Source: Clostridia bacterium (GTDB taxonomy: Bacteria > Bacillota > Clostridia > Christensenellales > Aristaeellaceae). From it: 55,121 nucleotides of DNA. The stretch lies in assembly GCA_017938695.1 (NCBI GenBank), contig JAGBBA010000052.1, positions 1-55,121 of the forward strand. Direction: 5' to 3'. A model generated the notes under the pieces. It was not told the origin of the DNA. It saw only the letters and a program-made list of their open reading frames with translations, and ran no database searches. Shown one piece after another: positions 1 through 55,121 of the stretch. The position numbers and the translations under genes were made by a program. The first letter of the stretch is position 1. Each line of letters starts with the position of its first letter.

Positions 1-246
1 GATGACCATGTGAAGTTTGTATTCAACTGGGACAAGAATAAAAAGCCGGTTGATGTCCCGACCAAGGGTTGGGAGGACGACGCTGAAACGGACGATGGCC
101 TCATAGACGAATGTGTTCGTATAGAGTCGCCTGAGAGCCACTCAACCGGAAACATTGGTTTCCGGTTTTTTCTTTTTCGACGGGAAGGAGATCCCCATGA
201 TCAAAGCACTTTTCTTCGACCTGGACGGAACCCTGCTTGCCTCTGA
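1..246 (+). CDS. possible 3' part of an unknown gene, doubtful
   Basis: Frame 1 is open from the window edge to a stop at 246 and reads DDHVKFVFNWDKNKKPVDVP at its start. The first 45 or so codons look protein-like (charged, with tryptophans), but the frame then runs straight through a clear rho-independent terminator at 144-177 and into the next gene's ribosome site. A real gene would be expected to stop before the hairpin; the other two frames have stops at 122 and 132. I do not recognise the protein. It may be the tail of a gene starting upstream or non-coding sequence. Confidence 0.25.
   Translation, partial: DDHVKFVFNWDKNKKPVDVPTKGWEDDAETDDGLIDECVRIESPESHSTGNIGFRFFLFRREGDPHDQSTFLRPGRNPACL
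144..177 (+). terminator. intrinsic terminator
   Basis: Perfect 10-bp stem AACCGGAAAC / GTTTCCGGTT (144-153 with 158-167), ATTG loop, then a T tract with one C. It ends whatever transcript enters from the left, just before the HAD gene. Confidence 0.85.
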
Positions 247-1018
247 CAAAACGCTGCTGCCTTCCACCATCGCCGCTCTGCGCCGCTGCCGCGAGAAGGG
301 CGTGCACATCTTCATCGCCACCGCCCGGTCGCCAAGGCTGGCGCAAAAGCTGGGCTGGACGGATGGCATCACTGCCCTGTTTTCTGGCGGGCTTCACAGC
401 AATGGTGCCTGCCTGGTGATGGACGGCCACACTACCTACACCTACATCGACCCGGAGGCTGTGCGCCTGTGCGTCCAGGAGGTGGCCCGTCACCCGGATG
501 TGCAAATGTCCCTGCACATGGAGGGCGACTGGCATGCCTTCAACTACGTTATGCCCGACAGGATGCTGGGCCCCTGGGGTATCAAGCGGGAGGATATCAT
601 TCCCCTGGATGACCAGGCTGCCCAGCACGCCGTCAAGATCCTGATCTATTACGACTACCTGCTGGAGAACCTCACCAAAGCCCTGCCGGATGACCTCTAC
701 CCCGCGCTGCTGCGCCTGTGCGGCGATAGGGCGAACCTGTATCTTACCGACGAGGGCCGCACCATCCAGGTGGCCAGCAAGGATACCGGCAAGCACGCTG
801 CCATCGAGCGCGTCCGCCGGCAGCTGGGCCTTACTCGGGAGGAGATCGCCGTCTTCGGCGACGACCTGAACGATATCGAAATGCTCTCCCACTGCCCCAA
901 CAGCGTGGCCATGGGCAATGCCCACCCTCAGGTGAAGGCCATTGCAGCCCATGTGACCCTCGCCAACGACGAGGATGGCATCGCCTATGCGCTGCAAAAT
1001 CTTTTGCATGTGCTGTAA
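197..1018 (+). CDS. Cof-type HAD-superfamily (IIB) phosphatase
   Basis: A 273-residue HAD hydrolase that probably dephosphorylates a small phosphorylated metabolite in the cytoplasm. Motif I is FFDLDGTLL at residues 6-14, with the nucleophile and acid/base aspartates. Motif II is the threonine or serine in FIATARS. The C-terminal GDDLNDIEML is motif IV, with its Mg-binding aspartates. The mid-protein cap and total length fit the Cof/YidA group. The start at 197 is chosen because GGAAGGAG lies 8 bases before it; the in-frame ATG at 155 sits inside the upstream terminator. The substrate cannot be told from sequence. Confidence 0.9.
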   Translation: MIKALFFDLDGTLLASDKTLLPSTIAALRRCREKGVHIFIATARSPRLAQKLGWTDGITALFSGGLHSNGACLVMDGHTTYTYIDPEAVRLCVQEVARHPDVQMSLHMEGDWHAFNYVMPDRMLGPWGIKREDIIPLDDQAAQHAVKILIYYDYLLENLTKALPDDLYPALLRLCGDRANLYLTDEGRTIQVASKDTGKHAAIERVRRQLGLTREEIAVFGDDLNDIEMLSHCPNSVAMGNAHPQVKAIAAHVTLANDEDGIAYALQNLLHVL

Positions 1019-1025
1019 ATCCCCC

Positions 1026-1056
1026 TTGACTTGAACACCGTGTCGCACTTTATACT
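1026..1056 (+). promoter_or_regulatory. MerR-type promoter with 19-bp spacer
   Basis: TTGACT (1026-1031) and TATACT (1051-1056) are separated by 19 bp, not 17. Long spacers are the mark of promoters that MerR-family activators distort to switch on. It sits directly before a MerR-family gene, so autoregulation is likely. Confidence 0.7.
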
Positions 1057-1078
1057 GGCTGCGAAAGGAGGCAGGGAT

Positions 1079-2050
1079 ATGCAGAAGATGCTCACTGTCA
1101 CGCAGGTTTCCCGGGCCTGCGGGGTATCCACCCGGATGCTTCGCTACTACGAAAAGGCCGGGCTGATCGCCAGCCGCCGCGTGGAGGACTATGCTTACCG
1201 GGTTTACACCCCCGAGGATGTAACGCGCCTGGTGCAGATCCTGGTTTTGCGCAAGCTTCGCATGCCGCTGAAGGACATCGCCCTGCTCCTGCAGGAGAAG
1301 GATCCCTCCCGCAGGCAGGAAGTTTATCAGCGGCACATGGCGGATATCGACCGGGAAACCGAAGCCCTGGGGATGATCCGCCGCATCCTGGCGCACCTCG
1401 CCGACCACACCGATGACCCCGCCCTATTGTCAAGCCCCGAGCTGGCCGCCCTGACGGATGCCCTGACTCCTGCCAAGACCAATCTCAAGGAGGAAGTAAG
1501 CATGTCAGACCTGAACCAAGCCAGCCAGGTGCTGGATGAAAAGCTCAGCGTGCGCATTGTGCATCTGCCGCCCTTCACGGTGGCCAGCTACCACTACATC
1601 GGCCATGAGCCGGAGGAGGTAGTGGGCAGCCGCGGCGTCCGCTTTGTGCAGGAGAGCAAGCTCTACGAAGTGAAGCCCGATGCCCGGATGTTTGGCTTCA
1701 ACCACCCCAACCCCGGCATTCTGGAGAATGATCTTCACGGCTACGAGGAATGGTTCACCATCCCCGAGGACTTTCCCCTGCCGGACGACTTCACCCGCCA
1801 GCATTTCCCCGGCGGCCTGTACGCCGTGCTGACCATCAAGTTCGGCGACTTCCATCACTGGTGGACGCTGAACCAGTGGGTGGAGAAAAGTGAGGAGTTC
1901 GACATCGACTGGCGGGGCGACGAAAACACCATGGGTGGCTGCCTGGAGGAGCACCTGAACTGGGTGCGCTCCGCCCACCTGGGCATGCCCGGCGACGGCT
2001 CCGAAGGCCAGATCGACCTGATGTTCCCCATCAAGCGCAAAGAAAGCTGA
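1079..2050 (+). CDS. MerR-family regulator with C-terminal GyrI-like ligand domain
   Basis: A 323-residue transcription factor. Residues 1-70 are a MerR winged helix: the helix-turn-helix TVTQVSRACGVSTRMLRYYE, then the wing. A helical linker follows to about residue 140. The remainder (SVRIVHLPPFTVASYHYIGH onward, ending QIDLMFPIKR) resembles the GyrI-like/AraC effector-binding fold, which binds small, often amphipathic or drug-like ligands. Start 1079 has AAAGGAGG 7 bases upstream; the earlier in-frame TTG at 1031 lies within the promoter and is rejected. It probably controls its own promoter; no other target is evident, as the next gene has its own promoter after a terminator. Confidence 0.88.
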   Translation: MQKMLTVTQVSRACGVSTRMLRYYEKAGLIASRRVEDYAYRVYTPEDVTRLVQILVLRKLRMPLKDIALLLQEKDPSRRQEVYQRHMADIDRETEALGMIRRILAHLADHTDDPALLSSPELAALTDALTPAKTNLKEEVSMSDLNQASQVLDEKLSVRIVHLPPFTVASYHYIGHEPEEVVGSRGVRFVQESKLYEVKPDARMFGFNHPNPGILENDLHGYEEWFTIPEDFPLPDDFTRQHFPGGLYAVLTIKFGDFHHWWTLNQWVEKSEEFDIDWRGDENTMGGCLEEHLNWVRSAHLGMPGDGSEGQIDLMFPIKRKES

Positions 2051-2055
2051 TTTTT

Positions 2056-2096
2056 GCCCCGGAAGCACTGCCTTCCGGGGCATTTTCGTTGTTTTT
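2056..2096 (+). terminator. intrinsic terminator after merR gene
   Basis: 10-bp stem GCCCCGGAAG / CTTCCGGGGC (2056-2065 with 2072-2081), 6-base loop, then a T-rich tail. It begins 6 bases past the stop codon. Confidence 0.85.
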
Positions 2097-2216
2097 CGCT
2101 GTGTTTATCTCATGCGCTTTGGTGATTCCGTCACAAATTCTCCCGTGCAACACAGCCGCTTTTCCGGGATTTTCGACAAGATGCAGCGAAATCAGCGAAA
2201 ACGTTCTATCAAGGTC

Positions 2217-2245
2217 TTGTAAAATCGACGTAAATTCTTTATCAT
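2217..2245 (+). promoter_or_regulatory. promoter of the Na/Pi cotransporter gene
   Basis: TTGTAA (2217-2222), 17-bp spacer, TATCAT (2240-2245), about 55 bases before the translation start. The sequence 2097-2216 before it shows no gene. Confidence 0.55.
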
Positions 2246-2306
2246 AGAAGGGTAGGTTTTTTTGATTTTCTGGCATACCACTCTACGCTGATATGGAGAA
2301 ATGACA

Positions 2307-4103
2307 ATGAACACAGTCCTTATGATCATCAAACTCCTGGGCGGCCTGGCCATGTTCCTTTATGGCATGGAGATCATGTCCGACGGCCTGAAGCAAGGCT
2401 CCGGCGAGGCCCTGAAAAAGTTCCTGGGCAAATTGACCCAGAACGCGCTCATGGGCGTTCTCACCGGCACCCTGGTCACCGCCATTATCCAGAGCTCCAC
2501 CGCCACCATCGTGCTGACGGTGGGTCTGATCGGTGCGGGCATCCTGAATCTGCGCCAGGCGGTGAGTATCGTGCTGGGTGCCAACATCGGCACCACCGTC
2601 ACCGCGCAGATCATTCGCCTGATGGACCTGGAAACCTCCAGCGGCAGTCTGCTCACCTTCTTCAAGCCTGATACGCTGGCCCCCATCGCGCTGATCATTG
2701 GCATCATCCTGATCATGTTCATCAAGCGCAGCAGCACCAAGAACGGCGGCATGATCGCCATGGGCTTCGGCGTGCTGTTCACCGGCCTTTTGTCCATGAC
2801 CGACGCCGTGGAGCCCCTGGCTGAATCGAAGGCCTTTGCTGATGCCCTGGCTTACTTTTCCGATATGCCCTTCCTGGGCATCGTCACCGGCCTGGTGCTG
2901 ACGGTGATCGTGCAGTCTTCCTCCGCCATGGTGGGTATCCTGCAGGCCCTGTCCTCCACCGGCGTGATGACCTTCAACCTGGTGTATCCCATCATTATGG
3001 GCATTAACCTGGGCACCTGCGTCACCACCGCCATGGTGTGCTCCATCGGCACCGGCAAGGATGCCAAGCGCACCGGCATCGTGCACATTGTGTTCAATAC
3101 CATCGGCACTGTGCTGTTTATGATCGCCATGACCATCATGCAGAAATCGGATGCCCTGCCCACCCTGTGGAGCAGCATTGTGGACAGCGGTGCCATCGCC
3201 GATTTCCAGACCCTGTTCAACCTGGTCACCGCCATCGTGCTGCTGCCCTTCACCGGCCTTTTGATGAAGCTGGCCTGCACCATCGTCAAGGACGATCCTG
3301 CCAAGGAGAACAAGTATCCCGAGCTCAACGGCCTGGACAAGAAGCTGATGATCTCCCCTGCCCTGGCCCTGTCCGAAGCTGCCCACTGCGTTTCCGTGAT
3401 GGCCAAGGCCGCCAAGGAAAACGTGGATCTGGGTCTGGCCCAGTTCAAGCAGTACGATGCGCTGCGCTCCGATGACATCAACGCCACCGAAGATCAGCTG
3501 GACCGCTTTGCCGATACCGCCGACAACTACCTGATCGAGCTGTCCCGCTCCATCGAAAACGAGCGCGACAAGCACCAGCTGAACATGCTCATGCAGTGCA
3601 TCCCCAACATCGAGCGCGTGGGCGACTACGCCACCAACTTCGATGAGATGGCTAACAGCATGGCCGACAGCAAGCTCTCCTTCTCCGACTCCGCCCAGAA
3701 GGAGCTGGACGTGCTGGCCGATGCCATCCAGGAAATTCTGCGCCTCACCGTGGACGCCATGGAGCGCGACAGCGATTCCACCGCCTGCCGCATCGAGCCC
3801 CTGGAAGAGGTCATCGACGATATGGTTCTCCTGCTGAAGGATCGCCACACCGCCCGCCTGTGCGCCGGCACCTGCTCCATCAATTCCGGCCTGGTGTTCA
3901 TGGAGGCCCTCACCTACCTGGAGCGCGCTGCCGACCAGTGCTCCTCCATCGCCATGCTGATCCTCTCCAAGAACAACGAAGCCATCCTCAACAACCATCA
4001 CCAGTATCTGCAAATGCTGCACACCTCCGGCAACCAGTCCTACCTGGCCGAGCAGGAGAACCGCCGCCAGCAGTACCTGGTTCCTCTCCAGAACATTCAG
4101 TAA
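2307..4103 (+). CDS. Na/Pi cotransporter family protein with PhoU-like tail
   Basis: A membrane protein of 598 residues (600 from 2301) that probably takes up phosphate with sodium. The N-terminal half has about nine hydrophobic segments and the two family repeats marked by QSS motifs: IIQSSTATIVLTVG near residue 60 and VIVQSSSAMVGIL near residue 200. From about residue 340 the protein is soluble and helical, resembling the PhoU fold often fused to NptA/YjbB-type proteins. GGAG lies 8 bases before ATG 2307 but only 2 before ATG 2301, so 2307 is preferred. It is a single gene with its own promoter; no pst or pho genes are near. Confidence 0.9.
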   Translation: MNTVLMIIKLLGGLAMFLYGMEIMSDGLKQGSGEALKKFLGKLTQNALMGVLTGTLVTAIIQSSTATIVLTVGLIGAGILNLRQAVSIVLGANIGTTVTAQIIRLMDLETSSGSLLTFFKPDTLAPIALIIGIILIMFIKRSSTKNGGMIAMGFGVLFTGLLSMTDAVEPLAESKAFADALAYFSDMPFLGIVTGLVLTVIVQSSSAMVGILQALSSTGVMTFNLVYPIIMGINLGTCVTTAMVCSIGTGKDAKRTGIVHIVFNTIGTVLFMIAMTIMQKSDALPTLWSSIVDSGAIADFQTLFNLVTAIVLLPFTGLLMKLACTIVKDDPAKENKYPELNGLDKKLMISPALALSEAAHCVSVMAKAAKENVDLGLAQFKQYDALRSDDINATEDQLDRFADTADNYLIELSRSIENERDKHQLNMLMQCIPNIERVGDYATNFDEMANSMADSKLSFSDSAQKELDVLADAIQEILRLTVDAMERDSDSTACRIEPLEEVIDDMVLLLKDRHTARLCAGTCSINSGLVFMEALTYLERAADQCSSIAMLILSKNNEAILNNHHQYLQMLHTSGNQSYLAEQENRRQQYLVPLQNIQ

Positions 4104-4203
4104 CCAGAGGCTCTGCCTCTGGACTCCGGGAGGGGCTCTGCCCCTCCACCCCGCTTAAGGGCTCTGCCCTTAAGAATCCCGCGAAGGGCTTTCAGCCCTT
4201 TCG
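4104..4203. repeat. array A: four short hairpins
   Basis: Four stem-loops follow the stop codon. Their stems are CCAGAGG/CCTCTGG (4104-4122), GGAGGGG/CCCCTCC (4129-4147), CTTAAGGG/CCCTTAAG (4154-4174) and CGAAGGGCT/AGCCCTTTCG (4182-4203, one bulge). The first three share the loop CTCTG, and the units are spaced by short linkers ending in CCC. Similar arrays recur at 8.2, 12.5, 12.8, 17.6, 32.2, 43.6 and 48.0 kb. Confidence 0.85.
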
Positions 4204-4243
4204 AAACCCATCCTGCAGTTATTATGCAGGGTGGGTTTTCTGT
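4204..4243 (+). terminator. probable terminator inside the repeat region
   Basis: A 14-bp stem, AAACCCATCCTGCA with TGCAGGGTGGGTTT (one G-U), then TTTTCTGTT. It may end the cotransporter transcript. Confidence 0.55.
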
Positions 4244-4244
4244 T

Positions 4245-4279
4245 GGGGTCACGGCGCGAATACGGTCGCGCCGCGACGC
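4245..4279. repeat. GC-rich palindromic repeat, copy 1
   Basis: Starts GGGGTCACGGCGCG and ends CGCGCCGCGACGC around the loop AATACGGT. It is identical over 35 bp to 8305-8339. Related copies lie at 12627-12660, 12701-12734 (inverted) and 43683-43716. The arms CGGCGCG and CGCGCCG pair. Confidence 0.85.
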
Positions 4280-4297
4280 AGTACAAGCGGCGTCTTG

Positions 4298-4396
4298 GCT
4301 CCCCTTGGGGGGAGCTGTGCCGTAGGCGACTGAGAGGGAACGCCTCCCTTGTGTAAAGGGAGGTGGCAGCCGCTTGCGGCTGACGGAGGGATTGCC
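4298..4396. repeat. MITE-like multi-hairpin element
   Basis: Three hairpins in about 100 bp: GGCTCCCC..GGGGGAGC, CCTCCCTT..AAAGGGAGG and CAGCCGC..GCGGCTG, followed by GACGGAGGGATTG. From memory this resembles a dispersed intergenic repeat of Ruminococcaceae-like genomes; that is not verified, and there is only one copy here. No gene is seen in the rest of 4104-4542 except the promoter at 4474. Confidence 0.5.
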
Positions 4397-4473
4397 TGCT
4401 GCATCCCTCATCTTGCCGCTTAAATCAGGTGTCCGAGTGGTCTGTGTTTGTCCGCACCTTTTTCTCACACAAA

Positions 4474-4503
4474 TTGCCAAACAATGCAGAATTGTAGTAT
4501 AAT
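4474..4503 (+). promoter_or_regulatory. promoter of the ABC exporter pair
   Basis: TTGCCA (4474-4479), 18-bp spacer, perfect TATAAT (4498-4503), 40 bases before the first exporter gene. Confidence 0.65.
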
Positions 4504-4542
4504 GAACATTGCGCGTTATTACGACATGCAAAGGAGAACCCT

Positions 4543-6327
4543 ATGATTTTCGGCAAGCATATTAACCGGTATTATCTCAGGTATGCACCGTGGCTGCTGC
4601 TGGGCCTTATCACCCTGGCGGCGGTGGACTATCTGCAATTGGTGATCCCCAATCTGTACCAGATGGTCATCAACGGCGTCAACACGGGTTATATCAACGT
4701 GGACGGCGTGCAGGTAGCCTTCGATATGGACTTCCTGCTGGACCGCATCTGCCTGCCCATGATCGGCATTATTGTCGCGCTGGCCTTTGGGCGGTTTTTG
4801 TGGCGCATCTGCATCTTTGGTTCCGCCATCAAGGTGGAAACCGACCTGCGCAACCGCATGTTCAGCCACGCCAAGGACCTTTCCCGGCAGTATTACCAGG
4901 TGAACAAGGTCGGCAACCTGATGAGCCTTTTCACCAACGACCTGGAAACCGTGCAGGATTGCTACGGCGGCGGCTTCCTGATGTTCTTCGATGCCTTGCT
5001 CCAGGGCAGCATGGCCATCACCAAAATGTGGGTTATGAATCCGCTGATGACCGTTCTCGCGCTGATCCCCATGCTGCTTCTGCTGGGCGTGAGCGCCCTG
5101 ATCGGCCGCTACATGATGAAGAAGTGGGATATCCGCCAGCAGGCATTCTCCAGCCTGAGCGACTTCAGCCAGGAGAGCTTCTCCGGCATCGCGGTGATCA
5201 AGGCCTTCGTGAAGGAGGGCAAGGAGCTGTGGGCCTTCAAGAAGCTGAACCGGGAGAACGAAGACGCCAACGTGGAGTTCACCCGGGCCTCCGTTCTGCT
5301 GCGCGTGCTGGTGACGCTGTTTGTGGAATCCGTGATCTGTGTCATTCTGGGCTACGGCGGCTATCTGGTGCATGAGGGCGTGTTCAACGCTGGCCAGCTG
5401 ATGGAGTTCATCGGCTACTTCAACGCCACCGTGTGGCCCATCATGGCCGTTTCCGAGCTGATCGACATGCGCAGCCGCGGCAAGGCCTCCCTCAAGCGCA
5501 TCAGCGAACTGCTGGACGCCAAGCAGGACGTGGTTGATCGCGCCGATGTGCGTCCGCTTCGCAACGTGAAGGGCGATATTGAGTTCCGCCACCTCACCTT
5601 CCGCTATCCCGAGGGTGAGTATGACGCCCTGAAGGATGTATCCTTCACCATTGCTGCCGGTGAAAACGTGGGCCTGGTGGGCAAGACCGGCTCCGGCAAA
5701 ACCACCCTGGTGGATCTGATCCTCCGCACCTACAACGTTCCTGACGGCACCATCTTCATCGACGGGCATGATGTGAACAGCGTGCCCATCCACGACGTGC
5801 GCGAAGCCTCGGCCTATGTGCCCCAGGACAACTTCCTGTTCAGCGATACCATCGCCCGGAACATCGCCTTCTCCTGCGATGAAATGGACGATGATGCCGT
5901 GCGCGAGGCCGCTGTGCTGTCCGACGTGGACGGCAACATTCAGGAGTTTGCTGACCAATACCAGACCATCCTGGGCGAGCGCGGCGTGACCGTCTCCGGC
6001 GGCCAGAAGCAGCGAATTTCCATCGCCCGCGCCCTGATGAAAAACGCCCCCATCCTTATCCTGGACGACTCCGTTTCCGCCGTGGATACCAAAACGGAGC
6101 GCACCATCCTGGGCAACCTGCGCAAGACTCGTGCAGGCCGCACCACCATCCTCATCGCCCACCGCATTTCCACCATCGAGCAGATGGACAAGGTCATCTT
6201 TATTGATGACGGCCGCATCATGGCGGTGGGTGCCCACAACGACCTGTACAACACCTGCGAGGACTACCGCCGCATGGTAGACCTGCAAAAGCTGGAAGAG
6301 GAAGGAGGCGAGCATCACAATGCGTGA
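4543..6327 (+). CDS. ABC exporter half-transporter, degenerate-site subunit
   Basis: A 594-residue protein with an N-terminal six-helix exporter domain (about residues 15-320) and a nucleotide-binding domain (about 345-580). Walker A is GKTGSGKTT, the signature is the canonical VSGGQKQR, and the H-loop is IAHR. After Walker B (ILILDDS) the usual catalytic glutamate is an aspartate. The next gene has the glutamate but a non-canonical signature, so the two fit a heterodimer of the BmrCD or TM287/288 kind, with one working and one degenerate ATP site. The substrate is unknown; drugs, peptides or lipids are usual. Start 4543 is preceded by AAGGAG. Confidence 0.9.
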   Translation: MIFGKHINRYYLRYAPWLLLGLITLAAVDYLQLVIPNLYQMVINGVNTGYINVDGVQVAFDMDFLLDRICLPMIGIIVALAFGRFLWRICIFGSAIKVETDLRNRMFSHAKDLSRQYYQVNKVGNLMSLFTNDLETVQDCYGGGFLMFFDALLQGSMAITKMWVMNPLMTVLALIPMLLLLGVSALIGRYMMKKWDIRQQAFSSLSDFSQESFSGIAVIKAFVKEGKELWAFKKLNRENEDANVEFTRASVLLRVLVTLFVESVICVILGYGGYLVHEGVFNAGQLMEFIGYFNATVWPIMAVSELIDMRSRGKASLKRISELLDAKQDVVDRADVRPLRNVKGDIEFRHLTFRYPEGEYDALKDVSFTIAAGENVGLVGKTGSGKTTLVDLILRTYNVPDGTIFIDGHDVNSVPIHDVREASAYVPQDNFLFSDTIARNIAFSCDEMDDDAVREAAVLSDVDGNIQEFADQYQTILGERGVTVSGGQKQRISIARALMKNAPILILDDSVSAVDTKTERTILGNLRKTRAGRTTILIAHRISTIEQMDKVIFIDDGRIMAVGAHNDLYNTCEDYRRMVDLQKLEEEGGEHHNA

Positions 6328-8212
6328 GTATCTCCCGCTTTTGATCGTGGGGGCCATCATCGGCACCTTCTCCATCGTCTTCGTGGTCGCCTACCTGCTG
6401 ATGAAAAACAAAAAAGAGGCCGTGGGTTTCGACCGCCACATGCCCGACGGCGAGATCATGCAGCGCCTTCTGAAATACGCCACGCCTTTCTGGAAGCAGT
6501 TTCTGCTGGTGCTGGTGCTGATGATCATTTCCATCGCCTACGATATCATTTCCCCCATGATCATCGGCAACATTGAGGAGCTGGTGAAGGCTGATTTCGA
6601 CCTGCCCCTGCTCTACAAAATGGTGGTGGGCTACATCCTGCTGCTGCTCGTTTCCATGGGCAGCACCTACCTCCAGGCCATGATCCTGCAAAAGACCGGC
6701 CAAAAGATCCTCTCCGCCCTGCGCCTTGACCTGTTTACCCACATTGAGAGCCTCTCCCACGAGCAGCTGAACCAGATCCCCGTGGGCAAACTGGTGACCC
6801 GCGTCACCAACGACACCAACGCCATTTCCATGATGTTCACCAACATCCTGGTCACCATGGTGAAAAACGTGTTCGTCATTGTGGGCGTGCTGGGGGCCAT
6901 GCTGCTGCTCAACTACATGCTCACGCTGATGGTGTTGTGCTTCGTGCCCTTCGTGATCCTCTTCACGGTGATCTTCCGCAAGTTCTCCCGCGCAGTTTAC
7001 CGCAAGGTGAAGGACGGCACCACCGACATCAACACCTACCTGAGCGAGAACCTTTCCGGCATCAAGATCACCCAGATCTTCAACCGGGAAGGGGCCAAGA
7101 TGAACGAGTTTCTGGAAAAGAGCAACCGCCTCAAGAAGGCCAAGCAGAACCAGATCCTGGTGTTCGGCATTTTCCGGCCCATGGTGTATGTGCTCTACAT
7201 TTCTTCGGTGCTGTGCCTGCTTTACCTGGGCTCCAAGGGCGTGATCCAGAACACCACCTTCATGGGCCAGGCCATCACCTCCGGCACCATCGTGACCTTC
7301 TACATGTATGTGTCGAAGTTCTTCAACCCCATCCAGACCCTGGCCGAGCAGTTCAACATGCTGCAATCCGCCTTCGCCTCTGCCGAGAAGATTTTCACCG
7401 TGTTCGACATGGTACCCGAAGTGGTGGACGAGCCCGACGCCATCGAGCTGGATCACATCCGGGGCGAGATCGAGTTCCGCAACGTGTGGTTCTGCTACAA
7501 GCCCGGCGAGTGGGTGCTGCAGGATGTATCCTTCCACGTGATGCCCAAGCAGACCGTAGCCTTCGTGGGCTCCACCGGCTCGGGCAAGAGCACCATCCTG
7601 TCCCTCATCTGCCGCAATTACGATATTCAGCAGGGGCAAATCCTCATCGACGGCATCGACATCCGCAAGATCAAGATTTCCTCCCTGCGCCGCCACTTCG
7701 GCCAGATGCTGCAGGACGTGTTCCTCTTCTCCGGCACCATCCGTTCCAACATCGTTCTGCGGGAAGAGAGCTTTACCGACGAGGAGATCTGGAACGCCTG
7801 CAAGTATGTGAACGCCGATTCCTTCATCAACAAGCTGGACGGCGGCCTGGACGAGGTCGTCCGCGAGCGCGGCAACAACTTCTCCGCCGGTCAGCGGCAA
7901 CTGCTGTCCTTCGCCCGCACCATCATCCACAAGCCTGCCGTGATGATCCTGGACGAGGCCACCGCCAACATCGACACCGAGACCGAGCTGCTCATCCAGG
8001 ATTCCCTGGAGAAGATGAAGAACATCGGCACCATGCTGGTGGTCGCCCACCGCCTGTCCACCATCCAGCATGCCGACAACATCATCCTGCTCTCCCACGG
8101 CAAGATCCTCGAGCAGGGCACCCACCAGGAGTTGTTGCACAACAAGGGTGCGTACCACCATTTATATACTTTGCAATATAACAAACAGCAACTGGTCAGG
8201 GCTCTGCCCTGA
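6320..8212 (+). CDS. ABC exporter half-transporter, catalytic subunit
   Basis: A 630-residue partner of the upstream gene, overlapping it by 8 bases (ATG 6320; AGGAGGCG about 10 bases before). An extra N-terminal helix (residues 3-25) precedes the six-helix exporter domain, then the ATPase domain from about residue 385. Walker A is GSTGSGKST and Walker B is VMILDEAT, with the catalytic glutamate. The signature is FSAGQRQL, not LSGGQ. Its Walker B site would therefore pair with the good signature of the partner. Oddly, the last residues (RALP) and the stop codon are encoded by a copy of the hairpin repeat at 8195-8213. Confidence 0.9.
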   Translation: MREYLPLLIVGAIIGTFSIVFVVAYLLMKNKKEAVGFDRHMPDGEIMQRLLKYATPFWKQFLLVLVLMIISIAYDIISPMIIGNIEELVKADFDLPLLYKMVVGYILLLLVSMGSTYLQAMILQKTGQKILSALRLDLFTHIESLSHEQLNQIPVGKLVTRVTNDTNAISMMFTNILVTMVKNVFVIVGVLGAMLLLNYMLTLMVLCFVPFVILFTVIFRKFSRAVYRKVKDGTTDINTYLSENLSGIKITQIFNREGAKMNEFLEKSNRLKKAKQNQILVFGIFRPMVYVLYISSVLCLLYLGSKGVIQNTTFMGQAITSGTIVTFYMYVSKFFNPIQTLAEQFNMLQSAFASAEKIFTVFDMVPEVVDEPDAIELDHIRGEIEFRNVWFCYKPGEWVLQDVSFHVMPKQTVAFVGSTGSGKSTILSLICRNYDIQQGQILIDGIDIRKIKISSLRRHFGQMLQDVFLFSGTIRSNIVLREESFTDEEIWNACKYVNADSFINKLDGGLDEVVRERGNNFSAGQRQLLSFARTIIHKPAVMILDEATANIDTETELLIQDSLEKMKNIGTMLVVAHRLSTIQHADNIILLSHGKILEQGTHQELLHNKGAYHHLYTLQYNKQQLVRALP

Positions 8213-8264
8213 CAACCCGCCAGGGCTCTGCCCTGGACCCGCTTAAGGGTCTTCGACCCTTAAG
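8195..8264. repeat. array B: three short hairpins
   Basis: The stems are GTCAGGG/CCCTGAC (8195-8213, containing the exporter stop codon), CCAGGG/CCCTGG (8220-8236) and CTTAAGGGTC/GACCCTTAAG (8242-8264). The first two have the loop CTCTG. Same family as array A. Confidence 0.85.
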
Positions 8265-8304
8265 AATCCCGTTCGGGGATGGCATACAAGTTGGTTTTCT
8301 TGCT

Positions 8305-8339
8305 GGGGTCACGGCGCGAATACGGTCGCGCCGCGACGC
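8305..8339. repeat. GC-rich palindromic repeat, copy 2
   Basis: Identical over 35 bp to 4245-4279, and likewise downstream of a hairpin array. No gene lies in 8213-8386. Confidence 0.85.
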
Positions 8340-8350
8340 GAGAGAGTTAC

Positions 8351-8388
8351 AAAAAAATGGACGGCCCGTGAGGGTCGTCCATTTTTTT
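8351..8388 (-). terminator. terminator of the glycan-use operon
   Basis: Hairpin ATGGACGGCCC / GGGTCGTCCAT (8357-8367 with 8372-8382, one G-U), flanked by A7 and T7, so it works on both strands. It directly follows the GH5 stop codon on the minus strand and can also end read-through from the ABC exporter. Confidence 0.85.
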
Positions 8389-10603
8389 ATTGGTATTGCC
8401 AGTTGCTTAGGGTGAAGGTGATGGTGATGGTTCGGGGCTTGGGGTTGTTGACGAAGGTAATTACCTTGTCAGGGCTAGCGGTTACGTCGGGGGTGATGGA
8501 GCCGTCCCAGGCGTTGATGGGATCGTTGGTGTCCAGCTTGCCGCTGGATTTCAGGGCGGATTTGGGGGCGTGCTCGGTGATGGTCAGAGGCACGCCGTCC
8601 AGCAGGATCTCATCGTAGTGGATGTCGCAGGAAGCCAACACCTTGGTATTGCCGTCCACGTCGTAGATATAGATGGCACCGGTGCCGTTCAAGCTCAGCA
8701 CACCGGCGGCCTTGGCCTCCTTGGTGGAGTCGTTGATGGCGTCATAGGTCAGGGTGTAGGTGCCGTCGCCGGAGACCGCGATGGTGGGGCTGGTTTCGTT
8801 CATGTAGTAGTTGTGGGCAGCGTCGTTATAGTAGACGCCGATGCCCAGGTTCAAGGGGGTAGCTTCGGCCTGGGCGGGTGCTTCCGCTGCGCCGCCGTTG
8901 CCCACGGTGATGGTCAGGCTCTGGGTGCAGCCGCTGGCGGAAACAGCCTTTACCTCGGCCACGCCGTCGGCCACAGCCACCAGCTTGCCCAGGCTGTTCA
9001 CCGTCACCACGCTGGCATCGCTGGAAACGAAGTAGATGCTGTCGGTGTGATCCGCCGGAGCAACCGTCACAGCCAAGTCAGCTGTTTCGCCCACGGCCAG
9101 GCTGGTCTTGGCCAGGCCGAAGGTGATGCTGCTCACGGGCTTCTCCGTTTCAGCCTTGCCCACCACCACCACGATGCTGTCCTGCACGCTGCCGTTGGCG
9201 GAGCGCACCGTTACCTGGGCAGAGCCCTGGGCTTTGCCGTGGAGCACGCCGTCCTTGCTGACGGTCACCACATCCGGGTTGGAGGTGGCGTACAGCAGGG
9301 TGTCCTGGGCGTCCGCAGGCTCTGCGGTGGCCGTGAGAGAAGCATAGGTGCCGCTTGCCAGATTCATCATGGGGGCGGCGATATCCACCTTGGTAAAGGC
9401 TTCCGTGGCCGGAGCGGTGTTGCCCTTGCTGTGCTCGATCTTCACGATATTGCGGCGCAGGTTGCCGGAAACGGGATTGTAATAGCCCCGAAGAATGCCC
9501 TTGATGATATCCGGATACAGCTGCTTTCCGGTACCGCGGTCGAACAGGGAGAAGGTGTAGTCCGGGTCCTGGGCCGGGTCATACCAGCCGATATCCCAGC
9601 ACACGGGTACGATGCCATTCAGCTGGCACATGCGGTTCATGGCCTCGTAGTAGTACACGCGGTTGCCGATGTTATTCTTGTTCACCGCGCCGTACTCGCC
9701 CAGCACCACCGGCACGCCCTTGTCCACAAAGGTGGCCTTGAGCTTTTCCATCAGCTTGCTCAGGTTCAGGGCCTTTTCCTGGTTCCACAGGGTGGCGTTC
9801 ATGTTGGCCTGGATGCCAAAGGAATAGTCATAATCGTGCACCGACAGCATGATGTGCCCCGCCGGGTCACTGGGCAGGGTGAAGGCATACTTCTCGTTCA
9901 GCACGTTCTGGATATTGGTGTAGCGGGGCACCACGCTCAGCCAGCGTTTGGCATTGTTGCCGCCGGTGGCGCGCACCGTATCCACGAAGAGCTGGTTCAG
10001 CATCTCAATGGTGCGGAAATCCTTCTGGTAGCCTGCCTCCGAGGGATCGTCGCCGCAGACCTCGTTCATGGCCTCGAAGATCACATGCTCGTCATAATCC
10101 CGGAAGGTTTCGGCGATCTGCTGCCACACGGCGGCAAACTTGCGCTTCACTTCCTCCAGCTGCTCGCCCTCGTAGGCGATGCGCAGCCAGCCGGTCTGCT
10201 CCGCGCCGTCGTGATGCAGGTTGATGATCACATACATATCCTGCCGCACGGCGTAATCGGCAATGTCCTGCACACGAGAGAGCCAGGCCTCGTCGATCTT
10301 GTAGCCGTTGCTATCGTCGATCATGGTGCCCCAGGTCACCGGCAGGCGCATGGTGGAAAAGCCTGCATCATGCACGGCGTCCACCAGCTTTTGCGTGGTG
10401 ATGGTGGGTTGCCACACGGTTTCCCCGGGGGTAAAGCCGCTGTGGCCGTCCATGGTGTTGCCCAGGTTCCAGCCAGTGCCCATATCGCGGGTGATCTCCT
10501 CCGCCGTCAGGTCGCGGAAGGGCATGGCGTAACCACCTTCCTCCGCCACCGCCGCCAGGGGCAAAAGGCACAGGGCCAGCAGCAGCGCAAACAGTTTTTT
10601 CAT
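8387..10603 (-). CDS. secreted GH5 endoglycanase with two Ig-like domains and a C-terminal module
   Basis: A 738-residue secreted enzyme likely to cut beta-glucan or related plant polysaccharide. Signal peptide 1-20 (cleavage after AVA). The GH5 barrel spans about 28-375, beginning with TGWNLGNTMDG as in GH5_4-type enzymes. H130-H131 are in the active site, E181 (FEAMNEV) is the acid/base and E303 (VLGEYGA) the nucleophile. Two bacterial Ig-like (Big_2) domains follow at about 403-482 and 488-568, then an Ala/Glu linker. The C-terminal module (about 586-738) looks related to the repeats of the protein at 15407-17515. AGGAGG precedes the start. It is the last gene of the operon and lies behind a terminator-like hairpin. 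Confidence 0.9.
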   Translation of the reverse strand: MKKLFALLLALCLLPLAAVAEEGGYAMPFRDLTAEEITRDMGTGWNLGNTMDGHSGFTPGETVWQPTITTQKLVDAVHDAGFSTMRLPVTWGTMIDDSNGYKIDEAWLSRVQDIADYAVRQDMYVIINLHHDGAEQTGWLRIAYEGEQLEEVKRKFAAVWQQIAETFRDYDEHVIFEAMNEVCGDDPSEAGYQKDFRTIEMLNQLFVDTVRATGGNNAKRWLSVVPRYTNIQNVLNEKYAFTLPSDPAGHIMLSVHDYDYSFGIQANMNATLWNQEKALNLSKLMEKLKATFVDKGVPVVLGEYGAVNKNNIGNRVYYYEAMNRMCQLNGIVPVCWDIGWYDPAQDPDYTFSLFDRGTGKQLYPDIIKGILRGYYNPVSGNLRRNIVKIEHSKGNTAPATEAFTKVDIAAPMMNLASGTYASLTATAEPADAQDTLLYATSNPDVVTVSKDGVLHGKAQGSAQVTVRSANGSVQDSIVVVVGKAETEKPVSSITFGLAKTSLAVGETADLAVTVAPADHTDSIYFVSSDASVVTVNSLGKLVAVADGVAEVKAVSASGCTQSLTITVGNGGAAEAPAQAEATPLNLGIGVYYNDAAHNYYMNETSPTIAVSGDGTYTLTYDAINDSTKEAKAAGVLSLNGTGAIYIYDVDGNTKVLASCDIHYDEILLDGVPLTITEHAPKSALKSSGKLDTNDPINAWDGSITPDVTASPDKVITFVNNPKPRTITITFTLSNWQYQ

Positions 10604-10616
10604 AACGCAGCCTCCT

Positions 10617-10647
10617 AAAAAGGGGAAGAGCCCTGCGACCCTTCCCC
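10617..10647 (-). terminator. terminator or attenuator between binding-protein gene and GH5 gene
   Basis: On the minus strand, GGGGAAG..CTTCCCC (10641-10647 with 10622-10628) is followed by five Ts, which run directly into the AGGAGG of the GH5 gene (10611-10616). It should lower GH5 expression relative to the upstream genes. Confidence 0.7.
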
Positions 10648-10662
10648 ATGGTTACGATGATT

Positions 10663-12447
10663 TTACTTGGCCAGAGCTTCCTGCTCCTGCTGCAGCTGCC
10701 ACTTGGTGGCTGCTTCGCCGCGGGACCATTCGATGCACTCGTCGTAGCCGTAGCTGTTGCACTGGCTGCGCATGTTGCGGATGTGCATGTCGAACTCGCC
10801 GTCAGCCTTGGCGTAGATGGCGCGCCAGCTGTTGGTGGTGATGGCCTTGGTCACCTGGCCCCACTTCACTTCCAGGGTGTCGTCGCGCACGGACTCGGAA
10901 TAGGGCAGGTCGGGCATCACGGTGTAGTTGTTCACCTTCTCGAAGTAGGGATCAACCAGGGACACGCCGGACCAGTTGCGCCAGTCTTCCTGGATGGCAT
11001 AGCTGGCAGCAGCCTGCTCGGAAACCCAGGTATCCTTGTTGAAGGCCTCGCCCAGCTTGGAATCGGGAGCCAGCATGTCGCGGGCCAGGGTGGTGTTGTT
11101 GATCTGCAGGCAGCCGTCGTTGAAGTTGCCGGACAGGGTGTAGCTCTTGCTAGTGTAGGGGGACACCCACTCCACGCCGTTCAGGTCGTGCTTGGAGTCC
11201 ATGTTGCAGGTCTTGCCCAGCTCGGTGAAGTACAGGCCGCCGTCCTCGTTGTAATCCCACATCAGACCACGGGGGCCGTACCACATGGTCATGGAGCCTT
11301 CGGGGGTAGCCAGGAAGTCCATGATGGCCAGGCACAGCTCGGGATACTCAGTGTCAGCACCAACGGTCCACACGCGGTTGCCGCCGATGTTGCTGAGGCC
11401 GTACACGATGGGGCAAGCCGCATCGGGCACGCGTGCATACATCATCTTGCCGTCGTTCAGGTGAGCCTCGGTGTTGTACAGCATGGAGGAAGCATAGTTG
11501 AAGATGCCCCAGAACACGCCGCCGTTCTTGACCTTCTGCGCCATTTCGTCATAGGTCTGGGTCATGGAGTTGGGGTCCAGCAGGCCAGCGCGATACAGCT
11601 TGTTGAAGAACTTCAGCATCTCGATGTAGGGGCTGTCGCCGGCCACAGCGGGATCATCCTCAGCCAGGCAGTCGATGTAGTTGCCGGTCTTGGGATCATA
11701 GTGGCCCAGGCCCAGCTCGTCATAGCCGTAGTAGGCGGTGCCCAGGGCCTTGACGTACATCACCATGTTGCCGTCCCAGTCAGGCCACAGGGAGGCAGCG
11801 TAGGTTTCGTTGCCCAGCTCGTCCTTGGGGCAGATTTCCTTCATCTTGACGAACACGTCGTACAGGTCGTTCAGATCCTTGATCTCGGGATAGCCCAGCT
11901 CCTTGTACAGGTCCCAGCGCAGATCCCAGGAGTACATGAAGGACTTGTGGGAGCCTTCCTGCAGAGCCACGTCCATGCCGATGCCGTACACCTTGTCGGT
12001 GCCGGAGATGGCGCGGTTGGAGGACAGGGCAGCACCGTAGTTCTCGAAGATGTAGGGCGCATAGACGGGGCCCAGGTCATCCTCTTCCCAGTCCAGCAGC
12101 AGGCCCTTGTCGATGGCGTTCTTGTAGTCAGCACCGTTGGCGCCCCAGATCACCAGGTCGCCCAGGTTGCCGGAAGCCACGCGGGTCTCGTAGGTGCCGT
12201 CCATATCGGGGATGATGTTGATCTCCACGTTGAACAGGTCCTTGAGCAGAGCTGCACTCCAGCCGGTCTGGATGCCGGAATAGTTGGCCAGCTGGCTGTA
12301 AGCGGTCAGGGTGATGGTTTCATCCTCGAGGGGATAGAACTCATACAGGTCGCTGGTGACCTTGTAGTAGGGCACATCTTCCGCCAGGGCAGAGGCGCAG
12401 CCCAGCAGCATCGACAGTGCCAGCACGAGGGACAGGAACTTCTTCAT
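10663..12447 (-). CDS. extracellular solute-binding protein of a sugar ABC transporter (LipO/LplA type)
   Basis: A 594-residue secreted binding protein that should capture an oligosaccharide and pass it to the two permeases upstream. The N-terminus MKKFLSLVLALSMLLGCAS is a signal sequence. LLGC is a near-lipobox, so it may be a lipoprotein, though cleavage at ALA-ED is also possible. Length and the tryptophan- and aspartate-rich body fit the large LipO-like family. Start 12447 is chosen: AAAGGAG lies 8 bases before it, whereas the upstream ATG at 12465 would put the ribosome site inside the gene. It is separated from the permease genes by 404 bases of hairpin repeats and from GH5 by a terminator. 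No ATPase gene is in the operon; a shared MsmX-like ATPase is usual. Confidence 0.87.
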   Translation of the reverse strand: MKKFLSLVLALSMLLGCASALAEDVPYYKVTSDLYEFYPLEDETITLTAYSQLANYSGIQTGWSAALLKDLFNVEINIIPDMDGTYETRVASGNLGDLVIWGANGADYKNAIDKGLLLDWEEDDLGPVYAPYIFENYGAALSSNRAISGTDKVYGIGMDVALQEGSHKSFMYSWDLRWDLYKELGYPEIKDLNDLYDVFVKMKEICPKDELGNETYAASLWPDWDGNMVMYVKALGTAYYGYDELGLGHYDPKTGNYIDCLAEDDPAVAGDSPYIEMLKFFNKLYRAGLLDPNSMTQTYDEMAQKVKNGGVFWGIFNYASSMLYNTEAHLNDGKMMYARVPDAACPIVYGLSNIGGNRVWTVGADTEYPELCLAIMDFLATPEGSMTMWYGPRGLMWDYNEDGGLYFTELGKTCNMDSKHDLNGVEWVSPYTSKSYTLSGNFNDGCLQINNTTLARDMLAPDSKLGEAFNKDTWVSEQAAASYAIQEDWRNWSGVSLVDPYFEKVNNYTVMPDLPYSESVRDDTLEVKWGQVTKAITTNSWRAIYAKADGEFDMHIRNMRSQCNSYGYDECIEWSRGEAATKWQLQQEQEALAK

Positions 12448-12481
12448 GATGATTTCTCCTTTCAATTATCTATATCGCCGT

Positions 12482-12586
12482 GTCAGGGCTCTGCCCTGAC
12501 AACCTGCTTAAGGGATTGCATCCCTTAAGAATCCTTGCGTCAGGGCTCCGCCCTGACAACCCGCTCAAGGGATTTCATCCCTTGAG
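12482..12586. repeat. array C: four short hairpins
   Basis: The stems are GTCAGGG/CCCTGAC (12482-12500), CTTAAGGGAT/ATCCCTTAAG (12507-12529), GTCAGGG/CCCTGAC (12539-12557) and CTCAAGGGAT/ATCCCTTGAG (12564-12586). The second and fourth units differ by a T-A to C-G swap in both arms, so pairing is kept. Confidence 0.85.
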
Positions 12587-12626
12587 AATCCCTTTCGGGC
12601 TACCCCTGCTTGACACCTGCCATGCA

Positions 12627-12734
12627 GGGGTCCCGCCGCGCAACGGGCGCGACGCGACGCATAACCGCGGCATCTCCGGGCCTGCGCTGTTGCTTTCCCC
12701 GCGTCGCGGCGCATCCTTCATGCGCCGTGACCCC
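12627..12734. repeat. inverted pair of GC-rich palindromic repeats
   Basis: Copy 3 (12627-12660, GGGGTCCCGCCGCG..GACGC) and copy 4 on the other strand (12701-12734, GCGTCGCGGCGC..GTGACCCC) face each other around about 40 bp. No gene is seen in the 404-base gap 12448-12851. Confidence 0.75.
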
Positions 12735-12777
12735 CCCCACTCGAAGACCGCCTTCCCGGCCATCCCCGAATGGGATT

Positions 12778-12851
12778 CTTAAGGGTCGAAGACCCTTAAG
12801 CGGGAGTCCAGAGGGCAGCGCCCTCTGGTGGGGTCCAGGGGCAGAGCCCCT
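12778..12851. repeat. hairpins in reverse orientation before the permease stop
   Basis: CTTAAGGGTC/GACCCTTAAG (12778-12800), CCAGAGGGC/GCCCTCTGG (12808-12828) and AGGGGC/GCCCCT (12837-12851). The linkers read GGGAGTCC, the reverse complement of the GGACTCCC seen in array A, so this block is inverted. Confidence 0.75.
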
Positions 12852-13769
12852 TTAGCCCTTGACGGCACCGAGCATGATGCCTTTGACGAAGTAGCGTTGC
12901 ATGAAGGGGTAGACCAGAAGGATCGGGATGATGGTCACCATGGACACGGTGTACTTGATGACCTTGCTGGAGAGCATGTTCTGGGCAGCCTGGGTGCTGA
13001 GGCCGCCGGAGCCGGACACCAGGGCCGCCAGGTTGGAGGACTGGTTGAGGTACACGTACAGGCGGTGCTGCAGGGTGTACATGTCGGGGCGGTTGCTCAT
13101 CAGCAGCAGGGAATCCTGGAAGGAGTTCCAGTTGCCCACGGCACCGAAAATGGCGATGGTGGCCAGGATCGGCACAGACAGGGGCAGGATGATCTTGGTG
13201 AACACGGTGGGGGTGTTGGCGCCGTCGATGACCGCGGATTCCTCCAGGGAGGCCGGGATGGACTCGATGTAGGTCTTTACCAGAATGATGTTATAGGGTG
13301 CGATCATGCCCGGCAGGATATAGGCCAGGAAGTTGTCCGTCAGGCCCAGCATCAGCATGTTCATGTACCAGGGGATCAGGCCCGCATTGAAGTACATGGT
13401 GATGACCAGCGCGCGGTACCACAGGGAACGCTTCCACATCTTCTGCTTGGTGACCAGATAGCCAGCCCAGGCGGAAACGATCACCATCAGCGCAGTACCG
13501 ATAATGGTGCGCGCCACCGTTACGATGACGGAGGAGCCCAGGTCGGCCACGTCCTTCAGGGCGATGTAGTTATTGAAGTGGATGCCCGTGGGGAAGAAGT
13601 TCACCAGGCCGGAAACCACCTTCTCGTTATCGGAGATGGTGTTGATGAACAGGTAGTAGAACGGGAACACGCACAGGAGCGTGAACAGGCCGAAGAACAG
13701 GTATACGCAGGTATCAAAGACGATATCGCTCGGCTTGCGGGCGATGTGATTGCGGACTTTCTTGCTCAT
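12852..13769 (-). CDS. sugar ABC transporter permease, LplC/MalG type
   Basis: A 305-residue inner-membrane permease with about six transmembrane helices. The cytoplasmic ATPase-docking (EAA) loop reads EESAVIDGANTPTVFTKIIL. It pairs with the permease encoded 15 bases upstream and with the binding protein at 10663-12447 to import an oligosaccharide (CUT1 family). A GAGGG ribosome site precedes the start. The C-terminus MQRYFVKGIMLGAVKG is typical of LplC. Confidence 0.92.
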   Translation of the reverse strand: MSKKVRNHIARKPSDIVFDTCVYLFFGLFTLLCVFPFYYLFINTISDNEKVVSGLVNFFPTGIHFNNYIALKDVADLGSSVIVTVARTIIGTALMVIVSAWAGYLVTKQKMWKRSLWYRALVITMYFNAGLIPWYMNMLMLGLTDNFLAYILPGMIAPYNIILVKTYIESIPASLEESAVIDGANTPTVFTKIILPLSVPILATIAIFGAVGNWNSFQDSLLLMSNRPDMYTLQHRLYVYLNQSSNLAALVSGSGGLSTQAAQNMLSSKVIKYTVSMVTIIPILLVYPFMQRYFVKGIMLGAVKG

Positions 13770-13784
13770 TTCACTCGCCCTCCC

Positions 13785-15251
13785 TTAAATGATGCTCTCG
13801 CCGCGGATGGCCTTCGAAATGCCGTTGGCACCGAAGAGCAGCGTCACGCCGATCAGGGACTTGAACACGCCCACCACCGTGGAGATGGGGATCAGGCCCT
13901 GCTTGATACCGATGTTGTACACATACAGGTCCAGCACTTCGATCACGTCCTTGTTCAGGGCGTTTTCAAACACCAGATACTGATCCATACCGTTGGACAG
14001 GATGCCCGCGATGGACATCAGCAGCATCACGCAATAGGTGGGCACCAGGCCGGGAATGGTGATGTGCCAGATGCACTGGTAGCGGTTGGCGCCGTCCACC
14101 TTGGCGGCCTCGTAGAGCTGCTGGTCGATACCGGCAATGCCCGCGATGTACACGATGGCACTCCAGCCCAGGCCCTTCCAGGTGCCCCACAGGAGCATTT
14201 TGATCCAGGTGCCGTCGGGGTTGGCCAGGTAGTCGGTATTCGCGCCGGTGATCTGCATCACGTTGCGCAGGAAGCTGTTGATGAAACCGTCGGTGGAGAA
14301 GATGGCAAAGGCGATGGCGTACACCAGCACCCAGGAGATGAAGTTGGGGATGGTGGTCAGCGTTTGCACAATGCGCTGGAACTTGGTGGAGCGCACCTCC
14401 GCCAGCAGCACGGCAAAGGCAATGGGGAACCAGCTGGTGATAATGCCCAGGCCGGACATGATCAGCGTGTTCCGCAGAACGCGCACCAGGTCGTTGCGGG
14501 TGGCGGCGTTCTCAAACAGGTAGGTGAACCACTTCAGGCCCACGAACTTGTCGGCCGTCAACGCATCGCCAATCTTGTAATCAAAGAAGGCGAAACGCCA
14601 GCCGTAGATGGGCAGATAGCAGAACACAAAGGCCAGCAGAAGCACGGGCAGCATCATCAGGAAAAGACGGTACTTTTCTTCCATTTCCATCTTCTCCTCC
14701 ACCTGCTTGGGCAGGCGGAGCCACACGATGATGGAGGTGATGAAGATCAGCGCAGCCACCACGGCGAAAATGTAGATGCCGTTGGGGAAGTTGGGCTCGA
14801 TCTTGTCAGCCTTTTCCAGGTTGATGAAGATGTTGTACACATGGTTGATAACCACCAGGCCGCCAGCCATCAGCACCGAGCCGACGGTGGGCATCACGAT
14901 ACCCACGCGCTTCATGCGGTTGTTGCCCAGGGACATGCAGCCGCCGATGGCGCACAGCACCACGCCCGCCAGGATCACCGCTGCACCGGCCATCAGCATG
15001 TGGAAGTGCTGGGGCAGCACCCACTCCATGCGCAGGGGGCGGCCCAGGCTGTTGGTCAGCGTGTCGTAGGAGATGGCGGTGGTGAACAGGGACGCGTTCT
15101 CGTTGATCTTCATGGAGATACGGCCCGGGTTGAACTGCGGCAGGAACACCATCAATCCCAGCAGAAGGATCAACACGCGGTTCAGGCGCAGGATATGGTT
15201 GGGCTTGTGGGCAGCGGTAAGGCGGTTGCCACGGACGGCTGTTGCTTGCAT
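13785..15251 (-). CDS. sugar ABC transporter permease, LplB type, with four-helix N-terminal extension
   Basis: A 488-residue permease, against about 300-320 usual for LplB. The LplB core starts near residue 195 (FLMMLPVLLLAFVFCYLPIY) and contains the EAA loop EAAKVDGANRYQCIWHITIP. The extra N-terminal 190 residues have four likely helices (about 26-40, 85-105, 116-136, 158-178), with an outer-facing stretch of about 45 residues between the first two. I do not recognise this part. Start 15251 is chosen: GAGG sits 7 bases upstream; an in-frame TTG at 15293 lacks a good site. It is the second gene of the operon, after the secreted repeat protein. Confidence 0.85.
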   Translation of the reverse strand: MQATAVRGNRLTAAHKPNHILRLNRVLILLLGLMVFLPQFNPGRISMKINENASLFTTAISYDTLTNSLGRPLRMEWVLPQHFHMLMAGAAVILAGVVLCAIGGCMSLGNNRMKRVGIVMPTVGSVLMAGGLVVINHVYNIFINLEKADKIEPNFPNGIYIFAVVAALIFITSIIVWLRLPKQVEEKMEMEEKYRLFLMMLPVLLLAFVFCYLPIYGWRFAFFDYKIGDALTADKFVGLKWFTYLFENAATRNDLVRVLRNTLIMSGLGIITSWFPIAFAVLLAEVRSTKFQRIVQTLTTIPNFISWVLVYAIAFAIFSTDGFINSFLRNVMQITGANTDYLANPDGTWIKMLLWGTWKGLGWSAIVYIAGIAGIDQQLYEAAKVDGANRYQCIWHITIPGLVPTYCVMLLMSIAGILSNGMDQYLVFENALNKDVIEVLDLYVYNIGIKQGLIPISTVVGVFKSLIGVTLLFGANGISKAIRGESII

Positions 15252-15360
15252 GCTGCTACCTCGCTTTCTGCTTCGTTTGGCCCCGTTTGCCAATTCAACT
15301 CTTTAACGTCCCGGAAGGGCGCTAAAGAGCAGAATCGGCCATGAGGCAAAATATATCCAC

Positions 15361-15392
15361 GGCGCGCTCCCGCCCGAAGACGGGAGCGCGCC
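15361..15392 (-). other. intercistronic hairpin
   Basis: 12-bp perfect GC-rich stem GGCGCGCTCCCG / CGGGAGCGCGCC with an 8-base loop, between the first and second genes of the operon. No T tract follows on the minus strand, so it probably protects the upstream mRNA end or marks a processing site. Confidence 0.65.
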
Positions 15393-15406
15393 GGGAAAGG
15401 TTTACA

Positions 15407-17515
15407 TTAGTCGGCCAGGCCGGACACGGTGAAGGAGATCACGATGGTCTCATTCGCGCCGGGCATGGTGTAGGCAACATCAGTGCCGACCTTGGAGTCA
15501 TACTCGTCCACCAGGCAGATGCGGGCATAATCGCCGCTGGTGTTCACATAGGTCATGGACTGAGTGCGGCCCTCACCGAACTTCACGGTCACGTCGGAGA
15601 TGGTGATGACGCCTTCCTTCACAGCCTTGGAAGGAATGTCGGTAGACACATTCAGCATACGGAAGAAGGTGTCGGGGCCAAAGCCCATCTCGCCGGTGGT
15701 CAGGGACACGCTGTAGGTGCCGTTGCCGGTCACAGCAGCATCCACATAGGTGCCGCCGTAGTTCACGGCCACGTCGCCGTCCCAGCCAGTCATCTGGCCG
15801 AACCACTTGCCGTCTTCAACGTCCTTGCCGTAGGAAGCATCGTCCCAGGTGTTGCGGAAGATGTAGTTCTCGGTCTGGAAGCCGAAGTAGGCGTTGTAAT
15901 CAGCAGCGATAGCAGCAGCCTTCTCGTCCTCGGTCATGGGAGCAACGCCTTCTTCCACAGCGGGCTCACCGTAGATGTACTCGAAGGTGATCTCGATGGA
16001 GGAAACCTCAGCCAGAGCGTCCTTGCTCACAACGATGGGAGCAGCACCCTCCAGGTTGCCGTCAGCGCGGCGGGCGTCGGCGGGCAGGTCGGAAACCCAC
16101 TCGTTCATGATGTTGGCACGGGTCTCGATCTTGTCGTCGGAAGAGGTGTAGGCCTTGCCCAGCTCGATGGCAGCGCCGTTGACCTTGATTTCCTTCACGT
16201 CGATGAAGTAGCCGGGGAAGGTCTTTTCACCGGTCTTGATGCCCAGGGCGACGAAAGCCACGCCAGCAGCGGGAGTTTCGAATTCCAGGCCAACGGTGTA
16301 GGTGCCGGGGCCGTCAACGGTCACGTTGGTGGCCTTCACGCCGGCATACTCGTTGCCGTCCAGCCAGTACTGCATGGTCCAGGCGGAATCAGCATACATG
16401 ATGTAGGCGGTATCGGTGATGGGCACCAGGGTGAAGTCGATCTCGTAGGTCTTCACTTCTTCGAACGCAGCGCGGTCAACGATCTGGGCGGAAGCACCTT
16501 CCACAGAGCCGTCGAAGGAACGGACGGTGGCGTCGTTCTCGGGCACAGCGGGAACCCACTCGTTCCACACGTTCATACGGGTTTCCACCTGGTCGTCAGA
16601 GGAGGTGTAGCCCTTGGTGAAGGCAACGGACTCGCCGTTGATGCGGATGTCGTTGATCTTCAGCATCATGCCGGGGAAGGTGTTCTCGCCCTTCTTGATG
16701 CCCAGAGCGGTGAAGGCCACGCCGGCAGCCTTGCCATACTCGGTGGTGGTGAAGTCCAGGCCGACGGTGTAGTCGCCAGGGCCGGTGATGGTAGCATTGG
16801 TCACGGTCACGCCGCCGTAATCATTGCCGTCCAGCCAGTACTGACGCTCCCAGGTGGCATCCGCGAACATGATGTAAGCGGTGTCCTGGCCGTACTTCAT
16901 CAGGTCAAAGTCGATCTCGATGCTCTTCACAGCAGCGAAAGCCTCTTTGTCCACAATGATCCAGTTGGCGTCATCCACATAGCCGTCGAAGGAACGGGCG
17001 TCGGCGGGCAGGTCGGAAACCCACTCGTTGTAGATGTTCATGCGGGTTTCCACCTGGTCGTCAGAAGAGGTGTAGCCCTTGTCCACTTCAATGGCCTCGC
17101 CATTGACGCGGATCTCGTTGATCTTCAGATAGTGGTTGGGGAAAACCTTCTCGCCGTCCTTCAGGCCCAGCGCAGCAAAGGCAACGCCAGCGGACTCGGC
17201 TTCGAATTCCAGGCCAACGGTGTAGCTGCCGGTTTCGGTCACGTCCACGGTGGTGGCCTTCACGCCAGCATACTCGTTGCCGTCGTGCCAGTACTGGGCA
17301 GACCAGTCGGCATTGGCATACATGATATAAGCGGTAGCGGCGGCAGCTTCCTCAGCAGGAGCCTCGGCGGCTTCCTCAGCGGGAGCTTCCTGGTTGTTGT
17401 ACTCGCGCAGCTGAGCCAGCAGCGCAGCCAGGTCGGTGGTTTCCTCAGCCACCGCGCTGCTGAACATGGTGAACACCATCATGGCGGCCAGCAGCAAGGA
17501 AAAAATCTTCCTCAT
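15407..17515 (-). CDS. secreted protein with three tandem ~150-residue repeats and a fourth divergent one
   Basis: A 702-residue exported protein of unknown function, first in the glycan operon. Signal peptide 1-23 (cleavage after AVA), then a Pro/Glu/Ala linker to about residue 60. Repeats lie at about 61-205, 211-363 and 368-514. Each carries TAYIM(Y/F)A..W..QYW.DGN.Y.GV, then G.YTVGL.F, then ..I..I.(V/I)NG, then YTSSDD..ETR.N..NEWV, and ends in a beta-like stretch. A fourth, weaker copy is at about 549-702 (GNGTYSVSL, ITISDVTVKFGE). The all-beta look and the operon suggest a carbohydrate-binding surface or soluble protein; no catalytic motif is seen. AAGGAGG lies 7 bases before the start. 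I recognise no named family. Confidence 0.85.
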   Translation of the reverse strand: MRKIFSLLLAAMMVFTMFSSAVAEETTDLAALLAQLREYNNQEAPAEEAAEAPAEEAAAATAYIMYANADWSAQYWHDGNEYAGVKATTVDVTETGSYTVGLEFEAESAGVAFAALGLKDGEKVFPNHYLKINEIRVNGEAIEVDKGYTSSDDQVETRMNIYNEWVSDLPADARSFDGYVDDANWIIVDKEAFAAVKSIEIDFDLMKYGQDTAYIMFADATWERQYWLDGNDYGGVTVTNATITGPGDYTVGLDFTTTEYGKAAGVAFTALGIKKGENTFPGMMLKINDIRINGESVAFTKGYTSSDDQVETRMNVWNEWVPAVPENDATVRSFDGSVEGASAQIVDRAAFEEVKTYEIDFTLVPITDTAYIMYADSAWTMQYWLDGNEYAGVKATNVTVDGPGTYTVGLEFETPAAGVAFVALGIKTGEKTFPGYFIDVKEIKVNGAAIELGKAYTSSDDKIETRANIMNEWVSDLPADARRADGNLEGAAPIVVSKDALAEVSSIEITFEYIYGEPAVEEGVAPMTEDEKAAAIAADYNAYFGFQTENYIFRNTWDDASYGKDVEDGKWFGQMTGWDGDVAVNYGGTYVDAAVTGNGTYSVSLTTGEMGFGPDTFFRMLNVSTDIPSKAVKEGVITISDVTVKFGEGRTQSMTYVNTSGDYARICLVDEYDSKVGTDVAYTMPGANETIVISFTVSGLAD

Positions 17516-17577
17516 GGTATGTTCCTCCTTTTTTTATCGATCATCACTGCTTGTCTGCAGTGCTGATTACACTTCGG

Positions 17578-17653
17578 CCAAAGGGCTCTGCCCTTTGGAA
17601 ACCCGCCAGGGCTTCCAGCCCTGGACCCGGGCAAAGGGTCTTCGACCCTCTGC
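17578..17653. repeat. array D: three hairpins in the operon's 5' leader
   Basis: CCAAAGGG/CCCTTTGG (17578-17598), CCAGGGCT/AGCCCTGG (17606-17624) and AGGGTC/GACCCT inside GCA..TGC (17631-17653). They fall between the promoter and the first gene, so they are transcribed in the leader. Confidence 0.8.
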
Positions 17654-17701
17654 ACTCCCCTTTCGCGTTCCGCTTGTTCCATTTTCACACGTTTCACGCG
17701 T

Positions 17702-17721
17702 GTTACTTTTGGTGCGTAAAC
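17702..17721. promoter_or_regulatory. putative operator, promoter-downstream copy
   Basis: GTTACTTTTGGTGCGTAAAC. It matches 17772-17791 at 18 of 20 positions and lies about 15-34 bases after the expected transcription start of the minus-strand operon. Confidence 0.65.
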
Positions 17722-17742
17722 GTTTTAGTTGCCGGTATTTAC

Positions 17743-17771
17743 ATAATATACGAGTTAATTCATCTTGTCAA
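17743..17771 (-). promoter_or_regulatory. promoter of the glycan-use operon
   Basis: On the minus strand a perfect TTGACA (17771-17766), 17-bp spacer and TATTAT (17748-17743). The leader to the first start codon is about 220 bases. Confidence 0.8.
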
Positions 17772-17791
17772 GTTAATTTTGGTTCGTAAAC
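17772..17791. promoter_or_regulatory. putative operator, promoter-upstream copy
   Basis: GTTAATTTTGGTTCGTAAAC, directly abutting the -35 box and exactly 70 bp from its twin. The pair brackets the promoter. Confidence 0.65.
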
Positions 17792-17806
17792 AGCAATTTT
17801 TGCTCA

Positions 17807-18931
17807 TCAAAAGACCAGCTGACCGGGCTTGTAGCCGTCGGGGAGTTCTTCCTCCTTGACGAAATGGATATTTTCGTCATAAAGGGTGGGCAAAAAAGCC
17901 CAGTACGGGATCACATCAAACTCGCATCCGTAGCTGCTCTGGCCGAACCAGCCGCCCTCCTTGCCCTTCAGGTTCAGATCGCGGGCAAACTTGGTGCGGT
18001 TGCAGCAGTCGTGGACGGCGATGGGCCAGTTTTCCTCCACGGCTTGCTTCATAAAACGCAGGGTCAAGTCGCGGCTCCACACGGGCGAAAGATATCCCAG
18101 CCGGGTCATGTACATGGGTTCGCCCTCATAATTGGCGATGTTGTTGGGGTTCAGGTGCAGCTCGGCGCAGTTGATGAAATCCAGCCCCGTGGCCAGGATG
18201 CGCTCCTTCTTCTGCTGGAACTTCTCAAAGAAGTCCGGGGTCATGGGGGTTTCGATGCCCACCTTCTTGATGAACCGCTTCGCCAGGGCAATATTGTCGA
18301 TCACCTTGTCCGCACAATTTGTCCCGCCCAGGTTGAAGCGCAGCTCGTCCAGCCCGGCTTCCGCCAGGGCGCGAAGGTTCTCTTCGGTGCAGAGGGTGCC
18401 GTTGGTGTACATATGCTGATGGATGCCCGCCTCATGGAACTTGCGGATCACGCCGTAGTACTTCTCGATCTCCATGAAGGGCTCCAGATACACATAGGAA
18501 ATGCCGGTGGGCTTGGTGTGGATGCTCAGCAGAAGGTCCAGGTCATCCTCGTAGAACTTCGTTCCGCCGATCTCCCACAGCCCGTCGCCGATGGGGGGCT
18601 GGCAGTCCAGCTCGCCGTAGTTATAGCAGAAGCGGCACTCAATGTTGCACTTGTTGGTCTTGCGGATGGCACTCAGCCCCGTGCCCAACAGGCAGGAACG
18701 GCAGCCGCCGGGGAATTTCTCGTCATCGCCCACATAATAGGTACGGCCCTTGAGGCTCTTCAGGCCGGGGATCGCCTGCTTCATTTCCTCCCGGCGGTGC
18801 TCCACAGCACGCTCGATCTGCGCCAGCACCGCATAGGCGATCTCCTGCTGGCGGGGCATCAGGCCTTCATCCTCGGGCAGTGCAGCAAAAAACTCGAACC
18901 AAGCCAGGGCGTCCTTCTTGGAAATGTACAT
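17807..18931 (-). CDS. radical SAM protein
   Basis: A 374-residue protein with the cluster-binding motif CNIECRFC at C95, C99 and C102 (CxxxCxxC), followed by sequence compatible with the radical SAM barrel (GISYVYLEPF, MYTNGTL, ELRFNLGG). More cysteines at 77 and 80 (GGCRSC) and a C-terminal region with CC and a further C could bind a second cluster or zinc. The chemistry cannot be told. GGAGG precedes the start; the promoter at 18959-18987 is divergent from that of the peptidase gene. Confidence 0.85.
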   Translation of the reverse strand: MYISKKDALAWFEFFAALPEDEGLMPRQQEIAYAVLAQIERAVEHRREEMKQAIPGLKSLKGRTYYVGDDEKFPGGCRSCLLGTGLSAIRKTNKCNIECRFCYNYGELDCQPPIGDGLWEIGGTKFYEDDLDLLLSIHTKPTGISYVYLEPFMEIEKYYGVIRKFHEAGIHQHMYTNGTLCTEENLRALAEAGLDELRFNLGGTNCADKVIDNIALAKRFIKKVGIETPMTPDFFEKFQQKKERILATGLDFINCAELHLNPNNIANYEGEPMYMTRLGYLSPVWSRDLTLRFMKQAVEENWPIAVHDCCNRTKFARDLNLKGKEGGWFGQSSYGCEFDVIPYWAFLPTLYDENIHFVKEEELPDGYKPGQLVF

Positions 18932-18958
18932 CGGTTATTCCTCCCATCTTCTGTCCTT

Positions 18959-18987
18959 ATATTAGCACAAGAGAGTTTTTCGCGCAA
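18959..18987 (-). promoter_or_regulatory. promoter of the radical SAM gene
   Basis: Minus strand TTGCGC (18987-18982), 17-bp spacer, TAATAT (18964-18959), 28 bases before the start codon. Confidence 0.6.
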
Positions 18988-18990
18988 CAG

Positions 18991-19019
18991 GTGACGGCTG
19001 GCCGCAGGTGTGTTATAAT
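18991..19019 (+). promoter_or_regulatory. promoter of the M28 peptidase operon
   Basis: GTGACG (18991-18996), 17-bp spacer, perfect TATAAT (19014-19019). It sits back to back with the radical SAM promoter. Confidence 0.6.
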
Positions 19020-19050
19020 AGAAGCAACTTTTAACAGGAGGACGATCCAC

Positions 19051-20322
19051 ATGAACGTATCCGCCCGCCGCGCCTATGCGCTGCTGAAGGAGCTGGCCTA
19101 TGAGCGCGTCAGCTGCTCCGCTGCTGAAAAACAGGCCGCCCAGCGTCTTCTGGCCGAGGCCCAGTCCGCCGGTGCCCAGGCCCATATCGAAGAATTCACC
19201 GTACCCTGCGGCAAGGTACACCACGCCAAGCTGGTGGTGACCAAGCCCTATGTGAAGGAATACCAGGTCACCGGCTATGAGCGCGCTGCCTCCACCCCCG
19301 AGGGCGGTGTTGACCTCCCCTTCTATTACGCCGAGACCCTGCTGCCCGTGCATCTGGAAAATGTGAAGGGCAAGGCGGTGCTGATCAACGGCCGCCTGCG
19401 CCGCGCTGATTATGAAAAGCTGCAAAAGGCCGGTGCCGCCGCGATTTTGACCTTCTCCGGCTCCACCATCGACCGCATCAGCGAAACCGACTGCGATATC
19501 CGCAAGCTCCGCGAAACCATGACCGAGCCCTTCGGCTCCGCTGTGGCCCTGAACATGCGCGCTGCCGATGCCGCCGAGATCGTCCGCCGGGGCGCGACGG
19601 AGATGCACATCGAGCTCTCCGCCGAGAATTACGACGGCATCAGCCAGAACGTGTGCGCGGTGATTGAAGGCACGGAAAAGCCCGAGGAGATCATCTCCTT
19701 CGGTGCCCATTACGACAGCGTGTATTTCTCCACCGGCGTGTATGACAACATGTCCGGCAGCGTGATCATCATGGAGCTTTTGCGCTACTTTGCCGCCCAT
19801 CCGCCCAAGCGCACCATGAAGTTCAACTGGTACGGCTCCGAGGAGCAGGGTCTGCTGGGCTCCAAGGCCTGGACCGCCGCCCACGAGGACGAATTGGCAA
19901 AGCATGTGCTGATGATCAACATCGACGTGGCCGCCGCCACCCTGGGCCAGAACATCGCCCCCGTGCTGGCCACCGAGGCCGCCGTGGGCTATGTGGACGC
20001 CCTGATGAAGGAGATCGGCGTGGCCTGCCAGGTGAAGCTGGACATCTACTCCAGCGACTGCGTCCCCTTTGCGGACAAGGGCGTGCCTGCCGTGAACCTG
20101 TGCCGCTTCGGCACCGCCGGCGCAGGGTACATCCACGACCGCCGCGACAACTTCAAGAGCAACTACCTGGACGAAAAGTCCCTGAACATCACCTTGCAGC
20201 AGGCCCTTCACCTGGCCCAGCGGGTGGACGGCGCGGCCTCCTTCCCCATTGAGAAGAAGATCGCCCCCGAAATCAAGGACAAGGTGGATGAATACCTGTT
20301 CCGAAAGGAGCCTAAAGCATGA
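19051..20322 (+). CDS. M28-family zinc metallopeptidase
   Basis: A 423-residue aminopeptidase-like enzyme. Residues about 90-190 form a PA-like insert; the peptidase core follows from about residue 195. Zinc ligands can be placed: H220 in FGAHYDS, D232 in VYDNMSG, the catalytic and ligand glutamates E264-E265 in GSEEQGLLGS, D292 in INIDV, and a late histidine in YIHDRRD. No signal peptide is visible, so it is probably cytoplasmic. Start 19051 has AGGAGG upstream. It is the first of four overlapping or close genes (peptidase, small membrane protein, gluQ, DUF6171). Confidence 0.9.
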   Translation: MNVSARRAYALLKELAYERVSCSAAEKQAAQRLLAEAQSAGAQAHIEEFTVPCGKVHHAKLVVTKPYVKEYQVTGYERAASTPEGGVDLPFYYAETLLPVHLENVKGKAVLINGRLRRADYEKLQKAGAAAILTFSGSTIDRISETDCDIRKLRETMTEPFGSAVALNMRAADAAEIVRRGATEMHIELSAENYDGISQNVCAVIEGTEKPEEIISFGAHYDSVYFSTGVYDNMSGSVIIMELLRYFAAHPPKRTMKFNWYGSEEQGLLGSKAWTAAHEDELAKHVLMINIDVAAATLGQNIAPVLATEAAVGYVDALMKEIGVACQVKLDIYSSDCVPFADKGVPAVNLCRFGTAGAGYIHDRRDNFKSNYLDEKSLNITLQQALHLAQRVDGAASFPIEKKIAPEIKDKVDEYLFRKEPKA

Positions 20323-20540
20323 TCAACCAAGTGAAGCGCATCCTGGCCATCCTGGCCCTGATCAGCGCGGCGGTATTCGTGGGTGCGGTGATCATCCTCA
20401 CCATCACCGGGCAGATGCAGGCCCAGTCCGGCTGGGTGTACGGCTCCATGAGCGTGTTCCTGGCCCTGGGGCTGACCTCGCTGCTGATCAACTGGCTGCA
20501 AAAGAAGGCCGCCGAGCGCAAGCAGGAGGACGGCCAGTGA
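20319..20540 (+). CDS. small two-helix membrane protein
   Basis: 73 residues with two hydrophobic segments (about 7-29 and 40-58), a short polar turn and a charged Lys/Arg/Glu tail. The ATG overlaps the peptidase stop by 4 bases (ATGA) and its own stop overlaps the gluQ start by 4, so it is translationally coupled to both. No family recognised; function unknown. Confidence 0.75.
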   Translation: MINQVKRILAILALISAAVFVGAVIILTITGQMQAQSGWVYGSMSVFLALGLTSLLINWLQKKAAERKQEDGQ

Positions 20541-21460
20541 TCACCGGCCGCTTTGCCCCCACCCCCAGCGGCAGGCTGCACCTGGGCAATCTTTTGTGCG
20601 CCATGCTGGCGTATCTGTCCGCCCGCAGCCAGGGCGGCAGGTTCCTTTTGCGCATCGAGGATCTGGATGTTCCCCGGTGCCCCCGGCATCTTTCCCAGCA
20701 GTGCATCGACGATCTGCAGTGGCTGGGCTTCACCTGGGACGAGGAACCCCTGTGGCAGAGTCAGCGCAGCGATGTCTACCAGCGTTACCTGGATGAACTG
20801 CAAAAGCAGGGCCTGATCTACCCCTGCTTTTGCACCCGGGCGCAGCTGATGGCCAGCCAGGCTCCCAACCTGGGCGACACCCAGGTGGTGTACAACCGGG
20901 CCTGCGCAAACCTGTCCGATGAAGAAATTGCCCGGCTGGCCCAAAGCCGCTCCCCTGCCCTGCGCCTGCGGGTTCCGGATGCAGAGGTGTCCTTCACCGA
21001 CGGGCTGTTCGGCCCCCAGCAGGAAAACCTGGCCCGGGACTGCGGCGACTTTATCCTCCGCCGCTCCGACGGGCTGTTCGGCTACCAGCTGGCTGTGGTG
21101 GTGGACGACGCCCTCTCCGGCGTGAATGAGGTGGTGCGCGGCCGGGACATTCTCTCCGCCACGCCCCGGCAAATCTTCCTATTAGATAAGCTGGATTTCC
21201 CTGTGCCGGAGTACGTGCACATCCCCCTGCTGATGGACAGCCAGGGTCGTCGCTTAGCCAAGCGGGACAAGGATCTTGACCTGTCCGCCCTCAGCCGCCG
21301 GTACACCCCGGCGGATATCCTGGGCATGCTGGCCTGTGCGGCAGGCGTTATTCCCGAAAACCGCCCCATGACCCTGGAGCAGCTGATCCCCCTGTTTGAC
21401 TGGAACAATGTGAAGCGCGCAGATATCCGTCTGCCGGAAATGGAGGCCGCCCATGGCTGA
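20537..21460 (+). CDS. gluQ: glutamyl-Q tRNA(Asp) synthetase
   Basis: A 307-residue GluRS-like catalytic domain without an anticodon-binding part. Such enzymes attach glutamate to queuosine in the wobble position of tRNA-Asp. The HIGH-type motif is APTPSGRLHLGN near the start, RIEDLDVPRC follows, and LAKRD replaces KMSKS. CFCTR is left from the zinc site. It starts with GTG at 20537, overlapping the upstream stop. The short length and missing C-terminal helical domain separate it from gltX at 42105. Confidence 0.9.
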   Translation: MITGRFAPTPSGRLHLGNLLCAMLAYLSARSQGGRFLLRIEDLDVPRCPRHLSQQCIDDLQWLGFTWDEEPLWQSQRSDVYQRYLDELQKQGLIYPCFCTRAQLMASQAPNLGDTQVVYNRACANLSDEEIARLAQSRSPALRLRVPDAEVSFTDGLFGPQQENLARDCGDFILRRSDGLFGYQLAVVVDDALSGVNEVVRGRDILSATPRQIFLLDKLDFPVPEYVHIPLLMDSQGRRLAKRDKDLDLSALSRRYTPADILGMLACAAGVIPENRPMTLEQLIPLFDWNNVKRADIRLPEMEAAHG

Positions 21461-21716
21461 ACCCAAACCCTGCCGGTGCCTGCTGATGGCCAGCGGCCAG
21501 GAGGACATGGCCCGCCTGGTGGCCGAGTACATCGCCACCCTGCCGGAGGAAAACCGCGTGCCGGAGGAAGTATACCGCACCCGGCTGGTCCTGTGCGAAG
21601 GCTGCGAAGCCCTGAACAACGGCACCTGCGCCCGCTGCGGCTGCTATGTGGAAGCCCGGGCCGCCAAGCGCGGCCTGTCCTGCCCGGCGCTGCCAGCCAA
21701 GTGGACTGCGCAATGA
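21453..21716 (+). CDS. DUF6171-type small cysteine-rich protein
   Basis: 87 residues with the features I associate with this family: PCRCLL near the start, DMARLVAEYIATLPEENRVP, then LCEGCEALNNGTCARCGCYV and a final CP. The six or more cysteines in pairs suggest a zinc or metal site. The ATG overlaps gluQ by 8 bases, with GGAGG upstream. Function unknown. Confidence 0.8.
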   Translation: MAEPKPCRCLLMASGQEDMARLVAEYIATLPEENRVPEEVYRTRLVLCEGCEALNNGTCARCGCYVEARAAKRGLSCPALPAKWTAQ

Positions 21717-21719
21717 AAA

Positions 21720-21754
21720 ACGACCTGATCCCAATGGATCAGGTCGTCTTTTTT
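21720..21754. terminator. bidirectional terminator
   Basis: 12-bp stem ACGACCTGATCC / GGATCAGGTCGT (21720-21731 with 21736-21747), loop CAAT, T tract on the plus strand and five As before the stem. It serves both the gluQ operon and the convergent degV gene. Confidence 0.9.
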
Positions 21755-22601
21755 ATACCTCGCCGCACTCCCGGATCACTTGCACGGCCACGCAGCCCGG
21801 GCCACCCTGGGTGATAAACGCAGGCGTCAGCGGAAAGATCTCCGCCTTCACCGCCGGGAACAGCTCCTGCATGGCCGCCTTGGCCTGGGCCGCCAGCTCG
21901 CTGGCCCCGGCATGCGCCACATACACCTTCCAGCCGCTGCCCACGCCGTGCTGGGTCAGCTCCTTGCCGATGTGTGTCAATGCCTGCTTAAAGCTGCGCT
22001 TCACACCGGACATCACCAGCTGGCGGTGGTCCTCCGAAAGCGTCAGCACCGGTGCCAGCTTGATGGTCTTGCCCACAAAGGACACCAGCGGCGACAGTCG
22101 GCCGCCCCGGCGCAGATAGTCAAAATCAGACGGTACCAGAAAGCTTTTTTCGCTCTGCATCAGCTTTTCGATCTTCACCTTGATCTCCTTCAGCCCCTGC
22201 CCCTTGGCCGCCAGCTTCACCGCCGTTTCCACCAGGTAGCGGTGGGGGCCGCACAGGGTACCGCTGTTGATCACGGTGATCTCCTTCTCCCGGCCGCAGT
22301 TTTCCGCCGCCATCACCGCCGTGGAATACGTGCCGGAAAGCCCGTCCGCCATGGCGATGTTCAGGATCTCCTCGCCCTCGTACTGCTGGTACACATCCAG
22401 CACATCGCCCATGGCAGGCTGGCTGGAACGGGGCATGTTGCCTTCGCCGATCAGGCGAATGAACTCATCCCCGGTGATCTCGTCCAGCTCGCGGTAGGTG
22501 CTACCTGCAATGGTCACCGCCAGGGGCGACACCGAAAAGCCGGCTTCCTCCGCCTGCTTGGGGGAATACATGGTGGATGTATCTGCAACGATGCGTACCA
22601 T
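21753..22601 (-). CDS. DegV family fatty-acid-binding protein
   Basis: A 282-residue FakB-like protein that would hold a fatty acid for phosphorylation by fatty acid kinase. Family marks are the N-terminal VRIVADTSTMYS, the SSQPAMGDV loop, ADGLSGTYSTA and the basic RRGGRLSPLVSFVG region. AAGGAG precedes the start. It has its own promoter; no fakA lies in the window. Confidence 0.9.
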   Translation of the reverse strand: MVRIVADTSTMYSPKQAEEAGFSVSPLAVTIAGSTYRELDEITGDEFIRLIGEGNMPRSSQPAMGDVLDVYQQYEGEEILNIAMADGLSGTYSTAVMAAENCGREKEITVINSGTLCGPHRYLVETAVKLAAKGQGLKEIKVKIEKLMQSEKSFLVPSDFDYLRRGGRLSPLVSFVGKTIKLAPVLTLSEDHRQLVMSGVKRSFKQALTHIGKELTQHGVGSGWKVYVAHAGASELAAQAKAAMQELFPAVKAEIFPLTPAFITQGGPGCVAVQVIRECGEV

Positions 22602-22657
22602 GATCGTTTTCTCCTTCCGTACCGTTAAAAAAGTCGCATGATTTTTTGCACCCTGCT

Positions 22658-22678
22658 ATCGGTTATTCAAAAACCGAT
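22658..22678. promoter_or_regulatory. inverted repeat in the degV leader
   Basis: ATCGGTT / AACCGAT separated by 7 bases, between the degV promoter and its start codon. It may be an operator or leader hairpin; no T tract follows. Confidence 0.4.
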
Positions 22679-22687
22679 GCGGAGTTT

Positions 22688-22716
22688 ATTTTAACCCATA
22701 CATCTGGTTCTGTCAA
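22688..22716 (-). promoter_or_regulatory. degV promoter
   Basis: Minus strand perfect TTGACA (22716-22711), 17-bp spacer, TAAAAT (22693-22688). Confidence 0.75.
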
Positions 22717-22724
22717 GGATCATA

Positions 22725-22753
22725 TTGCATAATGCTGCAAGCTATGCTACAAT
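22725..22753 (+). promoter_or_regulatory. trpB promoter
   Basis: TTGCAT (22725-22730), 17-bp spacer, TACAAT (22748-22753). It covers the in-frame ATG at 22732, so translation must begin later, at 22789. Confidence 0.6.
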
Positions 22754-22788
22754 ATTCCAAAATTCGTTCGCATAGGGAGGCAACTCTT

Positions 22789-24006
22789 ATGGATTACCGT
22801 ACCTATCTTCGTTATCATCCCGATGAAAATGGTAAGTTCGGCGAGTACGGCGGCGCGATCCTGCCCGACGAGCTCAAGGCCGCCTTTGCCGAGATCACCG
22901 ACGCCTATCAGCACATCTGCCACAGTGCCCAGTTCATCAGCGAGCTGCGGCGCATCCGCCGGGATTTCCAGGGCCGTCCCACCCCGGTGTATCACTGCGA
23001 GCGGCTGTCCCGCATGGTGGGCGGCGCGCAGATCTACCTCAAGCGCGAGGACCTGAACCACACCGGTGCCCACAAGCTGAACCACTGCATGGGCGAAGGT
23101 CTGCTGGCCAAGTACATGGGCAAAAAGAAGCTCATTGCTGAAACCGGCGCAGGCCAGCACGGCGTGGCACTGGCCACCGCCGCCGCCTTCTTCGGCCTGG
23201 AATGCGAGATCCACATGGGCGAGGTGGACATTGCCAAGCAGGCCCCCAACGTGACCCGCATGAAGATCCTGGGTGCGAAGGTGGTGCCCGTCACCCACGG
23301 TCTGAAGACCCTGAAGGAAGCCGTGGACTCCGCCTTCGATGCCTACGCCCGCGATTACAAGGACGCCATCTACTGCATTGGCTCCGCCCTGGGACCCCAT
23401 CCCTTCCCCCAGATGGTGCGCGACTTCCAGATGGTGGTGGGCAGCGAAATGCGCGAGCAGTTCAAGGAAATGACCGGTCTGGAGCCCGACGCCGTGTGCG
23501 CCTGCGTGGGCGGCGGCAGCAACTCCATCGGCACCTTCGTGCCCTTCCTGGATTCCACCTCCGAGCTGTACGGCATTGAGCCCCTGGGCCGCGGCGATAA
23601 CCTGGGCGACCATGCCGCCTCCATGAAGCACGGCACCCCCGGCGTGATGCACGGCTTCAACAGCATCATGCTCAAGGACGAAAACGGCGAGCCCGCCCCG
23701 GTGTACTCCATCGCCTCCGGCCTGGACTACCCCTCCGTGGGCCCCGAGCATGCCTTCCTGCACGACTTGGGCCGCGTGAAGTACGAAACGGTTTCCGACG
23801 AGGAAGCTGTGGAAGCCTTCTTCGCCCTGAGCCGTTACGAGGGCATCATCCCCGCCCTGGAAAGCTCCCACGCCGTTGCCTTCGCCATGCGCAAAGCCAA
23901 GGAAATGAAGCGCGGCGCGATTCTGGCCACCCTGTCCGGCCGCGGCGACAAGGACGTGGATTACGTGGTGGAGCACTACGGCTACGGCGAACAGTTTATG
24001 AAGTAA
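22789..24006 (+). CDS. trpB: tryptophan synthase beta chain, solitary
   Basis: A 405-residue PLP enzyme joining indole and serine to make tryptophan. [17 protein letters not shown] contains the PLP lysine, [11 protein letters not shown] the active site, GGGSNSIG the phosphate cup and SGRGDKDVD the C-terminal signature. Start 22789 follows GGGAGG by 8 bases. It is alone: no trpA or other trp gene lies beside it, and it is flanked by its own promoter and terminator, so it may use free indole or pair with a distant trpA. Confidence 0.92.
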
Positions 24007-24063
24007 GCCGGCGGTGCCTGCGCAGAAGGTATGGACTGATTTACAGCAACCATAGCCAACCAC

Positions 24064-24098
24064 AAAACAGCAAGCCAAACAAGGCTTGCTGTTTTATT
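24064..24098 (+). terminator. trpB terminator
   Basis: 13-bp stem AAAACAGCAAGCC / GGCTTGCTGTTTT with a 6-base loop, then ATT. Confidence 0.85.
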
Positions 24099-24129
24099 GC
24101 GGCTTGATGAAAACGGAGCAACCATTTTT

Positions 24130-24169
24130 GACAAAGAAAAAGGCCTGGACATTCATCCAGGTCTTTTTG
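24130..24169 (-). terminator. terminator of the tRNA-Ser pair
   Basis: AGGCCTGGA / TCCAGGTCT (one G-U) with T-rich runs on both sides. On the minus strand it starts a few bases past tRNA-Ser(GCT). Confidence 0.8.
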
Positions 24170-24171
24170 TG

Positions 24172-24259
24172 CGGAGAAGGCGAGATTTGAACTCGCGCTG
24201 CGGTTACCCACACTACTCCCTTAGCAGGGGAGCCCCTTCGGCCTCTTGGGTACTTCTCC
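24172..24259 (-). tRNA. tRNA-Ser (anticodon GCT)
   Basis: Acceptor GGAGAAG / CTTCTCC pairs fully; G discriminator; long variable arm as in serine tRNAs; anticodon loop CTGCTAA. The CCA end is not encoded. 88 bases. Confidence 0.95.
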
Positions 24260-24302
24260 ATGTCAAGTGAATATGAGCGACGCGCCGCTGTTTAAGGAAA
24301 GC

Positions 24303-24391
24303 TGGCGGAGAGAGAGGGATTCGAACCCCCGGTGTCTTGCGACATCACTGGTTTTCAAGACCAGCGCCTTCAACCGCTCGGCCATCTCTCC
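24303..24391 (-). tRNA. tRNA-Ser (anticodon TGA)
   Basis: Acceptor GGAGAGA / TCTCTCC, long variable arm, anticodon loop CTTGAAA between CTGGT and ACCAG, G discriminator, and an encoded CCA (24303-24305). It is transcribed first of the pair. Confidence 0.95.
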
Positions 24392-24410
24392 ACAAGGAAC
24401 CAGCTCGATT

Positions 24411-24439
24411 ATTATAGCACAGCTCTCCTTGCGCGTCAA
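24411..24439 (-). promoter_or_regulatory. promoter of the tRNA-Ser pair
   Basis: Minus strand TTGACG (24439-24434), 17-bp spacer, perfect TATAAT (24416-24411), 19 bases before tRNA-Ser(TGA). Confidence 0.8.
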
Positions 24440-24465
24440 GCATGAAAATCACGAAGTTTTCCAGC

Positions 24466-24495
24466 TTGTTTTGAACCCGGTTCCTTTGCTATAAT
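24466..24495 (+). promoter_or_regulatory. promoter of the methyltransferase operon
   Basis: TTGTTT (24466-24471), 18-bp spacer, perfect TATAAT (24490-24495). Confidence 0.55.
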
Positions 24496-24524
24496 GGAAT
24501 AACCAACCCCGGGAGGTGCTGCAC

Positions 24525-25337
24525 ATGTCCGATAACCGCATTGTTGCCAAAAATCAGGCAGACTGGGATGCCACGTCCGCTGCCTATCTGCGCTATAACC
24601 ACGATGACAAGCTGATCCAGCGCATTGTGGATGATCCGTCCTTCGCCTTCAAGCGGGTGGCCTGGGAGCAATTGCAGCACCACTTCCCCGATTTAAGGGG
24701 CAAACGGGTGTGCGTCCCCTCCAGCGGCGACAACCATGCAGTGTTTGCCTTTGCCCTGATGGGGGCGCAGGTGACCTCCTGCGATATTTCCCGGCCACAG
24801 CTGGATGCCGCCGCCCGGGTGGCCGAACGGCTTCACCTGGACATCGACTTTGTCCAGGCCGACACCATGCGCCTGGACGGCCTGCTGGATGATCATTTCG
24901 ACCTGGTGTACACCTCCAACGGCGTGCATGTGTGGCTCAACGATCTGCCCGGCATGTACCGCAACGTGCACCGCATTCTGAAAAGCGGCGGCGTGTACAT
25001 CATGTGCGACGTGCACCCCTTCCAGAGGCCCTTCGGCGAGGGCTGCCAGGTGGTGAAACCTTACGACGCCACCGGCCCCTTTGAGGACGAAACCACCATC
25101 ACCTTCACCTGGCGCGTGCAGGATATCCTCAACCCTATGGCCGATGCCGGGCTGCGCTTTATTCATATGGAAGAAATGCAGGACGAGAAGGATTACGTCC
25201 ACCCCTTCTGGCTGCCGCTGGAGGAGCTGATCTACGGCGCGAAGGTGAATCCTGCCGAGGTGGACCGCCTCTACGACTGGCGCGAGAACCCGGCCATGGC
25301 CCTGCCTGCATGGCTGTGCGTGGTCTGCCGCAAATAA
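24525..25337 (+). CDS. class I SAM-dependent methyltransferase
   Basis: A 270-residue enzyme. The SAM-binding region is around VCVPSSGDNHAVFAFALMGA, an unusual variant of the glycine-rich motif I, followed by VTSCDISRPQLDAA with the acidic ribose-binding position. FDLVYTSNGVHVWL is motif IV and ILKSGGVYIM the later strand. GGGAGG lies 8 bases before ATG 24525. The substrate is unknown. It leads a three-gene set with the S51 peptidase and the kinase. Confidence 0.85.
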   Translation: MSDNRIVAKNQADWDATSAAYLRYNHDDKLIQRIVDDPSFAFKRVAWEQLQHHFPDLRGKRVCVPSSGDNHAVFAFALMGAQVTSCDISRPQLDAAARVAERLHLDIDFVQADTMRLDGLLDDHFDLVYTSNGVHVWLNDLPGMYRNVHRILKSGGVYIMCDVHPFQRPFGEGCQVVKPYDATGPFEDETTITFTWRVQDILNPMADAGLRFIHMEEMQDEKDYVHPFWLPLEELIYGAKVNPAEVDRLYDWRENPAMALPAWLCVVCRK

Positions 25338-25352
25338 GAAAGGAGCCTGCGC

Positions 25353-26078
25353 GTGCATCTGTTTCTTACCTCCAGCCCCTGCGATGACAACGTGCCTGCC
25401 GGGGTGAAGCTGCCCTGCATTTTCAACGTGCGCAACCGCTTTGTGGACAATCTGCGCGCCTGCTTTACCCCTGGCTGCGCCGGAACGATCATCGCCGCCT
25501 CCCCTGCCGAGCATGACCTGAACGACGAAATGGCCCGCACCTTCGAGGGCTGCTTTGCCTACCACGGCATGAAGCTGGCCAGCCTGACTCTCATTGACGA
25601 CCGCAACCCGGAGGCCCTGCCCCGCGCCATTGCGGACAGCCAGGTGGTGATCCTGGGCGGCGGTCATGTGCCCACGCAAAATGCCTGGCTGCATCAGCTT
25701 GGCGTCAAAGAGTTGCTCACCGGCTTCGACGGCCTGGTGATGGGCATCAGCGCAGGCAGCATGAACTGCGCCTCCACCGTGTATGCCCAGCCGGAAATGC
25801 CCGGCGAGAGCACCGATCCCGGCTACCGGCGGTTTATCCCCGGCCTGGGGCTGACGGAGATCAATGTGCTCCCCCACTACCAGGAAACCAAACATTTCGC
25901 CCTGGACGGCCAGCGGCTGTTTGAGGACATCACCTTTGCCGACAGCCATGGCCGGGTGTTCTACGCCATTCCCGACGGCAGTTATGTGTACGGCAACGCC
26001 ATCTGGGGCGAGGCGTGGCGCATTGCGGACGGGAAGATCGAGCAGGTGGGGTGGGAAGGCACATGCTTCCAGCCATAA
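25353..26078 (+). CDS. S51-family serine peptidase (dipeptidase E-like)
   Basis: 241 residues. The nucleophile elbow GISAGSMNCAS and the ILGGGHVPTQN loop are those of the peptidase E/cyanophycinase group, which cut Asp-X dipeptides or related substrates. GTG start at 25353 with AAAGGAG upstream, 15 bases after the methyltransferase stop. The C-terminus IADGKIEQVGWEG is typical. Confidence 0.85.
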   Translation: MHLFLTSSPCDDNVPAGVKLPCIFNVRNRFVDNLRACFTPGCAGTIIAASPAEHDLNDEMARTFEGCFAYHGMKLASLTLIDDRNPEALPRAIADSQVVILGGGHVPTQNAWLHQLGVKELLTGFDGLVMGISAGSMNCASTVYAQPEMPGESTDPGYRRFIPGLGLTEINVLPHYQETKHFALDGQRLFEDITFADSHGRVFYAIPDGSYVYGNAIWGEAWRIADGKIEQVGWEGTCFQP

Positions 26079-26098
26079 AATCCAAAGGAGCAATCACC

Positions 26099-26884
26099 AT
26101 GTTTATTCCCGAATCCATCAGGGTGCATCTCCCTGATGAACAATTCAACCTTGACAGCATCGGCCGTTCAGAGGCCTCGGTTCTTCAGTTTTCGGACCGC
26201 ATTTTGAAGATTCAGAAGGACTGCAATGTTTCCGCCAATGAGTATCATATGATGCGCTGGCTGCAGGGGAAACTGCCCGTGCCTGAAATCATTGCTGCCG
26301 ACCATGTGGACGGCGTGCGGTATCTTCTCATGTCCCGGATACCCGGCAGATATTTGTGCGACGATACGTTTCTTTCGGATCAGCACCGCCTTGCCGAGCT
26401 ATGTGCCGAAGGGCTTCAACGCCTCTGGGCCGTGGATATCACTGATTGCCCGACCAGGCGCACGCTGGACGAGAAATTCCGCGAGATCGAAGCAGGCCTG
26501 CGCGACGGCTGGATCACCGCAGAACAGGCCGATCAACCTGATACCTACGGCCCCAACGGTTTTTCTTCGCCGGCAGCCCTGTTCGACTGGCTGGTGGTGC
26601 ACCGTCCGGAGGAAGACCTGGTTCTGAGCCACGGCGACTACTGCCTGCCGAATGTCTTTGCCGACGGCCAGGAACTCACAGGCTTCATAGATATCGGCCT
26701 TTCCGGCGTAGCAGACAAGTGGATTGATATTGAAAAAGGGCTTTGGAGCATGTGGGCCAACACGACCGGATTTTTCGGCGGCAAGCAGCGGCCTTTTGAC
26801 AGGCAATTACTCTTCAACGCCCTGGGCATGCAGCCTGATGAAGACAAATTGCGCTATTACAGCCTGCTCGAAGAGCTGTGCTGA
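26099..26884 (+). CDS. APH(3')-like aminoglycoside phosphotransferase
   Basis: 261 residues, close to the 264 of APH(3')-IIIa. The pattern follows that family: K37 (RILKIQK) for ATP, E48 in the next helix, MRWLQGKLPVPEI, the catalytic loop LSHGDYCLPNVF (D180, N185), GFIDIGLSGVADKW with the Mg aspartate D198, and the C-terminal YYSLLEEL. If active it would inactivate kanamycin- or neomycin-like drugs by 3'-phosphorylation; resistance is inferred only. AAAGGAG precedes ATG 26099. Third positions look less GC-rich than in its neighbours, hinting at transfer. No mobile genes flank it. Confidence 0.8.
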   Translation: MFIPESIRVHLPDEQFNLDSIGRSEASVLQFSDRILKIQKDCNVSANEYHMMRWLQGKLPVPEIIAADHVDGVRYLLMSRIPGRYLCDDTFLSDQHRLAELCAEGLQRLWAVDITDCPTRRTLDEKFREIEAGLRDGWITAEQADQPDTYGPNGFSSPAALFDWLVVHRPEEDLVLSHGDYCLPNVFADGQELTGFIDIGLSGVADKWIDIEKGLWSMWANTTGFFGGKQRPFDRQLLFNALGMQPDEDKLRYYSLLEELC

Positions 26885-26891
26885 CCATAAG

Positions 26892-26922
26892 AAAAAGCAG
26901 AGTTTTCGCTCTGCTTTTCTTC
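26892..26922. terminator. bidirectional terminator
   Basis: AAAAGCAGAG / CTCTGCTTTT (26893-26902 with 26909-26918), loop TTTTCG. It lies between the convergent kinase and HIT genes. Confidence 0.9.
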
Positions 26923-27334
26923 ATTTTATCCGTAGTTTTTCCCACATCTCTGTCAAATCGCATTTTGCGCCAGGAAAAACAGGCCATTCTCCCGTTCCTC
27001 CCAGCCCATCGTTTTTCCTGCGCGGAATGATATGAATATGAAAGTGGGGCAGGCTCTGTCCCGCAGCTTCACCGCTGGCATTCATTAAATCAACGCCGTC
27101 ATAGCCGCAGTTGTCCACCAGGTGGTTCGTCACCGTTTTCACTGCGCATATGGTATGCCTCAGCAGTTCAGCATCACAATCAAGAATGCTGCTGCAATGG
27201 AACTTAGGAATCACCAGCATATGCCCATCCACATCCTTGGCAATATCCATGAATGCCAGAGCGTATTCGTCATCATAGATTTTCAGGCAGGGCTGCTGGC
27301 CATTGGCCATCCTGCAAAAGATGCAGCTCTCCAT
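26921..27334 (-). CDS. HIT-family nucleotide hydrolase
   Basis: 137 residues with the histidine triad LPHFHIHIIP near residue 97 and an N-terminal CIFC pair. HIT proteins split nucleoside phosphoramidates or AMP-linked compounds. It is the third gene of rsmA-dut-HIT; its AGGAG overlaps the end of dut, which stops 9 bases before. Confidence 0.92.
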   Translation of the reverse strand: MESCIFCRMANGQQPCLKIYDDEYALAFMDIAKDVDGHMLVIPKFHCSSILDCDAELLRHTICAVKTVTNHLVDNCGYDGVDLMNASGEAAGQSLPHFHIHIIPRRKNDGLGGTGEWPVFPGAKCDLTEMWEKLRIK

Positions 27335-27343
27335 GCTTTCTCC

Positions 27344-27826
27344 TCACTTCCCCGTGGAACCAAAGCCGCCGCTTCGCTCGCCGGTAACCTCCGCCTCATC
27401 GGCCAAACCGTAGGGCAGGAAGATCCCCTGGCAGAAGCGTTCGCCGGGGTGCAAGGTCACCTCATGGTCGCCGCCGTTCACCAGCATCACCAGAATATGC
27501 CCCTCGTTGTCCGCATAGACGTAGTCGCTGTCGATCACGCCCACGGTATTGGCCAGGCGGATGCCATGCTTGCGCCCCAAGGACGACCGGGGGCAGTTCA
27601 GCAGCACCCAGCCAGGCTCCATAAAACAGCGGATGCCCGTGGGGATCACCGCCGTGTCGCCGGGGCGCATGGTCACCTCCACCGGACACACAAAGTCATA
27701 GCCTGCGCTGCCGGTGGTGGCGCGGCAAGGCAGGGGCAGCTCCGCCAGGGGCAGCTTCACTGCGTAGGCCGCTGCGTCCTGCTGGTATTGCGCGTCGGAT
27801 ATCCTTGCAAATCGTGCGATGCTCAT
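27344..27826 (-). CDS. dut: dUTP diphosphatase
   Basis: 160 residues; converts dUTP to dUMP to keep uracil out of DNA and feed dTMP synthesis. All five trimeric dUTPase motifs are visible: TTGSAGYDF, PRSSLGRKHG, NTVGVIDSDYVYADNEG (the catalytic aspartate), GERFCQGIFLPY and the C-terminal RSGGFGSTGK arm. The start overlaps the rsmA stop as ATGA. Confidence 0.95.
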   Translation of the reverse strand: MSIARFARISDAQYQQDAAAYAVKLPLAELPLPCRATTGSAGYDFVCPVEVTMRPGDTAVIPTGIRCFMEPGWVLLNCPRSSLGRKHGIRLANTVGVIDSDYVYADNEGHILVMLVNGGDHEVTLHPGERFCQGIFLPYGLADEAEVTGERSGGFGSTGK

Positions 27827-28671
27827 GCCTTCGCCTCCCGGAATGCGGTGTATGCGTCAGCCAGGCGGGCCAGCTCCTCCAAGGTCAGCTTTTCGCCGCG
27901 GATCTTCTCATCCAGGCCGGCCTGCACCATCAGGGCCACGGCTTCCTCCCGGCTCATGCGGAAGGTGGCGCACAGGTTATTGGTCATGGTCTTGCGGCGC
28001 AGGGCAAAGGCCGCGCCAGCCATCCGGAAGAAATCCTCCTCGCACTTCACCTGCACGGCAGGGGTTTCGCGCATAGGCAGCAGGATGAACGCGCTGTCCA
28101 CTTTGGGCGGCGGCGTGAACAGATGGGCGGGCACATCCATGCCCAGCTCCGGCTCGCAGAAATACTGGCAGCGCACCGCCAGCATGCCCCAGCCGTCGTC
28201 GCCGGGCTGGGAAAGAATCTTGTCCGCCACTTCCTTCTGGATCATCAGGGCCAGCCGCTTCATGGGCAGGCCGCAGGTGAGCAGCATTGTGATCAGCGGC
28301 GTGGTGATATAATAAGGAATGTTCGCCACCACGGAGAGGGGCTTGCGCAGCTGGGCGGTCACCTCCGGCAGGTTCAGCTGCATCACATCCCCCTGCACCA
28401 GGGTGAAGTTATCCTTGTCGTGCATAAAGGCTTCCAGCAGGGGGATGAGCCGCTCGTCCAGCTCTACCGACAGCACATGATGAGCTGCATCGCACAGATG
28501 CTTGGTCATGCTGCCGCTGCCCGGGCCGATCTCCAGCACATCGTCCTCCTTTTCCACTCCGCTGACCTGCACCAGCGCGGAGAGAAGATCGTCATCGTAA
28601 AGGAAGTTCTGCCCCAGATTCTGCTTGTATCTCAATTGGCTGTCGCGGATGCGATCCTTGGTTTTGCTCAT
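27823..28671 (-). CDS. rsmA: 16S rRNA (adenine1518-N6/adenine1519-N6)-dimethyltransferase
   Basis: 282 residues. It dimethylates two adenines at the 3' end of 16S rRNA. QNLGQNFLYDD is the family N-terminus, EIGPGSGSMT SAM motif I and NIPYYITTP the catalytic motif IV. GGGAGG precedes the start. First gene of rsmA-dut-HIT. Confidence 0.95.
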   Translation of the reverse strand: MSKTKDRIRDSQLRYKQNLGQNFLYDDDLLSALVQVSGVEKEDDVLEIGPGSGSMTKHLCDAAHHVLSVELDERLIPLLEAFMHDKDNFTLVQGDVMQLNLPEVTAQLRKPLSVVANIPYYITTPLITMLLTCGLPMKRLALMIQKEVADKILSQPGDDGWGMLAVRCQYFCEPELGMDVPAHLFTPPPKVDSAFILLPMRETPAVQVKCEEDFFRMAGAAFALRRKTMTNNLCATFRMSREEAVALMVQAGLDEKIRGEKLTLEELARLADAYTAFREAKA

Positions 28672-28691
28672 GGGTCATTCACCTCCCGAAG

Positions 28692-28720
28692 AGTATACCA
28701 CAAATCCATCGCCGGGACAA
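28692..28720 (-). promoter_or_regulatory. rsmA operon promoter
   Basis: Minus strand TTGTCC (28720-28715), 17-bp spacer, TATACT (28697-28692). Confidence 0.55.
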
Positions 28721-28722
28721 TC

Positions 28723-28751
28723 TTGAATCCGCCCCGCCTTTATGGCATAAT
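28723..28751 (+). promoter_or_regulatory. addB promoter
   Basis: TTGAAT (28723-28728), 17-bp spacer, CATAAT (28746-28751), divergent from the rsmA promoter. Confidence 0.55.
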
Positions 28752-28772
28752 GGAGGCAGGAGGCGAAGATTC

Positions 28773-31700
28773 ATGCAAACGGTGCAGATCCTTGGCGGAC
28801 GCGCAGGGCAGGTGCTGCCCCATCTGATCCAGCGCATCGGTGAATGCCGCAGCGCGCAGCAGCGGGTGATCCTGCTGGTGCCGGAGCAGTATACCCTGCA
28901 GGCCGAGCGCGAGCTGATCCACACCCTGAACCTGCCGGGCCTGATCGACCTGGACGTGCTCTCTCCCCGGCGGCTGAACCGCCGTGTGCAGGAGCGCGGT
29001 GGCCGGGGCGCGCTATCTCCCCTGGACGACCGGGGCCGTTCCATGGCCCTGAGCCAGGCACTGAACCTTTGCAAGGACGATCTTGTGTATTACCGTCGGG
29101 TGGCCAGCCTGCCCGGCTTGCCGGATAAACTCTCCAGCCTGCTGGCAGACATGCAGCGGTGCGGCATCACACCGGACGCCCTCGCTCAGCATGCCGAAAC
29201 CCTGCCCTCCGGTGCCACCCGCGCCAAGGAGACCGATCTGGCCCGCATCTGGGCCGCCTACAACAGCATCATCGACGGCCGCTTTGCCGACGAGACCATG
29301 CAGCACCAGGAGATGCTCCTGCGCCTGGCCCCCAGCGGCGTGATGACGGACGTGTGCCTGTTCGTCTACGGCTTTGACGTGCTGCCCCAGCCCATGTGCG
29401 CCCTGCTGGCCCTGGCCGCCACCCTGGCCCGCCAGGTCACCGTGACCCTCACCATGGACGCCAAGGAAGCCTACGACGGGCGCATTTTCCTTACCCAGCG
29501 GCGCAGTGCAGCGGAATTGATCCGCCACCTGGAGGAAAAGCACATCCCCTGGGATATGCGCTATCTGCCCCACAAGGATCTGCCGGAAAAGGACGCCGCC
29601 CTGCGCCACCTGGAGCAATACCTGTTCACCCGGCAGGAGCACCCCTTCGCCGGTGACAGCAGTGCCATCGCCATTCATGCCGCCGCCCAGCCCTTTGCCG
29701 AGGCATCCCACGCCGCCCAGGTGCTCCGCGCCTGGCACGACGAGGGCATTCCCTGGGGTCGCATGGCTGTGGCCCTGGCCGACCCTGCCGCCCTGGACGG
29801 CATTCTGGCTGTGACCCTGCAAGCGGCTGGCATCCCCCACTACCTGGCCCGCAAGGACAGTGCCATCCGCCACGGCCTTTGCCGGATGATGTTGGGTGCG
29901 CTGCGGGCCGTCAGCGGCGGCTATGCTCAGCAGGACGTGCTGGACATGGCCAAAAGCGGCTTCTCACCCCTGACGGACGAAGAATCCCTTCTATTAGAAA
30001 ACTACGCCATTGAGAACGGCATCACTCGGGGCAAGTGGCAGAAGCCCTTCACCCGGGGAGCCCAGGCAGAGGCCATGGAACCCCTGCGCCAGCGGCTGAT
30101 GGAGCCCCTCGCCGCATTGCACGAAGAGCTGAAGAAAGCCCGCACCGCCACAGCCTCGGTGGAAGCGGTGTTCCACCTGCTGGAAAACGTGGACGCCTAC
30201 CACAAGCTTCTGCACCGGGAGGAGGAGCTCCTCCGCCGGGGCATGCAGGCCGAGGCCGCCCAGAACCGGCAGGTGTGGCAAACGGTGATGAACCTGCTGG
30301 ACCAGCTCCACGCCCTACTGGGCGACAGCCGCGCCGCCATGAAGGACATGGCACGGTTCATTGAATCCGGCCTGCAAAGCGCGGCCATCAGCTCCCTGCC
30401 GCCCCAGCCCGATACCGTGATGGTAGGCGAAGCCGGGCACCTGATGACCGGCCGCATCGACGCACTGCTGGTGATGGGCCTGCAAGACGGCGTGCTGGCT
30501 TCCGGCATGGACAGCCTGATCACCGAGGCGGAGCGCGCCTCCCTTTCCGATGCCATGCACCGGCCCATCGGCCTCACCCGGCAGGAGCAATCCGCGCTGA
30601 GCCAGGCCGACTTCTACCGCACGCTGGCTCTCCCCATGCAAAAGCTGACGCTGACCTTTTCTCAGGGCGGCCAGGACGGCGCAGCCCTGCGGCCCGCCAG
30701 CCTGATCAGCGATGTGCAGGCCTTGTTCCCTGACGTGCGCATCACCGGCGGCGTGACCGCTGATGGTTCAGACGAAGCCCCCCTCTCCCCCCTGATGGCC
30801 CTGGACGGCCTGGCCCTGCGCCTGCGCGCCCTGGCTGACGGCCAGGAAACCGCCATGGACGACCGCTGGCAGGAAGCCCTGCGCTGGCTGTGGCAAAACC
30901 AGGCCTGGCACGGCCGTATCAAGCAGGTGGTGGATAGCCTCAATGCCCGTTTCGGCCAGGGGCAGCTCACCCCCGAGCAGACCCGGCGGCTCTTCACCCA
31001 GGACACGGTGTCCATCTCCCGCCTGGAAGAGTTCGCCGCCTGCCCCTACCGCCACTTTGTGGATTACGGCCTAAAGCCCGTGCAACGCCGCCCCTTCACC
31101 TTCGAGGCGGACGAGCGCGGCAGCTTTTTCCATGCGGCCCTGCAGGGCTACGCCACGCTGGCCTCTGCCCTGCCCCACTGGCCCAACGTGGAGGAAGATG
31201 AGATCGACCGCATGATGGATCAGGTGCTTGCCCCCCTCACCGATGCGTGGGAGGGCGGCCCCCTGATGGAGGACCCCATGGGCCAGCAGCTGGGCACCAG
31301 CTACGTCCGGGCGGTGCGCCGCGCGGCATGGCTGTTCACCCGGCATGCCCGGAACAGCCGCTTCACCACCTGGGGCGCGGAGGTGTCCTTCGGCACCGAG
31401 GGCGGCCTGCCCCCGGTGATCCTCACCCTGCACGACGGGCGGCGTATCGCCCTGCGGGGTACCATTGACCGCATCGACCGCTACGACGGCGACAAGGGCC
31501 TGTACCTGCGGGTGATCGACTACAAGAGCAGCCAAAAGAACCTTGACCCCGTGCGCATGTGGTACGGCCTGCAGCTGCAGCTGCTGCTCTACCTCAAGGC
31601 CGCATCCCAGATCCGGCCCGATGCCCTGCCTGCCGGTGCCTTCTACTTCACCGTGAAGGATCCCATGGTCAGCACCGACGAGGACGTGAAGGCCGCCGCT

Positions 31701-32099
31701 GAGAAGCTCATCGCCCGCAGCCTGCACCTCAAGGGCGTCGTCTTGGCCGAAGCCGAGGTGGTAGACGCCATGGACACCGAGGAAAAGCAGTACTCCCTGG
31801 ACAAGGTCTTCAACCAGGACGGCACCGTGGCCAAAACCGCCAACGCCCTGGAGCTTCAGGACATGCACGCCCTGCTGGCCCACGCCGAGCAAACCGCCGC
31901 CCAGCTGGCCGACCACATCCGCCAGGGCCGCATGGAGGCCTCCCCGGCCCAGATCGACCAGTGGACCGCCTGCGACTACTGCGAGTATTCCACCATCTGC
32001 GGCCTGGACCCCAAGCTGCCCGGCTGCGAAATGCGCAAGCTCCCCACCATGAACCGGGAAGAACTCATGCAGAAGCTGCAAAAAAATGATGAATTATGA
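28773..32099 (+). CDS. addB: AddB-like helicase-exonuclease subunit
   Basis: A 1108-residue subunit of a RecBCD-type double-strand-break repair complex. The C-terminal PD-(D/E)XK nuclease is seen in LRVIDYKSSQKN followed by GLQLQLLLYL. The four iron-sulphur cysteines are recognisable: one in EEFAACPYRHF and three in CDYCEYSTIC (C-x2-C-x5-C). The N-terminal ATP site of B. subtilis AddB (GRSGSGKT) is here GGRAGQVLP, so the Walker A lysine is gone. No addA follows; the next genes are unrelated. The final residues NDEL and the stop come from a repeat fragment. GGAGG precedes the start. Confidence 0.9.
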   Translation: MQTVQILGGRAGQVLPHLIQRIGECRSAQQRVILLVPEQYTLQAERELIHTLNLPGLIDLDVLSPRRLNRRVQERGGRGALSPLDDRGRSMALSQALNLCKDDLVYYRRVASLPGLPDKLSSLLADMQRCGITPDALAQHAETLPSGATRAKETDLARIWAAYNSIIDGRFADETMQHQEMLLRLAPSGVMTDVCLFVYGFDVLPQPMCALLALAATLARQVTVTLTMDAKEAYDGRIFLTQRRSAAELIRHLEEKHIPWDMRYLPHKDLPEKDAALRHLEQYLFTRQEHPFAGDSSAIAIHAAAQPFAEASHAAQVLRAWHDEGIPWGRMAVALADPAALDGILAVTLQAAGIPHYLARKDSAIRHGLCRMMLGALRAVSGGYAQQDVLDMAKSGFSPLTDEESLLLENYAIENGITRGKWQKPFTRGAQAEAMEPLRQRLMEPLAALHEELKKARTATASVEAVFHLLENVDAYHKLLHREEELLRRGMQAEAAQNRQVWQTVMNLLDQLHALLGDSRAAMKDMARFIESGLQSAAISSLPPQPDTVMVGEAGHLMTGRIDALLVMGLQDGVLASGMDSLITEAERASLSDAMHRPIGLTRQEQSALSQADFYRTLALPMQKLTLTFSQGGQDGAALRPASLISDVQALFPDVRITGGVTADGSDEAPLSPLMALDGLALRLRALADGQETAMDDRWQEALRWLWQNQAWHGRIKQVVDSLNARFGQGQLTPEQTRRLFTQDTVSISRLEEFAACPYRHFVDYGLKPVQRRPFTFEADERGSFFHAALQGYATLASALPHWPNVEEDEIDRMMDQVLAPLTDAWEGGPLMEDPMGQQLGTSYVRAVRRAAWLFTRHARNSRFTTWGAEVSFGTEGGLPPVILTLHDGRRIALRGTIDRIDRYDGDKGLYLRVIDYKSSQKNLDPVRMWYGLQLQLLLYLKAASQIRPDALPAGAFYFTVKDPMVSTDEDVKAAAEKLIARSLHLKGVVLAEAEVVDAMDTEEKQYSLDKVFNQDGTVAKTANALELQDMHALLAHAEQTAAQLADHIRQGRMEASPAQIDQWTACDYCEYSTICGLDPKLPGCEMRKLPTMNREELMQKLQKNDEL

Positions 32100-32118
32100 A
32101 TGAGGAATTAGGAATGTA
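32089..32118. repeat. half-copy of the 111-bp MITE-like terminus
   Basis: ATGATGAATTATGAATGAGG followed by AATTAGGAATG closely matches one end of the element at 37537-37647. The inverted second end is not seen. It supplies the addB stop codon. Confidence 0.65.
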
Positions 32119-32186
32119 GCTTGTTGCCCCTGTCCCCACCCCAGAAACAAAGAAAAAACATTGCTTTGCCATCCCCAAAAGGGAGT

Positions 32187-32275
32187 CCAGAGGGCTGAAA
32201 GCCCTTTGGGCAGGGAGTCCAGAGGGGCAGAATGCCCCTCTGGTGGGGTTTGGGAAGGGGCAAAGCCCCTTTCCC
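32187..32275. repeat. array E: three hairpins, reverse orientation
   Basis: CCAGAGGGCT/AGCCCTTTGG (32187-32209), CCAGAGGGGC/GCCCCTCTGG (32219-32243) and GGGAAGGGGC/GCCCCTTTCCC (32252-32275), with GGGAGTCC linkers. No gene is seen in 32119-32294. Confidence 0.85.
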
Positions 32276-32294
32276 GAAACGTTTTCAATACCTA

Positions 32295-32323
32295 TTGCAT
32301 ATTTGGGGAAAATGGGTTATAAT
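32295..32323 (+). promoter_or_regulatory. promoter of the small P-loop gene
   Basis: TTGCAT (32295-32300), 17-bp spacer, perfect TATAAT (32318-32323). Confidence 0.65.
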
Positions 32324-32360
32324 GGGGTCAGAGAAAACAACTCACAAGGAGGCGTTTCCC

Positions 32361-32771
32361 ATGATTCAAATCATTGCAGGCAAAAAGGGATCTGGCAAGA
32401 CCAAGCGGCTTATCGATATGACTAACGAGACCGCCAAGCAGGCGACCAACGACGTGATCTTCCTGGATGACGACAACCGTTACATGTTCGATATCGACCA
32501 CAAGGTCCGCTTTATCAACGCTGGTGACTATCATGTCCACACCCCCGAAATGTTCCTGGGCTTCCTCAGCGGCATGCTGAGCCAGAACTTCGACGTGGGC
32601 ACTATCTTTATTGATGCGTTCACCAAGCTGTGCAAGACCGACCTGGCCGCTGCCGAGCCCCTGTTCAAGACCATGGAAGAACTGTGCGCCAAGCATGACG
32701 TGAAGTTCGTTCTGTCTGTGAGCGAAGATCCCGCCAACCTGCCCGAGTTCCTCAAGGGCTATATCATCTAA
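32361..32771 (+). CDS. small P-loop ATP-binding protein of unknown role
   Basis: 136 residues. It opens with Walker A IIAGKKGSGKTKRL and has a Walker-B-like strand GTIFIDAF at about residue 78. There is little else beyond a minimal nucleotide-binding core, so it may act with partners. AAGGAGG lies 8 bases before the start. It has its own promoter and a terminator behind. Similar short P-loop proteins are common in Firmicutes without known function. Confidence 0.75.
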   Translation: MIQIIAGKKGSGKTKRLIDMTNETAKQATNDVIFLDDDNRYMFDIDHKVRFINAGDYHVHTPEMFLGFLSGMLSQNFDVGTIFIDAFTKLCKTDLAAAEPLFKTMEELCAKHDVKFVLSVSEDPANLPEFLKGYII

Positions 32772-32804
32772 GCAGCCCATCCAACGACCAAGCAAGTGAA
32801 TACG

Positions 32805-32837
32805 AGGGCGGTCGGGCTTCCCTGCCGCCCTTTTTGC
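32805..32837 (+). terminator. terminator before thrC
   Basis: AGGGCGG / CCGCCCT (32805-32811 with 32825-32831), 13-base loop, T5. Confidence 0.7.
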
Positions 32838-32872
32838 ATTCTATCAAATTCCCAACCAGGAGGGTGATTCCC

Positions 32873-34372
32873 ATGTCTTTCTTCTCCACCCGTGGCGGCG
32901 CGTGCGTCACTGCATCCCAGGCGATCCTTTACGGTCTGGCCTCCGACGGCGGCCTGTACGTGCCCGCCATGTTCCCGCAGATCTCCCGCAAAAAGCTGGC
33001 CGAGCTTTCCACCATGAACTACTGCCAGCGCGCCTCTGCGATCCTGCGCACCTTCCTGGAGGACTTTACCATCCCCGAGATCGACGCCGCGCTGGAGGCT
33101 GCTTACGCCCCCGCCAAGTTTGACGATCCCGCCGTGGCCCCCCTGCGCAAGCTGGACGACAACACCCACGTGCTGGAGCTGTTCCACGGCCCCACCCTGG
33201 CCTTTAAGGACATGGCCCTGCAGCTCCTGCCCCACCTGACCACCCTCTCCGCCCGCAAGAACGGCGAAGAGCGCGAGGTGAGCATCCTGGTGGCCACCAG
33301 CGGCGATACCGGCAAGGCCGCCCTGGAGGGTTTCAAGGACGTGCCCGGCACCAGCTGCACGGTGTTTTTCCCCACCGACGGCGTCAGCGACGTGCAGAAG
33401 TTGCAGATGACCACCACCGGCGGCGACAACACCCACGTCATCGCCTTGGGCGGCAACTTCGACGACGCCCAGACCGGCGTGAAGAACCTGTTCTCCTCCG
33501 AGGCATTCGCCAGCGATGTGAACAGCCGCGGCAAGGTGCTTTCCTCTGCCAACTCCATCAACTTCGGTCGTCTGGTGCCCCAGATCGTGTACTACTTCAG
33601 TGCTTATGTGGATCTGCTGGCCTCCGGCGAGATCCAGCCCGGCGATGCGGTGAACTTCGTGGTGCCCACGGGCAACTTCGGCAACATTCTGGCGGCTTAT
33701 TATGCCCGCAGCATGGGCCTGCCCATCGGCAAGCTGATCTGCGCCAGCAACCGCAATAACGTGCTGACCGACTTCTTTGCCACCGGCACCTATGACGTGC
33801 GCCGCCAGTTCTTCAAGACTTCCTCCCCCAGCATGGACATCCTGATCTCCTCCAACCTGGAACGCCTGCTGTTCGAAGTGGCCGACCGCGATGGCGAGCT
33901 CATCGCCCGCTGGATGAAGCTGCTGAAGGAATGCGGCAGCTATGCCGTGGGCGAGCAGCGGCTGGAGTGGCTCGGCAGCATCTTCGCCGCCGGTTATGCC
34001 GACGATATGCAGACCAGCCAGGAGATCCGCACTGTGTTCGAGCAGGAAGGCTACCTGATGGACACCCACACCGCCGTGGCCAGCCATGTACTGCGCGAGT
34101 ACCGCGAGAAGACCGGCGACCAGACCCCCACGGTGATCGTTTCCACCGCCAGCCCCTACAAGTTCGCCGCCGACGTGCTCTCCGCCCTGAAGGGCAAGGA
34201 AGCCGTTTCCGGCTTGGATGCCTTCCAGTGCTCCGAGGAGCTGGAGAAGGTCTCCGGCATGCCCATTCCCCAGCAGGTGAAGGAGCTGCGCGAGCTGCCT
34301 GTTCGCCACAAGGCCCGCTGCGAGAAGGACGGCATGGCCCAGGCTGTGCTGGACGCCTTCGACGGCAAGTAA
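32873..34372 (+). CDS. thrC: threonine synthase
   Basis: A 499-residue PLP enzyme turning O-phosphohomoserine into threonine. The PLP lysine is in GPTLAFKDMA; ATSGDTGKAAL and VPTGNFGNILAAYYA are the phosphate and substrate loops. The length and N-terminus (FFSTRGGACVTASQAILYGLASDGG) fit the long, fungal/E. coli-type subgroup. AGGAGGG precedes ATG 32873. No thrA or thrB is near. Confidence 0.94.
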   Translation: MSFFSTRGGACVTASQAILYGLASDGGLYVPAMFPQISRKKLAELSTMNYCQRASAILRTFLEDFTIPEIDAALEAAYAPAKFDDPAVAPLRKLDDNTHVLELFHGPTLAFKDMALQLLPHLTTLSARKNGEEREVSILVATSGDTGKAALEGFKDVPGTSCTVFFPTDGVSDVQKLQMTTTGGDNTHVIALGGNFDDAQTGVKNLFSSEAFASDVNSRGKVLSSANSINFGRLVPQIVYYFSAYVDLLASGEIQPGDAVNFVVPTGNFGNILAAYYARSMGLPIGKLICASNRNNVLTDFFATGTYDVRRQFFKTSSPSMDILISSNLERLLFEVADRDGELIARWMKLLKECGSYAVGEQRLEWLGSIFAAGYADDMQTSQEIRTVFEQEGYLMDTHTAVASHVLREYREKTGDQTPTVIVSTASPYKFAADVLSALKGKEAVSGLDAFQCSEELEKVSGMPIPQQVKELRELPVRHKARCEKDGMAQAVLDAFDGK

Positions 34373-34383
34373 AACTGATACGC

Positions 34384-34426
34384 AAAACCGGCTGCAGGAT
34401 CATCTCCCGCAGCCGGTTTTCTTTTG
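34384..34426. terminator. bidirectional terminator
   Basis: 12-bp stem AAAACCGGCTGC / GCAGCCGGTTTT with a 13-base loop, then CTTTTG. Shared by thrC and the convergent nitroreductase gene. Confidence 0.88.
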
Positions 34427-34954
34427 TCATTTGCCAAAGCCGTTGAACCAAGCCCGTTCCTCGAAGGGCTTCTTCCGCGGGCCCTTCACTTCCTCGGCTG
34501 CCTTGCCCACCGGCAGGAAGCACACCATGTCGTATTCCTCGGGCACACCCAGGATGGCCTCCATCTTGTCGCAGATGCGGTCATCGTCGGTGATATGGCC
34601 CTCCACCCAGCAGCTTTCATAACCCAGCTCTACAATGGCCAGCAGCATGTTCTGGATGGCGGCGGCGTAGTCCTGCACGGCAAAACACTTGTCCCGGTAG
34701 GCACAGATGCGCCGGGTCAGCACGCAGATCATCGCCGGGGCGGTGGTGCCGATGGGCGGATCGATCACCCCGTGGAGCTTTTCCAGCAGGGCAGGATCAT
34801 CCACCGCGATCAGGCTGGTGGTCTGCTTGTTGCATCCGGAGGGTGCGTCCAGGCCCGCCTGCATGATTTTTACAAGGTTCTCCCGGGGCACGGGAGTAGG
34901 CTCATACTTGCCGCGGTAGCTGTGCCGGGCGGCCATCGTCTGCAAAATATCCAT
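34427..34954 (-). CDS. nitroreductase family protein
   Basis: 175 residues; FMN-dependent reductase fold. AARHSYRGKY holds the family's N-terminal FMN-contact region. DAPSGCNKQTTS, QDYAAAIQNMLLAIVELGYESCW and the C-terminal LPVGKAAEEVKGPRKKPFEE are typical. The start at 34954 is preferred over 34960 for ribosome-site spacing (AAGGA 8 bases off). Substrate unknown. Confidence 0.87.
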   Translation of the reverse strand: MDILQTMAARHSYRGKYEPTPVPRENLVKIMQAGLDAPSGCNKQTTSLIAVDDPALLEKLHGVIDPPIGTTAPAMICVLTRRICAYRDKCFAVQDYAAAIQNMLLAIVELGYESCWVEGHITDDDRICDKMEAILGVPEEYDMVCFLPVGKAAEEVKGPRKKPFEERAWFNGFGK

Positions 34955-34972
34955 TCGCATCGTCCTTTTTTC

Positions 34973-35005
34973 AAAAAGGCCGCAGGAAAGCATGCTCCTG
35001 CGGCC
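34973..35005 (-). terminator. gyrA terminator
   Basis: GGCCGCAGGA / TCCTGCGGCC with an 8-base loop; T5 on the minus strand. It closes the remB-gyrB-gyrA operon. Confidence 0.88.
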
Positions 35006-35011
35006 CGTATG

Positions 35012-37513
35012 TTAGATATCCTCGTTGGTTTCGGCCTGAGTCTCCTGGGCGATGGCTTCCGCCTCGTCCACGGTCTCCTCGTCGGCCTCTTCTTCCTTGT
35101 CGGCGCGGGCCACGGCGATCACCTGGCTGCCCTCAGCCAGCTTCATGATGCGCACGCCCTGGGTGGATCGGCCGCACAGGCGCACATCCTCCACGCTGGT
35201 GCGGATGATGGTGCCGTCGTCGGTGATCAGCAGGATGTCCTCCTCCGGGTTCACCAGCAGCAGCGCGGCCAGGTCACCAGTCTTTTCGGTGAGGTTCATG
35301 GCGCGGATGCCCTTGCCATTGCGGCCCTGCTCGCGGTATTCATCGGGGCTGGTACGCTTGCCGTAGCCCAGGGCGGTAATGGCCAGCACCTCGCTGCCAG
35401 CGTTCAGGGGGCACATGTCGATGATGTAGTCATTCTCGTCCAGGCGCATGGCGTGCACGCCCATGCTGGCACGGCCCATGGGGCGGATGTGCTTCTCGTT
35501 GAATCGGATGCTCATGCCCTTGCGGCTGCCCAGCATGATCTCGTCCTGGCCGTCGGTGAGCTCCACGCCCACCAGCTCGTCGCCTTCCTTGAGGACGATG
35601 GCGATCAGGCCGTTCTTGCGCAGGTTCTGGAATTCCTCGAAGGGGGTCTTCTTGATCATGCCGCCCCGGGTGGCCATCACCAGGTTATGCCCCTCGGTCA
35701 CGCTGGGCACGGGCACGATGGTAGTCACCTTCTCGTCGCCGGCGATCTGCAGCAGGTTCACAATGGCCGTGCCGCGGGCCTGGCGGCCTGCCTCGGGAAT
35801 CTGATAGCACTTCAGTCGGTACACGCGGCCCAGGTTGGTGAAGAACATGATCTCCGCATGGGTGTTCACCACGCGCATCTGCACGGCGTAGTCTTCATCC
35901 TTGGTGGTCATGCCGGAAACGCCCCTGCCGCCGCGGTGCTGAGCACGGTAGGCGGACTTGGCGATGCGCTTCACATAGCCCTCATGGGTCAAGGTGACCA
36001 CCATGTCCTCCTCGGCGATCAGGTCTTCCACGTCGATCTCGCCCTCAATGGTGGTGAGCTCGGTGCGGCGTTCGTCGGCGAACTTGTCGCGGATCACGAT
36101 CAGCTCGTCCTTGATGACGCCCATCAGCAGCTGCTCGTCGGCCAGGATGGCACGCAGGCGGGCGATGGTGCGCTCCAGCTCCTCGTATTCCTCCATCAGA
36201 CGCTCGCGTTCCAGGCCGGTCAGGCGGGCCAGACGCATGTCCAGGATGGCCTGGGCCTGCTTTTCAGTGAAGGCGAAGCGTTCCATCAGGGCCACGCGGG
36301 CAGACGCACTGTCACGGTTGGCGCGGATGATGGCCACGATCTCGTCGATGTGGTCCAGGGCCTTGAGCAGGCCCTCCAAGATGTGGGCGCGGGCCTCGGC
36401 CTTGCCCAGCTCGAACTTGGTGCGGCGGGTGACCACGTCCTTCTGGTGCTCCAGATAGTAGTAGATCATCTCGCGCAGGGTCAGGATGCGGGGCTTGCCG
36501 TTCACCAGGGCCAGCATGTTGGCACCGAAGGACTCCTGCAGGGAGGTGTGCTTGTACAGGAAGTTCAGCACCACCTGGGGGTATACGTCCTTCTTCAGCT
36601 CGATAACGATGCGCATGCCGTTGCGGTCGGACTCGTCGCGGATGGCACTGATGCCCTCCAGCCGCTTCTCGTGCACCAGATCGGCGATCTTCTCCACCAG
36701 GCGCGCCTTGTTCACCTGATAGGGGATCTCGGTGACCACGATGCGGTGGCGGTTGTTGCTCATAGGCTCAATGTTGGTCTTGGCCCGCACGTCGATCTTG
36801 CCGCGGCCGGTGTAATAGGCCTCGCGGATGCCACGGCGGCCCAGGATGGTGGCACCGGTGGGGAAATCGGGGCCCTGGATGTGCTCCATCAGGTCGTCGA
36901 TAGTGCAGTCAGGCTTGTCGATCATGCAGATGACGCCGTTGATCACCTCGCCCAGGTTGTGGGGAGGAATGTTGGTGGCCATGCCCACGGCAATGCCGCT
37001 GGAGCCGTTCACCAGAAGGTTGGGGAAGCGGCTGGGCAGCACGGCAGGCTGCATCAGGGTTTCGTCGAAGTTGGGGTAGAAGTCCACGGTGTCCTTCTCG
37101 ATGCCCTCCAGCAGGTAGGGGGTCAGTTTGGACATGCGGGCCTCGGTGTAACGCATGGCGGCGGCACCGTCGCCGTCCACCGAGCCGAAGTTACCCTGGC
37201 CGTCTACCAGAGGATAGCGGATGTTGAAGGGCTGGGCCAGGCGCACCATGGCATCGTACACAGAGGAGTCGCCGTGGGGGTGGAACTTACCCAGCACGTC
37301 GCCCACCAGACGGGCGGACTTGCGGTAAGCCTTGTCGGGGGTCATGCCCAGCTCGTTCATATCGTAGAGGATGCGGCGGTGCACCGGCTTCAGGCCGTCG
37401 CGCACATCGGGCAGGGCACGGTCGATGATAACGGCCATGGCGTAGGAGATGAAGGACTTCTTGACCTCCTCCTCCAGGTTGACCGGGATCAGTTTATCTT
37501 GAATGCTGCTCAT
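35012..37513 (-). CDS. gyrA: DNA gyrase subunit A
   Basis: 833 residues; the strand-cutting and rejoining subunit. The catalytic tyrosine is Y122 in AMRYTEAR. The quinolone region reads [10 protein letters not shown], with S83 and D87 in E. coli numbering, i.e. the usual susceptible residues. The C-terminal beta-pinwheel carries a GyrA-box [10 protein letters not shown], which marks gyrase over topoisomerase IV. The tail is acidic. GGAG precedes the start; a MITE-like element fills most of the space to gyrB. Confidence 0.97.
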
Positions 37514-37536
37514 TACGCACAGTCTCCTATCATGTC

Positions 37537-37645
37537 AATTATGAATGAGGAATTATGAATGATGAATTGATTGTGTACCTTGTCGCCTTCCCAGCGTATC
37601 CCGGAAACCAAACTACATTCATCATTCCTAATTCACAATTCATAA

Positions 37646-37647
<2 letters not shown>
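37537..37647. mobile_element. 111-bp MITE-like element between gyrB and gyrA
   Basis: The two ends are 31-bp inverted repeats (37537-37567 and 37617-37647), about 27 of 31 positions matching. Both are built from AATTATGAAT/GAATGATGAAT words. The interior of 49 bp has no gene. The right end supplies two bases of the gyrB stop codon. It can be copied only by a transposase encoded elsewhere. Confidence 0.7.
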
Positions 37648-39884
<2,237 letters not shown>

Positions 39885-39944
39885 TTTTCCGTCCTCCTAA
39901 CCGGGCGAAAAACCCTTGTTTGGCCATAGATGACCAACATAAAT

Positions 39945-39973
39945 ATTATACCAAAAATCCTTGCAAAATGGAA
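39945..39973 (-). promoter_or_regulatory. remB-gyrB-gyrA promoter
   Basis: Minus strand perfect TATAAT (39950-39945); the -35 at 39973-39968 (TTCCAT) is weak, as is common for regulated gyrase promoters. Confidence 0.5.
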
Positions 39974-40063
39974 GGGGTTTCTTCATTATATTGCACGTTT
40001 TTTCGGGCATTTTCTAAAACGTTTTCAACCTGGAAGAAAAAATACATTTGCAAAGGATTTTCC

Positions 40064-40092
40064 TTGCACTTTCCAGCGATTGAGGCTATAAT
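40064..40092 (+). promoter_or_regulatory. glnS-gltX promoter
   Basis: TTGCAC (40064-40069), 17-bp spacer, perfect TATAAT (40087-40092), about 250 bases before the glnS start. Confidence 0.7.
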
Positions 40093-40098
40093 GATCTG

Positions 40099-40325
40099 TA
40101 CGCATGATGTTCGAGGTTCCTGCGTCTCCCCGGGAGGTGTCGGAGGGCTCGAAAGCCCTCTGACTGTAATCGTATCCGGCGGCTTTGCCGACGGGGCGGG
40201 GCGTTTTCCGCTTGCGGAAAACATTCCTTACACGAAGGAGTGGCCGGGAGCGTAGCGACCAACGACTGAGTGCAAAAAACTCAACAAAATGGCTTTGCCA
40301 TTTTGTTGAATCGCAGATCGGGAAA
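40099..40325 (+). other. structured glnS leader of stacked hairpins
   Basis: No gene lies in 39885-40343. The leader holds GGAGGGCT/AGCCCTC (40142-40161), GGCGGC/GCCGAC, GTTTTCCGC/GCGGAAAAC (40202-40221) and a 12-bp stem CAACAAAATGGC/GCCATTTTGTTG (40282-40308). I see no T-box sequence and no T tract after the last stem, so this is either repeat insertion or an unknown leader control. Confidence 0.55.
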
Positions 40326-40343
40326 AAGGAGGAACTGTTTCCT

Positions 40344-42086
40344 ATGGAAATCAACAACACGGAAACCACGACGCGCAGCAACTTTATCTGGGACGCCATC
40401 GAACAGGACTTGAAGGAAGGCAGGTACCAGCAAGTACATACGCGCTTCCCTCCCGAACCCAACGGCTATATGCACATCGGCCACTGCAAGGCACTGATCA
40501 TGGACTTCCTGACAGCCGAAAAGTACGGCGGCCACTGCAACCTGCGCTTCGATGATACCAACCCTGCCAAGGAGGATACCGAGTACGTCGAGGCCATCAA
40601 GCGTGATATCAACTGGCTGGGCTTCCACTGGACCGGCGGCCTGTATTATGCCAGCGATTACTATGACAAGTGCTACGAGATCGCCGAGGACTGGATCAAG
40701 CGCGGCCTGGCCTATGTGGACGAGCTGACCCCCGAGCAGATGCGCGAATACCGCGGCACCCTGCTCAAGCCCGGCAAGAACTCCCCCTGGCGCGACCGTC
40801 CGGCCGAGGAAAGCCTGGACCTGTTCCGCCGCATGCGCAACGGTGAATTCCCCGAAAAGAGCCTCACCCTGCGCGCCAAGATCGACATGGCCTCCCCCAA
40901 CATCGTCATGCGCGATCCTGCCATGTACCGCATCCTGTACAAGGAGCACTGGCGCACCGGCAACAAGTGGTGCATCTATCCCATGTACGACTTTGCCCAC
41001 CCCATCGGCGACGCCCTGGAGGGCATCAGCCACAGCCTGTGCTCCCTGGAGTATGAGATCCATCGTCCCCTGTACGACTGGGTGGTGGAAAAGAGTGCCC
41101 ATATGCTCCCCGCCCGTCCCCGGCAGATCGAGTTCGCCCGCCTGAACATGACCCAGACTGTCATGTCCAAGCGCAAGCTGCGCGCTCTGGTCGAAGGCGG
41201 CTACGTCAAGGGCTGGGACGATCCCCGCATGCCCACCCTTTCCGCCCTGCGCCGCCGCGGCTACACCGCCGCCGCCATCCGCGACTTTGTGAGCCGCATC
41301 GGCCTGAGCAAGGCTGACTCCACCGTGGATACCCAGGTGCTGGAAGCCTGCGTCCGCCAGGACTTGGACGACAAAGCCCTGCGCGCCTCCGCCGTGCTGC
41401 ACCCCATCAAGGTGGTGCTGACCAACTGGCCCGAAATCTTAGTGAAGTCCATTGAGGTGGAAAACCACCCCAAGAAGCCCGAGCTGGGCACCCACACCGT
41501 GATCCTGGGCCGCGAGATCTTCATCGACGAAGAGGACTTCATGGAAGTGCCCGTGGGCAAGTTCCTGCGCATGCACCCCGGCTTTGAGGTGCGCCTGAAG
41601 GCCGCCTGCATCGTGAAGTGCGAAGGCGTTGAAAAGAACGACGACGGCTCCATCAAGGAGATCCACTGCACGGTGGACTTCGATTCCTTCGCTGGCTGCG
41701 AGGGTGCCGCCCGCAAGATCAAGGGCAAGGTGCTCCACTGGGTCAACGCTGCTGACGCTGTGCCCTTCGAGGCCCGCCTGTACGATCCCCTGCTGGCCGC
41801 CGAGACCGAAGTCGAAGAAGAAGCCGAGGTCGTGGCCGAGGAAACCGAGGAAGGCGCTGAAGAGGCCACCGACGCTCTCACCCGTTCCGACTACGAGTTC
41901 CTCAAGAAGGTCGACCCCAACAGCCTGACCATCTGCCAGGGCGTTGCCGAGCCCTTCATCCGCGATTGCGAAGCCGGCACCACCTTCCAGTTTGTCCGCG
42001 TGGGCTACTTCTGCAAAGACCCCGATTCCACCGCCGAGCTGCCCGTGTTCAACCGCACCGTGGGGCTCAATGGCATTAAGCTGTAA
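40344..42086 (+). CDS. glnS: glutaminyl-tRNA synthetase
   Basis: 580 residues; charges tRNA-Gln with glutamine directly. The HIGH motif is PPEPNGYMHIGHCKA and the KMSKS loop TVMSKRKL. The two-part beta-barrel anticodon domain ends VGYFCKDPDSTAELPVFNRT as in E. coli. An insert of about 30 mostly acidic residues (about 485-512, EEEAEVVAEETEEGAEEATD) splits the last barrel linker. AAAGGAGG precedes ATG 40344. It is followed 18 bases on by gltX. Confidence 0.95.
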   Translation: MEINNTETTTRSNFIWDAIEQDLKEGRYQQVHTRFPPEPNGYMHIGHCKALIMDFLTAEKYGGHCNLRFDDTNPAKEDTEYVEAIKRDINWLGFHWTGGLYYASDYYDKCYEIAEDWIKRGLAYVDELTPEQMREYRGTLLKPGKNSPWRDRPAEESLDLFRRMRNGEFPEKSLTLRAKIDMASPNIVMRDPAMYRILYKEHWRTGNKWCIYPMYDFAHPIGDALEGISHSLCSLEYEIHRPLYDWVVEKSAHMLPARPRQIEFARLNMTQTVMSKRKLRALVEGGYVKGWDDPRMPTLSALRRRGYTAAAIRDFVSRIGLSKADSTVDTQVLEACVRQDLDDKALRASAVLHPIKVVLTNWPEILVKSIEVENHPKKPELGTHTVILGREIFIDEEDFMEVPVGKFLRMHPGFEVRLKAACIVKCEGVEKNDDGSIKEIHCTVDFDSFAGCEGAARKIKGKVLHWVNAADAVPFEARLYDPLLAAETEVEEEAEVVAEETEEGAEEATDALTRSDYEFLKKVDPNSLTICQGVAEPFIRDCEAGTTFQFVRVGYFCKDPDSTAELPVFNRTVGLNGIKL

Positions 42087-42104
42087 TTACAAGGAGAAAT
42101 TCTC

Positions 42105-43553
42105 ATGAGCAAAGTACGTACCCGCTTCGCGCCCTCTCCCACGGGCTTCCTGCACCTGGGCGGCCTGCGCGCGGCACTTTACGGATATCTCTTCGCCAAG
42201 AAAATGAACGGCGATTTCATCCTCCGCATCGAGGATACCGACCAGGAGCGCTTCGTTGAGGGTGCCACCGAGGTCATCTACGACACTCTGCGCGACTGCG
42301 GCATGAACTGGGACGAAGGCCCCGACGTGGGCGGCGAGTACGGCCCCTACATCCAGTCTGAGCGCAAGGACACCTACCTGCCCTACGCCCAGCAGCTGGT
42401 GGAAAGCGGCCACGCCTACTACTGCTTCTGCACCAAGGAGGAGCTGGACGAGCGTCGCGCTGCCGCCGAGGCCCGCGGCGAAGTGTTCAAGTATGACAAG
42501 CACTGCATGCACCTGACCAAGGAAGAAGTTCAGGCCAAGCTGGATGCAGGCGTGCCCTACGTCATCCGCCAGAATGCCCCCACCGAGGGCGAAACCAGCT
42601 ACCACGACGAGGTTTTCGGCGACATGACCTTCCCCAATGATGTGCTGGATGATATGATCCTCATCAAGCAGGACGGCATGCCCACCTACAACTTCGCCAA
42701 CGTCATCGACGACCACCTGATGGGCATCACCCACGTCATGCGCGGCATGGAGTACCTGTCCTCCACGCCCAAGTACAACCTTTTGTACAACGCCTTCGGC
42801 TGGGACATCCCCACCTACATCCACATGCCCCCGGTGATGCGCGACGCCACCCACAAGCTTTCCAAGCGCGACGGCGACGCCTATTATTCCGACTTTGTCA
42901 ACAAGGGCTACCTGCCCGAGGCTATCATCAACTACCTGGCTCTGGTGGGCTGGAACCCCGGCAACGACCGCGAGTTCTTCACCCTGGAGGAGCTGGTGGA
43001 AGCCTTCGACGTGGGCCGCATCAACAAGTCCCCCGGCATTTTCGACGTGGAGAAGCTCACCTGGTTCAACTGGGAGTACATCCGCAAGATGGACTTCGAG
43101 AAGTACCTGGCCATGGTCACCCCCTGGTTCGACCAGGTGCTGGCTGGCAAGGGCATCGACTACCGCCGCCTGGCCCAGCTGATGCAGGAGCGCACCGAGG
43201 TCTTCAACCGCGTGCCTGACATGGTGAAGTTCCTGGGCGAGCTGCCTGAGTACGACATCGACCTGTACACCCACAAGAAGATGAAGACCAACCCCGAGGT
43301 GGCCAAGGCCTCCCTGGAGATGGTCAAGCCCGTGCTGGAGGGCATCACCGACTGGACGGAAACCACCATCCACGACGTGCTGATGGCCGCCATCGCCGAG
43401 GCCGGCCTCAAGAACGGTGCCGTGCTCTGGCCCCTGCGCATCGCCATCTCCGGCCAGGCTTCCACCCCCGGCGGTGCCATCGAGATCGCCTGGCTCCTGG
43501 GCAAGGAAGAAACTCTCCGTCGCCTGGACGCCGGTCTGTCCAAGCTGGCCTAA
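42105..43553 (+). CDS. gltX: glutamyl-tRNA synthetase
   Basis: 482 residues; charges tRNA-Glu. FAPSPTGFLHLGGLRAAL is the HIGH region and HKLSKRDGDA the KMSKS loop; the C-terminal helical anticodon domain is complete. ACAAGGAG precedes the start. With glnS it forms an operon, and with gluQ (20537) it makes three enzymes of one fold in this window. Confidence 0.96.
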   Translation: MSKVRTRFAPSPTGFLHLGGLRAALYGYLFAKKMNGDFILRIEDTDQERFVEGATEVIYDTLRDCGMNWDEGPDVGGEYGPYIQSERKDTYLPYAQQLVESGHAYYCFCTKEELDERRAAAEARGEVFKYDKHCMHLTKEEVQAKLDAGVPYVIRQNAPTEGETSYHDEVFGDMTFPNDVLDDMILIKQDGMPTYNFANVIDDHLMGITHVMRGMEYLSSTPKYNLLYNAFGWDIPTYIHMPPVMRDATHKLSKRDGDAYYSDFVNKGYLPEAIINYLALVGWNPGNDREFFTLEELVEAFDVGRINKSPGIFDVEKLTWFNWEYIRKMDFEKYLAMVTPWFDQVLAGKGIDYRRLAQLMQERTEVFNRVPDMVKFLGELPEYDIDLYTHKKMKTNPEVAKASLEMVKPVLEGITDWTETTIHDVLMAAIAEAGLKNGAVLWPLRIAISGQASTPGGAIEIAWLLGKEETLRRLDAGLSKLA

Positions 43554-43642
43554 CCAGAGGGGACGTTGTCCCCTCTGGACTCCCCTACCAAAGGGGCTCT
43601 GCCCCTTTGGAAACCCCGCCAAAGGGCCATTCGGCCCTCTGG
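43554..43642. repeat. array F: three hairpins after gltX
   Basis: CCAGAGGGGAC/GTCCCCTCTGG (43554-43578, starting right at the stop), CCAAAGGGGC/GCCCCTTTGG (43588-43610) and CCAAAGGGCC/GGCCCTCTGG (43619-43642). Linkers are GACTCCCC and AAACCCCGC. Confidence 0.85.
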
Positions 43643-43682
43643 ACTCCCGCTCGGGGAAAGCGAGCTGGGTGGGCTTCAAGCA

Positions 43683-43716
43683 GGGGTCACGCCGCGCAAC
43701 GGGCGCGCCGCGACGC
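43683..43716. repeat. GC-rich palindromic repeat, copy 5
   Basis: GGGGTCACGCCGCGC..GCGCGCCGCGACGC with loop AACG; again just past a hairpin array. Confidence 0.75.
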
Positions 43717-43753
43717 GATGCAAGCGGCTGATTAAGCGGTGTTCCACACTCAA

Positions 43754-43797
43754 TTTCGAATTCCGCACTCCGAATTCCGCATTCATAATTCTTAGTT
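43754..43797. repeat. short AATTC-rich repeat tract
   Basis: Words like CGAATTCCGCA occur in tandem (43759-43780), then ATTCATAATTC. It resembles the words in the MITE ends at 37.6 kb. No gene lies in 43554-43817. Confidence 0.45.
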
Positions 43798-43817
43798 CGT
43801 CGCTGGAGGTGACGTTT

Positions 43818-44309
43818 ATGAACGACAAGCAAGTTCGCCGCCTGGCTATGGGGGGCGTGATGGCTGCCTTGGTGTTCGTGATGACCTATTTGCCCAAGAT
43901 CCCTGTGCCGGTCACCGGCGGTTATGTGCATCTGGGCGATGGCATGATCTTCCTGGCGGCTATGCTGCTGGGCCCCATGGGGGTGGCGGCATCTGCCGTG
44001 GGCAGCGCGCTCAGCGATTTGGTGGGCGGCTACATGACCTACCTTATTCCCACCTTTGTCATCAAGGGGCTGGTGGCTTTCATTGCCTGGAAGCTCCACA
44101 AACCCGGCAACTGGCTGCAGACGGCCCTGGCCTTCATTCTGGCGGAGCTGGCGATGGTCGCTGGCTATTTCGCCTTTGAAGCCGTGCTGTACGGCGTGCC
44201 TGCCGCGCTGGGTGCTGTGGGCCCCAACCTGATCCAGGGAGCCGCTGGCGTGGCCGTGGGTCTTCTGTGCACCGCGTTGGTGCCCAGGCTGAAGCCCGTG
44301 ATCAAGTAA
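43818..44309 (+). CDS. ECF transporter S component
   Basis: 163 residues with five or six membrane helices. GGYVHLGDGMIFLAAMLLGP followed by ALSDLVGGY matches the riboflavin/DUF1393-like S-component family, which binds a vitamin in the membrane and works with a shared ECF module (EcfT plus two ATPases) encoded elsewhere. The vitamin is unknown; no riboswitch is seen upstream. GGAGG lies 7-8 bases before ATG 43818. Confidence 0.87.
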   Translation: MNDKQVRRLAMGGVMAALVFVMTYLPKIPVPVTGGYVHLGDGMIFLAAMLLGPMGVAASAVGSALSDLVGGYMTYLIPTFVIKGLVAFIAWKLHKPGNWLQTALAFILAELAMVAGYFAFEAVLYGVPAALGAVGPNLIQGAAGVAVGLLCTALVPRLKPVIK

Positions 44310-44316
44310 AATTTTC

Positions 44317-44346
44317 AAGCATCGCCTTCGGGCGGTGCTTCTTTCA
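44317..44346 (+). terminator. terminator after the S component
   Basis: AAGCATCGCC / GGCGGTGCTT (one G-U) around a TTCG tetraloop, then CTTTC. Confidence 0.8.
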
Positions 44347-44375
44347 TTGACGTACTTCTTTCATGCCGCTATAAT
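44347..44375 (+). promoter_or_regulatory. promoter of the glycosidase-aldolase operon
   Basis: TTGACG (44347-44352), 17-bp spacer, perfect TATAAT (44370-44375). Confidence 0.8.
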
Positions 44376-44406
44376 AGAAGGCGATTTTCGAAGGAGGATT
44401 ATCCCC

Positions 44407-45336
44407 ATGAAGCGTCTTTTGCCCCTCTTGCTGATGTTGATGCTGATGCTGTTTGCTTCCGCCGCGCTGGCTACCCCTGTGCCCCTGAGCGACATGAGCC
44501 AGCTGCCCGAAACCAACGACGAGGGCTTTTTGCCTGAGGGCAACGATCCCGTGTATTACAAGGATCACACCGGCGGCTACTGGTTCTACCTGGATTCTAC
44601 CCTGCGCCTGGAAATCACCCGCACCCAGACCACCAAGCCGCTTCTGACCTACTACACAGCGGATATTATGCTGGCCAAGGGCACCTCCATGTACACCATC
44701 ACCTATAACCCCGAGCGGCCCGGCCGCACCAACGGTCTGCCCCAGACCATGGCCCTAAACAACAACGTGGTCTATGCCCAGAGCGGCGATTTTTACTCCT
44801 ACCGCGTCAGCAACGACCGCTATCCCGGCAACATCGTCCGCGACGGCAAGGTGCTGTATAACAAGAGCTACTCCAAGCTCATCGACGCCATCCCCAACCT
44901 GGCCACCATCGGCTTCTTCCCCTCCGGCAAGGCGGAAGTGAACGAGGCCTTCGAGATGTCCGCCAAGGAGTATGTGGAGCGCGGTGCCACCACCGTGCTG
45001 GCCTTTGGCCCCATCCTGATCCGCGACGGCGAGCTGACCGACGTGGACAAGGATGAGTACAACCACACCGAGCCCCGCAGCTGCTTCGGCATTGTGGAGC
45101 CCAACCACTTTGTGGGCCTGCTGGTAGAGGGCCGCAAGAACCACTCCGACGGTGCCGACCTGACCACCTGCGCCCAGATCCTTTACGACATGGGCTGCAT
45201 GGAGGCCATCAACCTGGACGGCGGCAACACCGCTGCCATGCTCTTTATGGGCGAGAGTGTCCAGCTGGCCAACAACGGCGGCGTGGATGTGAACGACCGC
45301 GCCATCCCCGATATTCTGTGCGCAGGCACTTATTAA
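44407..45336 (+). CDS. secreted phosphodiester glycosidase (NAGPA) family protein
   Basis: 309 residues with a signal peptide (1-22, ends SAALA). The C-terminal half carries the NAGPA/DUF2233 pattern: LAFGPILIRDGE, GLLVEGRKNHSDGADLTTCA and INLDGGNTAAMLF. Family members cleave phosphodiester-linked sugars, and bacterial ones are linked to exopolysaccharide or envelope glycans. AAGGAGG precedes ATG 44407. The threonine aldolase gene follows by 15 bases. Confidence 0.85.
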   Translation: MKRLLPLLLMLMLMLFASAALATPVPLSDMSQLPETNDEGFLPEGNDPVYYKDHTGGYWFYLDSTLRLEITRTQTTKPLLTYYTADIMLAKGTSMYTITYNPERPGRTNGLPQTMALNNNVVYAQSGDFYSYRVSNDRYPGNIVRDGKVLYNKSYSKLIDAIPNLATIGFFPSGKAEVNEAFEMSAKEYVERGATTVLAFGPILIRDGELTDVDKDEYNHTEPRSCFGIVEPNHFVGLLVEGRKNHSDGADLTTCAQILYDMGCMEAINLDGGNTAAMLFMGESVQLANNGGVDVNDRAIPDILCAGTY

Positions 45337-45351
45337 GAAAGGACGATACCG

Positions 45352-46377
45352 ATGATCCGTTTCAACTGCGATTATCTGGAGGGCTGCCACCCAGCGATCC
45401 TCCAAAAGCTCACCGAAACCAACCTGGAGCAGACCGTAGGCTACGGCCTGGACCCCTATTGCGAGCAGGCCGCCGGAATGATCCGCGAAACCTTCTCCTG
45501 CCCCGATGCTGCCGTGCACTTCCTGGTGGGCGGCACCCAGGCCAACACCACCGTTATCGCCGCTGCCCTGCGCCCCTACGAGGGCGTGCTCTGCGCCGAA
45601 ACCGGCCACATCAACGTGCATGAAACCGGTGCGATTGAATCCTCCGGCCACAAGTGCCTGGCCCTGCCACCTCACAACGGCCTGATCACCGCCGCGCAGG
45701 TGGCTGCCGCCGTGGCCGCCCAGGGCGATGACGAGCACATCGTTAAGCCCGGCATGGTGTACATCAGCATGTCTACGGAACTGGGCACCCTCTACACCCT
45801 GGATGAGCTGAAGGAGCTTTACCACACCTGCCAGCAGCTGGGCCTGTACCTGTTCATCGACGGTGCCCGTTTGGGCTATGCCCTGGCTGCCCCTGCCTGC
45901 AACATCACCCCTGCCGATATCGCCAAATACTGCGACGTTTTCACCGTGGGCGGCACCAAGGTGGGTGCGCTTTTCGGCGAAGCTGTGGTGATCAACCATC
46001 CCGAGCTGAACCGCAACTTCCGCTACATGATCAAGCAGCGGGGCGGCATGCTGGCCAAGGGCCGTCTGCTGGGCGTGCAGTTCTGTGCGCTGATGGAAAA
46101 CGGCCTGTACTTCACCATTGCCGAAAAGGCCGTTCAGCAGGCCCTGCGCATCCGTGAAGCCCTGCGCAGCAAGAACATCCCCCTGTTCATCGACTCCCCC
46201 ACCAACCAGCAGTTCCCCGTGTTCACCAAGGCACAAATCGCTGCACTGTCCCAGCAGTTCGACTTCGCCCTGTGGGAACCTGTAGACGACGAGCACGACG
46301 CCATGCGCATCTGCACTTCCTGGGCCACCACGGATGAAAATGTGGACACGCTGATTGCGGCGATTGAAAATCTATAA
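45352..46377 (+). CDS. low-specificity L-threonine aldolase family protein
   Basis: 341 residues; PLP-dependent splitting of threonine to glycine and acetaldehyde. The PLP lysine is in TVGGTKVGALF; LFIDGARLGYAL holds the cofactor aspartate and ETGHINVHETGAIE the substrate loop. AAAGGACG precedes the start. It is coupled to the glycosidase gene in position, with no obvious metabolic tie. Confidence 0.9.
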   Translation: MIRFNCDYLEGCHPAILQKLTETNLEQTVGYGLDPYCEQAAGMIRETFSCPDAAVHFLVGGTQANTTVIAAALRPYEGVLCAETGHINVHETGAIESSGHKCLALPPHNGLITAAQVAAAVAAQGDDEHIVKPGMVYISMSTELGTLYTLDELKELYHTCQQLGLYLFIDGARLGYALAAPACNITPADIAKYCDVFTVGGTKVGALFGEAVVINHPELNRNFRYMIKQRGGMLAKGRLLGVQFCALMENGLYFTIAEKAVQQALRIREALRSKNIPLFIDSPTNQQFPVFTKAQIAALSQQFDFALWEPVDDEHDAMRICTSWATTDENVDTLIAAIENL

Positions 46378-46404
46378 CATAAGCACCCAAAGGAGGCTGG
46401 ATAT

Positions 46405-47388
46405 TTGAAGAAATTTCTCGAACAAGCAAAGGCACTGTACTCACTGGATGACTGCGAGTTTCAGCCAGCTGCCGGTCACGAAGGCGGCCGCAATCTGGTC
46501 TTTATCGGCACAGTGAAAGGAGAGCAAAAGTATGTTCTCCGCGCATCCGTGCTAAGTGACCGAACGGAAACAGATTATCTTGCCGAGACGGAGTTTGTCC
46601 GCCACCTCGCCCAGCACGGCGCGCCCGTAGCAGACGTGCTTCCATCCATCCAGGGCAATCTGGTGGAGCGTGTTGGCCAAGCTTACGTCAGCCTGTTTGC
46701 TTATGCCAAAGGTATGCTCATTTCCGATAACGGTTACCGCTATCGTGAAGGAGCACCCCTGGAGGAATACTTTTTCAATACCGGCAAAGCTCTTGGTGCC
46801 ATTCACCGGCTATCCAAAACATTTGTCCCTGCCCATCGCCGCAGGCAATACTTCGATAAGTACAACATGACCTATATCGATCGGCTGATCCCCGATGATT
46901 ACTCCGCACTCAAATCAGCCATTGCACACCGGCTGGAAGACTTCCACACCTTGCCCACGGATGCCGGCAGCTACGGCCTTGTTCACTTCGATTTCAGCGA
47001 TGGCAATTACCATATTGACATGCATAGCGGCAAGATCACTGCCTTTGATTTTGACAACTGCATGTACTGCTGGTACATGTTTGATCTGGCCAACCTGTGG
47101 ATTCACGGTGAGGGCTGGTGCCGTTTTGCGCCTGACGGGGCTAAACGCATGGCCTATATGGATCACTATTTCGAAACCATTCTCCAGGGATACCGCAGTG
47201 AAACCGATGTCCCGGATTCCTTGCTGGCGCAGTTACCCTTGTTCATCGACATGGTTCTGATTGAAAACGTGATCGACGAATTCGAATGCTGCGCACGGGA
47301 AGGAGAAGAGCTTGACTACGAGGACATCGAAGATGCCGCCGAATGTTTGATCAGCCGTATTCCCTACGCCGGTATAGGGCAGGATTGA
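46405..47388 (+). CDS. phosphotransferase (APH/choline kinase-like fold)
   Basis: 327 residues. The kinase-like marks are YVLRASV (ATP lysine position), the catalytic loop GLVHFDFSDGNYHID, with D and N, and ITAFDFDNC with the metal aspartate. FDLANLW follows as in the APH/HSK family. It opens with TTG at 46405 with AAAGGAGG upstream. Acceptor unknown: antibiotic, homoserine, choline or sugar are all possible. Codon use is less GC-rich than its neighbours, so recent transfer is possible. Confidence 0.8.
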   Translation: MKKFLEQAKALYSLDDCEFQPAAGHEGGRNLVFIGTVKGEQKYVLRASVLSDRTETDYLAETEFVRHLAQHGAPVADVLPSIQGNLVERVGQAYVSLFAYAKGMLISDNGYRYREGAPLEEYFFNTGKALGAIHRLSKTFVPAHRRRQYFDKYNMTYIDRLIPDDYSALKSAIAHRLEDFHTLPTDAGSYGLVHFDFSDGNYHIDMHSGKITAFDFDNCMYCWYMFDLANLWIHGEGWCRFAPDGAKRMAYMDHYFETILQGYRSETDVPDSLLAQLPLFIDMVLIENVIDEFECCAREGEELDYEDIEDAAECLISRIPYAGIGQD

Positions 47389-47400
47389 TTTCAGCAATAC

Positions 47401-47449
47401 AAAACGCCTCCGCATGACAATTCATCACGCGGAGGCGTTTTAGTTTTGC
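47401..47449. terminator. bidirectional terminator
   Basis: 13-bp stem AAAACGCCTCCGC / GCGGAGGCGTTTT (47401-47413 with 47429-47441), then AGTTTT. Shared by two convergent genes. Confidence 0.9.
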
Positions 47450-47451
47450 TC

Positions 47452-47898
47452 TTACTCGTCCTCGCCTTCCTCAAGCTCGGGGAAAACGGGCTTGCCGCAG
47501 GCAGGGCAGAGGTAGTCTTCGTCGAAGTCCACGTCGGAGGCGCGGAACTCGATCTCGTGACCGCAGGAGGGGCAGGCGTAGGAGATCAGCTCATCGTCGT
47601 CCTCGTCCTCGCAGTCGCAGCAATCGCAGTCGTCATCCTCGCAATCGCAGCAGTGGCAGTCGTCGTCCTCATCGTCGCCGAAGAGGGTTTCTTCCAGGTC
47701 GGCCAGATCGTCGTCAATGGACTCCACGTACTCGTTCAGCTCTTCATGAGCCTCGTTCATGGCTTCCATTTCGGCGGTGATATCGCTGATCATGTCCAGC
47801 ACTTCCAGCAGAAGCTTGTTGGAGTCCTTCTCCATGTTGAGCTTCATGCCAGCGGCCAGGCCCTTCAAATAGCTTGCCTTGTCAGTCAGTTTGCTCAT
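47452..47898 (-). CDS. CD1247-type protein with Cys/Asp-rich stretch and zinc ribbon
   Basis: 148 residues. The N-terminal helical part (MSKLTDKASYLKGLAAGMKL to about residue 70) is the CD1247 N-terminal domain. Residues about 80-97 are almost only Cys and Asp/Glu (CHCCDCEDDDCDCCDCED), then a zinc-ribbon-like pair, CPSC and CPAC. The cysteine stretch looks able to bind metal ions. Role unknown. AGGAGG precedes the start. Confidence 0.85.
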   Translation of the reverse strand: MSKLTDKASYLKGLAAGMKLNMEKDSNKLLLEVLDMISDITAEMEAMNEAHEELNEYVESIDDDLADLEETLFGDDEDDDCHCCDCEDDDCDCCDCEDEDDDELISYACPSCGHEIEFRASDVDFDEDYLCPACGKPVFPELEEGEDE

Positions 47899-47944
47899 GG
47901 TTTTTCCTCCTGAAATATCATTTCAGATCATTGAGCAAAGGTTT

Positions 47945-47988
47945 CGCGTCTGCGGACGCGACCAAAGGGCTTTCCGATCGCCCTTTGG
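47945..47988. repeat. array G: two hairpins
   Basis: CGCGTC/GACGCG (47945-47960) and CCAAAGGGC/GCCCTTTGG with a 9-base loop (47962-47988), between the efp and CD1247 genes. Confidence 0.75.
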
Positions 47989-48011
47989 AAACCTTCGGGG
48001 CGAATGCTTAA

Positions 48012-48569
48012 TTAGGCACGCTCCATATATTCACCACTACGGGTGTCGATACGGATCATATCGCCGGTGTTGATGAACAGCGGCACCTGCAGGCTGTAGC
48101 CGGTCTCCAGGGTGGCGGGCTTATAGGTGTTGGAAGCGGTGTCGCCCTTGAAGCCGGGCTCGGTGTCAGTCACCTGCAGCACCACGAAGTTGGGAGCTTC
48201 CACAGAGAAGGGAGAGCCCTTGAAGAAGCGCATGGTCACGTTGGTGCCTTCCTTCACGAAGGGGATGGAATCCTCCACCTTGTCGGCAGACAGGGGGATC
48301 TGGTCGTAGGTTTCCACGTCCATGAAGTAGTACAGGTCGCCGTCGTTGTAAACGTACTGCATTTCCTTGGTCTCGATGATGGCCTTGGGCATCTTGTCGG
48401 TGGGGTTGAAGGAGCGTTCCACCACAGCACCGGTCATCACGTTCTTGATCTTGGTGCGGACGAAAGCGGCACCCTTGCCGGGCTTCACGTGCTGGAAGTC
48501 AACGATGTTCCACACGCCGCCATCCCATTCAACAGTAATACCCTTTTTGAAATCGCCAGCAGTAATCAT
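48012..48569 (-). CDS. efp: elongation factor P
   Basis: 185 residues; relieves ribosome stalling at proline runs. The tip loop [12 protein letters not shown] holds the lysine (about K32) that can be modified; [10 protein letters not shown] and the C-terminal [14 protein letters not shown] are family signatures. It lies next to pepP, as in Bacillus. GGAGG precedes the start. Confidence 0.97.
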
Positions 48570-48634
48570 GATTCATTCCTCCATCTATTTCTTTTGATTT
48601 GTTTAGCGGATTTATTGAAAGCCCGTCGGGCAGA

Positions 48635-48647
48635 CAACCATTGGTTG
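48635..48647. other. 13-bp palindrome between pepP and efp
   Basis: CAACCATTGGTTG, in the 83-base gap. It may be an operator; no other evidence. Confidence 0.3.
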
Positions 48648-48652
48648 AACCT

Positions 48653-49726
48653 TTACAGGATGATCAGTTCCTTGGGAGCGGTGGTCAGGGGTTCGGAGCC
48701 GGTTTCAGTCACCAGGCAGGTGTTCTCGATACGCACGCCGCCCACACCGGGCAGGTACACACCAGGCTCCACAGTGATCACCACGCCAGCCTCCAGCGTT
48801 TCGTGGCACAGCTGGGACAGACGGGGATTTTCGTGAATGTCGATGCCCACGGCGTGGCCCAAACCATGGCCAAAGCGGCCGGCATAGCCCTGCGCGTCGA
48901 TATAATCGCGGGCCAGCTTGTCGATCTCGAAGCAGTTCTTGCCCGCAGCCAGGGCTTCCTCGCAGATGGTCTGCGCATGGAGCACCGTGTCGTAAACCCG
49001 GCGCATCTCCGCGGTGGGCTCGCCCAGGGCAACGGTACGGGTCATATCGGAGCAGTAGCCGTCCACCTTCGCGCCGTAGTCCATGGTGATCATGTCGCCC
49101 TTGTGCAGCTTGCGGTTGCCGGGGATGGCATGGGGCAGGCTGCCGTTCTCGCCGGAAGCAATAATGGTGGAGAACGCATTGCGCTGGGCACCCAGCTTCA
49201 GCATGGTGAAATCCAGCTCGATTTGAAGATCCTTCTCCGTCATGCCCTCTTTGATCTGGGGCAGGATGGCGTCGAAGGCCTTGCTGGTGATGGCGGCCGC
49301 GCGGCGCATGGCCTTGATCTCAGCAGGGGTCTTGATCTCACGGAGCTTCTCCGGCACCTTGTTCAGGGGGATGTAGCTCATGGCATCGCCCACAGCGGCA
49401 CGCAGAGCCTCAAAGCTGCGCACGGTCAGGTAGTCATCCTCATAGCGGAGGGTTTCCACCTTGTCCTCTTCGCAGATTCTGGCGACCCACTGGCTGTGGG
49501 TAAGACCCTTGTCGGTCATCACCACATCGAAGCCGGGGGCCTGCTGTTCGGCCTGCTCGGTATAGCGGAAGTCGGTGATGATCACCCGGCGGGTACCGGA
49601 GATCAGCACGCAGCCCTCGCCAGTGTACCCCTGGGTGAGGTAGAACATGTTGGAAGGATTGTGCACCACCACCGCGTTTTGCGCGGTGAGGCCCAGCTTA
49701 TCCACCAGCTTTTCGAAAGCTGTCAA
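48653..49726 (-). CDS. pepP: Xaa-Pro aminopeptidase (M24 family)
   Basis: 357 residues; removes the first residue before proline. The creatinase-like N-terminal domain runs to about 130, then the pita-bread domain with metal ligands D216 (TMDYGA), D227 (CSDMTRT), H287 (FGHGLGH), E320 (VEPGVYL) and E334 (RIENT). It begins with TTG at 49726; GGAAAGG lies about 12 bases before, so the start is not firm. efp follows 83 bases on. Confidence 0.92.
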
Positions 49727-49883
49727 AATCGTTCACTGCCTTTCCCGGATTGTCCAGCTTGTCGAAGCGCAGACATATCCACCGGATAGTATACCACAAA
49801 ACCCTGCTAAAGAAAAGGTTTTTTTATCAAAACGGGCATAATCGCCCTGAAATGCCCCCTTGAAAAAACTTCCCAGCAAGGGC

Positions 49884-49912
49884 TGGACAAATGCACTGAA
49901 CTTTGCTATAAT
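49884..49912 (+). promoter_or_regulatory. promoter of tRNA-Thr/tRNA-Pro
   Basis: TGGACA (49884-49889), 17-bp spacer, perfect TATAAT (49907-49912), 17 bases before tRNA-Thr. Confidence 0.8.
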
Positions 49913-49929
49913 ATCATGTGCTGGTTTAT

Positions 49930-50005
49930 GCCGATATAGCTCAGTCGGTAGAGCGACTGATTCGTAATCAGTAGGCCAGGGGTTCAAGTCCCCTTATCGG
50001 CTCCA
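49930..50005 (+). tRNA. tRNA-Thr (anticodon CGT)
   Basis: Acceptor GCCGATA / TATCGGC, anticodon loop TTCGTAA, T-arm GGTTCAAGTCC, encoded CCA (50003-50005). 76 bases. Confidence 0.96.
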
Positions 50006-50016
50006 GCTTTTTTTGC

Positions 50017-50093
50017 CGAGGTGTAGCGCAGTTTGGTAGCGCGTTTGGTTCGGGACCAAAAGGCCGCGGGTTCGAATCCCGCCACTTCGACCA
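50017..50093 (+). tRNA. tRNA-Pro (anticodon CGG)
   Basis: Acceptor CGAGGTG / CACTTCG (one G-U), anticodon loop TTCGGGA, T-arm GGTTCGAATCC, encoded CCA. The C1-G72 pair is usual for bacterial proline tRNA. Its 3' half adjoins the accessory module. Confidence 0.96.
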
Positions 50094-50098
50094 GATGG

Positions 50099-50139
50099 AC
50101 AGCAGCTTGGTTTTTCGCCAAGCTGCTGTTTTTTCTTTA
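50099..50139 (+). terminator. tRNA operon terminator
   Basis: 12-bp stem ACAGCAGCTTGG / CCAAGCTGCTGT with a 7-base loop, then T6CT3. Confidence 0.92.
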
Positions 50140-50332
50140 TCTTGATGCCGGAAAGCCTTGAAAATCGGCAATTTTGCAAGGCGTGGTGAAGGTCTGGCGC
50201 GGCATATCTTTGTTTTGCCCCTGAAACAGGCGGCTGCTGTTTCTCGTTTTTCTCGTATATTGATTTTCCCGTTTGTGGTAAAAATGTGGTAGTAGGTGCG
50301 GTTTCTGTGGTAATCGCATTATCGAATTGAAA
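50140..50332. other. gene-free stretch at the tRNA/accessory boundary
   Basis: No convincing gene on either strand. The minus-strand frame here only reads through the tRNAs. GTGGTA words recur (50274-50312). It is a likely place for an attachment site, but none can be shown without the other junction. Confidence 0.4.
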
Positions 50333-50388
50333 AAACGTCCCCACGCAATTCGCCATAGATTTGCGCGTGAGGACGTTTTGCTCTTTTC
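50333..50388. terminator. terminator-like hairpin at the module edge
   Basis: AAAACGTCC and CACGC pair with GCGTG and GGACGTTTT (50333-50347 with 50366-50380, one mismatch), 18-base loop. The plus strand continues GCTCTTTT; the minus strand has As that read as T. It probably ends the minus-strand accessory transcript. Confidence 0.7.
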
Positions 50389-50470
50389 GTGGGAATTTGG
50401 TCGGGTGGATATTCAGAAACGGCAGGAGGGGTGTTTAACCCTGTTTAACGCCCATTCCCTGCGGAAGGTG

Positions 50471-50701
50471 TTACTCTATAGCCTCTTCGAGGCTGGCCAT
50501 GGCTTCCTCGATGCTCCCGTAGGCCATTTCGAGCGCGTCGATGGCCGTGTTCATCTGGATGCCGCGTTCTGAGTCCTGGAGGCTTTCAGGGAGGTTGTTG
50601 TAGGCATCCTGTTCTTCGTTCTGCAAAATCTCAATCTGATCCCTGAGTTCGTCCAGTTTGTTGTGAATGCTCTGGATGCTGGCCCTGCGCTTCTTATTCA
50701 T
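50471..50701 (-). CDS. small coiled-coil protein of the accessory module
   Basis: 76 residues, nearly all helical and charged (IQSIHNKLDELRDQIEILQN), with heptad-like spacing, ending EEAMASLEEAIE. AAGGAGG lies 9 bases before ATG 50701. It follows DUF932 by 82 bases. Such small coiled coils are common in phages and conjugative elements; function unknown. Confidence 0.7.
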   Translation of the reverse strand: MNKKRRASIQSIHNKLDELRDQIEILQNEEQDAYNNLPESLQDSERGIQMNTAIDALEMAYGSIEEAMASLEEAIE

Positions 50702-50783
50702 TGATAGTGCCTCCTTCGATAACTCTTCTTTATAGAAAGAGGGCGCTGCGCCGTCTGGTGCAGCGCCCGTGATCTGGTTTTGA

Positions 50784-51854
50784 TTATGCCGCAACCGCGT
50801 TCAGGCGATTCCACTTCTCGCGGCTCATGCCAAGGATGCTGTAGCCGACGCTTTCCATTTCGGTGGAGCGGTCGTAGCTTTCGACATCCTGAGCGGCGCG
50901 GGTGACTGCGTTCGCCAGCCCGTAGAGGCTGAACTCTCCGTCGCGGATGAGGTGGTCGAGGATGCCGCTGCCCTCTTTCTTCGTGAAGCCGTAGTCGGAG
51001 GAAGCCAGCTCAATCATCTGCGGAATATCGCTGGTGATGATCTTTGCGTCCTTCGCCTCGCGCATCATCTTGACGACCTTCTCGAATCGGGTCTGATCTA
51101 CGGCGGCGCGGACGGTGTCCTGAATCTTGAGCATGAGCGCCCGGTCGTCTGCTGCGAGGGTCGCGTTGGAGTAGAGGCTGTAATCTTCCCCAGCCTCATT
51201 GCCGCGACCGATGTGATAGCGGCGGGTGGCTGCGTCGTTGACGACCATGCCGTTCGAGCAAACGAGGCGGTAGACCAGCGGCTGGACTGCCATGCTGCCC
51301 ATGCCGACTTCGCTGTTGGTGATGATGATGCCGGACTGCACCACGTCGCCGGGGGTAACCTCCGTTTCGAGGCGCGGGTTGACAACCTTGATGTACATGC
51401 GTTCGTCGGTGACTTCGCAGCTCTCGATGCGAGCGTCTTGGATGTCGGCGATGATCGGCAGGACTGCCTCCGCGATCTCGTAGTTGTCGATGCGACGGTA
51501 GCGGTCGGAGAGGAAGGCGCGGGCGGTTCCGTCGAGGGTTCTCACCATGCGGGTGGACGGGTCGTGGCTGAACCAACTGTTCACATTGGCTGCCAGCAGT
51601 TCCGGGTTCTCCGCTCGCATCTTGTCGTAGTACTTCGCAGGGATACCGAGGGCGGCGCCGATCTGGCGATGAGCGATGTCGTTCACTCGCAGGATCGTGT
51701 TCATGTTCTGCTGCGGGTTCTGGAGGGTGATGCTCTGGCCGCCATCCATGCTATCCATGATGATGTTCCGGGTGTCGAGCAGGTAGTCGTGCTTCGCGTT
51801 GCGCTGACGGTCGAGTTCCTGAGCCAGTTCCATGAGAGTGCGTCCATACTTCAT
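50784..51854 (-). CDS. DUF932 (phage/plasmid-like) protein
   Basis: 356 residues. The pattern TRMVRTLDGTARAFLSDRYRRIDNYEI, PLVYRLVCSNGMV and the C-terminal NAVTRAAQDVESYDRS fit the DUF932 family found in phages, plasmids and integrative elements; its role is unknown. A GGAGGT ribosome site precedes the start. It is the largest intact gene of the module after the DUF4942 one. Confidence 0.85.
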   Translation of the reverse strand: MKYGRTLMELAQELDRQRNAKHDYLLDTRNIIMDSMDGGQSITLQNPQQNMNTILRVNDIAHRQIGAALGIPAKYYDKMRAENPELLAANVNSWFSHDPSTRMVRTLDGTARAFLSDRYRRIDNYEIAEAVLPIIADIQDARIESCEVTDERMYIKVVNPRLETEVTPGDVVQSGIIITNSEVGMGSMAVQPLVYRLVCSNGMVVNDAATRRYHIGRGNEAGEDYSLYSNATLAADDRALMLKIQDTVRAAVDQTRFEKVVKMMREAKDAKIITSDIPQMIELASSDYGFTKKEGSGILDHLIRDGEFSLYGLANAVTRAAQDVESYDRSTEMESVGYSILGMSREKWNRLNAVAA

Positions 51855-51899
51855 TGTGATGTACCTCCGTCTTTCTTTGGTTGATGTGGTGATGGATTA

Positions 51900-52205
51900 T
51901 CAGAGAACAAAGCCGTGGTAGTGGAGAGTGTCCTCAATGGCTTTGTAGGCTCGCTTGTTGGACATGTGGGTCTTTACCTTGAAGGGGCTTCCGCCGTGGC
52001 TGTTGTAGCTGACGGTGAGGGCTTCATCGTCGGGAGTGAAACGCGCCGTGACCGTGATGGCGGTCTTTACGGTTCCGTGCCAGACGGTCTCGACTTCCTT
52101 CTCGAAGGTCTTCTGAACGAGCTGGCCGTGGGCAGCGCATCCGTAAGGGTCGGCGATCGGGATGAATCCTTTCGCGGCGAGGGCTTCTTTCAGGTTGAAC
52201 TTCAT
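51900..52205 (-). CDS. hypothetical accessory protein
   Basis: 101 residues starting MKFNLKEALAAKGFIPIADP and ending YKAIEDTLHYHGFVL. A mixed, soluble composition; no motif recognised. Start 52205 is preferred to 52268 for the GAGAGG upstream. It lies between DUF932 and another small gene, all on the minus strand, so it is probably co-transcribed from the promoter at 52584-52612. Confidence 0.65.
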   Translation of the reverse strand: MKFNLKEALAAKGFIPIADPYGCAAHGQLVQKTFEKEVETVWHGTVKTAITVTARFTPDDEALTVSYNSHGGSPFKVKTHMSNKRAYKAIEDTLHYHGFVL

Positions 52206-52255
52206 CGTCTCATCCTCTCTACCGGGATATACCGCCCGGCCCGGTGTCGTGTTGG

Positions 52256-52546
52256 TTATGCGCTGCACTTAGTGCCGTTGAAGTAAACACCAACGCTGTC
52301 GCTTTCGTAAACATTGACTTCCCACTCGACGAGGTTGTTCTCGTACTTCTTCGCCTTGAAGGTGGTGGTAACAAAGAACTTCATCATTTTGCCGTGACCG
52401 TTGCTGGTTTCAACGACCTTGTCAAGCCTCCACTCGGCAACCTTGAAGCCCTTCAGGAATCGCTCCCAATCGCCGTAGGTTCCGGGGCTGCATTCGATGT
52501 CGTGCTTGATGTGCGCCTTGATCTGCTTTTCGAACATTTCCTTCAT
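52256..52546 (-). CDS. hypothetical accessory protein
   Basis: 96 residues (MKEMFEKQIKAHIKHDIECS to FNGTKCSA). A helical start is followed by alternating strands rich in Lys, Val and Thr. No family recognised. AAGGAGG lies 8 bases before the start. The first gene behind a fully consensus promoter. Confidence 0.7.
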   Translation of the reverse strand: MKEMFEKQIKAHIKHDIECSPGTYGDWERFLKGFKVAEWRLDKVVETSNGHGKMMKFFVTTTFKAKKYENNLVEWEVNVYESDSVGVYFNGTKCSA

Positions 52547-52583
52547 CGGTGGTTCCTCCTTGATTTGGTTTGATCTTGACTGT

Positions 52584-52612
52584 ATTATACTCTTTTAGAA
52601 TAGTATTGTCAA
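52584..52612 (-). promoter_or_regulatory. accessory promoter 1, with shared operator
   Basis: Minus strand perfect TTGACA (52612-52607), 17-bp spacer, perfect TATAAT (52589-52584). The spacer ATACTATTCTAAAAGAG closely matches that of promoter 2 at 52940-52968. Confidence 0.85.
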
Positions 52613-52638
52613 TAGTTAAAATGCGAAAAATCGAATTT

Positions 52639-52677
52639 TTTTATAAAAAAATCGAGAATACGCATCAGCGTATTCTC
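52639..52677 (-). terminator. terminator of the HTH gene
   Basis: 10-bp stem GAGAATACGC / GCGTATTCTC (52654-52663 with 52668-52677), then GATTTTTTT on the minus strand. Confidence 0.85.
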
Positions 52678-52695
52678 AAATGCCAGATTTGCGGC

Positions 52696-52914
52696 CTATT
52701 CTTTTGTGTTCGGTTCCCTTCTGGACGGTCTGCGAAGCCCGACGTATTTGCCGGATGTAACGCGGCCATCATTGTACGGCTCCGTCTCTTCGATGAACCA
52801 TTGGCGGCCGATTTTCTTTGCCGTCCGAAAGGTTCCGCGAGTGGCCTTCTGATATACGACTTGCGGATTCTTTCCAAGGCGTTCCGCATACTCTTTCAGC
52901 GGTATCATGCTCAA
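52696..52914 (-). CDS. excisionase-like helix-turn-helix protein
   Basis: 72 residues. IPLKEYAERLGKNPQVVYQK is a helix-turn-helix of the Xis/MerR-like type, followed by the wing AKKIGRQWFIEE. Such proteins direct excision or repress transcription in mobile elements. The start is TTG 52914 (AAAGGAGG 10 bases before) or ATG 52908. It has its own promoter (52940-52968) and terminator. It is the only regulator encoded in this part of the module. Confidence 0.75.
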   Translation of the reverse strand: MSMIPLKEYAERLGKNPQVVYQKATRGTFRTAKKIGRQWFIEETEPYNDGRVTSGKYVGLRRPSRREPNTKE

Positions 52915-52939
52915 GCGGCCCCAGCCTCCTTTCTGTGAT

Positions 52940-52968
52940 ATTTTACTATTTCAGAATATCATTGTCAA
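52940..52968 (-). promoter_or_regulatory. accessory promoter 2, with shared operator
   Basis: Minus strand perfect TTGACA (52968-52963), 17-bp spacer, TAAAAT (52945-52940). It matches promoter 1 at 24 of 29 positions. Confidence 0.85.
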
Positions 52969-52975
52969 GCGCGGC

Positions 52976-54979
52976 TCATAAAAGAAGTAATGGCGCTGCC
53001 TTGGTTTCGATGATGTAGTCGTTCGGGCAGTTGCTGACAGCCTCGTACTTCTCGCGGCCTTGGAACTCATCAACGACACGCTTGCTCTCGTCATCCATCT
53101 GGTCATAGCGGACGGAGCCGTAGGTCGGAGGCAACCATGCCCGCTGCCGTCCGACGTAGATATTCAGACGGTCAACAATCTTCTGGTCGTGGAACTTGAT
53201 GTGGCACGTCCCCTTCTTGTAGAACGTGACCATGAAATACTTGCAGCTCACCGTCGTCCTGCCGCTGTTCGCCGCGTGTTGGAGCTTTGTGCTGAGGTCA
53301 GATGCCGGGGTTTCGCCTTTGTCGAGGTAGTCGAGCGCCTTCTCAAGATCGTCGAGGACTTGGAAACATCCACGGGCATCCAGACCTTCCAGCGTGTCCT
53401 TGTACCTGCCGTACTTATCGGGCTTATATCCGCGAGCAAAGCAGCCGTAGGTCGGGATGATGCACTTCGAGTTGACGTAGTGCGCTTTGTTGGTTTTCCA
53501 GCCGTTGTAGTAGTGGACGTTCTCGTTCTGCACATCGCTGTGATAGGAATGTTCCGCAGACAGCTTATCGAAGCACTTTACGATGGCCTCTTCTACGCCG
53601 GTTACGATCTGGCCCATGATCTGATTGACCACCTGCTGGATGTTAAACTGTGAGAACTCATAGTCCTTCATCCGCTCAATCGTGCCGTGGTACTCATCCA
53701 GCATTGTCGAGGTCATCTTCTGCCGAAGCTCCGGCAGATCAAACAGCTCCCGCCAGTACCGGGCGCGGGCGGCGCGAAGGAAGGTGTTGATATGGCCGGA
53801 CCCGCACTTATCCGTCTTGTCGCCATCAACGATCAGACCGATGATCGGGCGGTTGTAGTCACTCTTGCTGCTGCACATGATTCGATCTGAAACGCCGTTA
53901 TATACGCGCATCATCTGGATTCCTGCGGAGCAAAGCAGATCGTACTCCCGAATCAGGCGTTCCACCTGATTGGCCGGGGCAACTTCGTATAGCCCATTGG
54001 CTTCGAGATGTTCTTCCCGCGCCCTCTTGAGGTTATCCCAAATAGTCGTGTCCTCATTTGCTGCCGGGATGTTCACGTTGATAAGCGCAACGTCAACGTC
54101 GGTTCGTCTGGCCGCATGGGAGAAACCGCGTTCTACAAAGCGGATAGACGCACCATGCTTATGCAGGAGCTTCAGCAAAGCCTTCCTGCTGTTGGTGAAC
54201 GGGTTGCGTATTGTCTCTGCGTTGAGGATGCAGGCAATCTGGCCGCCATTCTCGCATAGCTCAAGCGCATGTAGCAGGTGCATATCACCCTCCGAGAACG
54301 GAGGATTCATCAAAATCAGGTCGTACCGCTTGCGCGTGTGGTAGGTAAGGAAATCGTCATGCACCACGCGATACCCCTTGCCAACCAACAGGGCTTGCAG
54401 GTTGGGGTCGATCTCAACGCAGTCGATGTCGTCGAGGCCGATGCTGTATGTGCCGAAAAGCCTACTGCGATGAAACCGTGTCTTTTCGCAGAGACGCTTC
54501 GCCCATTCGATCAGATCGCCACGACCGGCGCTTGGTTCAAGGACGGAACTTACAATCCTCCAATCCACGCCAGCCATCAGTTTTCCGGCAACATCAGAGG
54601 GCGTGGGGTAAAACTGGCAATCCGTCTCAGGAAGAAACGCAACAGGCGTAGCGCTCTCCTTCTCGCGGCGTTCTTCGATGATTCGCCTCTCAACAACCGC
54701 TTTATGCAGCGCCCGCTTTGCCGCAACCATCGTGTCGAAGCTGCCGACGCGACAAGCGTATTTGCTATCGGCAGTCGAAACACTATATGGCTTATCCCAA
54801 GAGTTGTGCGGCTTCTCATAGAACTCAATCTGGCCGACGTACTCACCTCGGAGATAGGCATCCCATTTTTCGTAACCGCCGCAGGTTCCGCGACCACTAT
54901 CTCTCCACTCAAGGATGATGTGGTTCTCGAAGTAACTGCCAGTTTTAACCGGAATCGCAGGCAAACTTATGCAATCCAT
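52976..54979 (-). CDS. DUF4942 protein with N-terminal DNA-methylase-like domain
   Basis: 667 residues. Residues about 130-330 resemble an N6-adenine-type methylase: SAM motif I in VLEPSAGRGDLIEWA, an acidic site in DCVEIDPNLQ, and catalytic motif IV LILMNPPFSEGD. The rest is DUF4942-like (INTFLRAARARYW, FARGYKPDKYGRYKDTLEG). Such proteins sit in phages and integrative elements; DNA methylation to evade host defences is one idea. No target-recognition domain is obvious. AAAGGAGG, which overlaps the upstream stop codon, fixes ATG 54979. Confidence 0.82.
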   Translation of the reverse strand: MDCISLPAIPVKTGSYFENHIILEWRDSGRGTCGGYEKWDAYLRGEYVGQIEFYEKPHNSWDKPYSVSTADSKYACRVGSFDTMVAAKRALHKAVVERRIIEERREKESATPVAFLPETDCQFYPTPSDVAGKLMAGVDWRIVSSVLEPSAGRGDLIEWAKRLCEKTRFHRSRLFGTYSIGLDDIDCVEIDPNLQALLVGKGYRVVHDDFLTYHTRKRYDLILMNPPFSEGDMHLLHALELCENGGQIACILNAETIRNPFTNSRKALLKLLHKHGASIRFVERGFSHAARRTDVDVALINVNIPAANEDTTIWDNLKRAREEHLEANGLYEVAPANQVERLIREYDLLCSAGIQMMRVYNGVSDRIMCSSKSDYNRPIIGLIVDGDKTDKCGSGHINTFLRAARARYWRELFDLPELRQKMTSTMLDEYHGTIERMKDYEFSQFNIQQVVNQIMGQIVTGVEEAIVKCFDKLSAEHSYHSDVQNENVHYYNGWKTNKAHYVNSKCIIPTYGCFARGYKPDKYGRYKDTLEGLDARGCFQVLDDLEKALDYLDKGETPASDLSTKLQHAANSGRTTVSCKYFMVTFYKKGTCHIKFHDQKIVDRLNIYVGRQRAWLPPTYGSVRYDQMDDESKRVVDEFQGREKYEAVSNCPNDYIIETKAAPLLLL

Positions 54980-54992
54980 TCTGTTCCCTCCT

Positions 54993-55121
54993 TTACCGCA
55001 GAGCGGCAACCTCACAAAGCGCGTCAAGCTCTGCGCAGTCCTCCGGGGCGAGGCATTTCGTCCAGCGCTCCGGGATGTCTTCATAACCGTAAAGCGCTCC
55101 GGCGAGGCCGCCCGTGATCGC
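54993..55121 (-). CDS. ADP-ribosylglycohydrolase family protein, C-terminal part
   Basis: The last 42 codons of a gene that enters from the right edge. AITGGLAGALYGYEDIPERW is the C-terminal signature of DraG-type ADP-ribosyl hydrolases, which remove ADP-ribose from proteins or nucleic acids; the metal-binding DTD part just before it lies outside the window. Its TAA stop overlaps the ribosome site of the DUF4942 gene, so the two are in one operon. Confidence 0.75.
   Translation of the reverse strand, partial: AITGGLAGALYGYEDIPERWTKCLAPEDCAELDALCEVAALR

Follow-up and report, generated by a model that had tools for sequence, protein, structure and literature searches.

Ruminants commonly harbour uncultured gut Clostridia of this type, whose uptake of plant fibre is little described. 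The window (i.e., the whole stretch of 55,121 nucleotides analyzed here) contains a run of five genes, the first of which encodes a protein with a signal peptide and four related modules. The question raised by this locus is what such a protein does in front of the genes of an importer and of a glycoside hydrolase. The initial annotation had proposed a non-catalytic protein that captures glycans. The modules, the gene order, the conservation of the neighbourhood, the occurrence of the module on GH5 enzymes as well and the fold class were all established by computation. The features are collected in Table 1.

Table 1. Features of the gene run and of its flanks (positions of the window).
Feature	Position	Strand	Basis or remark
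Four-module exported protein, 702 aa	15407..17515	-	ORF
Signal peptide, residues 1-23 (AVA/EE)	17447..17515	-	read from sequence
Module M1, residues 61-203	16907..17335	-	
Module M2, residues 212-361	16433..16882	-	
Module M3, residues 369-511	15983..16411	-	AlphaFold2 beta-sandwich, mean pLDDT 97.0
Module M4, divergent copy, residues 521-702	15410..15955	-	AlphaFold2, mean pLDDT 95.3
ABC permease 1	13785..15293	-	PF00528 (BPD_transp_1), E 1.2e-13
ABC permease 2	12852..13769	-	PF00528 (BPD_transp_1), E 7e-10
Extracellular solute-binding protein SBP_bac_8	10663..12447	-	PF13416, E 3e-7, 30.9 bits vs. cut-off 27
GH5 enzyme: PF00150, two Big_2, C-terminal module	8387..10603	-	187 bits vs. cut-off 23.5
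GH5 C-terminal module, probable distant copy of M1-3	8390..8884	-	profile-profile
Promoter-like site TTGACA-17-TATTAT	17743..17771	-	consensus scan, 11/12 matches; not evidence of function
Operator-like 20-nt direct repeat, copy 1	17772..17791	-	directly upstream of -35 hexamer
Operator-like 20-nt direct repeat, copy 2	17702..17721	-	downstream of -10
Terminator-like hairpin at end of gene run	8351..8388	- (scan lists +)	palindromic, A and T runs

The reading frame has the position, strand and length given by the initial annotation, and the export proposed there agrees with the cleavable signal peptide read in the sequence. This peptide is followed by a linker (residues 24-60) in which Ala, Glu and Pro abound. 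M1, M2 and M3 are the three tandem modules already noticed for their strong likeness, with pairwise identities of 54-65% (BLAST E 4e-67 to 3e-57). That a divergent fourth copy ends the protein is confirmed in three ways: (i) M4 matches M2 by BLAST (E 1e-4), with no significant BLAST match to M1 or M3; (ii) the M1-3 profile matches M4 with a profile-profile probability of 84.5% over 93 columns, after removal of M1-3 rows from the M4 alignment (96 of 112 rows kept), and of 82% over 115 columns with a second alignment; (iii) the AlphaFold2 models of M3 and M4, compared by eye, agree in strand order and in the position of a short helix. The four-module protein matches no enzyme family above cut-off in family-model searches.

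The four genes that follow encode a permease, a second permease, an SBP_bac_8 protein and a GH5 enzyme, on the same strand and in the order first described; this gene order suggests that the five genes form an operon. Two BPD_transp_1 permeases and a solute-binding protein in a single gene run were taken as the mark of a carbohydrate ABC importer, and all three are found here. The best NCBIfam models of the permeases are sugar-permease models, with scores too far under their cut-offs for a substrate to be assigned. The solute-binding protein has a lipobox-like LLGC, as read in its sequence, and no sequence relative in PDB at E 0.01. None of the five genes encodes an ATPase. The nearest solved relatives of the GH5 enzyme are, by name, a cellulase, an endoglucanase, a xyloglucanase and a beta-1,3-1,4-glucanase.

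A scan of the genome collection gave 336 module relatives, and the 79 best loci were taken for analysis. Most of the loci belong to uncultured Clostridia; a few are labelled Christensenella, Christensenellaceae, Butyrivibrio, Lachnospiraceae, Hungateiclostridiaceae, Ruminiclostridium or Clostridiaceae, and one Anaerolineaceae. Many come from gut samples of deer, sheep, goat or buffalo, and one from rabbit. A non-GH5 module protein is present in 77 of the 79 loci; it has three standard modules in 59 of them and two in 15 (some being clipped by contig ends). Of these 77 loci, 56 include 6.5 kb or more of downstream sequence and were used to count the neighbourhood. Each of the 56 has the module protein followed by permease 1, then permease 2, then the binding protein, all on the same strand. 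A GH5 gene of any kind is found in 38/56 loci; 25 have a GH5 with one C-terminal module, one has two GH5 pieces (one with a module), five have a GH5 without visible module and seven have a GH5 of the window type. The module-bearing GH5 genes are downstream on the strand of the module protein in 25 of 26 cases, and elsewhere in one. Four of the six non-window GH5 pieces without module are clipped by the end of the locus. Since the loci were picked by module similarity, these counts describe the near lineage.

Within its own family, the module is matched in 29 of 150 genomes (own included). It is matched in 5 of the 391 genomes of the class (own included), three being weak matches to modules of the GH5-tail type, and in 2 of the 398 genomes of the phylum (own included), the single non-own genome of the phylum set being also among the class matches. 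The module is thus rare outside the lineage. Three other proteins with a signal peptide (L058:7985-10959, L059:5654-7543 and L060:7088-8914) contain one or two distant module copies and then a similar-looking C-terminal region; all three were scanned and none has a Pfam match above cut-off. A small stand-alone M4-like module with a signal-peptide-like start is seen at L061:6645-7436 and L062:7679-8287.

The standard module is also found at the C-terminus of GH5 enzymes of the relatives, the nearest structures (one enzyme searched) being a beta-1,3-1,4-glucanase, endoglucanases and a xyloglucanase. In L142 and L143 (one labelled Butyrivibrio), a GH5 with a C-terminal module occurs with no importer genes within reach of the contig. 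Accessory modules of GH5 enzymes that have this size and fold generally serve in binding. The GH5 of the run (8387-10603 of the window vs. L031-L049) swaps between two types that are about 34% identical: type one has Big_2 domains and a divergent tail, type two a single standard module. The tail of the window GH5 has little direct similarity to M4 (33% and 16%). Against the module profile it reaches 67% alone and 93.8% when three bridging sequences are added (profile-profile), i.e., related tails taken from three GH5 proteins, each about 1150 residues long. In local scans, the A1 profile matches two of these three proteins and the A4 profile none; all three are matched weakly in the genome search. 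With tail scores of 67% and 93.8%, both exported proteins of the run, the module protein and the GH5, probably carry the module.

A tree built from 205 modules unites the GH5-borne ones (25/25) in one clade with a FastTree support of 0.991. Modules from positions 1, 2 and 3 of the multi-module protein fall for the most part into lines of their own. For 56 of 60 sampled modules (20/24, 14/14 and 22/22), the nearest neighbour from another locus is at the same position. The three positions keep their identity across species and the three copies have therefore been kept for a long time. W379, D460, R466, N468, N471, W473 and R482 (M3 numbering) are near-invariant at all three positions. They are also retained in the GH5 copies, where W379 is found in 80%. 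This is an aromatic and polar set, as would be expected for a sugar-binding site. The M3 model is a confident beta-sandwich in which R101, N103 and position 105 occupy alternate places of one strand, and thus should face the same side. Position 105 is aromatic in 93% of the modules and is Met in M3 of the window. In the model, this arrangement fits a predicted binding face, both polar and aromatic.

The initial annotation could assign the modules to no known binding family, and none was found in the libraries searched, which lacked CAZy/dbCAN models. In fold, the beta-sandwich of M3 weakly resembles CBM32 and accessory domains of carbohydrate enzymes. CBM72 is the nearest known family by habitat and position. 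It is the C-terminal CBM of the buffalo-rumen endoglucanase C5614-1, with a binding region of 134 residues that contains 44% strand by CD and binds a broad range of beta-glycans; it is C-terminal on rumen glycoside hydrolases and in tandem in two homologs (PMC4725902). The present module is, like it, beta-rich, C-terminal on rumen glycoside hydrolases and found in tandem copies. Compared by published residues alone, the conserved binding trio of CBM72 (Trp380-Tyr411-Trp423, spacings 31 and 12; PMC4725902) has no counterpart in the present modules. Their conserved aromatic columns (112 modules) are W14, W19 and Y41, the next conserved Trp being W108. Identity with CBM72 was rejected, the published spacing of the trio being absent from the 112 modules. 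CBM65 binds xyloglucan and is, like the present module, found as an accessory module of a GH5 enzyme, in the Clostridia genome L157. Pfam CBM65_1 (PF18259) matches none of 44 modules at E 0.1 and nothing in the genome of the window, and the present module compared with two CBM65 sequences gives an hhalign probability of 0.3%. In these comparisons, identity with CBM65 is thus not supported by sequence.

The capture function is supported by the module appended to GH5, by the constant importer genes and by the beta-sandwich fold. The best explanation, with a probability of about 0.77, is that of an exported, non-catalytic and multivalent glycan-capture protein, which belongs to an undescribed CBM-like family and acts with the GH5 enzyme and the ABC importer. 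We infer binding, ligand, retention at the cell and import of the products as follows. The three CBM-like beta-sandwich copies and the divergent fourth one would bind plant beta-glucan chains, of the cellulose, mixed-linkage glucan or xyloglucan type. Several modules would provide avidity, and the polysaccharide and its fragments would be concentrated near the cell. The co-encoded GH5, with its own distant module copy, would cut the chains. The solute-binding protein, of lipoprotein type, would work with the two permeases to import the oligosaccharides, and the importer ATPase would be encoded elsewhere in the genome.

Three other explanations must be weighed. Instead of gripping polysaccharide, the modules may capture short oligosaccharides and present them to the importer, which would suit the fact that the importer is the constant partner (56/56) and the enzyme less so (any GH5, 38/56). 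This is nevertheless rather unlikely: the module on GH5 enzymes indicates polysaccharide targeting, and three similar sites would better suit avidity for long chains. An adhesin or a structural protein, soluble or at the surface, in contact with the host or a biofilm and functionally unrelated to its neighbourhood, is improbable, as neither the co-location with the importer at every one of the 56 loci nor the fusion to GH5 is expected for an adhesin, and pilin rows rank no higher than many unrelated rows.

A scaffold with cohesin-like repeats that bind proteins, and so assemble enzymes rather than hold glycan, has an outline to recommend it: tandem beta-sandwiches of about 150 residues in an exported non-catalytic protein, with LPXTG in some relatives, recall a scaffoldin. 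It is improbable: cohesin (PF00963) is found in 0/12 genomes of the lineage, and dockerin (PF00404) in 2/12 and not in the genome of the window (87.5% complete). Moreover, the Pfam search gave no cohesin match, and the module is fused to GH5 itself, where a binding module and not a cohesin is expected.

The protein of the window has a signal peptide and a linker only, with no anchor, lipid anchor included, seen in its sequence. The 73 multi-module proteins were sorted into display classes by simple heuristic rules, and the classes are coarse. An LPXTG-type end signal is found in 3/73 and a C-terminal membrane segment in 3/73. In 13/73, a coiled-coil-like spacer, its length ranging from roughly 50 to 340 residues, separates the modules from a hydrophobic N-terminal segment; a possible lipobox is found in 10/73 (5 shared with the spacer class). 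The signal peptide is alone, with or without linker, in 42/73, and the N-end is unreadable in 7/73. The anchors (6/73) and spacers (13/73) suggest that those relatives display the protein on the cell surface. At L097:6426-9449, the coiled-coil-like stretch ahead of the modules is about 340 residues long. A sortase-family match exists in the genome of the window, and 14 of 18 genomes tested have one; lack of a sortase was thus discarded as an explanation for the absent anchor.

Upstream, the gene is indeed the first behind a consensus promoter-like site, as initially claimed. In positions 7900-18000, two such sites were found vs. 3.2 in shuffles, a count not above chance, and TTGACA-17-TATTAT stands out by the quality of its match alone, not by the number of sites. 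It is flanked on both sides by the copies of a 20-nt direct repeat, GTTTACGNACCAAAANTAAC, which has two copies in the window and none besides in the genome at up to 3 mismatches. The pair looks like the operator pair of a dedicated regulator. Upstream of the genes of 20 relatives, a search with up to 5 substitutions gave a single poor match (L050, 5 mismatches); a conserved operator was therefore dropped and is not claimed. Between promoter and start codon, a leader sequence of about 90 bp (17575-17665) is an interspersed repeat with at least 42 full or partial matches in its own genome, itself counted (40 of 141 candidates scored). Matches also lie in the window at 8198-8260 and 4157-4199. 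Terminator-like hairpins, one of which ends the gene run, number 5 vs. 7.2 expected by chance, i.e., not above chance.

A broader and tentative proposal, for which the odds fall a little short of even, is that M1-3, M4 and the GH5-tail modules make up a so far undescribed CBM superfamily that has a beta-sandwich variant of its own, and that the protein of the window does the capturing in a system that captures, cuts and imports plant beta-glucan. Such a system would be conserved in Clostridia of the herbivore gut, with interchangeable stalks and anchors, and would have evolved with the ABC importer. The capture protein would be the working counterpart of the Sus-type surface glycan-binding proteins of Bacteroidota, which are non-catalytic, have several binding modules and share their loci with an importer and an endo-acting enzyme. 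The likeness is one of working, as the locus differs by an ABC importer instead of SusCD, by other modules and by no lipid anchor seen in the copy of the window. Sas6 of Ruminococcus bromii is reportedly a multi-module glycan-binding protein of a gut Clostridium, as is predicted for the window protein; it is said to bind another ligand, i.e., starch alpha-glucans, and to our knowledge has no ABC importer encoded alongside it.

Systems of this kind are already known; neither this module, nor the protein, nor its fixed pairing with an importer in these Clostridia was found described in the literature searched, the coverage of which was partial. If the proposal is true, the new module family, fixed next to an importer in the lineage covered here, would allow annotators to recognize glycan loci whose binding protein is left nameless by the libraries searched, and the list of non-catalytic capture proteins would extend beyond Bacteroidota.
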